From assembly GCA_945906965.1 (NCBI GenBank), contig CAMDRP010000018.1, forward strand, positions 1-38,254: a stretch of DNA of 38,254 nt. Direction: 5' to 3'. Below are positions 1-38,254 of the stretch, one piece after another (position 1 is the first letter of the stretch; each line of letters starts with the position of its first letter). This DNA comes from Opitutus sp. GAS368. Lineage in GTDB: Bacteria > Verrucomicrobiota > Verrucomicrobiia > Opitutales > Opitutaceae. The notes beneath the pieces are model-generated. The model was not told the DNA's origin. It saw nothing but the letters and a program-made list of their open reading frames with translations, and did no database searches. The translations under genes were made by a program, and so were the position numbers.

Positions 1-170
1 TTGTGTCGTCTGTGCGTACACGACTTTTTGTAGTGTGTTTCAGCTATGCTGCATCCCACACACCCAGAACTCAGAGTGTCCCAGTGCGGTATATACCAGG
101 CTAGACCATCTAGCGCAGTGATAGGCGGCGTGCGCAGGGGGTATGGGCGGCGGGCGTATGCTAAGGTCGG

Positions 171-220
171 CGGCGCTGGGCTGGGGATGGCGGCGGTGGG
201 CTGGGGATGGCGGCGCTGGG
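171..220 (+). repeat. 20-bp G-rich tandem repeat, 2.5 copies
   Basis: Units at 171-190 and 191-210 differ by one base, and 211-220 is a half copy identical to the start of the first. Each unit ends in CTGGGGATGG. Runs of three to five G separated by short loops could fold into a G-quadruplex on the plus strand. The function is unknown. Confidence 0.7.
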
Positions 221-279
221 GGTGAAAATCGCTCTTTGGTATCCTTTGACCTTAGGAAATTACAGTCTTAATTATTGTA

Positions 280-297
280 AAATGCTGTGAAGCATTT
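280..297 (+). other. Small perfect hairpin
   Basis: AAATGCT (280-286) pairs with AGCATTT (291-297) around a GTGA loop. A T-rich but uninterrupted-run-free stretch follows. It could be a weak terminator for a gene left of the window or a structural part of an element end; the sequence does not decide. Confidence 0.3.
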
Positions 298-423
298 ATT
301 AATGATTTATTTGGGCGAGATAAAATAGTGCCACTATGGTGCCAGTATTTCTTCAAAAACTTGCCGTTATGTGCATTCATGTTCCGGTATCTCACTCTGA
401 GAGAAAAGCTGGCTAGGTTATTT

Positions 424-483
424 CACAGGTCTCAGAAGCCTGTGCCTCACGGTGTAGCGGTTCGAGTCCGCTCCCGGGCACCA
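424..483 (+). pseudogene. tRNA-Leu(CAG) 3' fragment, probable att scar
   Basis: The 3' part of a leucine tRNA is complete: anticodon stem CAGGT (426-430) / GCCTG (438-442) around loop CTCAGAA with anticodon CAG (433-435), a long class II variable arm (443-455), T stem AGCGG/CCGCT around TTCGAGT (456-472), acceptor strand CCCGGGC (473-479), A73 and encoded CCA (481-483). The acceptor 5' strand (GCCCGGG expected) and the D arm are absent upstream. A fragment starting at the anticodon stem is what tyrosine integrases leave at the distal end of an element inserted in a tRNA gene. The intact gene should lie left of the window in the same orientation. Confidence 0.85.
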
Positions 484-689
484 TTTCAGAGCTAAAAACC
501 GTAAATTTTAGGCTGAAATTTAACCGAATTTTTTGGGGTAACGTCGCCGGCTCGTCGCCACCCTATCGATTAACTCTGCTGCATAGGCGGCTGGGTCCGA
601 GCGGTCTCGCATAGCAGGGTGAGGATGGCGAGGGATCGAAGATAAGTAGGTTTGGGGTAAAGCTCGCGCATGAGCGGCCAACCGACCGG

Positions 690-1076
690 TCACCACACCA
701 CGGCCACGCCGCCCCAGCGCGTGATTTCCTGGTCATGGGTGACCAGAGGAACCTTGTGCTCTAGCGCGGTGGCGCAGATGAGCCGGTTGGCGGGATCTTT
801 ATGCGACCAATCTAATTCAACCGACCTCCACGCGATGCGCGGGGTGTGTGGCAATATCTGAAAGCGCTCGCCGAGGTCTTCGAGCCATGAGGCTGGATCG
901 GGTGAGAGTTCGATTTCGCCGGTGCGCGCCTTTCGCGCTATTTCCAGTAGACTGATCGCAGCGATGCCAAAATCATCGGCCGCGCATTTGGATGCGAGCG
1001 TGCGGACCTTCGGCGAAAGCCGAGTGGCGGATTCCGCAATCCAAAGAACGGCGTGAGTATCGAGCACGAATTTCAT
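690..1076 (-). CDS. vapC: VapC-type PIN-domain toxin (vapBC locus 1)
   Basis: This 128-residue protein is a PIN-domain ribonuclease of the VapC type. It begins with the PIN signature MKFVLDTH. Probable metal-binding acids are D6, E45 (LLEIAR), D94 (HKDPANRL) and D115 (VTHD). The usual second aspartate of the D-P-A-D motif is N97. I start it at the ATG at 1076 because it overlaps the antitoxin stop by four bases (ATGA), typical of translationally coupled toxin-antitoxin pairs; a longer start at 1094 would add residues with no PIN similarity. It looks intact. It probably cleaves a specific RNA when released from its antitoxin. Confidence 0.88.
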   Translation of the reverse strand: MKFVLDTHAVLWIAESATRLSPKVRTLASKCAADDFGIAAISLLEIARKARTGEIELSPDPASWLEDLGERFQILPHTPRIAWRSVELDWSHKDPANRLICATALEHKVPLVTHDQEITRWGGVAVVW

Positions 1077-1297
1077 TGGGCGAGGGTGCCCCACTCCTCG
1101 AGCGGAATGGCGGGGCCGTCGCGGAGTTTGCCGAGCTTGGCCCGACCGATCATGCAGCCAAGCACGCCGGCGCCGGCTCGACGGCGATGAAACACAAACG
1201 ACTGCCCCTCGGACTCCACGACGATTACTTTACCGGCAGTCGCCAGCCGGCGCATACGAGGAAACTCGCGCAGAAAGGCGCGTACGTTGGTTTTCAT
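1073..1297 (-). CDS. vapB: VapB/Phd-like antitoxin (vapBC locus 1)
   Basis: This 74-residue protein lies immediately upstream of the PIN toxin and overlaps it by four bases. The N-terminal half (RAFLREFPRMRRLATAGK, then VIVVESEGQ) has the pattern of short DNA-binding antitoxins that bind upstream of a PIN toxin, and the C-terminal part ending EEWGTLAQ would wrap the toxin. The same kind of protein precedes the second PIN toxin at 14 kb. An inverted repeat lies a few bases upstream of its ATG and there is no clear Shine-Dalgarno site, which suggests an autoregulated, possibly leaderless transcript. Confidence 0.75.
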   Translation of the reverse strand: MKTNVRAFLREFPRMRRLATAGKVIVVESEGQSFVFHRRRAGAGVLGCMIGRAKLGKLRDGPAIPLEEWGTLAQ

Positions 1298-1300
1298 GTG

Positions 1301-1322
1301 TGTCAGACAATGGTGACTGACA
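1301..1322 (-). promoter_or_regulatory. Inverted repeat upstream of vapB1, probable operator
   Basis: TGTCAG (1301-1306) and CTGACA (1317-1322) form a perfect 6-bp inverted repeat with a 10-bp spacer, ending three bases from the antitoxin ATG. Antitoxin-toxin complexes commonly autorepress through such palindromes. The role is inferred from position. Confidence 0.5.
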
Positions 1323-1501
1323 AATGAGCCAAATGCTGAAATCCAGGCCGCAACTCCAAAAAGCTACCTTTAATTCTGATCGGTTCGTTCCCGTCCGACG
1401 GTCTCGAAGTCTGAGGTTAATGCGCGGTCTTAGGGAAAGCCCCACGCACGTTCATCCCTGCACTGTAAACGCCCTCTCTAGCCTCAGAAGGCCGGATCGG
1501 A

Positions 1502-2356
1502 TTAAGGCGCCGGACGAAAGTCGCGGCGATAGACTTGGCCACGTTTTAGATGATCGACCACCGTGGCGTAGTCGCCTTCAGCAAGGGCTTTTTGGAAGGC
1601 GCTTAACTCAGCTTGATACTGCTGAACGGCGCGGAGGATTTCCTTGTGGTTTTGCTCGAGAATGGTGCGCCAGAGTTGGGGATCGCTCGCGGCGATGCGT
1701 GTAGTGTCACGCAGGCCTCCGCCAGCGTAGTCGCGCCAGCTCGTGTCGCGCTCCGCCAGAAAGGCACAGAGGGTGGAAGCGAGAATCTGCGGTAGGTGGC
1801 TAATATGAGCGACAATTTCGTCGTGTTGCTTAGGAGCGACGGTCACGGGCTGAGCACCGAGATCATGCCAAAATTTTACGACCGCGGCCGTGGCGGCGGG
1901 AGCGGTGGTCGTCAGGGGGGTAACGAAGCATGGGCGTTGTTGAAAGAGTTCCGCGGAGCTGTGTTGCCAACCGGTTTTTTCCGAGCCCGCCATGGGGTGG
2001 GCGCCGACAAAGTGGGCGCGCTCGCCCAGGGCAGCAGCTCCGAGGTGGGCGATTTCATTTTTCACGCTACCGACGTCGGTGACGATAGCTCCTTGGGGTA
2101 GATGCGCTGCGATTTGGCGAGCGAGTGAAACGATCTGGTCAACGGGTGCAGCGATGACAACGAGGCTAGCTCCGAGCACGGCAGTTTCCGGAGTTGCGGC
2201 GACCGCATCGCACCAAGGCTGGTCGGCGAGGGCGAGGCGAGTTTCAGCGCCGCGGGACCAGATTACGATACGCTGAGCGAGGTTGCGGGCGCGAGCGGCT
2301 CGGGCGACGGAGGCGCCGAGTAAACCGGGAGCGAGAATCGTAAGCTGGGGTAGCAT
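1502..2356 (-). CDS. tyrA: Prephenate dehydrogenase
   Basis: This 284-residue protein oxidatively decarboxylates prephenate to 4-hydroxyphenylpyruvate with NAD(P)+, a step of tyrosine synthesis in the cytoplasm. It has an N-terminal Rossmann fold with a slightly divergent nucleotide loop (LAPGLLGASVA; the first glycine of GxGxxG is replaced), VTDVGSVK, and the family signature GAHPMAGSEKTGW with the catalytic histidine near residue 118. A helical dimerisation domain follows. No chorismate mutase or ACT domain is attached. The ATG at 2356 is a natural start. A 92-bp gap separates it from the EVE-domain gene upstream, so the two could be cotranscribed. Confidence 0.92.
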   Translation of the reverse strand: MLPQLTILAPGLLGASVARAARARNLAQRIVIWSRGAETRLALADQPWCDAVAATPETAVLGASLVVIAAPVDQIVSLARQIAAHLPQGAIVTDVGSVKNEIAHLGAAALGERAHFVGAHPMAGSEKTGWQHSSAELFQQRPCFVTPLTTTAPAATAAVVKFWHDLGAQPVTVAPKQHDEIVAHISHLPQILASTLCAFLAERDTSWRDYAGGGLRDTTRIAASDPQLWRTILEQNHKEILRAVQQYQAELSAFQKALAEGDYATVVDHLKRGQVYRRDFRPAP

Positions 2357-2448
2357 GTCCGCCTCAAAATCGCAAAATTGGCGGGTGGTGTCGAGCGGGT
2401 AGACGTTAGCGGTCGAGTCGACTTGGGTTAGCTGCCGTCGTTTGAGAC

Positions 2449-2859
2449 TTATCCGCCAAGCTCAAGGATGCGGGCAAATTCTTTTGGGGTCAGGGGTAAT
2501 ACGGAGAGGCGGCTTTGGCGGATAAGGGCAATATCGGCGAGGGCGGGCTCGGCTTTGATGGTGGCGAGAGTCACGGGGCAGGCGAGGGCTCGCCGGGCTT
2601 TAAGTTCGACGGCCACCCAGCCGTCTTCGCTGGCGGTGGTGTCGGGGTAGGCGATTTTGGTGACTTCGGCCAGGCCGGCTACGGCTTTGGGCCCAACGCT
2701 TTCGTAAAACAACACGGAATCGCCGGGGCGCATTGCCTTCAGGTGATTGCGCGCTTGATAATTACGGACGCCGGTCCACGACGTGCGGCGGTCGCGCACG
2801 AAGTTAGCCCAGGAGTAGGCCTCGGGTTCGGATTTAACCAGCCAATGTTGCGATTGCAT
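2449..2859 (-). CDS. EVE-domain protein (thymocyte nuclear protein 1-like)
   Basis: The 136-residue protein is a stand-alone EVE (PUA-fold) domain. The start HWLVKSEPEAYSW, the middle segment TSWTGVRNYQARNHL, and GDSVLFYES are the hallmarks of this family. EVE domains are thought to bind modified bases in DNA or RNA through an aromatic cage. I prefer the ATG at 2859 to a TTG two codons upstream. The biological target is not known. Confidence 0.88.
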   Translation of the reverse strand: MQSQHWLVKSEPEAYSWANFVRDRRTSWTGVRNYQARNHLKAMRPGDSVLFYESVGPKAVAGLAEVTKIAYPDTTASEDGWVAVELKARRALACPVTLATIKAEPALADIALIRQSRLSVLPLTPKEFARILELGG

Positions 2860-2893
2860 TTTCAAGGGTCGGAACGTTGTCTAGGGTATCGAT

Positions 2894-3007
2894 ATGGACC
2901 TCGACGAAGCTGAAAAGGCTAAAGCCAAAAAAGTGCAGCGTATTATTTATGCCTTGATGCTGGCTTTCGTGGTGGTGCCGTTATTGGTGGCCTATTGGCT
3001 AAAATGA
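2894..3007 (+). CDS. Small single-span membrane protein (37 aa)
   Basis: A short reading frame starts at the ATG at 2894 and stops with TGA at 3007. It encodes a charged N-terminal helix (DLDEAEKAKAKKVQR) followed by one hydrophobic span of about 19 residues (roughly 19-36) ending YWLK. The layout, with acidic-basic helix then membrane segment, is that of a genuine small inner-membrane peptide rather than random coding. It is divergent from the EVE gene with 34 bp between the starts. No function can be assigned. Confidence 0.55.
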   Translation: MDLDEAEKAKAKKVQRIIYALMLAFVVVPLLVAYWLK

Positions 3008-3125
3008 AGCGGATGCCTCTACGGGATTTTTAAGGGGGGGCCGCGGGTTAAATCGCTGGCTCCGTGAGAAAAATGGTGTTTACTTGCGGCAGGCGATTTT
3101 CCCATATCTGCACCTCAAGTTAAAT

Positions 3126-3201
3126 GGGGCAGTAGCTCAGTTGATAGAGCGCGTCGTTCGCAACGACGAGGTCGTCGGTTTGATCCCGATCTGCTCCACC
3201 A
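3126..3201 (+). tRNA. tRNA-Ala(CGC)
   Basis: The full cloverleaf is present with encoded CCA. Acceptor GGGGCAG (3126-3132) pairs with CTGCTCC (3191-3197) and includes the G3-U70 wobble that identifies alanine tRNAs. The D stem is GCTC/GAGC, the anticodon stem CGTCG/CGACG encloses TTCGCAA with anticodon CGC at 3159-3161, and the T stem is GTCGG/CCGAT. The D loop has A at position 19 (3144) and the T loop has T at position 56 (3181), so the nearly universal G19-C56 tertiary pair is replaced by A19-U56. Confidence 0.95.
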
Positions 3202-3348
3202 TTTTAGGCCCGAAAGCCGCCTATGAGCCTCGAAGCTTCGCACGGTTGCCGAAAAGTAACGTGCGTGATCTTGCGATTGGCCCCGCACTTGCTCTCGTAA
3301 TTGCTGTCGCAGGAAGATCCATCCGCACTAGCCTAACTCGTTTAAGTC

Positions 3349-3828
3349 ATGAAAAAGATCAAAAAAGCCGCTAAGTCTTCCGCCTCGGCGCCCAAGCCTG
3401 CCTCTAAAGCCAAAGCTAAACCGACCAAGACCACCCCGGCCCGCGGCCCTTCTCGAACCACCAAAAAACCCGTTCCCGTTAAGGCTAAAATTCGAGCAAA
3501 AAAACGTCGTGTCTTGGCTGCGTCCAAGCTGACGCCGACGCCGACTTCGGCACCCCTAGTCGTCCGCGCTCCGCTCGTTACCACCATCACTGCGCACATC
3601 GATATCGGCTTCGGTAACGCACTTTATCTGCGCGGTGAAGGCGCCGATTTAAGTTGGGATCGCGGCACGCTCATGAATTGTGTCGCGGATAACTGCTGGT
3701 CCCTCCCATTACCTGAGTCCGGCCGTCCGGTGATTTTTAAGTTTCTGGTCAATGATCTCTCCTGGAGCGCCGGCCAAGATTACACGGTCGCCTCCGGAGA
3801 TACGCTGGCTACGACTCCGACGTTTTGA
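3349..3828 (+). CDS. Histone H1-like tail fused to a glycogen/starch-binding-like domain
   Basis: The 159-residue protein has two unlike halves. Residues 1-60 are almost entirely Lys, Ala, Pro, Ser and Thr with repeated KAKAKP-type blocks, like the C-terminal tail of linker histones or chlamydial Hc proteins. Residues 80-159 form a small beta domain with NALYLRGEGADLSWDRG, a W residue, IFKFLVNDLSW and a TPTF end, which resembles CBM20/CBM48-type carbohydrate-binding or AMPK-beta-like domains. No signal peptide is seen, so the protein is likely cytoplasmic. It could bring nucleic acid or a polyanion together with a glucan, but this is inference. It stands alone downstream of tRNA-Ala. Confidence 0.75.
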   Translation: MKKIKKAAKSSASAPKPASKAKAKPTKTTPARGPSRTTKKPVPVKAKIRAKKRRVLAASKLTPTPTSAPLVVRAPLVTTITAHIDIGFGNALYLRGEGADLSWDRGTLMNCVADNCWSLPLPESGRPVIFKFLVNDLSWSAGQDYTVASGDTLATTPTF

Positions 3829-3845
3829 GTCGCGGTAAAAAATAC

Positions 3846-4619
3846 TTAGAGACCTGGTTTGTTTAACCCCTCGGCGCTCATGCGATCGGGGTTAATCTCG
3901 TGCAGCTGCGCGGAAACGGCCGCCGTGGCTGCGTCGCGATCTTGCAGCTCCGTCGCCGGCACGTGGCGGCAACGCATGCGCACGCGGGAAAACGGTTTCG
4001 GTAGGTAAAAACGGTCCCATGAGCGCAGTTGCCACGCCGATTCGAATTCGGCGCCGATCAGCAGCAGCGGCGTGCGTGTGCGCCGCGTAACGATGAGTGC
4101 CCCCGCTTTGAAATCGTAGCAGGGGCCGCGGGGTCCGTCGGGCGTTATACCGATGTCATTACCGGCTCTTAATACCTCCACGAGGGCCGTGGCAGCCTCG
4201 CGCCCAAGTCGGCTGCTGGATCCGCGAACGGTACGCATCCCGGCGAGCGAAAAAAATGCGCTGAGCCACGCTCCATCTTGGCTTGCGCTGACGAGCGCAT
4301 GCGCCGGTCGGCCTTGCCGATAGCGTCGCACGATTTCCGCGGAGAGAAACAGACGGTTGTGCCACAGCACGATGGCGACGGGCTCGTCATTTTTCCTAAA
4401 TGCCCCTAGATCTTCTGGCGTGGTCTCGAAGCGCAGGGAACGTCCCCAGAGTTTCATTAACAACGATAGCGGCCACAGCGCGACTCGACGCCAGCCACCG
4501 ATCGCGTGCGCGGCATCAGCCGGCGCGGGCGCGGTTGGGCCGTGGGGGGACGGCGGGGAAGGTTGGGAAGCGGCGGCTTTCAGACTTGTGGTTGTCGCGC
4601 AAACCACGGGCGCCGCCAA
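3846..4619 (-). CDS. DUF374 lysophospholipid acyltransferase-family protein
   Basis: The protein (up to 257 residues) belongs to the DUF374 branch of the glycerol-phosphate acyltransferase fold. The modified active-site motif LWHNRLF replaces the usual HxxxxD arrangement, and TPDGPRGP is the family's second block. A hydrophobic segment near ALWPLSLLMKLWG would anchor it to the inner membrane. Members are thought to transfer acyl chains during lipid or lipid A-like synthesis. The most upstream start is a TTG at 4619 and the first 45 residues are low-complexity Ala/Pro, so the true start may lie further in; the first ATG (4457) seems too late. It is divergent from the gene at 4681. Confidence 0.8.
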   Translation of the reverse strand: MAAPVVCATTTSLKAAASQPSPPSPHGPTAPAPADAAHAIGGWRRVALWPLSLLMKLWGRSLRFETTPEDLGAFRKNDEPVAIVLWHNRLFLSAEIVRRYRQGRPAHALVSASQDGAWLSAFFSLAGMRTVRGSSSRLGREAATALVEVLRAGNDIGITPDGPRGPCYDFKAGALIVTRRTRTPLLLIGAEFESAWQLRSWDRFYLPKPFSRVRMRCRHVPATELQDRDAATAAVSAQLHEINPDRMSAEGLNKPGL

Positions 4620-4680
4620 GCGAAAGTTCCGCCCCGTGCGCAGCGTTGACCCGCGCGCGCCCAGCCCGAATCTGGCGCCG

Positions 4681-5217
4681 ATGCCTGAGACCTTGCCGCC
4701 GTGCCCTTATTTGCCCGCCGCTCGAGCGGAGCTGGATTGGCGGGCGTTGCACGTCTATCGCGCCGAGGTGCGCGGCGAGGACTTTTATTTTTCGTGTTTG
4801 GAATATGCGCAGACGCTCTGGCAGCGCGGACTCGCAGCGCGGGCGTTGTTGTGTCTGGACCGGGCTCTGGGCGCGGAATTGAGCGGGGAAGAAGCGATTT
4901 TGCGCGACTGGCCGTTGCCGTATGCGGCGATGGCGTGGTGCATCGCGCAGACGCCGACCGCGGTGTTTATCGGGAATCCGCGGGTGCATTTTCAGCACTA
5001 CGCCGATCGCATGAACGAACCCCGGCGTGAACAACGGCGTTGGCGGGCGTGGGCGTGTTGGGCGCTCACGCGGGCGGTGCGGCCGGAATTCCCGGCGGAT
5101 CCGCGGCACGTTGTAGTCGAGCCGGAGATCGAGCAGATCGCGACGGCGCTGGAGGCGCACGGCGTGCACGACGAGTCGGCGCAGTGGCGCGCGGTGCTCT
5201 TGGCCGTTTCGGCTTAA
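4681..5217 (+). CDS. Conserved hypothetical protein (178 aa)
   Basis: The ATG at 4681 opens a 178-residue soluble protein rich in Arg, Ala and Trp. It reads as an all-helical protein (EDFYFSCLEYAQTLWQRGLAARALLCLDRAL resembles a TPR-like helical hairpin, continuing to RRWRAWACWALTRAV). I do not recognise a catalytic motif or a named family. Codon use matches neighbouring genes, which supports it as real. It lies convergent with ruvB, whose stop is 7 bases beyond its own. Confidence 0.6.
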   Translation: MPETLPPCPYLPAARAELDWRALHVYRAEVRGEDFYFSCLEYAQTLWQRGLAARALLCLDRALGAELSGEEAILRDWPLPYAAMAWCIAQTPTAVFIGNPRVHFQHYADRMNEPRREQRRWRAWACWALTRAVRPEFPADPRHVVVEPEIEQIATALEAHGVHDESAQWRAVLLAVSA

Positions 5218-5224
5218 GCTTTTT

Positions 5225-6271
<1,047 letters not shown>

Positions 6272-6275
6272 GGGA

Positions 6276-7565
6276 TTATTTCCAATCGAGCTCCGCGCCG
6301 AGGCTGCGGAGGTTTTCGACGAAGCGAGGATGGGCGCGTTTGATGATTTCGGCGTTACGCACGACGGATTTGCCGGGGATGGCGGCGGCGACCATCGCCA
6401 GGGCGACGGCGGCGCGGATGATGTAAGGGGAGTCAACGGTCGCCGGATGCAGTGGGCGGTTGCCAAAGACGACGATGCGGTGTGGGTCGCTCACGAGCGC
6501 GTGGGCGCCGAATTTCGCCAGCTCGGGAATCCACGAAAAACCATTTTCATAGACCTTGTTCCAAAAATGGATCGTGCCTTCGGCGCGCGTGCTGAGGGCG
6601 ATCATGAGGGGCAACAAATCCACCGAGAAGTACGGCCACGGCGCGGCTTCGATTTTGGGCAGAAGATTACTAGTGAACGGTTGCTCAATACGAAGCGTCT
6701 GGTTGCGCCGTACGATGGCGGTGTCGCCTTCATGTTCGACGATCACACCGAGTTTGGCGAAGGCGCGGGTGATGAGGTCAAAGTGGTGTGGGAGCGATTT
6801 AGTGACGCGAACCTCGCCACCGGTGATCGCGCCGAGGGCCAGGAAGGTGACGATCTCGTGGTAATCGCTGCTGATCGTGATGGTGGCGCCGTGAAGTTTT
6901 TTTACCCCAGTGATTTCAAGGCGGCTGGTGCCGAGGCCTTCGATTTGAGCGCCCATGGCGACGAGAGCGGCGCAAAGATCTTGGACGTGCGGCTCGCTGG
7001 CGGCGTTGATGAGCGTGGAGTGGCCGGAGGCGAGGGCGGCGGCCATGGCGAAGTTTTCTGTGACCGTGACCGACATGTAATCGCACCAGTGGCGGGCGCC
7101 CGAGAAGCCGGCGGGCAGGGCAAGGATGAGCGGTTCGCCGTCGTGGATCACCGTGCCGAGGGCGCGGAGGATTTCAAGGTGTGGGTCGATCTCGCGCACG
7201 CCGAGGGAGCAGCCCTTGGTGTTGGCGCGGATAGTGAGCTTGCGGAACCGGTGGAGCAGCGCGGGATAAAGTAGGACCGTGGAACGCATGTCCTGCGGGA
7301 GTTCGTCGTCGGCTAAAGACGGGCGAAACGTCGAGTGATCGACGCGCATCGTGCCGGCCGTGCGGTCCCAAGTGATCTGCGAACCTTGCCCCTGAAAGAA
7401 GGCGACGAGTTTATTGAGATCGGTGATGTCGGGTACGTTGAGCAGCGTCACGGGCTCATCGGTGAGCAGCGTGGCGCAGAAAATCGGGAGGACGGAGTTT
7501 TTGTTGCCGGAAGGCGTGATGGTGCCGGAGAGCGGGCGACCGCCGTGGACAATGAGATCGGACAT
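6276..7565 (-). CDS. murA: UDP-N-acetylglucosamine 1-carboxyvinyltransferase
   Basis: The 429-residue protein adds enolpyruvate to UDP-GlcNAc, the first committed step of peptidoglycan synthesis. The N-terminus carries the substrate loop PSGNKNSVLPI, and the loop TKGCSLGVREIDPHL contains the cysteine equivalent to E. coli Cys115, the fosfomycin target. The inside-out alpha/beta barrel repeats are intact to the end (RAHPRFVENLRSLGA). The sequence is somewhat divergent (STVLLYPALL, KNSV instead of KNAA), so a second MurA-like paralogue is possible. It is the first gene of a murA-ruvB unit. Confidence 0.92.
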   Translation of the reverse strand: MSDLIVHGGRPLSGTITPSGNKNSVLPIFCATLLTDEPVTLLNVPDITDLNKLVAFFQGQGSQITWDRTAGTMRVDHSTFRPSLADDELPQDMRSTVLLYPALLHRFRKLTIRANTKGCSLGVREIDPHLEILRALGTVIHDGEPLILALPAGFSGARHWCDYMSVTVTENFAMAAALASGHSTLINAASEPHVQDLCAALVAMGAQIEGLGTSRLEITGVKKLHGATITISSDYHEIVTFLALGAITGGEVRVTKSLPHHFDLITRAFAKLGVIVEHEGDTAIVRRNQTLRIEQPFTSNLLPKIEAAPWPYFSVDLLPLMIALSTRAEGTIHFWNKVYENGFSWIPELAKFGAHALVSDPHRIVVFGNRPLHPATVDSPYIIRAAVALAMVAAAIPGKSVVRNAEIIKRAHPRFVENLRSLGAELDWK

Positions 7566-7638
7566 GGTTTTTTTTAAAATAGCCTCGAATGGGAGCGACT
7601 GGAGGGAAAACCGCGGGCTGGCGGCCCGGGTCGTCCAT

Positions 7639-7667
7639 AAAAAAGGCGTCCCGTGAAGGGACGCCTT
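7639..7667 (-). terminator. Rho-independent terminator of the RGG-protein gene
   Basis: AAGGCGTCCC (7643-7652) pairs perfectly with GGGACGCCTT (7658-7667) around a 5-base loop. On the minus strand the hairpin is followed by six T. It lies about 50 bp beyond the stop of the gene at 7719. Confidence 0.85.
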
Positions 7668-7718
7668 GAAAATGCGCGGAGTGGGGCGCGCGTTGGCAAG
7701 TTTTAACGGGAAACGCGA

Positions 7719-8867
7719 TCAGATCGCGCCGCCGCCTTGCTGGCCTTCGGGGCGGGGATCGGGACCGCCGCGATCACCGCGAGGGCCACGTTCGCCGCGA
7801 TCACGGCCGCGACCGCCACGATGGCGACCACCGCCGCGATGGCCTTCGCCACCGCCGCGATATTCGCCGCGACCTTCACCGCGGCTCTCGCCGCGGGATT
7901 CGCCGCCGGAGTTTTCACCTTCGGCGCGCGGGGTGTAACCCCCGGAGCGATCTCCGCCTTGGGAGCGCCCGCGACCGCCGCGGCGGTTACGGCGTCGTCC
8001 GCCTTGATAACCGTCGCGACCCCCTTCGCCGCCTTCGCGGTGACGTTCACCGGAGTGAGATGGGGCAGGAGCGGCGGATTTAAAGCCGAAGAGACCTTTT
8101 AGCCAAGCGATGAAACCGCCCGAGCTTTTGGGCTGAGCCGCTGCCGCGGGCAGGCGGTGGCCTTGTTCAGGGCGGGAATCACGGCGGGGCTCGCGCGGTT
8201 CAAAGCGCTGAGCTTCACGACGGGGCTCCCGTCCGGCATCGCGGCCGGGCTTGGCATCCATCGGGTAAAGTTCCTCAGCGGAATCTTCCGCACGACGGGC
8301 TTGGCCGGGGCGGGGCTCGACGCGGAACGTCGGGCGATCTTCGCGGCGCGGGCGCGCGTCGCTCGAAGAAGCTTCCCAGCTGGTGGCAGGGCGCTTGGAT
8401 TCGGCGGGCGGGAGGATGTTGAGCTCGGCTTTTTCGCTGCTGACCGAGGCCGGCGCGGGTGCGACGACGGGGGCCGGGGCGGCGATCGGGGCCGCAGTAG
8501 GGGTGAACACCGCGGCAGCCGGAGCTGCAGCGATGGTTTCGACGGGGGCCGGCGTGGAGACCGGCGCGATCACGGGAGCTTCGGGCTCGGGCGCGAACGG
8601 GTTCTTATACTCGCTCTTCGGGGTGATGACCTCGAGGGAGCTGGGTTTGTAATCGCCACCGGTGGAGGCCGGGGCGGGGTTGCTGGCGGGGGCGGCGGGG
8701 CGTTTTTTCCCACGGTTGAGGCCGGAGCCACGGGTGGAGCCGAACGTACCGAACGGCTGGGTCTCGCCACCGGCGTTGGACGCGGGGGCTGTCACGGCAG
8801 GGGCCGCGGGCGCCGTGTTATCGGCGGCCGGCGCGGCGGGGGTGCCGGACGTATCTGGATCTGTCAT
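7719..8867 (-). CDS. Long intrinsically disordered RGG/RG-rich protein
   Basis: The ATG at 8867 opens a 382-residue protein without a recognisable catalytic domain. Residues 1-180 are Ala/Pro/Thr-rich with scattered short patches (QPFGTFGSTRGSGLNRGKKR; SEYKNPFAPEPEAP). Residues 180-260 are a mixed-charge Arg/Glu/Asp/Pro stretch. A short aromatic helix-like patch, GGFIAWLKGLFGFKS, lies near residue 275. The last 90 or so residues are dense RGG, RGE and GGR repeats of the kind found in RNA-binding and condensate-forming proteins. It stands alone with its own terminator. I infer an RNA-binding role, perhaps in RNA decay or translation. Many in-frame readings upstream of 8867 look non-coding. Confidence 0.75.
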   Translation of the reverse strand: MTDPDTSGTPAAPAADNTAPAAPAVTAPASNAGGETQPFGTFGSTRGSGLNRGKKRPAAPASNPAPASTGGDYKPSSLEVITPKSEYKNPFAPEPEAPVIAPVSTPAPVETIAAAPAAAVFTPTAAPIAAPAPVVAPAPASVSSEKAELNILPPAESKRPATSWEASSSDARPRREDRPTFRVEPRPGQARRAEDSAEELYPMDAKPGRDAGREPRREAQRFEPREPRRDSRPEQGHRLPAAAAQPKSSGGFIAWLKGLFGFKSAAPAPSHSGERHREGGEGGRDGYQGGRRRNRRGGRGRSQGGDRSGGYTPRAEGENSGGESRGESRGEGRGEYRGGGEGHRGGGRHRGGRGRDRGERGPRGDRGGPDPRPEGQQGGGAI

Positions 8868-9087
8868 TGTGTTGTTTTTTGTGTTTTCTGGGCGCTCACC
8901 GTAAAACGGGAGCGGCCCGGGTTGGTGACGCTGGCGGAACGCGTTAAGCGCACTCGACGTCAGCGTCAAAGAGTCAGTATCGCTCCGCCCACCACTTGGG
9001 GCAACTGCTAATTCGGTCCGGCCGCCGGGACCTCTAAAAGTGAACGCGGGCTTGCCAGCGCTTAAGAGCATTTGCAGGGTCGCGGGC

Positions 9088-9459
9088 ATGGATAAATTCG
9101 AGGAAATCTTTCGCATGCAAGAGGCGCTCAACCAACGTATCGGCGTCGTGCTGCCCCCGCCGACCGATGAGGAAAAGGCGAAGTGGATTCTCAATTACAC
9201 GCGCGCCATGCAGCAGGAGACCGCGGAGTTGATCGACAGCGTGCCGTGGAAATGGTGGGCGAAGTACCAGAAATTCGACGAGCAAAACGCCAAGGTCGAA
9301 GTCGTGGATCTGTTTCACTTTCTTGTCTCGCTCGCGCAGACGCTCGGGATGTCCGCAGACGATGTTTACCAAGCCTATTTGAAGAAAAACGCGGTCAATC
9401 ACCAGCGTCAGGACAGCGGTTACGTCAAAAAGGACGAGGCCGACTCTAAGCACATTTGA
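9088..9459 (+). CDS. Dimeric-type dUTPase / MazG-like nucleotide pyrophosphohydrolase
   Basis: The 123-residue protein is an all-alpha dUTP diphosphatase of the dimeric (Campylobacter/trypanosome) type. The metal-binding helix QQETAELIDSVPWKWW and the second acidic helix KVEVVDLFHFLVSLAQ supply the E-x-x-E/E-x-x-D ligands, and VYQAYLKKNAVNHQRQ with a following GY is the family's C-terminal block. It hydrolyses dUTP to dUMP and limits uracil in DNA. I use the ATG at 9088; an in-frame ATG at 9040 adds residues that do not match the family. It has no obvious operon partner. Confidence 0.87.
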   Translation: MDKFEEIFRMQEALNQRIGVVLPPPTDEEKAKWILNYTRAMQQETAELIDSVPWKWWAKYQKFDEQNAKVEVVDLFHFLVSLAQTLGMSADDVYQAYLKKNAVNHQRQDSGYVKKDEADSKHI

Positions 9460-9464
9460 AAAAG

Positions 9465-9491
9465 AAAAAACCGCGCCTTTAACGAGCGCGG
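9465..9491 (-). terminator. Probable terminator of the thioesterase gene
   Basis: CCGCGC (9471-9476) pairs with GCGCGG (9486-9491). On the minus strand six T follow the hairpin. It lies about 90 bp beyond the stop of the minus-strand gene at 9580, and just past the plus-strand dUTPase stop. Confidence 0.65.
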
Positions 9492-9579
9492 ATCGCGGGG
9501 TAAACGGTGAGCGCGGGAATCTGGGCCTGAATCGGTAGCGAGCTAGTCTCCCCAATCTACGGCGGGCGCGAAAAAAATC

Positions 9580-10041
9580 TTAGCGCGTGACCACAAACGC
9601 CGCCGTCACGTCGACGGCGGTTTCACCTTTTTCGACCACGCGAGCGCGTAACTTGAGCTTGGCTTTACCGTAGCGGGCGAGGGCTTCCTTAAATTCAGCG
9701 ATGGCGGCTTGGGCCGGGCGCTCGCAGATCGCGCGCAAATCGCCGATCACCGGCCGGCGATAGGCGGCTCGGCTCTCTTTTACGACAATGCTCCACTCGG
9801 GTTTCACGGCACCTTTTTCGTTTTTCATCAGCTCCCAAACCACGCCGTAACCGGCGAGGGTGGCGAGGGAAACCAGACTGCCGCCAAATGCGGTGTTCAG
9901 CGAATTTTTATTCTGTTCCTTGGGCGCTGTGAGCGTCAGGGCGCGATCGTCGCTCACTTCCACGCCGACACCCATCGCCTTGGCGAGGGGGATCATTTCG
10001 TGGAGGAAAAGCTCCAATGCGGGGACCTTGATGGACTTCAT
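9580..10041 (-). CDS. Hot-dog fold thioesterase (YiiD C-terminal-like)
   Basis: The 153-residue protein matches the putative thioesterase family related to the C-terminal domain of YiiD. It has LELFLHEMIPLAKAMGV at the start, then the hot-dog helix NKNSLNTAFGGSLVSLATLAGYG, which contains the conserved N-x-x-x-T-A-F-G-G-S block, and a beta-rich end (KLKLRARVVEKGETAVDVTAAFVV). It would hydrolyse an acyl-CoA or acyl-carrier thioester in the cytoplasm; the substrate is not apparent. The start at 10041 is an ATG, and the next gene on the right is divergent with 116 bp between. Confidence 0.8.
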   Translation of the reverse strand: MKSIKVPALELFLHEMIPLAKAMGVGVEVSDDRALTLTAPKEQNKNSLNTAFGGSLVSLATLAGYGVVWELMKNEKGAVKPEWSIVVKESRAAYRRPVIGDLRAICERPAQAAIAEFKEALARYGKAKLKLRARVVEKGETAVDVTAAFVVTR

Positions 10042-10157
10042 TCGAAGCTATGTTGCAGGATTAATCTCCGCGCGTCAAAGCCTCAACCGCCTGAATTCAC
10101 CGAAAAAAATATCCGCGCGTTTGACCTCGGCGGGTTCTCTTACTCACTGGCGGGATT

Positions 10158-10637
10158 ATGATTACCCTAGGAGAAAAGCTTAAAACAAACTTCAAACTCA
10201 AGGTCGTCGCCCACGGCGTGGAAAGCGAAGTCACCTTCAAAGACCTGCTCAAGCGCCGCACCATCGTGTCGGTTTACATGAAGAACAACACCGGTTCCTG
10301 CGATAAGCAGAACGACTCGCTAGCTGCGCATGCGGCAGCATTCACCAAAGCCGGCTACGATTTGGTTGCCATCAGCCGCGATACGCCGGGCTCGCATCTG
10401 AAATACGCGGTTAAGAAAAAAATCACCTACACCTTGGCGAGCGACCCAACCGATCTTTTTGCGCAGGCAGCGGACTCGGTGGTCGAAAAATCGATGTATG
10501 GGAAAAAGTATTTCGGGCCAGCCCGCGCGGCATTTGTGCTCGCTGCCGACGGCACGGTTCTCGCCGTAGCCGAGAAAGTGGACACCGCGGACCACGCGGC
10601 CCAACTCAAGGCGCTCATCGCTGGTTTAAAACAATAA
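10158..10637 (+). CDS. Peroxiredoxin (BCP-like, one cysteine)
   Basis: The 159-residue protein has the thioredoxin-like AhpC/TSA fold. The peroxidatic site is NNTGSCDKQ, with Thr three residues before Cys as in the family, but the proline normally seven residues before the Cys is replaced. The block AISRDTPGSHLKYAVKKK and the later EKSMYGKKYFGPARAAFVL are typical of bacterioferritin comigratory proteins (PrxQ). There is only one cysteine in the whole protein, so it must be recycled by an external thiol. It stands alone. Confidence 0.87.
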   Translation: MITLGEKLKTNFKLKVVAHGVESEVTFKDLLKRRTIVSVYMKNNTGSCDKQNDSLAAHAAAFTKAGYDLVAISRDTPGSHLKYAVKKKITYTLASDPTDLFAQAADSVVEKSMYGKKYFGPARAAFVLAADGTVLAVAEKVDTADHAAQLKALIAGLKQ

Positions 10638-10677
10638 TGGTATGGATTTAAGTGCATCACAAATGCCACGGTTAGTT

Positions 10678-10714
10678 CGGTCTATTGGGCGCACTTAGTG
10701 AGATTTTGCCTCAC
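10678..10714 (+). repeat. Structured direct repeat, left copy
   Basis: The first 30 bases are 27/30 identical to those starting at 11527. They begin CGGTCTATTGGGCGCA and run into a stem-loop, ACTT-(A)-GTGAG around a T-rich loop with CTCAC-AAGT. The two copies bracket the toxin-antitoxin pair at 10.8-11.5 kb. Confidence 0.65.
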
Positions 10715-10796
10715 AAGTCTAGTTATTCGCTATTGAGTTACGACTTCGCTTTAGTGTTCAGATTCACACTCAGTTTGGGATTGTAATCATACTTCA

Positions 10797-11126
10797 TTGA
10801 AGTGCTTTCCCGATGTGACCACTTTTGCTGAGGATGGGCATTTCGCCAAGGCAGCCGATCGGCTGCTCAGTGGAAATGAACTTTTTTCCCTTATGCAAAG
10901 GCTCGCAGCTGAACCCGACCTAGGAGACATTATTCCGTAGTCGGGTGGGTGCCGTAAATTGCGTTTCGCCGCCAAGGGCAAAGGCTCTCGCAGCGGCGTA
11001 CGAGTGATCTATTTTCATCGATCTAGCTTCGGGCAAATTCTGCTCTTGGATATTTACGCCAAGAATGAAAAAGCCAATCTCTCTTCCAGCGAACTCAAGG
11101 TTCTTAAACAAAAGGTAAAGTCATGA
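10797..11126 (+). pseudogene. HigB/RelE-like toxin with an internal amber codon
   Basis: Read through one stop, this frame encodes a typical toxin of about 109 residues: KCFPDVTTFAEDGHFAKAA near the start, AAEPDLGDIIP, then SGGCRKLRFAAKGKG, GVRVIYFH and QILLLDIYAKNEK. An in-frame TAG at 10938-10940 replaces the glycine expected in the I-P-G-x-G-G motif (codon 48). TAG is used as a normal stop elsewhere in the window (lysS), so recoding is unlikely. The start (TTG at 10797) is uncertain; an upstream stop lies at 10752. Its TGA overlaps the antitoxin ATG by four bases (ATGA), so the coupled layout survives. Most likely the toxin is inactivated. Confidence 0.8.
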
Positions 11127-11497
11127 AACCCTCGGAACTCAAAGAAATCGTGCGCCGCAAGACCGCTCTGCTTGCCGGCACCGCTCAACCCGGCCGAGTC
11201 ACCCAACTCCTGCCCAACGGCAAAGGGGGCTACATCCGCCGGCCAATCAACTCTGAGACCTATCGCAAAGCGCAGGTGGCCGAGCAAGCCGCGAGCGTGA
11301 CGGCTGCGCGGGCCAAGCTCGGCCTTTCCCAGCGGGAAATGGCCTCATTAATGGGCATTTCCCCACGGACCCTCCAAAACTGGGAACAGGGCCAGCGCGA
11401 ACCCGACCAAGCAGCGAAAATGCTCCTGAGAGTGGCCGTGCTCCACCCGCAGTCGGTGCTTGATGCCGCCGAGCCAGTCTTGGCTCTCGCAGGTTGA
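11123..11497 (+). CDS. HTH (Xre/HigA-like) antitoxin of the first HigBA-type pair
   Basis: The 124-residue protein has an N-terminal region unlike classic HigA (KPSELKEIVRRK to GKGGYIRRPIN) and a C-terminal helix-turn-helix at about residues 60-100: RAKLGLSQREMASLMGIS, then PRTLQNWEQGQREP. It starts within the last codons of the toxin frame, the toxin-first order seen in HigBA loci. It looks intact although its toxin carries a nonsense codon. It could persist as a DNA-binding regulator or as protection against related toxins; this is inference. Confidence 0.82.
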   Translation: MKPSELKEIVRRKTALLAGTAQPGRVTQLLPNGKGGYIRRPINSETYRKAQVAEQAASVTAARAKLGLSQREMASLMGISPRTLQNWEQGQREPDQAAKMLLRVAVLHPQSVLDAAEPVLALAG

Positions 11498-11526
11498 GCG
11501 GGAATTGGCTTGGGCCAGGGCTAGTG

Positions 11527-11563
11527 CGGTCTATTGGGCGCAGTTAGTGACGTTTTATATCAC
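11527..11563 (+). repeat. Structured direct repeat, right copy
   Basis: This copy is the partner of 10678-10714. It carries the same 16-base start, then GTTAGTGA pairs with TCACTGAC around a T-rich loop. The stem sequence differs from the left copy, but a stem-loop is kept at the same place. Confidence 0.65.
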
Positions 11564-11700
11564 TGACCAAGTCAGTTCTCACCAACATCAAGTAGGGTGG
11601 CGCTACATCCCGGCCCTAAAGAACCGGGTTTTCGCGCCGTCTACGGAGATAAATAAAATACGTAGCTCGCTTCGGCTAGATCGTGCGGTTGTGCTGCGCG

Positions 11701-11955
11701 ATGAATTGCCGCGCCGGATGTGGAGCTTGTTGCATCGCTCCCTCGATATCATCGCCGATTCCGGGCATGCCGTTGGGCAAACCGGCGGGCGTGCGCTGCG
11801 TGCAACTCTTAGCCGACTTTCGTTGCGCGATCTTTGGCCAGCCCGAAAGGCCGGCGGTGTGTGCGAGCTTGCGCGCCGGTTTAGACATGTGCGGCACGAA
11901 TCGCCTTGAAGCCCTAGATTTACTCGCGCGGCTTGAAATAGCGACCAAACCCTAG
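11701..11955 (+). CDS. YkgJ-family cysteine-cluster protein
   Basis: The 84-residue protein has the C-x-x-x-C-x-x-C-C cluster MNCRAGCGACCIAPS near its start, SSPIPGMPLGKPAG, two more cysteines around GVRCVQLLADFRCAIFG, and RPAVCASL and MCG near the end. This matches the short YkgJ / zinc- or iron-chelating cluster proteins, which presumably bind Fe or Zn. I start at the ATG at 11701; an upstream in-frame start at 11683 adds a few residues with no match. The stop is 12 bp from the ettA start, so the two are probably cotranscribed. Confidence 0.78.
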   Translation: MNCRAGCGACCIAPSISSPIPGMPLGKPAGVRCVQLLADFRCAIFGQPERPAVCASLRAGLDMCGTNRLEALDLLARLEIATKP

Positions 11956-11967
11956 TCGATTCGACCC

Positions 11968-13656
11968 ATGGCCAAAACCGAAGAAGCCCCCAAGATCATC
12001 TTCTCGATGTTGAGCGTCTCGAAAAAAATCGAGCGCAAGGAAATCCTCCGCGATATCTCACTGTCGTTTTACTACGGCGCGAAGATCGGTGTCCTCGGAC
12101 TCAACGGCTCCGGCAAGTCCTCGCTCATGCGCATCCTCGCCGGCGTCGACACTGAAATCGACGGCCGCGTGCACTTCGAACCGGGTTACACGGTAGGCTT
12201 TCTCCAGCAAGAACCTGCGCTCACCCCGGGTTCCACGGTGCGCGCCTGCGTCGAAGAAGGTGTAAAACATCTCACCGATCTCACCGCCGCCTACGACGCG
12301 AGTTGGGATGAACTCTCTGAGGCTGTCGACGACGCGGCCAAGGACGCCATCGCGGACAAACAGGCTAAATTGCAGGAAAAAATCGACGCCCTCGGTGCCT
12401 GGGATGTCGCACCGCAGGTCGATATGGCGATGGATGCGCTGCGTTGTCCGGCCGGCGATGCGATCGTCGATCATCTCTCGGGTGGTGAGCGTCGTCGCGT
12501 GGCACTCGCGCGTTTGCTCCTGCAAAAACCCTCAATCCTCCTGCTCGATGAGCCGACGAATCATCTCGATGCCGATAGCGTCAATTGGCTCGAGCAGCAT
12601 TTGAGCCGCTACGAAGGCACGGTCATCGCGGTCACGCACGACCGTTATTTTTTGGATAACGTTGCCGGTTGGATCCTCGAGCTCGATCACGGCCACGGTC
12701 TGCCGTGGAAGGGTAATTATTCCTCATGGCTCGAGCAGAAACAAGCCGTTGCCTCCGTCGCCGAACGCACCGAGAGCAAGCGCCAGAAAGCCATGGCGCG
12801 CGAACTCACCTGGATCCGCCAAGGCGCCAAGGCCCGCCAGTCGAAGGGCCAAGCTCGTATCAACGCCTACGAGTCCATGCTCAAGGCCGATGTCGCTGAA
12901 CAGGAAAAGTTGTTTGAAATCATCATCCCCGCCGGCCCGCGCTTAGGTACGGTCGTCGTTGAAGCGCAAAATGTCGCGAAGGCTTTCGGCGAGAAATTGC
13001 TCTTTGATAAACTTAACTTCGCGCTGCCCCCCGGTGGTATTGTCGGCATCATCGGGCCCAACGGCGCGGGTAAAACTACGCTCTTCAAACTCATCACTAA
13101 TCTAGAAAAAGCCGACGCCGGTACCTTCAAAGTCGGCGACACCGTGAAGTCGGCCTACGTCGAGCAGTCGCGCGATTCGCTCGAGGGTAATAAAACGATC
13201 TGGGAAGTTATCAGCGACGGGCAGGAGATTCTCACGCTGGGGCCGCGCTCGGTGAATAGTCGCGCGTACTGCGCACAATTTGGTTTTACCGGCGCTGATC
13301 AGCAGAAAAAAGTCGGCGTGCTCTCCGGCGGCGAACGCAACCGCGTGCTCCTCGCGCGTGTGCTTAAAAGCGGAGCCAATCTGCTTCTGCTCGACGAGCC
13401 AACCAACGATCTCGACGTAAATTCGATCCGCGCGCTGGAGGAGGCGCTCGAGACGTTTGCCGGTTGTGCAGTGATTATCTCCCACGATCGCTGGTTCCTC
13501 GATCGGGTGGCCACGCACATCATGGCGTTTGAAGGCGATAGTTACGTCCACTGGTTCGCGGGCAATTACTCGAGCTACCTTGAGGATTTTAAGAAGCGTA
13601 AGGGCAAGGAAGCCGATCAACCGCACCGAATCAAATACCGTAAGCTGTCACGTTGA
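11968..13656 (+). CDS. ettA: Energy-dependent translational throttle protein EttA (ABC-F)
   Basis: The 562-residue protein has two ABC ATPase domains and no membrane segment. Domain 1 has Walker A GLNGSGKSS, the EttA-type arm insertion (roughly residues 90-145), signature LSGGERRRV and Walker B LLLDEPTNHLD. The linker holds charged helices (KRQKAMARELTWIRQGAKARQ). Domain 2 has GPNGAGKTT, LSGGERNRV and LLLDEPTNDLD. The C-terminal HRIKYRKLSR tail is characteristic. EttA binds the ribosomal E site and tunes elongation with the ATP/ADP ratio. Length is close to E. coli EttA (555). Confidence 0.95.
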   Translation: MAKTEEAPKIIFSMLSVSKKIERKEILRDISLSFYYGAKIGVLGLNGSGKSSLMRILAGVDTEIDGRVHFEPGYTVGFLQQEPALTPGSTVRACVEEGVKHLTDLTAAYDASWDELSEAVDDAAKDAIADKQAKLQEKIDALGAWDVAPQVDMAMDALRCPAGDAIVDHLSGGERRRVALARLLLQKPSILLLDEPTNHLDADSVNWLEQHLSRYEGTVIAVTHDRYFLDNVAGWILELDHGHGLPWKGNYSSWLEQKQAVASVAERTESKRQKAMARELTWIRQGAKARQSKGQARINAYESMLKADVAEQEKLFEIIIPAGPRLGTVVVEAQNVAKAFGEKLLFDKLNFALPPGGIVGIIGPNGAGKTTLFKLITNLEKADAGTFKVGDTVKSAYVEQSRDSLEGNKTIWEVISDGQEILTLGPRSVNSRAYCAQFGFTGADQQKKVGVLSGGERNRVLLARVLKSGANLLLLDEPTNDLDVNSIRALEEALETFAGCAVIISHDRWFLDRVATHIMAFEGDSYVHWFAGNYSSYLEDFKKRKGKEADQPHRIKYRKLSR

Positions 13657-13674
13657 GCCGGGGCCTCGATACCA

Positions 13675-13700
13675 GTTCTTGACATCCTCCCGGCCTTAAA
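13675..13700 (-). mobile_element. Possible scrap of an IS200/IS605-family end
   Basis: GTTCTTGACATCCTCCCGGC followed by CTTAAA resembles the hairpin end that many TnpB-bearing IS200/IS605 elements share, from memory of the family. Only one arm of the hairpin is present, and no tnpA or tnpB remains nearby. It marks the start of non-core DNA between ettA and msrA. Confidence 0.35.
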
Positions 13701-13773
13701 AGTGCGTAGCGCGAAACGACACCTGCTTCGCTAAGGATTAAAATCCCGATGTTATTGGATTGAGCTCGCTTGT

Positions 13774-13802
13774 TTGACAAAAATCATTATGTCATTCAAA
13801 AT
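13774..13802 (+). promoter_or_regulatory. Possible promoter of the second vapBC pair
   Basis: A perfect TTGACA (13774-13779) is followed after 17 bp by CAAAAT (13797-13802), a 4/6 match to the -10 box. The start of transcription would fall near 13809, close to the first codons of the antitoxin, which would make the message leaderless or nearly so. Confidence 0.4.
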
Positions 13803-13808
13803 TGAGGT

Positions 13809-14030
13809 ATTATCATAAATACTCGAACTTTCCTGCGTGGCTTCACCACATTTAAGGCGCGAGCTCGTAAAGGTGAAATTGTACGCGTCCAAGACAAAGA
13901 GGGTGAATTTCTTTTTACGATTGCTGCTCCTCGCCGATCACTCCTCGGGGCCGCAAAGGGTAAAATTGTGTTTCATGATGATTTGACCAAGCCAACCTTG
14001 CCCAAGGAAAGCTGGAGGCCTTCGCTTTGA
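13809..14030 (+). CDS. vapB: VapB-like antitoxin lacking a canonical start (vapBC locus 2)
   Basis: The frame encodes about 70 residues ending at TGA 14028-14030, with INTRTFLRGFTTFKARARKG then EIVRVQDKEGEFLF and LPKESWRPSL. This is the same protein type as the antitoxin at 1073. An in-frame TGA at 13803 closes the frame upstream, and the codons after it are GGT ATT ATC ATA AAT: no ATG, GTG or TTG precedes the conserved region. It may use ATT, ATC or ATA, or the original ATG may have mutated, for instance to the ATC at 13812. I place the start at ATT 13809 only as a placeholder. It overlaps the toxin start by four bases. Confidence 0.6.
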   Translation: MIINTRTFLRGFTTFKARARKGEIVRVQDKEGEFLFTIAAPRRSLLGAAKGKIVFHDDLTKPTLPKESWRPSL

Positions 14031-14425
14031 AGCAGCGTCCCAAATACATACTAGATACCCACGCTTTCATATGGGCCGCAACCGACGAAGATAGGTTGAG
14101 TGTCAAGGCGGCTCGGGCGATAGCCACCACTCCCTATGAACAGCTAGCGATCTCAGATGTTACTTTGCAGGAAATTGGGCTACTGCTTCATTCTGGTAAA
14201 ATAGCTTTTAAAGGCTCACCTGCCACTGTGCTCGGAGCTATGCTCAACTACGTGTCCGTGCTACCCATCACTTTGGATATCGCATTTACGGCTCCAGCTT
14301 TAGCTTTCCCGCATGGCGACCAATTTGATCGAATCATATCGGCGACCGCGAAAGTCCATCAACTCACTCTCATCACTAAAGATAGCAATATTACCGACTC
14401 CTTGGTCGTTTCTACGCTATGGTAA
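14027..14425 (+). CDS. vapC: VapC-type PIN-domain toxin (vapBC locus 2)
   Basis: The 132-residue PIN protein starts with TTG at 14027, within TTGA shared with the antitoxin stop. Catalytic acids are visible at D10 (ILDTHAFIW), E49 (LQEIG), D98 and D101 (HGDQFDRIISATA) and D119 (TKDSN). It appears intact and would be an RNase. The codon use and lower GC here differ slightly from the neighbouring core genes, in keeping with acquired DNA. Its relation to locus 1 is one of family, not a recent duplication. Confidence 0.87.
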   Translation: MKQRPKYILDTHAFIWAATDEDRLSVKAARAIATTPYEQLAISDVTLQEIGLLLHSGKIAFKGSPATVLGAMLNYVSVLPITLDIAFTAPALAFPHGDQFDRIISATAKVHQLTLITKDSNITDSLVVSTLW

Positions 14426-14549
14426 TTGTGTAAGGATCCCCCTTTGACGGACACGAGTTAAGCCTTTTTTAGAAAAGGAATCTGCTATTGAGATTCACTA
14501 CGCTGGCTTGCGGAGCGGGGCAAATTGCGCACGGTGGGGTTTCAATCCC

Positions 14550-15152
14550 ATGAAACGTTTCTCTTCGTTGCTTCGATTCATTGCACCCCTCCTCGCCCTC
14601 CCTCTCATGTCATACGCCGCCCAGCCCCAACTCTCTTCCCTCGTGCTCGGTGGCGGTTGCTTCTGGTGCACAGAGGCCGCATACGAACTATTGCCCGGCG
14701 TTAAGGCCGTCACGAGTGGTTACTCCGGCGGCAAAGAGGCCAATCCCACTTACGAGCAAATTTGCGCGCACGTGACCGGCCACGCTGAAGTCATCAAAAT
14801 CGATTACGATCCAGCCGTCGTGAGCCTTGAGTCCTTACTGGAATATTTTTGGTCGGTGCACAATCCGACGCAGGTCGGCGGTCAGGGCAACGATCATGGG
14901 CCGCAATACCGTTCGATCATCCTCTACGCCGATGAGACCCAGAAAACCGCGGCGACAAAATCCCTCGCCCAAGTGGGCAAGACCTTCCGTGATCCCATCA
15001 CCACCGAGATCGTGCCGCTCGTTAAATTCTGGCCGGCCGAGGGTTACCATCAGGACTATTTTGCCAAGAATCCCAACGCCGGTTATTGCCGGTACGTGAT
15101 CGCGCCGAAGGTGAAGAAACTAAAAGAGCAGATTCCGGCGCTGAAAAAATAA
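14550..15152 (+). CDS. msrA: Peptide methionine-S-sulfoxide reductase MsrA, exported
   Basis: The 200-residue protein reduces the S-epimer of methionine sulfoxide in proteins. The catalytic motif GGGCFWCTEAAYELLPGV places the catalytic cysteine at residue 37, and GYSGG, HVTGHAEV, HNPTQ and QYRSII are family blocks; GYCRYVI near the end holds a likely resolving cysteine. The start at 14550 gives an N-terminal signal peptide (MKRFSSLLRF, a hydrophobic core, then SYAAQ), so the enzyme should act in the periplasm. An in-frame start at 14508 would bury the signal. Confidence 0.93.
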   Translation: MKRFSSLLRFIAPLLALPLMSYAAQPQLSSLVLGGGCFWCTEAAYELLPGVKAVTSGYSGGKEANPTYEQICAHVTGHAEVIKIDYDPAVVSLESLLEYFWSVHNPTQVGGQGNDHGPQYRSIILYADETQKTAATKSLAQVGKTFRDPITTEIVPLVKFWPAEGYHQDYFAKNPNAGYCRYVIAPKVKKLKEQIPALKK

Positions 15153-15174
15153 GTTCGGGTCCTCGCGTCTGCGC

Positions 15175-15206
15175 CCAAAAAAGCCCCGCCTAAATGAGCG
15201 GGGCTT
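15175..15206 (-). terminator. Rho-independent terminator of the fatty acid hydroxylase gene
   Basis: AAGCCCCGC (15181-15189) pairs with GCGGGGCTT (15198-15206) around an 8-base loop. On the minus strand six T follow. It lies 23 bp past the stop of the minus-strand gene and may also shield the converging msrA transcript. Confidence 0.8.
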
Positions 15207-15228
15207 GGTGTAAAATAACGCTTATCGT

Positions 15229-16137
15229 TTAGTTTAAACCGTCACTCGCGGCTGAGGCCATGGCGGGGGCTTCGGTATTGGTACGGGCTTTGGCGCGACG
15301 ATTCTTCACAATCGCATCGGCTCTCGCATCGCACCAGCGGATGAACGCATAAGGGCGCGGGCTCTTGAACTCGCCGGCCTGCCATTCCGTGCCGTCGGCG
15401 AAAAGGGTTTTGGGTAGAATGAAAGTACCGAAAACCCAGTCGAACACGGGGAGCGTGAAGAAGCCGGAGATACCTTCGTTGCAATCGATCACCGCGTGGT
15501 GACGCAGGTGGAAGCTGTACATTTTGCGCCAGAACCAGCCGAAATTCTTGCTTTCAATGAGCGGGGCCCAGCGCTCGAAAGACCAATGCTCAATGGCGTG
15601 GAAAATCTCGTAGAGCGCCAAGGAGAAAGCCAGCGCGCCAAAGCCGCCGAAGAACCAAGGCCACGTTGGCATCAACCATTGCATCAAACCGAAGGCCGGA
15701 AACATCGCGGCGGCGAAGGCGAAAAGCGTGTACCAAGGAAAGAAAGACGCCTCGCCTTGCTCGGGCGTGGTCACCGGGTAGATGTTTTCAATAAAAGGCA
15801 CGTCGCGGCCTCCGGGCGTGCGGCGGCGACCGATGCGCGTGAGATTGTGGTGGAGCGTGTGCTGTTTGTAGAAGCGGCTCAAGAAGCCGACGACGGGTTT
15901 ATGCAAAACGTAGCGGTGGAAAAAATACTCGAAACAACACGTCAGCAGATGCACCGCGAGGAAGCACACGATGAACGGCCCCACGTTAAAGGCGATTTGG
16001 GCCTGCCAGATGGCGGCGGGCGCCAACAGCCAGACCAGACCGATCAAGGCCGCCAAGGAGACGGTGACTGTAAATAGGAATAGCGGCAGAGAAAACTTCT
16101 CTTCTACTGCGACGGATGAGACCGGAGATTGAGCCAT
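15229..16137 (-). CDS. Fatty acid hydroxylase / sterol desaturase superfamily membrane protein
   Basis: The 302-residue protein is an integral membrane di-iron enzyme of the sterol desaturase superfamily. Histidine boxes are FFHRYVLH, HTLHHN, HAIEHW and HLRHHA, in the order of the family, and about four to six hydrophobic spans surround them. It would insert a hydroxyl or double bond into a lipid substrate using O2. Carotenoid and fatty acid hydroxylases are both possible. I start at ATG 16137 rather than nine codons upstream. The C-terminal tail is Ala-rich and variable. No lipid gene neighbour indicates the substrate. Confidence 0.84.
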   Translation of the reverse strand: MAQSPVSSVAVEEKFSLPLFLFTVTVSLAALIGLVWLLAPAAIWQAQIAFNVGPFIVCFLAVHLLTCCFEYFFHRYVLHKPVVGFLSRFYKQHTLHHNLTRIGRRRTPGGRDVPFIENIYPVTTPEQGEASFFPWYTLFAFAAAMFPAFGLMQWLMPTWPWFFGGFGALAFSLALYEIFHAIEHWSFERWAPLIESKNFGWFWRKMYSFHLRHHAVIDCNEGISGFFTLPVFDWVFGTFILPKTLFADGTEWQAGEFKSPRPYAFIRWCDARADAIVKNRRAKARTNTEAPAMASAASDGLN

Positions 16138-16312
16138 GAAAACGTAACATCCGGAGTATTTCACCGGTTGGCAATCGCCGAAGCAGATACGATGGTCGCG
16201 GTGGGGTAATATTAGCTCGGGGTAGGGTCATGAAGCAGTAAATGATGGGTGGTGCTGGGAGGAGTTGGGCGCGGGCTTGTGCTAAGACCGGGGACGTGGT
16301 GCGCTGCGCCGG

Positions 16313-16990
16313 ATGAGCGAAGATCACTTAAACGTCGTTACCGCCCCGCAGCGTGAAGTGGTATGCGCCGATGCGATTGCGTGGATGCATGAGCGCGGGC
16401 GGATCGAGGGTGCTTGCGCGGTCACCTCGTTGCCCGATGTTTCCGAGTTGGGCATCGCGTTGCACGTGTGGCGCGACTGGTTTCTCGGCGCGGTGCGGCT
16501 GGTCGTGGACGCCGTGCCCGATGCGAGCGCAGCGATCTTTTTTCAGTCGGATATCAAACATGAAGGCCGCTGGATCGACAAAGGCGCGATGGTAGTGCGC
16601 GCGGCGGAAGATGCCGGCGCACACGTGCTGTTCCACAAGATCGTGTGCCGACGTCCGCCCGGGATGCTCACGACGGGACGCCCCGGGTTCACGCATCTGA
16701 TCGCCGTATCAAGGGCGATGCGATGTCCTGATATTCTATCGATTCCTGATGTAATCGTGGATGCCGGTGAACAAAAATGGGTGCGCGCGATGGGCGTACG
16801 GGCGGCGGCGCACGCTGTGCGGTTTGCGCGGGATCAAGTCGGCGCGCGCGTGGTGCTCGATCCGTTTTGCGGGGTTGGCACGGTGTTGGCCGTGGCCAAT
16901 GCGCTCGGGCTCGACGCCCTCGGCGTGGAGAAGGCGCGGAAACGGGCGGAGCAGGCTCGCGCGTTGCGCGTGACAGCGGCGGAGTTGTGA
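16313..16990 (+). CDS. SAM-dependent methyltransferase with TSLPD motif, target unknown
   Basis: The 225-residue protein has the order of motifs of amino-methyltransferases acting on nucleic acid: a catalytic-type loop TSLPDVSEL near residue 38 in place of TSPPY/DPPY, then IFFQSDIKHEGRWIDKG, and the SAM-binding block LDPFCGVGTVLAVANALGL near residue 185. The D-P-F-C-G-x-G-T sequence is like that of DNA N4/N6 methyltransferases and RNA guanine methyltransferases, but I see no target-recognition domain. It is an orphan: no restriction enzyme is next to it. The substrate may be tRNA, rRNA or DNA. It is divergent from the hydroxylase gene, 175 bp away. Confidence 0.72.
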   Translation: MSEDHLNVVTAPQREVVCADAIAWMHERGRIEGACAVTSLPDVSELGIALHVWRDWFLGAVRLVVDAVPDASAAIFFQSDIKHEGRWIDKGAMVVRAAEDAGAHVLFHKIVCRRPPGMLTTGRPGFTHLIAVSRAMRCPDILSIPDVIVDAGEQKWVRAMGVRAAAHAVRFARDQVGARVVLDPFCGVGTVLAVANALGLDALGVEKARKRAEQARALRVTAAEL

Positions 16991-17035
16991 GTCGACGGGC
17001 TGGACTTACCGCTCGATTGGGCGCAGGCTGAAGGC

Positions 17036-17839
17036 ATGGCAGAATCTCCTTCGATTCCTCCGGTTGTTGCCGGTTTTCAAGTGCGCACGCATTACGTGCG
17101 CAGTCGTAACGCGCTCTACGCGCGCGTCGATCTGGGCGAGCTTTATGTGGATTATTACCTCCATCTTTCAGAAAACGGGCTGAAGCCGGCGCCGGAACAC
17201 GATGCGCTTTTCAAGCGCGCGCTCGCGACCTTCGTCTTGCACATGGTATCGCGGCCGTGGAACGAGATGACGGCGTGGACGATCAATTTCCAAGACCCAC
17301 GGGTGAATCTCTTTCTCACCGGCGACAACGAGACGGGCGGCGTCGCCGGCCGCGTGTTTGCGGAGAACGTGCGGGAATTTCCGGAAAACATTTTTTATGC
17401 TGATGTCGTGCGCGGCCGCGAGCCGACGCGGCGCAGCACGATCACCTTCACGGGTTCGGATCCGCTGGTGGCGCTGGAAAAATTCTACGATCAGAGCGAG
17501 CAACGGATCGCACGATTCTTTCAGCTCGGTGAAGAGGAATTTGCGGTCGTGATCGAGCATCCCGACTGCGACAAGGCGTGGCTAGCCGCGCTCACGGTCG
17601 AGCAAGTGCAGGCGCTCGAGACGACGGAAACGATTAACCTACTAGAGACGCGGCTCGTACGCTGGTTCTGCGGGTGTAACCAAGCGCGAATGCTGGAAGT
17701 GCTGGCGCCGGTGATGCGCGCCGATCCCGTAGAATTATTTGGCGAACACGAGAAAATTGAAATCCGGTGTCCGCGCTGTGCCGCACGTTACACGATCACG
17801 CGGGAGGCGATGGAAGCGAAGGTCGCGGAAAAAAAGTGA
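17036..17839 (+). CDS. hslO: Hsp33 redox-regulated chaperone
   Basis: The 267-residue protein is an Hsp33-family holdase activated by oxidation. The C-terminal zinc switch is complete: C212 and C214 (FCGC) with C245 and C248 (CPRC). The body has the Hsp33 pattern, but the N-terminal and middle parts are divergent from E. coli Hsp33 and shorter (usual length about 290). In the cell it would protect unfolding proteins during oxidative and heat stress. It starts with ATG at 17036 and is followed 51 bp later by pnuC, so an operon is possible. Confidence 0.87.
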   Translation: MAESPSIPPVVAGFQVRTHYVRSRNALYARVDLGELYVDYYLHLSENGLKPAPEHDALFKRALATFVLHMVSRPWNEMTAWTINFQDPRVNLFLTGDNETGGVAGRVFAENVREFPENIFYADVVRGREPTRRSTITFTGSDPLVALEKFYDQSEQRIARFFQLGEEEFAVVIEHPDCDKAWLAALTVEQVQALETTETINLLETRLVRWFCGCNQARMLEVLAPVMRADPVELFGEHEKIEIRCPRCAARYTITREAMEAKVAEKK

Positions 17840-17890
17840 ACGCAGCGCACGGTTGCCCCGACGGAGTGGACGGCTTGAACATCGCAGCGC

Positions 17891-18490
17891 ATGGCTGAAA
17901 TTTTAAAAACGATCTGGGCTGGTTTCGCGGGTTCGCCGTGGCTGGATCAACTCAATCTCGCGCTTGGAATTCTCGGGGTGACCTTGATGATCCGGCGCAC
18001 GTTGTGGGCGTTTCCCGCCGGGCTTTTGTCCGTTGGCGTACAGGGCGTGTTATTTTTTCAGGCTAAATTTTACGCGGATGCGACGTTGCAGGTTTTCTTT
18101 TTCGCCGTGCTGGCGTGGGGGTGGTGGCATTGGGGAAAAGCGGCAGGGCCGGAGTTGCCGGTGACGCGGCTAACGACGCGCGGGCTGGCCTTGACGCTCG
18201 CGGGCGCGGTGGTGGCGACGGCGATTTGGGCGCTGGCGCTGCGGCGTTGGACGGATGCAGTGATGCCATGGCGGGATGCGGGCATCGCGGCGTTCAGTGT
18301 GGCGGCGCAGGTGCTGCAGGCGCGCAAGAAATTGGAAAATTGGCCGCTGTGGATCGGCGTAAATCTCTTAGCCGTGGCGGCGTATTGGAAAGCGGAGTTA
18401 GCGTTCACGGCGTTTCTTTACGCGGTGTACCTCGGGCTCGCGGTGTGGGGCTGGCGGGCGTGGCGGCGCGCGGAAAGGGTGCAGCCATGA
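17891..18490 (+). CDS. pnuC: Nicotinamide riboside transporter PnuC
   Basis: The 199-residue protein has about seven hydrophobic spans and the PnuC family pattern: NLALGILGVTLMIRRTLWAF, the conserved F-P-x-G-x-x-S-V segment, ADATLQVFFFAVLAWGWWHW, and KKLENWPLWIGVNLLAVAAY, in which W-P-x-W-I-x-V-N is typical. It facilitates uptake of nicotinamide riboside, or of a related vitamin such as thiamine in other subfamilies. The stop overlaps the next gene's start by four bases, and that partner is a NadR-type kinase, which favours nicotinamide riboside. Confidence 0.93.
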   Translation: MAEILKTIWAGFAGSPWLDQLNLALGILGVTLMIRRTLWAFPAGLLSVGVQGVLFFQAKFYADATLQVFFFAVLAWGWWHWGKAAGPELPVTRLTTRGLALTLAGAVVATAIWALALRRWTDAVMPWRDAGIAAFSVAAQVLQARKKLENWPLWIGVNLLAVAAYWKAELAFTAFLYAVYLGLAVWGWRAWRRAERVQP

Positions 18491-19026
18491 ACGCGGTGCA
18501 GCGCATCGTAGTGTTTGGCCCGGAGTCCACAGGCAAGACGACGCTAGCGCGGCGCTTGGCGGAGCATCTCGGCGAGCCGTGGGCGGAGGAGTTCGTACGG
18601 GAATTTTGGGAAATCCGTGGCGGCGTGATTGTTGCGGAGGATCTCGGAACCATCGCGCTCGGGCAAATCGCCAACGAAGACGGGGCGGCCGCCGCGGCGC
18701 GACGGGCGTTCGTCTGCGATACGGATTTACTCACCTGCGTGTTGTGGAACGAGGTGTTGTTTCCCGAAAAATGTCCGGCGTGGGTGCGCGAGGAAGCTGA
18801 AGTGCGCGTGCGCACGGGCGGTTTGTTTTTATTCTGTGATACGGATGCAGCGTGGACGCCGGATCCGCAGCGCTGTTTTCCCGACGAGGCTGGGCGCGCG
18901 ATGTGCCGGCGTGTGTGGCGCGAGGCTTTAAGCAATCGCGGCATCAGCTGCGTGGAATTGCGCGGGGATCGGGCTGAGCGCGAAGCGGCGGCGATCCGGG
19001 CCGTGGCGGAGTTTTTGAAGACGTAG
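18487..19026 (+). CDS. NadR-type nicotinamide riboside kinase
   Basis: The 179-residue P-loop protein corresponds to the C-terminal ribosylnicotinamide kinase domain of NadR only: VVFGPESTGKTTLARRLAEH (Walker A), the PWAEEFVREFW block, VCDTDLLTC, and DAAWTPDPQR. There is no HTH and no NMN adenylyltransferase domain, so a separate enzyme must make NAD. It starts at ATG 18487, overlapping the pnuC stop by four bases, so uptake and phosphorylation are translationally coupled, trapping the vitamin inside the cell. Confidence 0.88.
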   Translation: MNAVQRIVVFGPESTGKTTLARRLAEHLGEPWAEEFVREFWEIRGGVIVAEDLGTIALGQIANEDGAAAAARRAFVCDTDLLTCVLWNEVLFPEKCPAWVREEAEVRVRTGGLFLFCDTDAAWTPDPQRCFPDEAGRAMCRRVWREALSNRGISCVELRGDRAEREAAAIRAVAEFLKT

Positions 19027-19029
19027 CGA

Positions 19030-20643
19030 TCAATACGTGATCGTCTCGCCCGGCAGAATCGGAGTCGTGACGGGCAAGCCGCGCGCGGGGCAAAGTTGTT
19101 CGAAGGCGTAGCCGAGGGCGAGCAAGCGGGCTTCGCTGAAAGCGGGGCCGATGAAGGAGAGTGTCACGGGCAACACGGGATCGGCGGTAAAACCCGCGGG
19201 GACGATCAGGTCGGGCCAACCGGTGACGTTGGCGAGGATGGCGACGGTGCCGTTGCCCACGGGCGCAGGGGTGACGTTGGCTTCTTTGATGGGGAGTGGC
19301 GGGCGCGCAGAGGTGGGGACGATGAAGGCGTCGAGTTTTTCCTGGGTCAGAAACCACGTGAGGTTTTCGCGCACGATTTTGCGGCCGTCTTCGAGGGCGC
19401 TGCGGTAGGGTTGGTCGGTGAGGGTGCCGGCTTTCTTTTCGCGGTGGTAGGCGTCGAGGCGGTTTTTGTTGGGCACCCAACCTTCTTTGGTCGGCTCAGT
19501 GATTTTCTCGGACAGGGCGATGATGGCGTCGTGGTTTTTGGGGAGATCTTTGCGCGGGAGAGTCGCGAGGTAGGCGTTGATTTGGTAGCGGAACTCGGGG
19601 TCGCGGATGGCTAAGTAAAGTCCACTATTCACCCCGAGAACGAAGCGCGGGAGTTTGATTTCAACCACGGTCGCTCCGGCGCGGCGGAGGAGAGCGAGGG
19701 CGGTTTCGGTCACGGCATCGACGCCGGCATCGAGCTTCATGTAATCGCGCAACAAGCCGAGGCGGGCGCCGCGCAGGGCCTCGGGTTTAAGGGCGGCGGT
19801 GTAGTCGGCGGAAATTTTTCCAGTGTTGGCGGCGGTGGCGGGATCGCGGGGATCGGGGCCGGCCATGACGTTGAGGGCGGCAGCGAGGTCAGCGACGTTG
19901 CGGGCCATGGGGCCAACCGTGTCGAGCGCGAGCGCGAGGGGAATGATGCCGCCGCGGCCGTTGAGTCCGAGCGTGGGTTTGAGGCCCACGATGCCGTTGG
20001 CAGAGGCAGGACCGCGGATGGAGCCGCCGGTATCGGTGCCGAGGCCGAAGACCGCGAACCCGGCCGCGATGCCCGCGCCCGTGCCGCCGCTAGAACCGGA
20101 GGGCGTGCGGTCGAGGACATGGGGATTAAGCATCTGGCCGCCCAACGTGCTGATCGCGGCGCCGCTAGCGAACTCACTTAAGTTGGACTTGGCCAAGATC
20201 ACGCAACCGGCGGCGCGGAGGCGGCGGGTTTGTTCGGCGTCTTGGGGCGGGAGGGAATCGCGGAGCGCGTAAAAGCCGCCGGTGGTGGGGAGATCGGCGG
20301 TGTCGATGTTGTCCTTGAGGAGAATGGGGATGCCGTGAAGCGGGCCGCGGGTTTTGCCGGCTTGGCGCTCGGCGTCGAGGGCGCGGGCTTCGTCGAGGGC
20401 TTTGGGGTTGAGCGTGATGAGGGCGTGCAATTTGGGGCCGGCTTGCTCGTAGGCAGCAATGCGAGCGAGGAAGAGCTGGGTGAGTTTCTCGGCCGAAAGC
20501 GCGCCAGCCTGCATCGCAGCTTGGAGCTGGGCGACGCTCGCATCGGTGAGCGTCACGGTGGTCGCGCGCAGCATCGGGGCGAGGGCGAGTAAAAAACCGA
20601 GACCGAGGGTGCTCAGGCGCAGGGGGAGGCGAAGAGGGATCAT
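19030..20643 (-). CDS. Amidase-signature enzyme, exported
   Basis: The 537-residue protein belongs to the amidase signature family (Ser-cisSer-Lys triad). The lysine sits in GIPILLKDNIDT, and the serine cluster in TPSGSSGGTGAGIAAGFAVF; GTDTGGSIRGPASANGIVGLKP is the family core. The first about 27 residues form a signal peptide (MIPLRLPLRL, then a hydrophobic core to LRATT), so it acts in the periplasm or outside. The likely reaction is hydrolysis of a carboxamide. The start at 20643 is chosen because of the signal peptide; longer readings would include unrelated sequence. It converges on the NadR kinase. Confidence 0.9.
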   Translation of the reverse strand: MIPLRLPLRLSTLGLGFLLALAPMLRATTVTLTDASVAQLQAAMQAGALSAEKLTQLFLARIAAYEQAGPKLHALITLNPKALDEARALDAERQAGKTRGPLHGIPILLKDNIDTADLPTTGGFYALRDSLPPQDAEQTRRLRAAGCVILAKSNLSEFASGAAISTLGGQMLNPHVLDRTPSGSSGGTGAGIAAGFAVFGLGTDTGGSIRGPASANGIVGLKPTLGLNGRGGIIPLALALDTVGPMARNVADLAAALNVMAGPDPRDPATAANTGKISADYTAALKPEALRGARLGLLRDYMKLDAGVDAVTETALALLRRAGATVVEIKLPRFVLGVNSGLYLAIRDPEFRYQINAYLATLPRKDLPKNHDAIIALSEKITEPTKEGWVPNKNRLDAYHREKKAGTLTDQPYRSALEDGRKIVRENLTWFLTQEKLDAFIVPTSARPPLPIKEANVTPAPVGNGTVAILANVTGWPDLIVPAGFTADPVLPVTLSFIGPAFSEARLLALGYAFEQLCPARGLPVTTPILPGETITY

Positions 20644-20778
20644 GCGGTGGGGGTTAGTAAAAGCAGGGGGCGGGCCGAGGCCAGGCGCGAGGTTGAAGTT
20701 GCCGCAAAAGATATCACTGGGACCGCGCACCAAATAAGTCGGATTGCTTCGGTGGGCATCGTGGGTTTCGCTGGAGTC

Positions 20779-21729
20779 ATGAACCGACGTGAATTTGTGC
20801 AAGGCTCCGCGGCGTTGGCGACAGCGATGGCGCTGCAGCCTAAAGCCCAAGCGGCGAATGCGCCGCAGCGCGCGTTTAAAATCGCGCTCACGCCGGGCAG
20901 CATCGGCGTCTCCGTCGCGAGCCAGCGCGAGCTCAACGCACTCGCGCACCGCCACGGCTTCGAGGCGGTGGAACCCATGTCCGCGGACATTGCCGGAATG
21001 GCGCCCGCGCAACTCGCGGAGCTCGGCGCGGATCTCGGCGCGAAGCATTTAGGGTGGGCGGCGGCGGGTTTGCCCGTGGATTTCCGCAAGGATGACGCGA
21101 CCTATCGCGCCGGGTTGAATGAACTCCCTAAAATTGCCGCCGGCCTGCAACGCGCGGGCGTGCGCCGCGTTGGCACGTGGTTGATGCCGTGCAGTAACGA
21201 GCTCACGTATCGCGCTAATTTCAAACAACACCTCGCGCGCTTGGGTGAAATCGCCCGAATTTTAAAAGATCACGGCCTGCGCTTCGGTCTCGAGTATGTG
21301 GGCACGCAAAGCGTGCTAGTGGGGCGCAAATACCCATTTGTGCACACCCTGGCGGAGACGCGGGAGCTAATCGCCGAGATTGGCCACGATCAGGTCGGGC
21401 TGGTCCTCGACAGTTGGCATTGGTGGCAGGCCGGCGATACGGTGGCCGAGCTGAAGGCGTTGAAAAATGCAGAAATCGTAAGCGTCGATCTCAACGATGC
21501 GCCGAAGGCTATAGCTAAAGGACAACAGAAGGACGGCGAGCGCGAGTTGCCAGTGGCGACCGGCGTGATCGATACTGCGGCCTTTCTTGGGGCGCTCGTG
21601 GCGGTGGGTTACGACGGACCGATGCGCGCTGAGCCGTTTAATAAAATCGTCAACGCGCTGGACAATGAGCCGGCCTGCGCGGTTTCCGTCGCGGCGATGC
21701 GTCAAGCCGTGAGCTTAATCGGCGGCTGA
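20779..21729 (+). CDS. Sugar phosphate isomerase/epimerase-like TIM barrel, Tat-exported
   Basis: The 316-residue protein begins with a Tat-type signal (MNRREFVQGSAALATAMA, probable cleavage after AQA). The mature part has the xylose isomerase-like TIM barrel: FKIALTPGSIGV, GFEAVEPMS, LRFGLEYVG (metal ligand E), GLVLDSWHWWQ (D and H) and a final MRAEPFN (E). Members isomerise or epimerise keto-sugars and inositol derivatives. An exported member is unusual but common in some Verrucomicrobia and Planctomycetes. It is divergent from the amidase (135 bp between). Confidence 0.82.
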   Translation: MNRREFVQGSAALATAMALQPKAQAANAPQRAFKIALTPGSIGVSVASQRELNALAHRHGFEAVEPMSADIAGMAPAQLAELGADLGAKHLGWAAAGLPVDFRKDDATYRAGLNELPKIAAGLQRAGVRRVGTWLMPCSNELTYRANFKQHLARLGEIARILKDHGLRFGLEYVGTQSVLVGRKYPFVHTLAETRELIAEIGHDQVGLVLDSWHWWQAGDTVAELKALKNAEIVSVDLNDAPKAIAKGQQKDGERELPVATGVIDTAAFLGALVAVGYDGPMRAEPFNKIVNALDNEPACAVSVAAMRQAVSLIGG

Positions 21730-21749
21730 GGCGCGCGGGGCGCAGGGAA

Positions 21750-22949
21750 TTACCGGCTCAGGCGGGCGGTGACGGTGCGGATCGCTTGGGCGACTTTGGC
21801 GAGGTAGGCGTCGCTCATGGCTTCGTTCAGCGGGAGCACGACGCCGTCGGTTAGAATCGCTTCGGCGTGCGGGCAATGGACCTGGCGGTAGTCCATCGTG
21901 GTGAGGCCGGCGTCGCGTACGGGCCAGGCTCCGCCGAAGAAGTTGTGGTTTTGAAAGACACGGTAGCGGTAAACTGGCGTGGGAATGTAGCCAGCAGTGG
22001 CCATGGCGCCCTCGGTGCGCAGTGCTTCAACCCAAGCGGCACGAGTACAGCCGAGGCGAGCAAGGTCGAGGCGGAGAAAATAAAACCAGTAGCTATGGGT
22101 ATTGCCGGGGGCGACGTGGGGCGGAAGGACCCCGGGAAGATCGGCGAGCAGTGTCGTGAGGAAAGTCCCGGCGTGATGACGGCGGGCGGCGATGTCGGCC
22201 AGACGAGTGAGTTGCGCGGCGGCGACGGCGGCTTGGGGCTCGCTCATGCGGTAGTTGGGCGCGAGTTCGGCGGGGTCGCGGTAGCCGGGCGTGGTGCGGT
22301 CGTAGTGTTTGTCGCCCCACGGCGCGAGGGTGGGGCCGATGTCGGGGCGCGCGGTGGCGACGATGCCGCCGTCGCCGCAACTAAGGTGTTTATAGTCGTT
22401 AAAAGAGTAGCAGGCGATATCGGCCTCGAGGCCGACGGGGCGGCCCTGGTGGAGAGCGCCCCAAGCTTGCGCGCAGTCCTCGATGAGGGCGACGCCGTGC
22501 TCGCGGGCGAGGGTGGCGAGCGCGGTCGTGTCGGCGGGATTACCGGCGAGGTGTACGACCATGATCGCGCGCGTACGGGCGGTGAGCACGCGGCGGACGG
22601 CGGCGGTGTCTAGGTTGTAGGTAGCCGGATCGACGTCGGCAAAGACGGGCACGCCCTGTTGATAAAGAATACCAATGACCGAGCCCATGTCGGTGATAGG
22701 CGGCACGATCACTTCATCGCCGGGGCGCAGACGCAGCGCGGCAATGGCGACGTGCAGGGCGGCAGAGCCCGAGGATGTGGCGAAGAGATGGGGGAACGGG
22801 TAGTGGCGGCGAAACTCCGCGGCGAGCGCGCTGGTTTGTGGGCCCTGCCAATAAAACAAAGAATCTTGATCCACCATCGCGGTGAGGCGGGCGAGCTCGG
22901 GCGCGCCCCAACGGCGCGGGCGGGGAAGCGGTTCGTCGACGATGGGCAT
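21750..22949 (-). CDS. DegT/DnrJ/EryC1/StrS-family PLP aminotransferase
   Basis: The 399-residue protein is a fold-type I PLP enzyme of the sugar/AHBA aminotransferase family. The PLP lysine is K187 (YSFNDYKHLSCGDGG), the pyridine-binding aspartate is in ALIEDCAQAWGA (D158), and ATSSGSAALHVAIAAL is the phosphate site. AHBA synthases and keto-sugar aminotransferases are in this group. I start at ATG 22949; the frame extends further but without family match. It is the last gene of a three-gene minus-strand arm, 52 bp after the amidohydrolase. The substrate is unknown, probably a keto-sugar or cyclitol. Confidence 0.89.
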   Translation of the reverse strand: MPIVDEPLPRPRRWGAPELARLTAMVDQDSLFYWQGPQTSALAAEFRRHYPFPHLFATSSGSAALHVAIAALRLRPGDEVIVPPITDMGSVIGILYQQGVPVFADVDPATYNLDTAAVRRVLTARTRAIMVVHLAGNPADTTALATLAREHGVALIEDCAQAWGALHQGRPVGLEADIACYSFNDYKHLSCGDGGIVATARPDIGPTLAPWGDKHYDRTTPGYRDPAELAPNYRMSEPQAAVAAAQLTRLADIAARRHHAGTFLTTLLADLPGVLPPHVAPGNTHSYWFYFLRLDLARLGCTRAAWVEALRTEGAMATAGYIPTPVYRYRVFQNHNFFGGAWPVRDAGLTTMDYRQVHCPHAEAILTDGVVLPLNEAMSDAYLAKVAQAIRTVTARLSR

Positions 22950-23001
22950 CGGGAAAGTGTAGCGCGGAGAGAAAGAAAAAGTAAACGAGCTGACGGCCAC
23001 C

Positions 23002-23757
23002 TCAGAGGCCGAAGAGCCGCGTGGCGTTGGCGGAGCCGATGAGGGCAAGGGTTTTGGCGGGGAGGCGAGCGAGGCGGAGCTTATCGACTTGAGCGCGGGT
23101 GTCGAAGAGCGGCGTGTTGGTCCCCAGAAGGAGACGGCGCGCGGGAATTTTTTGCGTGAGCACAGCGAGCGTGTTTAACCATTCGGCAAAGGCGATATCG
23201 GCGGAGAAATTTTCGTGCGCGGCGGCGAGCGTTTCGATCTCGGGCTTGTAGAGGCCGGAGCACAGAAAATGCGTGCTAGGGAAACGCGCGAGGAAAGCCG
23301 CGACCTGAGTGACCGGCAGGCCCTTAAGGGCGAGCGCGTGGTAACGGTGGCGTTCGTCTTCCAGGCGCGTGGCGACGATCAGGCGCAGGCCGGCGGCGTT
23401 AACGGCATCGATGAACGGCGCGAGGGACGGCAAGCGTAGCGAATAATTGTGGTAGGCGGGAATGATTTTTACCGCGCGGATCGGCGCAGCGGCAAGACAG
23501 GCGGCCAGGTGCTCACGCCAAGTGGCAAGAGCCGGGTTGATCACAGGAACCGGTAGCAATGCCGGTGTGCGTCGGACCGCGGCAAACAACGCGTGGTTGG
23601 CCGTCATGGGCTCTGGCAGAAAAACCGCACCGAGATGCGAAACAAGGGCGCGGTTGATTCCGTGGCTTTTAAGGTGCGCAACAAGTTGGGGCGCGGTGCG
23701 CTCGGGGAGCGGTGCGAAAGGCCAGGGACCGAGGGCGACGTGAGCGTCGATGAGCAT
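23002..23757 (-). CDS. Amidohydrolase_2-like TIM barrel with degenerate metal site
   Basis: The 251-residue protein aligns by eye with the next gene upstream as an amidohydrolase_2 barrel (MLIDAHVALGPWPF; PIRAVKIIPAYHNY; FADIAFAEWL-type middle; RRLLLGTNTPLF end). Its metal ligands look lost: the HxH motif is HVA, the histidine strand reads LRLIVATRLE, and the final G-S-D is G-T-N. It may be a structural partner of its neighbour or have a metal-independent reaction. Its start is one base from the upstream gene's stop, so the two are tightly coupled. Confidence 0.8.
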   Translation of the reverse strand: MLIDAHVALGPWPFAPLPERTAPQLVAHLKSHGINRALVSHLGAVFLPEPMTANHALFAAVRRTPALLPVPVINPALATWREHLAACLAAAPIRAVKIIPAYHNYSLRLPSLAPFIDAVNAAGLRLIVATRLEDERHRYHALALKGLPVTQVAAFLARFPSTHFLCSGLYKPEIETLAAAHENFSADIAFAEWLNTLAVLTQKIPARRLLLGTNTPLFDTRAQVDKLRLARLPAKTLALIGSANATRLFGL

Positions 23758-23758
23758 G

Positions 23759-24526
23759 TTAAAGGCGGAAAAGTTTCGCGGCGTTTTCGTGAAGAATCAG
23801 GCGACGTTGCATGGCGCTGAGGCGGGCGCCCAGGACACGGCCCACGGTTACGCTGGTTTCTCGAATCGGTAAATCGGAACCGTAAAGGATGCGCTCGGCC
23901 CCGAGTTCTTGAACGGCGAAATCGAGAATCTCGGCTTCGGGATAAGCACCCGAGGTATCGACAAAAAGATTAGGTAGGCCCTTGGCTTCGAGGACACCGC
24001 GGTAGCCGCAGCCCGTCAGGTGCGCCATGATCACCCTGACATCAGGATGACGCCGCGCGAGCCACGCCGTATCGGCTGGATCGCTGTGAAAACGACGTTG
24101 ATGGATGTTGGTCTGGCTCCAGGTGTGTTGAAGTACGACGAGATTCCAGCGGCGAGCTGCAGCCATGACCGCGCCCATGCAGGCGTCGCGGGCGTTGTTG
24201 GAAATTTCCAGTTTGATACCCCGAAAACCGTGCTGGGTGACGCAACGCTCCACCTCGCGCTCGACCGCGCGTGCGCCGAGGGTGGGATTGAGGCAACAGA
24301 ACCCGATAAAATAATCCGGGTGCCAACGCTTTAGCTGCGCCGTTTCGTCGTTGATGCGGCGACATTGAGCGGCGCTGGGCAAACGTCCGTGGACGAGCAC
24401 ATCGCCGAGAGCGACCATCTTGACGATGCCATGGGCACGGCCGTGGGCGACCAGCCGGCGAGCGGCGGCAGGGGTCGCGCCGTCGTGCATGAAGACGGGG
24501 TGCGTGTGGGCGTCGATGATGCGCAT
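23759..24526 (-). CDS. Metal-dependent amidohydrolase (amidohydrolase_2)
   Basis: The 255-residue TIM-barrel hydrolase carries a complete set of metal ligands: HTH at residues 7-9 (IIDAHTHPVF), GIKLEIS, the strand VVLQHTWS, IMAHLTGCGY and the aspartate in ILYGSDLPI. Family members hydrolyse lactones, decarboxylate aromatic acids or act on pyrone carboxylates. It is the first gene of the minus arm, directly facing the divergent operator. Its ATG lies inside one arm of a 12-bp inverted repeat (24524-24535). Confidence 0.87.
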   Translation of the reverse strand: MRIIDAHTHPVFMHDGATPAAARRLVAHGRAHGIVKMVALGDVLVHGRLPSAAQCRRINDETAQLKRWHPDYFIGFCCLNPTLGARAVEREVERCVTQHGFRGIKLEISNNARDACMGAVMAAARRWNLVVLQHTWSQTNIHQRRFHSDPADTAWLARRHPDVRVIMAHLTGCGYRGVLEAKGLPNLFVDTSGAYPEAEILDFAVQELGAERILYGSDLPIRETSVTVGRVLGARLSAMQRRLILHENAAKLFRL

Positions 24527-24628
24527 GAAATTTCGCTACGATTGCGCTTGGCTTTTCCGAGGGGGCGCGACGGAAAACAGGGGCGCAATTACGGCATTCG
24601 TCCATTCCTAATCTTCCGAAATTTCATG
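24524..24628. promoter_or_regulatory. Divergent promoter region with nested inverted repeats
   Basis: The 99 bp between the two divergent starts hold two nested, exactly symmetric pairs centred on 24565: ATTGCGC (24541-24547) with GCGCAAT (24583-24589), and TTTTCCG (24553-24559) with CGGAAAA (24571-24577), each half separated by 5 bp. In addition both start codons sit in an outer 12-bp inverted repeat, CATGAAATTTCG (24524-24535) and CGAAATTTCATG (24617-24628). I infer an operator for a dimeric regulator that controls both arms. No clear -35/-10 pair was seen. Confidence 0.6.
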
Positions 24629-25657
24629 TCCACCCCTCCTTTGAACGACGAACAGATCGAAGCGCTCCTCTCGGAACCGACCTCCGGAGCCATCGCGACG
24701 GTGCGGGCGCTCGAGGGAGATTTCATGGTTTTAGGCGTGGGCGGGAAGATGGGGACGACGACGGCGTTGATGTTGCGCCGGGCGCTGGATGCCGCCGGGA
24801 AACGAGCCATTAAAGTTTACGGCGTGTCGCGCTTTAGCCGCCCTGAGGCGGCGGAGGCGTTGCGGCGCGGCGGCGTGGAACCCATCGCGTGCGATCTCGC
24901 CGATGCGGCGCAAGTGGCCCAACTCCCGCGCGTGACCAATGTCGAATACCTCGCCGGGCAAAAATTTGGTACCGACAGTGCACCTGGCGAGACGTGGATC
25001 CAAAACACGATCGTCCCTTCGCTTGTCGCCGAGCATTTCAAGGCCTCGCGCATCGTGGTGTTTTCCACGGGCTGCGTGTACCCGTTCGTAGCGGTCGATG
25101 GACCCGGCGCCAACGAGACGACGCCGGTGGCGTTTCTCGGCGAATACGCGAGCACCTGCGTTGGCCGTGAACGCGTGTTCGGACATTTCGCGCAGAAACA
25201 CGGAACACGGCAGTTAATGTACCGTTTAAATTACGCGGTGGAATTGCGTTACGGCGTGCTCGTGGACGTAGGCACAGCCGTACTACGCGGTACCCCGGTG
25301 GATATAACGATGGGCGCTTTTAACCTCATCTGGCAGGGCGATGCGTGCGCGCGGGCGATCCAGTGCCTCGAGCACACGGCTAATCCGCCGAAGATTTTGA
25401 ATATCACCGGATCAGAGAAGATTTCGATCCGCTTGGTGGCGGAGAAATTCGGCGCGATTTTCGGAAAAACTCCGGTTTTGAAAGGTACACCGGCCCAAGA
25501 GGCGTGGTTGGCGGATGCGAGCGAATCAATCCGGCTCTTCGGTCAGCCTACTAAGACCTTGGACGAGTTAATCGCGCTCGTGGCGCAGCATGTGAGTGCG
25601 GGTGGGCGCTTGTTGGGCAAGCCCACACATTTCGAAGCGCGTGACGGGAAATTTTAA
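24626..25657 (+). CDS. NAD-dependent epimerase/dehydratase-like SDR lacking the catalytic Lys
   Basis: The 343-residue extended SDR protein has the nucleotide loop GVGGKMGTTTALM (residues 37-43 for the glycines), the serine-containing strand VVFSTGCVYPF (S147, T148) and the site where Y-x-x-x-K is expected. There Tyr is present (Y174) but residue 178 is Cys (EYASTCVGRE) instead of Lys. RLNYAVELRYG is the usual substrate block. It may have a non-standard proton relay or act as a binding protein. It is first in the plus arm and 13 bp from the aldolase gene. Confidence 0.86.
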   Translation: MSTPPLNDEQIEALLSEPTSGAIATVRALEGDFMVLGVGGKMGTTTALMLRRALDAAGKRAIKVYGVSRFSRPEAAEALRRGGVEPIACDLADAAQVAQLPRVTNVEYLAGQKFGTDSAPGETWIQNTIVPSLVAEHFKASRIVVFSTGCVYPFVAVDGPGANETTPVAFLGEYASTCVGRERVFGHFAQKHGTRQLMYRLNYAVELRYGVLVDVGTAVLRGTPVDITMGAFNLIWQGDACARAIQCLEHTANPPKILNITGSEKISIRLVAEKFGAIFGKTPVLKGTPAQEAWLADASESIRLFGQPTKTLDELIALVAQHVSAGGRLLGKPTHFEARDGKF

Positions 25658-25670
25658 AAATTTAGCAGCT

Positions 25671-26726
25671 ATGACAATCTCCGCTATCCGATCTCACCTA
25701 ATCGACGGCCACGCAATCCCGGCGCAACCGTTGGCGCTCGATGCGCAGCGCAAATTTTCGGAGCGTCATCAGCGCGCGATCACGCGTTACTATATGGCCT
25801 CGGGCGTCGGCGGTCTCGCGGTGGGCGTGCATTCTACGCAATTCGAGATTCGCGAGCCGCAGTACGGTTTATTCAAACCCGTGCTCGAGTTGGCCGCGCG
25901 CACGATCGACGAAGAACTCAGGCAGATGCCTCGGCCGTTTATCAAAATTGCCGGCGTATGCGGTCGCACAGAACAGGCGCTCCGCGAGGCCGAGATCGCG
26001 CAAGGCTACGGCTATCACGCGGGGCTGTTGAGTTTGTCGGCGTACAAAAATGACACCGAAGACGAAATGATCGCGCATTGTCGGCGTGTGGCGGAAGTGT
26101 TTCCCGTTGTTGGATTCTATCTGCAACCCGCCGCGGGCGGACGTTTGCTCGGTTACTCGTTTTGGCGGCGCTTCGCTGAGATTGCTAACGTGGTCGCGAT
26201 CAAGATCGCGCCGTTTAATCGTTATCAAACAATCGACGTGGTGCGCGCCGTCCTCGAGGCAGGGCGCGATGATATCGCGATTTATACCGGCAACGACGAC
26301 AGCATTGTAGTCGATCTATTGACGCCGTTCACCTTCGAGGTGGGCGGTAAAAAAGTGACGCGTCACATCGCGGGCGGACTGCTCGGGCATTGGGGCGTGT
26401 GGACACATAAGGCCGTGGCATTGCTCAACGATCTCAAGCGCGCGCGGCAGAATGCCACGCTCGACGCGCAGTGGCTGGATACGGCGATCGCGGTGACGGA
26501 CATGAACGCGGCGCTGTTTGATTCGGCGAATAAATTTACGGGCTGCATTCCGGGTATTTTGGAAGTGCTGCGTCGGCAGGGACTCGTGCCGACGAATCTG
26601 TGTTTAAATCCGCACGAAGTTTTATCGCCCGGCCAGGCCGAGGAATTGACGCGCGTGGCCGCAGCTTATCCGGAGCTGACGGACGATGCCTTTGTGGCCG
26701 AGCACCTCTCGCGTTGGTTGAGCTGA
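25671..26726 (+). CDS. Dihydrodipicolinate synthase-family aldolase
   Basis: The 351-residue protein is a Schiff-base aldolase/dehydratase of the DapA/NAL superfamily and longer than DapA (about 290). The Schiff-base lysine appears in VVAIKIAPFNRYQT, the tyrosine in VGFYLQPAAGG, and the substrate loop GVGGLAVGVHSTQF takes the place of the T-T-G-E motif. Members cleave or dehydrate keto-deoxy sugar acids. The long C-terminal part (SLSPGQAEEL-like end) is family-typical for the uncharacterised branch. It is translated right after the SDR (13 bp), in one operon. Confidence 0.85.
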   Translation: MTISAIRSHLIDGHAIPAQPLALDAQRKFSERHQRAITRYYMASGVGGLAVGVHSTQFEIREPQYGLFKPVLELAARTIDEELRQMPRPFIKIAGVCGRTEQALREAEIAQGYGYHAGLLSLSAYKNDTEDEMIAHCRRVAEVFPVVGFYLQPAAGGRLLGYSFWRRFAEIANVVAIKIAPFNRYQTIDVVRAVLEAGRDDIAIYTGNDDSIVVDLLTPFTFEVGGKKVTRHIAGGLLGHWGVWTHKAVALLNDLKRARQNATLDAQWLDTAIAVTDMNAALFDSANKFTGCIPGILEVLRRQGLVPTNLCLNPHEVLSPGQAEELTRVAAAYPELTDDAFVAEHLSRWLS

Positions 26727-26732
26727 GGTTTG

Positions 26733-26781
26733 GGGCCGGTCGAACGGCCCAAAAAAACCGGCGCCGTGAGGGGCGCCGGTT
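26733..26781 (-). terminator. Terminator of the coiled-coil protein gene
   Basis: AACCGGCGCC (26756-26765) pairs with GGCGCCGGTT (26772-26781) around a 6-base loop. On the minus strand seven T follow. A second hairpin, GGGCCG/CGGCCC (26733-26750), lies just beyond, and may serve the converging plus-strand gene. Confidence 0.8.
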
Positions 26782-26802
26782 AAAGGAGGCAAACGAGGCG
26801 GA

Positions 26803-27615
26803 TTATCTCTTGGGCGCTTGAGCTTGGATTTCTTCGAGGCGCTTTTCGATGTCGGCCATCTTCTTCATGAGGTCTTGCTCGACCTTTTTGCGGTCGCTGC
26901 TGGAGACGATGCTCAGGCTGGCGGCGTCTTTGACGACGTTGGCGGGCAATGAGAGCAGGCGGGTGATGAGGCCTTGGTCCTTGAAGGAACTCAGGTACAA
27001 CGCGGTGATCTCGTGGGAGAGCTTCATCGCTTCCTGGGCGGCGGATTGGGTCGCTTGGAGGTTGTTATTAAGCTGCTGATTCTTCGCGAGCTCGGAGGTG
27101 AGGACGTTGCTGACCTGGTCGGAGATGCGCTGACTGTAAGCGGTGATGGACTCGCGGGTGAGGTTTTGGTCCTTGGACATCTCGGCGAGGATCGGGGAGA
27201 TTTTCTCCGTCATGCGCGTTGAAACTTTGTCGACCTGCTCATTCTGCATTTTCTCGGCTTCCTCGGGGGATTTGGGGAGCGGGTTGTATGGCTGGACCTT
27301 TTTGGCGATGGCTTCGGCGAGGGCATCCATGCGCTCGACGTTGAGCTTCTGCACTTCTTCGTCGGTGCGGAACAGGTCGGACTCGCGCTTGGCGATGGCG
27401 TCTTTGAGGAGTTTGTTGGTCGCGTCGAGGGAGCGGCGATTTTCATCGGACGACGCTTTGAGGGCGTCGTTCTGCGCGCGCAGCGGGGCGAGCTTGAGTT
27501 CTTGTTGAGCTTGGAGCTCGGCGACGGTTTTTTGATTCAGCCAGAACGCGGCGCCAACGACGACGACGACGATGACGAGAATAACGAGGAGCTGCTCTTG
27601 GAGTTTTTGCCACAT
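26803..27615 (-). CDS. Coiled-coil protein with N-terminal membrane anchor
   Basis: The 270-residue protein starts with a cytoplasmic amphipathic stub (MWQKLQEQL) and one hydrophobic span (about 10-27), then long heptad-rich helices (ELQAQQELKLAPLRAQNDAL; SDLFRTDEEVQKLNVERMDA; DIEKRLEEIQAQAPKR at the end). A Pro-rich break (VQPYNPLPKSPEEAE) divides two coiled-coil parts. No enzyme motif is seen. It resembles periplasmic or cytoplasmic scaffolding proteins only in a general way. Its orientation, N-in with the coils outside, is inferred from the charge pattern. Confidence 0.7.
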   Translation of the reverse strand: MWQKLQEQLLVILVIVVVVVGAAFWLNQKTVAELQAQQELKLAPLRAQNDALKASSDENRRSLDATNKLLKDAIAKRESDLFRTDEEVQKLNVERMDALAEAIAKKVQPYNPLPKSPEEAEKMQNEQVDKVSTRMTEKISPILAEMSKDQNLTRESITAYSQRISDQVSNVLTSELAKNQQLNNNLQATQSAAQEAMKLSHEITALYLSSFKDQGLITRLLSLPANVVKDAASLSIVSSSDRKKVEQDLMKKMADIEKRLEEIQAQAPKR

Positions 27616-27735
27616 ATAGAATAAGGGGTGGTAGATGCGATTAATAGGTTAGTAACGAAAGGAGGTGGAACGCAACGTCGGCGTGGCGCTTGGTTTTGCG
27701 GTTGTTTTTGCTTCGAGGAGACGCACGGTGGCGCC

Positions 27736-28062
27736 ATGAGTTTGAACCGGTTTGAGCAGAGAATCTTCGATTATTGGCAAGGTCATCGCGACGAGAGACA
27801 GTTCTGGCAGGAAAAAGTTCGTGGAATCGTGAAAGCGGAGAATGACGACCACGCGGCGGCGGCGCGATTGGACGGAGAGTTCTGGCGTTACTACGTGGAG
27901 CGCAGCGGGGTGGTGCCGGTGTTTAAAGATGCGGCGCGCCACGAAGGCATGAAGCGCACCAGTATGAAAAATCTCGCGGAACTGGTCATCCGACTGTGGA
28001 TCGAGCCTCGACCGAAAAAGAAAAAACCGGGGGATGCCGCTGGGATGCTGCCGGGGTTTTAA
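27736..28062 (+). CDS. Conserved small basic protein (108 aa)
   Basis: The 108-residue protein starts MSLNRFEQRIFDYWQGHRDE, continues with two long helices (FWQEKVRGIVKAEND; FWRYYVERSGVVPVFKD) and ends in a Lys-rich stretch (RPKKKKPGD). I do not recognise the family. Ordered helices with regular aromatic spacing and matching codon use make a real gene likely. An in-frame ATG at 27628 lies in sequence that looks like the divergent leader. It has no recognisable partner. Confidence 0.6.
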   Translation: MSLNRFEQRIFDYWQGHRDERQFWQEKVRGIVKAENDDHAAAARLDGEFWRYYVERSGVVPVFKDAARHEGMKRTSMKNLAELVIRLWIEPRPKKKKPGDAAGMLPGF

Positions 28063-28076
28063 AGCGGGTGGTGGGG

Positions 28077-28355
28077 TCAAGCTTCGTAGACAGAGGAGCG
28101 GTGGCCCTCGGCTACGACGACCACGATGAGTAGAGAATTTTCTAGCTTACAGAGCAGTCGCCAATCGCGCACGCGGCAGCTCCAGTAGCCGTGCTTGTCG
28201 CCGCGTAGGGGCTTGCCAAATGCTGCGGGATCACTCGCGCCGCGGATACGCTCATCTAGGTAGCGACGAACCTCAGTGATTGCGTTAGGACCGAGGTCGC
28301 GCAGCGCCGACGGTTCAATTCGGTAGTCCCAACTCACGCCACGCCTCCTCGCCAT
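28077..28355 (-). CDS. RelE/ParE-family toxin
   Basis: The 86-92-residue protein has the RelE fold pattern: WDYRIEPSALRDLG, RRYLDERIRGASDP, FGKPLRGDKHGYWSCRVRDW, RLLCKLENS and VVAEGHRSSVYE. It is an mRNA-cleaving or gyrase toxin by family. Starts are ATG 28355 or GTG 28337; the GTG is closer to the family N-terminus. Compared with RelE relatives the first helix is about three residues short (ALRDLGP instead of ALKxLRKLGP), which may weaken it. It overlaps the reconstructed antitoxin (28315-28622), which carries a frameshift. Confidence 0.75.
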   Translation of the reverse strand: MARRRGVSWDYRIEPSALRDLGPNAITEVRRYLDERIRGASDPAAFGKPLRGDKHGYWSCRVRDWRLLCKLENSLLIVVVVAEGHRSSVYEA

Positions 28356-28622
28356 TGAGCAGAGGAGTTTTGTGGGTGAGGTGATGCCGCCAGCGGGCAT
28401 CGGCGAGTCGGAAATCGATTTTTTCGGCTACTGCTGCATGGGGGCGGCGGCTACGCGCTCGAGACGGGCAAGTTTGGCGTCATCCGGCGTGGCGTCGGCG
28501 CGGTCGAGGGCGGCGGTGGAAATGAATTTAGCGGAGCTTACTCCGGCGCGGCGGGCGGCGGCGGTGATGCTGCGCTTGGCGGCCGAGGTAAGCCGGATGG
28601 TGGTGGTCTGCGTGGCGGCGAT
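28315..28622 (-). pseudogene. Ribbon-helix-helix antitoxin with frameshift and lost start
   Basis: From 28622 the frame reads TTTIRLTSAAKRSITAAARR, GVSSAKFISTAALDRAD and RLERVAAAP, then hits TAG at 28430-28428. After inserting one C in the 5-C run (28440-28444, minus strand) it continues as AAVAEKIDFRLADARWRHHL, THKTPLLNGEEAWRELGLPN and stops at 28315, overlapping the toxin as coupled loci do. The first codon of the conserved region is ATC at 28622, and no ATG, GTG or TTG occurs in frame between it and a TGA at 28710-28712. The gene looks decayed or depends on frameshifting and a rare start. Confidence 0.7.
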
Positions 28623-29013
28623 GAGGCACAGGCGTAGCTCACATGAAACGGTGTCAAGGTGGACGGTCGCGGGAGTGACCTGATTCGTGCGGGATATGCC
28701 TGCGCGCTGTCACACCCCCCAAAAAAAATAAAATCGCGTACTGCTCTATCGGCCTCGGCCTGAACTCGCAGTTAAGCCTGTTGGCCGATATCGAAATGTG
28801 AAATCGATCCCTAGTGATAGCTTCTTAGTTTGCGTGGGTCTTTATTTCAGCCAAGCAACGGCTCTGTTGCGCCTATATCTACGACTGCTCTTCTACCTGA
28901 TAACTTAGGCGAACACTTACTTCACTTTCCACAACTCCGCTGCCGTGGGAGAGATCGAATTCATAATCCACGGAGTCAGACGGAGTGGCGTGGAGTTCTC
29001 GACACTGGGCGGG
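28623..29013. other. Gene-free stretch between two toxin-antitoxin loci
   Basis: No coding region, tRNA or clear hairpin is visible apart from the upstream flank of the antitoxin relic. A short CCCCCC-AAAAAAAA junction lies at 28714-28728. The base composition is more mixed than in the flanking core genes, consistent with accumulated debris. Confidence 0.4.
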
Positions 29014-29313
29014 TCACGCAGCGTGGCCCAGACTTTGGGCGGGGCGAATTTTAGCAGTGAGCTGTTTCTGCTTTTTACCGAGCGCTCGGAAGTCGCACTC
29101 AACTTGTAGCCCGTGCCAGAACTCGGGAGTTTGGCCGAAGAACGCGCCGAAACGGATAGACATAATAGGCGTAATCGCGCGGTGACCTAAGACGATCTCA
29201 TTGATCGCGCGGGGCGCAACGCCGATGGCGCGGGCCATGGCGTTTTGGGAAATCCCCATCGGGCTGAGGTATTCTTTTAGCAGAATTTCACCAGGTGAAA
29301 TCGGCGGGTTCAT
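29014..29313 (-). CDS. higA: HigA-family Xre antitoxin
   Basis: The 99-residue protein starts [20 protein letters not shown], the classic HigA N-terminus, followed by the HTH core [33 protein letters not shown] and [12 protein letters not shown]. It is a DNA-binding antitoxin that represses its own operon. It is intact; a palindrome (ATAACG...CGTTAT) lies just upstream of its ATG. Its toxin 33 bp upstream contains an ochre codon. Confidence 0.88.
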
Positions 29314-29317
29314 ATCT

Positions 29318-29334
29318 ATAACGTGTAGCGTTAT
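29318..29334 (-). promoter_or_regulatory. Palindrome between higB and higA, probable HigA operator
   Basis: ATAACG and CGTTAT form a 6-bp inverted repeat with a 5-bp spacer. The site lies between the toxin and the antitoxin, not before the toxin, so it would sit at an internal promoter that lets higA be expressed alone. Function is inferred from position and symmetry. Confidence 0.5.
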
Positions 29335-29345
29335 GGTCGGTTATT

Positions 29346-29624
29346 TCAAAGGTAATCTACGATGGCTACCTTGGCCGGGCCTTTTTCCGTCCAACAAAAA
29401 ATAATGCGCCATTGGTCGTTGATTCGGATGGAGTGAAGACCCGCATGATTACCTTTTAGGGCTCCTAGCCGGTTACCGGGCGGAACCTTAAGGTCGGCGA
29501 GCGCGCCGGCCCTGTGAATTTGGATAAGTTTTCGTAGAGCGACGCGGGTAATCACCGCAAATCGTCGATTTTTTTCCTCTTAGAAAAGCTCTTCCGAGTC
29601 GCGGTCGGCAAATGATTGGATCAT
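29346..29624 (-). pseudogene. higB: HigB-family toxin with an internal ochre codon
   Basis: Starting at ATG 29624 the frame reads MIQSFADRDSEELF, then TAA at 29582-29580 (codon 15), then EEKNRRFAVITRVALRKL, GALADLKVPPGNRLGALKG, SIRINDQWRIIFCW and VAIVDYL. Apart from the stop this is a normal 92-residue HigB in the correct frame and order (toxin then HigA). A GTG at 29555 could restart translation, giving a 69-residue N-truncated form that would lack the first strand and helix. I take the toxin to be inactivated. Confidence 0.82.
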
Positions 29625-29702
29625 AGCTGATGCCGTTGTACTGTAAAAAGTGCTGGGCTAGCCCAGTCCAGTCGTCTGATCCCTTTTGAAGGAGCTTAGT
29701 GA

Positions 29703-30599
29703 CTAGGCTCCCGCTAAGCTGTTGTGGGTGTTAAGGTGCTCGACGCCGGTGTATTTTTGCGACTGTTCGTCGGCGTGATAGCTTGAGCGGACCATCGCGC
29801 CGCTTTCCACGACACCAATGCCAAGGGCGAGGCCGAATTGTTTCCAGTGGGCGAACTCGTCGGGGTGGGCCCAGCGCTCGACTTTGAGGTGTTGCGGCGT
29901 GGGTTGAAGGTATTGGCCGATGGTTAGGATGTCGGTCTTGTCGGCGGCGATGTCGTGAAGCGTACGCTCGATCTCGGCCTGCGTTTCGCCAAGGCCGAGC
30001 ATGATGCCGGTCTTGGTGGTGAAGCCGCGGGATTTGGCGTGTTGGAGGACGGAGCGCGAGCGCTCGTAGCGGGCTTGGACGCGGACGGGTTTTTGGAGGC
30101 GCTCGACGGTTTCGAGGTTGTGGTTAAAAATATCGGGCTTGGCGTCGAGTACGGTGTCGAGGTCGTGGAGTTTGCCCTTCCAATCGGGCGTGAGGACTTC
30201 GATGGCGGTCTGGGGGTTGCGATGGCGGACGGCGCGGATGGTGGCGGCCCAGACGGCGGCGCCGCCGTCGACGAGTTCGTCTCGGGCGACGGAAGTGATC
30301 ACGCAATGGCGCAGGCCCATTTTGGCGACAGCATCAGCTACGCGGGCGGGTTCGCCGAGGTCGAGTTCCGTGGGGCGGCCGGTCTGGATGGCGCAGAAAT
30401 TACAGGAGCGCGTGCAGATGTTGCCGAGGATCATCACGGTGGCAGTGCCGCGGGACCAGCATTCACCGAGGTTAGGGCACTGCGCGCTCTGGCAGACGGT
30501 GTGGAGCTTGTGTTCATCCACGAGGGAGCGGACGGCTTGGTAGCCGGGGCCGCTGGGTAGTTTGGCGCGGAGCCAGGAAGGTTTACGCGTGGTGTCCAT
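29703..30599 (-). CDS. lipA: Lipoyl synthase
   Basis: The 298-residue radical SAM enzyme inserts two sulfurs into octanoyl-lipoyl domains. The auxiliary cluster cysteines are C36, C41 and C47 (CQSAQCPNLGEC), the radical SAM motif CTRSCNFC uses C62, C66 and C69, and the C-terminal serine that ligates the auxiliary cluster is in VRSSYHADEQ. Length is normal. It follows lipB after 111 bp on the same strand, so both steps of lipoate synthesis are probably cotranscribed. Confidence 0.96.
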   Translation of the reverse strand: MDTTRKPSWLRAKLPSGPGYQAVRSLVDEHKLHTVCQSAQCPNLGECWSRGTATVMILGNICTRSCNFCAIQTGRPTELDLGEPARVADAVAKMGLRHCVITSVARDELVDGGAAVWAATIRAVRHRNPQTAIEVLTPDWKGKLHDLDTVLDAKPDIFNHNLETVERLQKPVRVQARYERSRSVLQHAKSRGFTTKTGIMLGLGETQAEIERTLHDIAADKTDILTIGQYLQPTPQHLKVERWAHPDEFAHWKQFGLALGIGVVESGAMVRSSYHADEQSQKYTGVEHLNTHNSLAGA

Positions 30600-30710
30600 G
30601 AATGAAGGGGGTAGCGTGAACGGAGAAAGGGACGGGGGAAAGCGATTTAACGGCGGACGGCCTCGGGGGCCTCTGATTGAAGCAGAAATGAGGGCGACGC
30701 GAACGGTGGA

Positions 30711-31415
30711 TTAGGAAGCGTTGCCGGATGCGAGAAAGGCCGGCCAGAGCGCGCGAAATTCGCGGGCGACGACCGTTTTAACTTCGACGAGGTCGAGGGT
30801 TTGGCCGAGTTCGGCGTGGAGCGAGGTGACGGTTCCGTCGCTCGCGGCGATACCGCAGGGGACGATGCCGGCGAAGTGGGGGAGGTGGGCGTTAACGTTG
30901 AGGGCGAACCCGTGGTACGTGACCCAACGTCGAACGGCGACCCCGAGCGCGGCGACCTTGCGCGGACCGATCCAGATGCCGGTGAGGCCGGGTCGGCGGG
31001 TGGCGACGAGGCCGAGGGTACCGACGCTGTTAATGAGCACGTCTTCCAGAAAACGCAGGTAAGCGTGGAGGTCGGGGCGCGCGCTCAGCGACACAACGGG
31101 ATAACCGACGAGTTGGCCGGGACCGTGATAGGTGATGTCGCCGCCTCGGTTAGTTTTGACGACTTCGACGCCCTCGGCGGTGAGGCGGGCGGCGTCCCAG
31201 ACGAGGTGTTGTTCGGCGCCGGTGCGGAGGCCGACGGTGAAAACCGGATCGTGTTCCGTGAACACCAACGTGTCGCCGACCTCGCCCGCGAGGCGTTGCG
31301 CGACGAGCGCTTCTTGTGCGAGGCGGGCGGGCTCGTAGCGCGTGCGACCCCAATCGATGAGCGCGACGGGCGGCGGGGCGGCAGGCGGGATAATGTTTCG
31401 GGCGGACGCAGGCAT
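30711..31415 (-). CDS. lipB: Octanoyl-[ACP]:protein N-octanoyltransferase
   Basis: The 234-residue protein transfers octanoate from acyl carrier protein to lipoyl domains. Motifs are RGGDITYHGPGQLVGYP, the lysine in GPRKVAALGV, and the thioester-forming cysteine in GIVPCGIA. I use ATG 31415 because it lies just before a low-complexity leader that the family often lacks; an upstream ATG at 31451 would extend it by twelve residues. It is divergent from the nucleoside phosphorylase gene. Confidence 0.95.
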   Translation of the reverse strand: MPASARNIIPPAAPPPVALIDWGRTRYEPARLAQEALVAQRLAGEVGDTLVFTEHDPVFTVGLRTGAEQHLVWDAARLTAEGVEVVKTNRGGDITYHGPGQLVGYPVVSLSARPDLHAYLRFLEDVLINSVGTLGLVATRRPGLTGIWIGPRKVAALGVAVRRWVTYHGFALNVNAHLPHFAGIVPCGIAASDGTVTSLHAELGQTLDLVEVKTVVAREFRALWPAFLASGNAS

Positions 31416-31494
31416 CGGTTGATAGTGCGCGGATTTTTCAAGGCGGCGCAACTCCGGGCGTTACAGCTGGGCGGGCTTCGGCTAGCTCTGATTG

Positions 31495-32334
31495 ATGACT
31501 GTGTCGCAACTCCATCTCGCAAACGTGAAACGCTCGGGCGAAATTTTAACCGCCGCGTTGGCCGGTCGCGCTCCGAAGATCGCGATCATTTTAGGTTCCG
31601 GCCTCGGTGGACTCGCGGATCGCATCGAGCAAGCCGTGACGGTGCCGTACGCGGAGTTGCCCGGTTTCCCGGTGTTGACGGTGATGGGCCATACGGGCGC
31701 GTTGGTCGCGGGATTGCTCAATGACGTGCCGGTGATCGTGCTCAAGGGCCGGAAACATTTTTACGAGACCGATGACCCGTATCCGCTAAAAACGATGGTG
31801 CGGACCTTGCGCGCGGTGGGCGTGGAAACGTTATTTTTGTCGAATGCGGCGGGCAGTTTGCGCGCGTCGATCGGCGTGAGTCAGCTGATGTTGATCACGG
31901 ATCATATTAATTTTCTCGGCCTGAATCCGCTGACGGGCGCGAACGACGAAGATTTCGGCCCGCGCTTTTTTGGGATGAGCGACGCTTGGGATCCTCAGCT
32001 TTCGCAGAAAATATCGGTCGCGGCGGCGCAGGAAAAAATTCCGCTACACCGCGGTGTTTACATGGCGTTTCGCGGGCCGTCGTTTGAGACGCCGGCGGAG
32101 ATTCGCATGGCGCAAATTTGGGGCGCGGATGCGGTCGGAATGTCCAGCGTGCCCGAGTGCCTGATCGCGCGGCATTGCGGCCTCAAAGTTGTCGGCGTGT
32201 CGTGTATCACCAACATGGGCGCAGGGCTTTCCGATGAACAGCTCACGCACGCGCACACGCTTAAAAATGCCGCCAAAGGCGCGGCGGATTTCGAGCGACT
32301 CGTGAGCGCGGCGGTGCCGTTGCTGGCCGGTTAA
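31495..32334 (+). CDS. punA: Purine nucleoside phosphorylase (trimeric family)
   Basis: The 279-residue protein cleaves purine nucleosides with phosphate. Family blocks are ILGSGLGGLADRI (phosphate loop), MGHTGALVAG, LKGRKHFYETDDPYP, LSNAAGSL, YMAFRGPSFETPAEIRM (glutamate for base binding), GADAVGMSSVPECLIARH and CITNMGAGL (asparagine). ATG at 31495 is used; a TTG just upstream is in frame. It stands alone, divergent from lipB. Confidence 0.93.
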   Translation: MTVSQLHLANVKRSGEILTAALAGRAPKIAIILGSGLGGLADRIEQAVTVPYAELPGFPVLTVMGHTGALVAGLLNDVPVIVLKGRKHFYETDDPYPLKTMVRTLRAVGVETLFLSNAAGSLRASIGVSQLMLITDHINFLGLNPLTGANDEDFGPRFFGMSDAWDPQLSQKISVAAAQEKIPLHRGVYMAFRGPSFETPAEIRMAQIWGADAVGMSSVPECLIARHCGLKVVGVSCITNMGAGLSDEQLTHAHTLKNAAKGAADFERLVSAAVPLLAG

Positions 32335-32347
32335 TGGCGCGGTGAGG

Positions 32348-33688
32348 TCAGCCCGCGTGCGGGTGCTGATAGGGCGCGCGGTAGGCGCGCTTCAGTAACT
32401 TCGCGGCGGCAGGGGAATTGGTGATTTGCTCGCTCTGAGCGTCCCACGTGAGGCGGTCGCCGGTTTCGTAGGCGATCATCGCTAGTTTGACGGTGCTCGT
32501 GGAAAGATGCGCGTCGGCGAGGGTGCCGCTGGGGGCTTTGCGTTGGCGCACACCGTCGAGGAATTCACCGAGATGCGTAGCGCTCATGTCGCCTTTGACT
32601 TCGCGGACTTGGCGCTCGGCGCCTTTGGTGCCGGGCAAGTGAATCCATTTAGTATCGGAGACGAAAATCGTGCCTTTTTCGCCGTAGAAAAAGATACCGT
32701 TGTTGAATTCGGGCGTGAGCTCGGCGGAACCCCAGTGGCGGTGGCGCCATGTGACGGGACAGCGCGCAAATTCGAAATGCGCCGTGAGCGTGTCAGGCGT
32801 GGTGATCTTGCCTTGAAGTTGGTAAAGTCCGCCGGTGGCGCTGATGAAGCGCGGGGCGGTTTCGTTGAGGATAAAGCGAGTCGCGTCGATCAGGTGGATG
32901 CCCCAATCAAAGAGGTGGCCTTGGCCGTATGTTTTTTCGAGGCGCCAATTTTTGTGGCCGACTTGCGCGCTGTAGGGAATCAGCGGGCCGGGGCCACACC
33001 ACAGTTCCCAATCGAGCGAGGGTGGCGGCGTGACGGGCGCGGGGTTGGCGGTGCCGGCAGTGAAATGGATCTGGGCATCAACGTTGACGATGCGGCCGAG
33101 CGAGCCGGCGGCGATAAAGTCGCGGACCGCGTGAAAGGCGGTGCTCTGGCGGCGTTGAAAACCGATTTGCACAATGCTGCGGCTCTTGGCGGCTGCATCG
33201 AGCATCGCGCGGCCTTCACGAATGTCGTAGGCGAGAGGTTTTTCGCAGTAGACGTCGAGTCCGCGTTGCACGGCGGCGATAAAGGGCAACGCGTGCCACT
33301 GGGTTGGTGTGGCGATGATGACGCCTTCGAGCCCGGGCGCGGCGAGAAGATCGGCGTAGTGTTTGAACGTGAGAGGCCGCGAACCTTGGAGCTTTTCAAT
33401 CTCCACGGCGGTGCTGGCGAGGTGCTCGCTGTCGATATCGCAAAGCGCGCTGATCTGGGCGCCGCCGGCCTTGAAGGCGGCCTTGACGTTGACCATGCCC
33501 CACCAGCCGCAGCCGATGAGACCGAGTTTGACCGTGCGCGGGGCGGCGGTCGCGGGTACGGTCGAGGCGGGGGTTTGGGTCAAAGCGGGCGCGGCTTTTG
33601 TCTCGGCGGCTTCGGTGCGGAGGGCGGAGAGAGCAGTCGCGCCGAGGGCGGCGGTACCGAGGAATTGGCGGCGGTTGAGGGGTTTCAC
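32348..33688 (-). CDS. Gfo/Idh/MocA-family oxidoreductase, Tat-exported
   Basis: The 446-residue protein starts (GTG 33688) with a Tat signal, NRRQFLGTAALGATALSAL. The mature part has a Rossmann domain (VKLGLIGCGWWGMVNVKAAF; YCEKPLAYDIREG, with the catalytic-site lysine in EKP) and the long alpha/beta domain with GQGHLFDWGIHLIDATRFIL. It is of the exported, glycoside-related branch common in Verrucomicrobia and Planctomycetes, where NAD must be carried out bound. The stop is 14 bp from the nucleoside phosphorylase stop (convergent). Confidence 0.88.
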   Translation of the reverse strand: MKPLNRRQFLGTAALGATALSALRTEAAETKAAPALTQTPASTVPATAAPRTVKLGLIGCGWWGMVNVKAAFKAGGAQISALCDIDSEHLASTAVEIEKLQGSRPLTFKHYADLLAAPGLEGVIIATPTQWHALPFIAAVQRGLDVYCEKPLAYDIREGRAMLDAAAKSRSIVQIGFQRRQSTAFHAVRDFIAAGSLGRIVNVDAQIHFTAGTANPAPVTPPPSLDWELWCGPGPLIPYSAQVGHKNWRLEKTYGQGHLFDWGIHLIDATRFILNETAPRFISATGGLYQLQGKITTPDTLTAHFEFARCPVTWRHRHWGSAELTPEFNNGIFFYGEKGTIFVSDTKWIHLPGTKGAERQVREVKGDMSATHLGEFLDGVRQRKAPSGTLADAHLSTSTVKLAMIAYETGDRLTWDAQSEQITNSPAAAKLLKRAYRAPYQHPHAG

Positions 33689-33818
33689 GAGGTCAGTTTC
33701 TAAAGATGCCGTCGCGGCGGAAAGTTAAAAATTTCACCCCCGGGCGTATTAGGGGGAATGTCACAGGGTGGAATTTCCGTTTGCCCCGAGTGAAACAGCG
33801 TGGATTGTGGAACCTTCC

Positions 33819-35357
33819 ATGAGCGACACTCCTCTTGATATTTCCCACGACCAGCATGCCGTGCGGCGCCAAAAGCTCGCCGAGATGCGCGCCGGGGGCT
33901 TCGACCCGTTTCGCGCCAGCGTGGCGCAGACCCATTTTTCGCAGGACGCGATCAAGCTCCACGTTGCCGGCCAAGACAACACCGTGACCGTGGCAGTCGC
34001 GGGCCGGCTTGTGACGATCCGCGATATGGGCAAGAGCCAGTTCGCGAAAATTCTCGATCAACAAGGTCAAATCCAGCTCTACCTTAAAAAAGACGTCTTG
34101 GGTGATGAAGCCTTCGCGATGTTCAAGAAGCTCGATCTGGGCGACATCATTGGCGTCAAAGGTACGCTGTTTGTGACAAAGACCGGCGAAGTCACCGTGC
34201 GGGTGGAAAGTTGCACGCTCGTTGCGAAGGCGCTGCGGCCGTTGCCAGAAAAGTGGCATGGGCTGAGCGATGCGGAGCAGGTTTATCGTCAGCGTTATCT
34301 CGATCTGATCGTGAACGCGGAGTCGCGGGCGCGGCTGTTGTTGCGCTCGAAAATCGTGTCGCACATCCGCCGCTTTCTCGACGCCCAGCAATTTATCGAA
34401 GTGGAAACCCCCGTGTTGCAAAGTGTCGCGGGTGGAGCGGCCGCGCGGCCTTTCCAGACGCACCACAATGCGCTGGGCGTGGATTTCGTGCTCCGTATTT
34501 CGCTCGAACTTTACCTCAAGCGCATGCTCGTCGGTGGCTTTGACCGCGTGTACGAGATCGGTCGCAATTTTCGCAATGAAGGCGTGTCGCGCCGTCATAA
34601 CCCCGAGTTCACCATGCTCGAGGTTTATCAGGCTTACAGCGACCACCGCGGGATGATGACGCTCATTAAAGACATGCTCACCTCACTCTGCCGCGACGTC
34701 CTCGGCACGACCAAGATCAAGCACGCCGCGAGCGGGCAAGAGATCGACTTCGGTGGCGAATGGCGCGAAGTGAATTACAAAGATCTCATCCGTGAAACCA
34801 CGGGCGACGCGGAGTGGTTTGCCCGTAGCAAGGCGGAAAAAATCGCCGGCGCCGAGAAACTCGGTCTCCACGTCGATCCGAAATGGGAAGAGTTCGAGAT
34901 CACCAATGAAATTTTCTCCAAGAAGATCGAGCCTACGCTGATCCAGCCGACCTTTGTCATGAAACTCCCCAAGGAGTTGTGTCCGTTGGCGAAAATCAGC
35001 CTCGATGATCCTTCGACCATCGATGTCTTCGAGCTCACGATCGGCGGCATGGAAGTCGCGCCGGCTTACTCCGAGCAGAACGATCCCGATGTGCAGCGTG
35101 CGATGTTTGAAGCGCAGGCCGGCGAGGAAAAGCAGAACATTGACCAAGATTTCCTCCTCGCGCTCGAACACGGTATGCCGCCCGCCGGTGGCATGGGCGT
35201 AGGTATCGATCGCTTGTGTATTTTGCTCACGGGCGCAGAGAGCATTCGTGACGTGATTCTCTTCCCGCAGCTCCGCCAGCGCGGTGAGGTGAAAATCGAA
35301 ACCGTTACTCCGGTCGCACTCGACAAGGTCTTCGCTTCGCCGAAGCCAACCGCCTAG
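33819..35357 (+). CDS. lysS: Lysyl-tRNA synthetase, class II
   Basis: The 512-residue enzyme has an N-terminal OB-fold anticodon-binding domain (VAGRLVTIRDMGKSQFAKI) and the class II core: motif 1 around QQFIEVETPVLQ, motif 2 in YEIGRNFRNEGVSRRHNPEF, and motif 3 GGMGVGIDRLCILLTG. It ends in FPQLRQRGE. I use ATG 33819. The TAG stop is 7 bp before lolC, so lysS heads the lolC-lolD-oxidoreductase unit. Confidence 0.96.
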   Translation: MSDTPLDISHDQHAVRRQKLAEMRAGGFDPFRASVAQTHFSQDAIKLHVAGQDNTVTVAVAGRLVTIRDMGKSQFAKILDQQGQIQLYLKKDVLGDEAFAMFKKLDLGDIIGVKGTLFVTKTGEVTVRVESCTLVAKALRPLPEKWHGLSDAEQVYRQRYLDLIVNAESRARLLLRSKIVSHIRRFLDAQQFIEVETPVLQSVAGGAAARPFQTHHNALGVDFVLRISLELYLKRMLVGGFDRVYEIGRNFRNEGVSRRHNPEFTMLEVYQAYSDHRGMMTLIKDMLTSLCRDVLGTTKIKHAASGQEIDFGGEWREVNYKDLIRETTGDAEWFARSKAEKIAGAEKLGLHVDPKWEEFEITNEIFSKKIEPTLIQPTFVMKLPKELCPLAKISLDDPSTIDVFELTIGGMEVAPAYSEQNDPDVQRAMFEAQAGEEKQNIDQDFLLALEHGMPPAGGMGVGIDRLCILLTGAESIRDVILFPQLRQRGEVKIETVTPVALDKVFASPKPTA

Positions 35358-35363
35358 TTCTCC

Positions 35364-36599
35364 GTGCCCTGGTACCTCTACCTCGCTCTGAAACAACTCT
35401 TCCCTACGGGGCGGAAGTTTCCGTTTTTCACGGCGATCTCGGTGCTGGGCGTAGCGTTGGGCGTGGCGTTGCTGGTGATCTCCACGAGCGTGATGGGCGG
35501 ATTTGGTTACGAAATCCGCCGCATGATCGTGGACACGCAAGGCGAAGTCCAAGTGCGCGCCGATAGTCTGATCAATGACTCGGTGGGCTTGCAGGCGCGC
35601 CTCGCGACCGTGCCGGGCGTGGTGGCCACGACGCCGTTTGCTGAAGGTGTCGTGATGCTCGAACACGAGCGCAAACCGGCGTATCCCGCGATGCAAGGAA
35701 TCGACGTGAATCGCGTGGGCGCCGTCGTACCGCTGGAGAAATTTATTCGCCTCGGTCGTCTTGAGGATCTCGACGACGACTCAGTGATTCTTAGTTCGAA
35801 ACTCGCGCTCTCGATCGGCGCGCGTCTGGGCAGTAAGGTCGAAGTGTATTCGCCGCTGTTGCTGGAGAAATTAAAAAACGACGAAGTCTTCCTGCCGCGC
35901 GAATTACGTGTCGTCGGCATTTTTGAGGTCGGTCACCAACAACTCGATAGTTCAGTCGTGCTCGTGACTTTGCGTCAGATGCAGGAACTCTACGGGCTCG
36001 GCGGCGCGATTCACGGCATCAACGTCAAGATCGCACCGAAGGCGGACGCCGACGCCGTCGCAAGTCTCATCAACGCTTCGCTACCGCCCGCGGCCCGCGC
36101 CCATGCCCGTTCTTGGATCGAGGCTAATCAGGATTTTCTCTTCATCCTTCAACTGGAGAAAAACATGATCTTTTTTCTACTCACGTTTATCATCATCGTT
36201 TCGGCGTTTTCTGTGACGAGTTCGCTGTTGATCTCAGTCGTGCGGAAAACCCGCGAGATCGGCCTGCTCGGCGCACTCGGCGCGGAGCCGCGGCAGGTGG
36301 CGGCGTGTTTTTGTTTTCAGGGCCTTTTAATCGGCTCGGCGGGGACGATGGTCGGGCTCGCGCTCGGTTTCGCGACGCTGCATTTTCGCAACTTGCTCGT
36401 CGAAGGCTTCACGCGGCTCACTGCGAGTGAGGAGGTACTCACCCGTTTTTACCAATTCAGCCAATTGCCGGCGCATACTGCGGTGGGTGATGTTATCTTA
36501 ATCATCGTCTGCTCTGTGGCGATTTCAACACTCGCCGGACTCCTGCCGGCGTGGCGTGCGGCTCGGCTCAAACCGGTGGAGGCCTTGCGCAATGAGTAA
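35364..36599 (+). CDS. lolC: Lipoprotein-releasing ABC transporter permease (LolC/LolE type)
   Basis: The 411-residue MacB/FtsX-type permease has a first span at about 20-45, a large periplasmic domain (about 50-265), and three further spans from about 270, 320 and 375. The C-terminus LLPAWRAARLKPVEALRNE is the typical FtsX/LolE coupling end. With LolD it extracts lipoproteins from the inner membrane. The start is GTG 35364. Only one permease precedes lolD, so the complex may be a homodimer. Confidence 0.9.
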   Translation: MPWYLYLALKQLFPTGRKFPFFTAISVLGVALGVALLVISTSVMGGFGYEIRRMIVDTQGEVQVRADSLINDSVGLQARLATVPGVVATTPFAEGVVMLEHERKPAYPAMQGIDVNRVGAVVPLEKFIRLGRLEDLDDDSVILSSKLALSIGARLGSKVEVYSPLLLEKLKNDEVFLPRELRVVGIFEVGHQQLDSSVVLVTLRQMQELYGLGGAIHGINVKIAPKADADAVASLINASLPPAARAHARSWIEANQDFLFILQLEKNMIFFLLTFIIIVSAFSVTSSLLISVVRKTREIGLLGALGAEPRQVAACFCFQGLLIGSAGTMVGLALGFATLHFRNLLVEGFTRLTASEEVLTRFYQFSQLPAHTAVGDVILIIVCSVAISTLAGLLPAWRAARLKPVEALRNE

Positions 36600-37254
36600 T
36601 GCTATTCTCACGGCGCGCGGATTGCGAAAAACGTTTCTGAGCGGCGATCGTCGCCTCGAGGTACTCACAGGCCTCGATCTCGATGTCGCGGCGGGCGAGA
36701 GCGTGAGTATCCGGGGCGAATCCGGTTCCGGCAAATCGACGTTGCTCCAACTCCTCGCCGGACTCGACGCGCCCGATGCGGGTACGCTCGCGTGGGCGGG
36801 CACGCCGGACACGGGCACGAAGCGGCGCGCGACGTTTCTTGGGATCGTGTTTCAATCTTTTTACCTCATGCCCGAGCTCAACGCCCGAGAAAACGTGCTG
36901 ATGGCGCGTCGCATTTTGGGTGGGATCGACGTTGAGGCGAGGACGCGAGCCGATGAATTACTTGCGAAAGTCGGTCTCACCGAGCGCATGACGCACATGC
37001 CAGCGCAGCTTTCCGGCGGTGAGCGTCAACGCGTTGCCGTGGCGCGTGCGCTCATGAATTCACCCCGCCTCATCCTCGCTGACGAGCCTACGGGTAATCT
37101 CGACGAACGTACGGGCGACGCCGTGATCGAGCTGTTGCTTGGGCTTTGCGCGGAGACGAAAACTTCGCTCGTGCTCGTAACCCACAATGCGGCGCACGCC
37201 CAAAAAACGCATCGCCAACTCGTTTTACGCGGCGGAACCTTTCCTCATGGCTAA
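36592..37254 (+). CDS. lolD: Lipoprotein-releasing ABC transporter ATPase (LolD type)
   Basis: The 220-residue ATPase of the LolD/MacB/FtsE group has Walker A GESGSGKSTL, Q-loop IVFQSFYLMPELNARENV, signature LSGGERQRVAVARAL, Walker B LILADEPTGNLD and H-loop VLVTHN. It overlaps lolC by eight bases at the start and the following oxidoreductase by eight bases at the end, which implies coupled translation of the three genes. Confidence 0.93.
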   Translation: MSNAILTARGLRKTFLSGDRRLEVLTGLDLDVAAGESVSIRGESGSGKSTLLQLLAGLDAPDAGTLAWAGTPDTGTKRRATFLGIVFQSFYLMPELNARENVLMARRILGGIDVEARTRADELLAKVGLTERMTHMPAQLSGGERQRVAVARALMNSPRLILADEPTGNLDERTGDAVIELLLGLCAETKTSLVLVTHNAAHAQKTHRQLVLRGGTFPHG

Positions 37255-38230
37255 ACCCAAAATCCGCTGCGGCGTCGTCGGGGTCGGCTCCCTCGGTCAG
37301 CACCACGCGCGTATCTACGCGAGCCTGCCCGGCGTTGAATTCGTCGGCATTTTCGAGTCCAACGACGCTCGTGCGGTTGAAATCTGCGCGAAATTCAACT
37401 GTCGCCGTTTCGCCACGCTGGAGGCGCTCGGTGAGGCCTGTGACGCGGTCTCGGTGGTCGTCCCGACGGATCGACACGCGGAAGTCGCCTTGCCGCTCCT
37501 CGCGCGCAAAACGCATCTACTGATCGAGAAACCGATCTGCGCTTCGCTGGAGGAAGCGGAACAAGTTTTGGCGGCGGCCCGGCAGTACGGTTGCCTCGTC
37601 CAGGTCGGGCACATCGAACATTTTAACCCTGTGATGGCCTTTTTGGAAAAACAGGTCGATCACCCGCAATATCTCACGGCGGAACGACTCGCCCCGTATC
37701 AGCCGCGCGGCACCGAAGTCGGCGTTGTGCTCGATCTGATGATTCACGATATCGGAATCGTGCTCGCGCTGATCAAATCGCCGATCGCGAAGATCGACAG
37801 CGTGGGTGTCAGCGTCCTCTCAAAAACCGAGGACATCGCCAACGCGCGCATCCAATTTGAAAACGGCTGTGTGGCTAATCTCAGTGCGAGCCGTATGAGC
37901 CTTAAGAAGGCCCGCGAGATCCGCGTGTTTCAGGATAACGCTTATCTCTCGCTCAACTTCATGGAGCAAAAAGGGCATCTGGTGAAGAAGAGCGACATCA
38001 TCGCCTACGGGCTCAAAATGAAAGTCGGCCTCGTGAAAGCCGGCGATGTGAGTTCGATCCCGGTGAAGGAAATTCCCATCGAGAAAGGTGAACCGCTCGC
38101 GCTCGAATTAGCGTCTTTTGTTGAGAGCGTGGCGCAGGCCCGTCAGCCGAAAGTCGGCGCGGCCCTGGGTAAATCAGCGCTGGAAGTGGCGATCACGATC
38201 ACCGAGCAGATTCGGGCGCAGCAACGCTGA
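37247..38230 (+). CDS. Gfo/Idh/MocA-family oxidoreductase
   Basis: The 327-residue NAD(P)-dependent oxidoreductase has GVVGVGSLGQHHARIYASL, VPTDRHAEVALPLL, HLLIEKPICASLEEA (EKP lysine) and GVVLDLMIHDIGIVLAL (the histidine-aspartate pair). It is not exported. Its eight-base overlap with lolD suggests a role linked to the cell envelope. A UDP-GlcNAc 3-dehydrogenase (GnnA) that makes 3-amino lipid A sugars is one possibility, but no aminotransferase partner is visible in this window. Confidence 0.85.
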   Translation: MAKPKIRCGVVGVGSLGQHHARIYASLPGVEFVGIFESNDARAVEICAKFNCRRFATLEALGEACDAVSVVVPTDRHAEVALPLLARKTHLLIEKPICASLEEAEQVLAAARQYGCLVQVGHIEHFNPVMAFLEKQVDHPQYLTAERLAPYQPRGTEVGVVLDLMIHDIGIVLALIKSPIAKIDSVGVSVLSKTEDIANARIQFENGCVANLSASRMSLKKAREIRVFQDNAYLSLNFMEQKGHLVKKSDIIAYGLKMKVGLVKAGDVSSIPVKEIPIEKGEPLALELASFVESVAQARQPKVGAALGKSALEVAITITEQIRAQQR

Positions 38231-38232
38231 CG

Positions 38233-38254
38233 ATGAGCGGGGCGATGCTACCTT
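38233..38254 (+). CDS. Start of a further gene, cut by the window edge
   Basis: An ATG two bases after the oxidoreductase stop opens MSGAMLP before the window ends. Spacing fits another gene of the lysS-lolC-lolD-oxidoreductase operon. Seven residues cannot identify it. Confidence 0.3.

Follow-up and report, generated by a model that had tools for sequence, protein, structure and literature searches.

The five genes studied here form two modules, one of SDR and ALD and the other of AHa and AHb together with DegT. They lie in a window of 38,254 nucleotides from Opitutus sp. GAS368, the whole stretch of DNA that was analysed. The SDR-ALD module most likely helps to degrade a compound of amino-sugar type by an as yet undescribed route. 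As a tentative reading, held with less than even confidence, both modules may serve one catabolic pathway in which an N-acylated amino-sugar acid would undergo aldol cleavage towards serine.

Gene content and conservation of the two modules

All five genes named in the first-pass annotation were found within positions 21750 to 26726. Their names agreed with the Pfam families, each match lying above its gathering cut-off, with those of SDR and ALD being weak. The features are as follows.

21750 to 22949, reverse strand: DegT, a DegT/DnrJ/EryC1/StrS-family PLP aminotransferase (PF01041, DegT_DnrJ_EryC1, 258.8 bits)
23002 to 23757, reverse strand: AHb, Amidohydro_2 fold with a broken metal site (PF04909, 33.4 bits)
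23759 to 24526, reverse strand: AHa, a metal-dependent amidohydrolase (PF04909, Amidohydro_2, 97.8 bits)
24527 to 24625, no strand: divergent intergenic region of 99 bp separating the two arms
24626 to 25657, forward strand: SDR, extended-SDR fold (PF01370, Epimerase, 26.7 bits)
25671 to 26726, forward strand: ALD, a DHDPS/NAL-superfamily aldolase-type (beta/alpha)8 protein (PF00701, DHDPS, 30.1 bits)
26756 to 26781, reverse strand: terminator-like hairpin with a stem of 10 pairs, placed where the 3' ends of ALD and of the following, oppositely oriented gene face each other (consensus match only)

Seven terminator-like sites were found in the region, where shuffled sequence would be expected to give 6.7. 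A flanking TIM-barrel gene (20779 to 21726) had no match in the neighbourhoods of relatives, and neither had an amidase gene (19033 to 20598), L060 excepted; both were therefore excluded from the gene set.

Neighbourhoods of ALD were compared over 140 loci, which included five duplicate pairs and were reduced to 135 distinct loci. The 80 named loci, being the best 80 of 594 confirmed candidates, lean towards close relatives. In 109 of the 135 loci SDR was located no more than 4 kb from ALD, and the pair is spread over about ten phyla (assigned from record titles and plasmid taxonomy); since the simple gene caller misses or truncates genes, this and all further neighbour counts are lower bounds. 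Both modules stand side by side and divergent in eleven members, namely the window and ten relatives. In L122, from another family, all five genes form one co-directional run with 0.7 kb between the halves. The same five-gene neighbourhood, which the first-pass annotation had proposed to look for elsewhere, was thus kept together in several relatives within the family.

ALD was present in all 12 of the same-family genomes with AHa. Elsewhere it was found in 11 of 15 AHa genomes against 47 of 263 (Fisher's test, 1.6×10−6, phylogeny ignored; table tallied from the ALD and AHa genome searches). This co-occurrence of the halves above background supports the single function claimed earlier for the set. 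That SDR and ALD belong to one pathway and AHa, AHb and DegT to another, as mere neighbours, is unlikely given this co-occurrence, the co-directional run of L122 and the divergent arrangement of the eleven members. Such a separation would fit the 38 of 61 genomes with a strong ALD match (below 1e-100, same tally) in which AHa was absent at 1e-30, the four of 27 AHa genomes without strong ALD, and the seven places of the same order where the modules share a contig at a distance of about 5-47 kb.

A symmetric operator had also been put forward as coupling the two arms. In the window both start codons are indeed spanned by an exact inverted repeat of 12 bp (CATGAAATTTCG/CGAAATTTCATG), and none of at least 12 bp was obtained in 2000 mononucleotide shuffles. 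It is accompanied by 7-bp arms, ATTGCGC/GCGCAAT and TTTTCCG/CGGAAAA, around one common centre. Relatives do not conserve the dyad: among the 11 scanned (the twelfth, L138, being too long) exact inverted repeats reached 8 bp at most, and opposite the right outer arm GCGCAAT seven of eight aligned relatives have TGACAAG and one has TGGCAAG (L041, L042, L138 and L144 omitted). The operator was therefore ruled out as evidence of coupling. Separately, a palindrome AATGAAATTTCATT was seen in L041 and L042 and AATGAAATTTCATC in L144, with the core GAAATTTC in common with the window; no regulator was tied to the palindrome of these three loci.

Folds and active sites of the predicted proteins

SDR has a Rossmann fold with the GxxGxxG motif of extended SDR proteins (AF2 model, pLDDT 95.0). 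It keeps GxxGKMG, with G37, G40 and G43 present in all 114 sequences of a wider set, as well as Ser147 (45/45 rows without a gap) and Tyr174 (46/46 rows). The lysine of the YxxxK catalytic pair is absent from all 46 rows, where Cys (39), Thr (6) or Ala (1) takes its place; the window has Cys178, and Cys occupies the position in 101 of 114 sequences of the wider set. Oxidation by SDR is uncertain without the usual catalytic lysine, and the family offers a natural example of an SDR lacking it. Both the best solved fold and the best profile match were TerB (6nd7; Z 31.6, rmsd 2.5, 291 aligned residues, 22% identity), according to its entry title an NADP-dependent oxidoreductase of terfestatin biosynthesis crystallised with polyporic acid. 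Unlike TerB, SDR has neighbourhoods that look catabolic, and the likeness is one of fold only, from which no function is derived.

ALD shares the (beta/alpha)8 (TIM-barrel) fold of the DHDPS/N-acetylneuraminate lyase (NAL) superfamily and its Schiff-base lysine, and mostly the active-site tyrosine (AF2 model, pLDDT 95.7). Lys178 and Tyr150 were kept in 55 of 55 rows; in a smaller alignment the lysine was kept in 20/20 rows and the tyrosine in 17/20 (exceptions L010, L036 and L133). The best Foldseek matches were N-acetylneuraminate lyases, led by 5c54 (E = 4.6e-15). A second structural comparison placed DHDPS 3pb2 first (Z 33.9) with no NAL entry among the best 50 matches listed, and the fold therefore does not name the substrate of ALD. 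At 351 amino acids ALD is longer than solved DHDPS/NAL members (about 290-310), with about 14-21% identity. The pyruvate-carboxylate motif GTTGE is absent and GVH(S/T)TQFEIR stands in its place (GVH(S/T)TQF over 55 rows, with three G52A and one Q57G as exceptions), alongside the protein's own signatures FYLQPAxGGR, APFNRYQT, YTGNDD and GGLLGHW. Loss of both threonines from this loop was considered and dropped because the alignment is ambiguous by one position, which leaves the residues replacing the Thr pair uncertain.

The metal ligands of AHa (HxH at 7 and 9, H134, H169 and D218) are those of a metal-dependent amidohydrolase and are conserved in 19 or 20 of 20 rows, the single gap being due to a gene call cut at its start. 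Among solved sequences it comes closest to Amidohydro_2 proteins, for the most part decarboxylases (E = 1.8e-10, 43.7 bits), of the 2,3-dihydroxybenzoate, gamma-resorcylate and ACMSD kinds. In contrast to these, AHa is about 80 residues shorter and always encoded beside AHb, which adjoins it in 28 of 28 places. AHb is homologous to AHa (hhalign probability 99.2) and lacks the same ligand set: none of the 27 rows has Asp at the catalytic position, where His (19), Leu (5), Asn (2) or Cys (1) stands instead; HxH is found in one row (L039); 13 rows have His aligned with the third ligand, and the fourth is unaligned. Judged from these residues, AHb is presumed to be a non-catalytic partner of AHa, and the two are a good candidate enzyme-pseudoenzyme pair. 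The first-pass annotation is thus partly borne out: its two amidohydrolases, if taken as two enzymes, are not supported, and nor is its operator argument.

DegT belongs to the PLP fold family and carries its internal lysine in the motif YKHLSCGDGG. By this lysine DegT is assigned to the aminotransferase rather than the dehydratase type. No NCBIfam cut-off was reached, the best match being PseC (177.7 of 423.5 bits). An orthologue directly follows AHb in 14 of the 28 places with AHa and AHb.

Neighbouring genes and the proposed route

M20 deacylases were found within 4 kb of ALD in 28 of the 135 loci (two subfamilies, 19 + 9), against 1 + 2 at 4-8 kb; the two zones hold 891 and 712 called genes. 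The subfamilies are of an ArgE/DapE type and a TIGR01891 type. An Fe-S L-serine ammonia-lyase was present within 4 kb in 18 loci and absent from the 4-8 kb zone. Of its chains, one alpha and one beta were compared with NCBIfam and scored above the equivalog cut-offs (288.4 bits against 243.2 for alpha, 180.1 against 161.2 for beta). Both enzymes occurred together in seven loci, and NagA-like, ROK, SIS and BadF genes in a few. The gene order SDR-ALD-SDHb-SDHa-M20 occurs in Paenibacillus. In 15 genomes hand-picked among the carriers of ALD, an M20 gene lay within 2 kb of ALD in 11, each genome having 4-14 M20 matches. With the M20 deacylases, the lyase and the few NagA-like, ROK and SIS genes, the neighbourhoods speak for an N-acylated amino compound.

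In the proposed route SDR and ALD would act in sequence on a sugar acid. SDR, with its atypical active site, may produce a keto form or remove water, after which ALD would form a Schiff base through Lys178 and cleave the chain in a retro-aldol reaction, giving a small keto compound together with a fragment of three carbons in which the N-acyl group is retained. In many relatives this fragment would become N-acyl serine, to be converted by the M20 deacylase to serine and by the lyase to pyruvate. AHa, probably as a heteromer with AHb, may open or deacylate an intermediate, and DegT, or a class III aminotransferase in some genomes, could move the amino group. In the glucarate/galactarate route the aldol product is tartronate semialdehyde, and the route proposed here would be its N-acylated counterpart. 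The first-pass annotation had likewise inferred oxidation or epimerisation, lactone opening, aldol cleavage and transamination; nothing was seen in support of the cyclitol it offered as an alternative substrate, and this was discarded. A wider formulation is somewhat doubtful, namely that this is a widespread new N-acyl amino-sugar-acid pathway in which a lysine-less SDR and an ALD with a rebuilt carboxylate site yield N-acyl serine, to which Verrucomicrobiota add an accessory amidohydrolase, with an active and a non-catalytic subunit, and an aminotransferase recruited to the route.

Several observations weigh against the N-acyl route. Neither M20 nor lyase was found within 4 kb in 96 of the 135 loci, and M20 enzymes also cleave peptides; for the characterised M20 enzyme ScmP, PMC12757645 gives a rate on N-acetylserine of 2.8% of that on N-acetylcysteine. 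The serine ending is incomplete in the window organism. No M20 gene was found at the window locus, and in its genome (96.8% complete) the best match to the M20 protein of a relative was only 30% identical, with no close orthologue, and SDH_alpha had no match, so that its own pathway ending must differ.

Sugar ABC transporters and Gfo/Idh/MocA genes, seen in other ALD contexts, and a 2-hydroxyacid dehydrogenase, which immediately follows ALD in two Streptomyces plasmids, would equally fit a neutral sugar. They favour a nitrogen-free pathway, in which SDR would oxidise a uronate or aldonate and ALD cleave a 2-keto sugar acid with a C3 hydroxyl to hydroxypyruvate, which would be reduced to glycerate (2-hydroxyacid dehydrogenase) or transaminated to serine (DegT or another aminotransferase), the serine then being deaminated to pyruvate. 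This would account for serine without an acyl group and for a serine-handling DegT in a genome lacking SDH_alpha, and 12 of the 135 loci have DegT no further than 4 kb from ALD. It leaves the M20 deacylases unexplained, however, which outnumber the dehydrogenase by 28 to 5 within 4 kb, and the dehydrogenase is no rarer at 4-8 kb than within 4 kb (5 loci each), for which reason it was rejected as a core partner. The nitrogen-free pathway is accordingly considered somewhat unlikely, and the N-acyl route is retained as the preferred reading.

Relation to described pathways

Udh belongs to the extended SDR proteins, KdgD to the DHDPS family. In the oxidative hexuronate pathway of Agrobacterium (Udh, Gli, Gci, KdgD), as described in PMC6353982, a dehydrogenase is followed by an isomerase of the amidohydrolase superfamily and then by KdgD. 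The claim that no described pathway has this combination was thus overstated, since the same superfamilies are combined there, although the present proteins lack its defining features; full-text searches yielded no paper recognised as describing the five-gene set among the matches listed. That the locus encodes this pathway, with SDR as uronate dehydrogenase, AHa as galactarolactone isomerase or lactonase and ALD as a KdgD-like enzyme, would explain the presence of these superfamilies within one locus. It is nevertheless very unlikely. Whereas Ser147 and Tyr174 are kept, SDR lacks the catalytic lysine throughout; AHa, although in the superfamily expected of an amidohydrolase acting on the aldarolactone, is nearest mostly to decarboxylases; and beyond the enzymes of that pathway the window set has a PLP aminotransferase and AHb. 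No NCBIfam model of the pathway's enzymes was reached; for ALD this includes the KdgD/keto-deoxyglucarate aldolase equivalog, the only match being TIGR00674 dapA (23.7 of 206.15 bits). No enolase-family cycloisomerase or dehydratase was present among the five genes and three neighbours scanned, and a cluster that includes an annotated 'mandelate racemase' occurred in five of the 140 loci. Uronate dehydrogenase was not named among the SDR matches listed in the profile and fold comparisons, which in itself excludes nothing.

In annotated plasmid records SDR is entered as 'NAD-dependent epimerase/dehydratase family protein' or 'NAD(P)-dependent oxidoreductase', and ALD as 'dihydrodipicolinate synthase family protein' or 'hypothetical protein'. 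The pair, present in more than 100 loci, thus bears general names only in these records, and with a tested substrate a large number of catabolic gene groups that are blank at present would gain a function.

Organisation and joint occurrence of the two modules

Five genes were located in the window at the positions claimed by the first-pass annotation, in two arms 99 bp apart, and Pfam placed each in the family named there.

21750-22949, minus strand, DegT (PLP aminotransferase)
23002-23757, minus strand, AHb (amidohydrolase homologue with a broken metal site)
23759-24526, minus strand, AHa (metal-ligated amidohydrolase)
24626-25657, plus strand, SDR (extended-SDR-fold protein)
25671-26726, plus strand, ALD (DHDPS/NAL-fold aldolase-type protein)

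None of the five was named by NCBIfam at the models' own cut-offs. The genome carries a single match each for ALD and SDR, and the nearest named relatives of ALD (among the best 80 of 594) are Opitutaceae and other Verrucomicrobiota. At 20779-21726 a xylose-isomerase-like TIM-barrel protein is encoded, with an N-terminus (MNRREF) that resembles a twin-arginine signal; the neighbourhood comparison gave no match for it beside the cluster in the relatives covered.

The 12-bp inverted repeat and nested dyad behind the symmetric operator proposed earlier are real in the window, but are not common to the relatives scanned. A palindrome around ATGAAATTTCAT is shared by three loci (L041, L042 and L144) between AHa and SDR, and its core GAAATTTC occurs twice in the window, at the two start codons. 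Pfam found no TetR among the scanned genes beside the window cluster; the TetR genes near the core pair, SDR and ALD, are candidate regulators elsewhere.

The divergent five-gene set was also found in genomes G060, G018, G283, G091 and G271 and at loci L138 (with a TetR gene between the arms), L139, L140, L142 and L144 (DegT cut by the contig end). DegT was not seen at L040 (G075) and is flipped at L150. In G097 (locus L122), from another family, the genes are co-directional, AHa-AHb-DegT being followed after 0.7 kb by SDR-ALD. In G134, G075 (C10), G169, G088, G099, G143 and G010 the AH pair and ALD share a contig but are separated by approximately 5-47 kb. AHa was present (1e-30) in 27 of the 288 phylum genomes, 23 of them with a strong ALD. 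Within the window's family, all 12 AHa genomes contained ALD (Fisher 2.0e-5, phylogeny ignored), two of 14 ALD genomes lacked AHa and none of 11 ALD-less genomes had it. Outside the family, ALD accompanied AHa in 11 of 15 genomes, versus 47 of 263 (Fisher 1.6e-6, phylogeny ignored). Based on the divergent sets and this co-occurrence, the genes are kept together in a number of relatives within the window's family, and the refutation offered by the first-pass annotation, a lack of such clustering, does not hold there. Most ALD loci outside the family have SDR and ALD but lack the AH arm.

In four family members (G088, G143, G099 and G010; loci L111-L119 with L043, L044, L046 and L047) the two modules stand at either end of some 41-47 kb of DNA that carries a similar gene set. 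A Pfam run on the G088 members identified, among others, an alpha-L-rhamnosidase, M28 and S9 peptidases, a GxGYxYP protein and sodium-solute symporters.

Conservation and atypical residues of the encoded proteins

ALD was detected in 69 of the 288 genomes (E 0.001), in 61 of these below 1e-100 by hand tally from the match table. An SDR homologue was present in 37 of 40 phylum neighbourhoods compared, once about 2 kb away on the opposite strand (L049), and was absent from L055, L059 and L064. At the 80 named loci (best 80 of 594), SDR was found within 2.5 kb of ALD in 66, farther in one and not in 13; over 135 distinct loci it was called within 4 kb in 109. The core pair also occurs on plasmids of Paenibacillus, Nitratireductor, Aquisphaera, Tistrella, Streptomyces, Rhodococcus, Mesobacillus, Sulfitobacter, Glaciihabitans and Prescottella, at times with one gene in between or in reversed order.

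The predicted SDR model (pLDDT 95.0) is nearest in fold to TerB (Z 31.6, rmsd 2.5, 291 aligned). Ser147 and Tyr174 are conserved. The YxxxK lysine position holds Cys in 39, Thr in six and Ala in one of 46 sequences; in a wider set it was Cys in 101 of 114, and one of these three in 111. No variation occurs at Lys41, Lys113, Arg181 or Glu182 across the 46 sequences. Our guess is that another lysine may therefore act in place of the YxxxK one. The SDR family accompanying ALD has an unusual active site, conserved across phyla.

For ALD (pLDDT 95.7), Foldseek ranked N-acetylneuraminate lyases on top (5c54, E 4.6e-15) while a second structural comparison placed DHDPS first (3pb2, Z 33.9, rmsd 2.3, 296 aligned), so the fold decides for neither. 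Lys178 and Tyr150 were found in 55 of 55 sequences; in a separate set of 20, Tyr150 was substituted in three (L010, L036 and L133). GVH(S/T)TQF stands in place of the GTTGE loop.

AHa was found in 28 places (1e-30), directly adjoined by an AHb match in all. Its ligands HxH, H134, H169 and D218 are kept in every row covering them, among 20 rows of which one is truncated at its start. By hhalign (probability 99.2), AHb and AHa are homologous along 235 aligned columns. Its aspartate position is never Asp in 27 rows (His 19, Leu 5, Asn 2, Cys 1); HxH is present in one row (L039), the aligned third ligand position is His in 13, and the fourth is unaligned. DegT directly follows AHb in 14 of the 28 places, including the window. 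In three more, all of family f32, a class III aminotransferase does so (L091 6555-7766, L096 2683-3897 and L128 8809-10020), as assigned by Pfam on L128 and a cluster mate in L075. This looks like a swap of one aminotransferase family for another. The remaining 11 places include L093 (DegT about 5 kb away), L127 (two weaker DegT matches, at least 4 kb away) and L075 (class III aminotransferase about 4 kb away); the rest have other genes (a GDSL lipase in L125) or a contig end.

Neighbouring genes and the proposed pathway

Genes within 4 kb of ALD (891 called genes) were compared with those at 4-8 kb (712) over the 135 distinct loci.

Loci with each gene type near ALD (within 4 kb; 4-8 kb)
TetR: 32; 1
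M20 (deacylase family), ArgE-type: 19; 1
M20, amidohydrolase-type: 9; 2
L-serine ammonia-lyase: alpha 17, beta 15, either 18; 0
Gfo-like: 14; 4
DegT: 12; 4
AHb: 10; 3
AHa: 8; 4
2-hydroxyacid dehydrogenase: 5; 5
NagA-like: 2; 2

The occurrence of two distinct M20 subfamilies at this position points to a needed deacylation step. The neighbouring L-serine ammonia-lyase, of which one alpha and one beta subunit were tested and passed NCBIfam equivalog cut-offs, suggests that serine forms. The order SDR-ALD-SDHb-SDHa-M20 occurs at several Paenibacillus and Cohnella loci (L172, L176, L178, L194 and L205); neither M20 nor the lyase was found within 4 kb of ALD in 96 of the 135 loci. Of 15 hand-picked genomes from the window's taxonomic order, each with 4 to 14 M20 matches, 11 have M20 no more than 2 kb from ALD; G000, G091, G271 and G187 do not. 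NagA-like, ROK, SIS and BadF genes, present at few loci (BadF at L127, without called ALD), are in line with amino sugars.

In the proposed pathway, a keto acid derived from an N-acyl hexosamine would undergo a retro-aldol cut to N-acyl-3-oxoalanine, which would be reduced to N-acylserine and converted via serine to pyruvate. This scheme parallels the established aldaric acid route, in which tartronate semialdehyde arises from the same cleavage. The window's genome showed no SDH_alpha match (a search for the Fe-S type, with the control matching in 9 of 14 genomes) and no close M20 orthologue (best match 30%), which counts against the scheme. There are two readings. In one, the pathway has a different ending in this organism, perhaps via DegT; in the other, the serine route is used by other carriers of the core pair.

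Among described pathways that draw on these superfamilies, the nearest to our knowledge is the oxidative hexuronate pathway. It comprises Udh, Gli, Gci and KdgD (PMC6353982). Membership fails on the SDR lysine, the NCBIfam models and the cycloisomerase missing from the set. No description of the five-gene set was found in the literature, which is weak evidence of novelty since the papers searched were mostly open-access and annotations rarely carry searchable names. The gene module is real and conserved, undescribed as far as searched, and most likely catabolic. We see in it a new form of oxidative sugar-acid catabolism, not a system of a new kind.

Near SDR-ALD at 14 loci of Paenibacillus and near relatives, a protein of about 450 amino acids is encoded (L031 7622-9007); it has a GdpP-GGDEF-like match that falls short of the Pfam cut-off and is perhaps a regulator.
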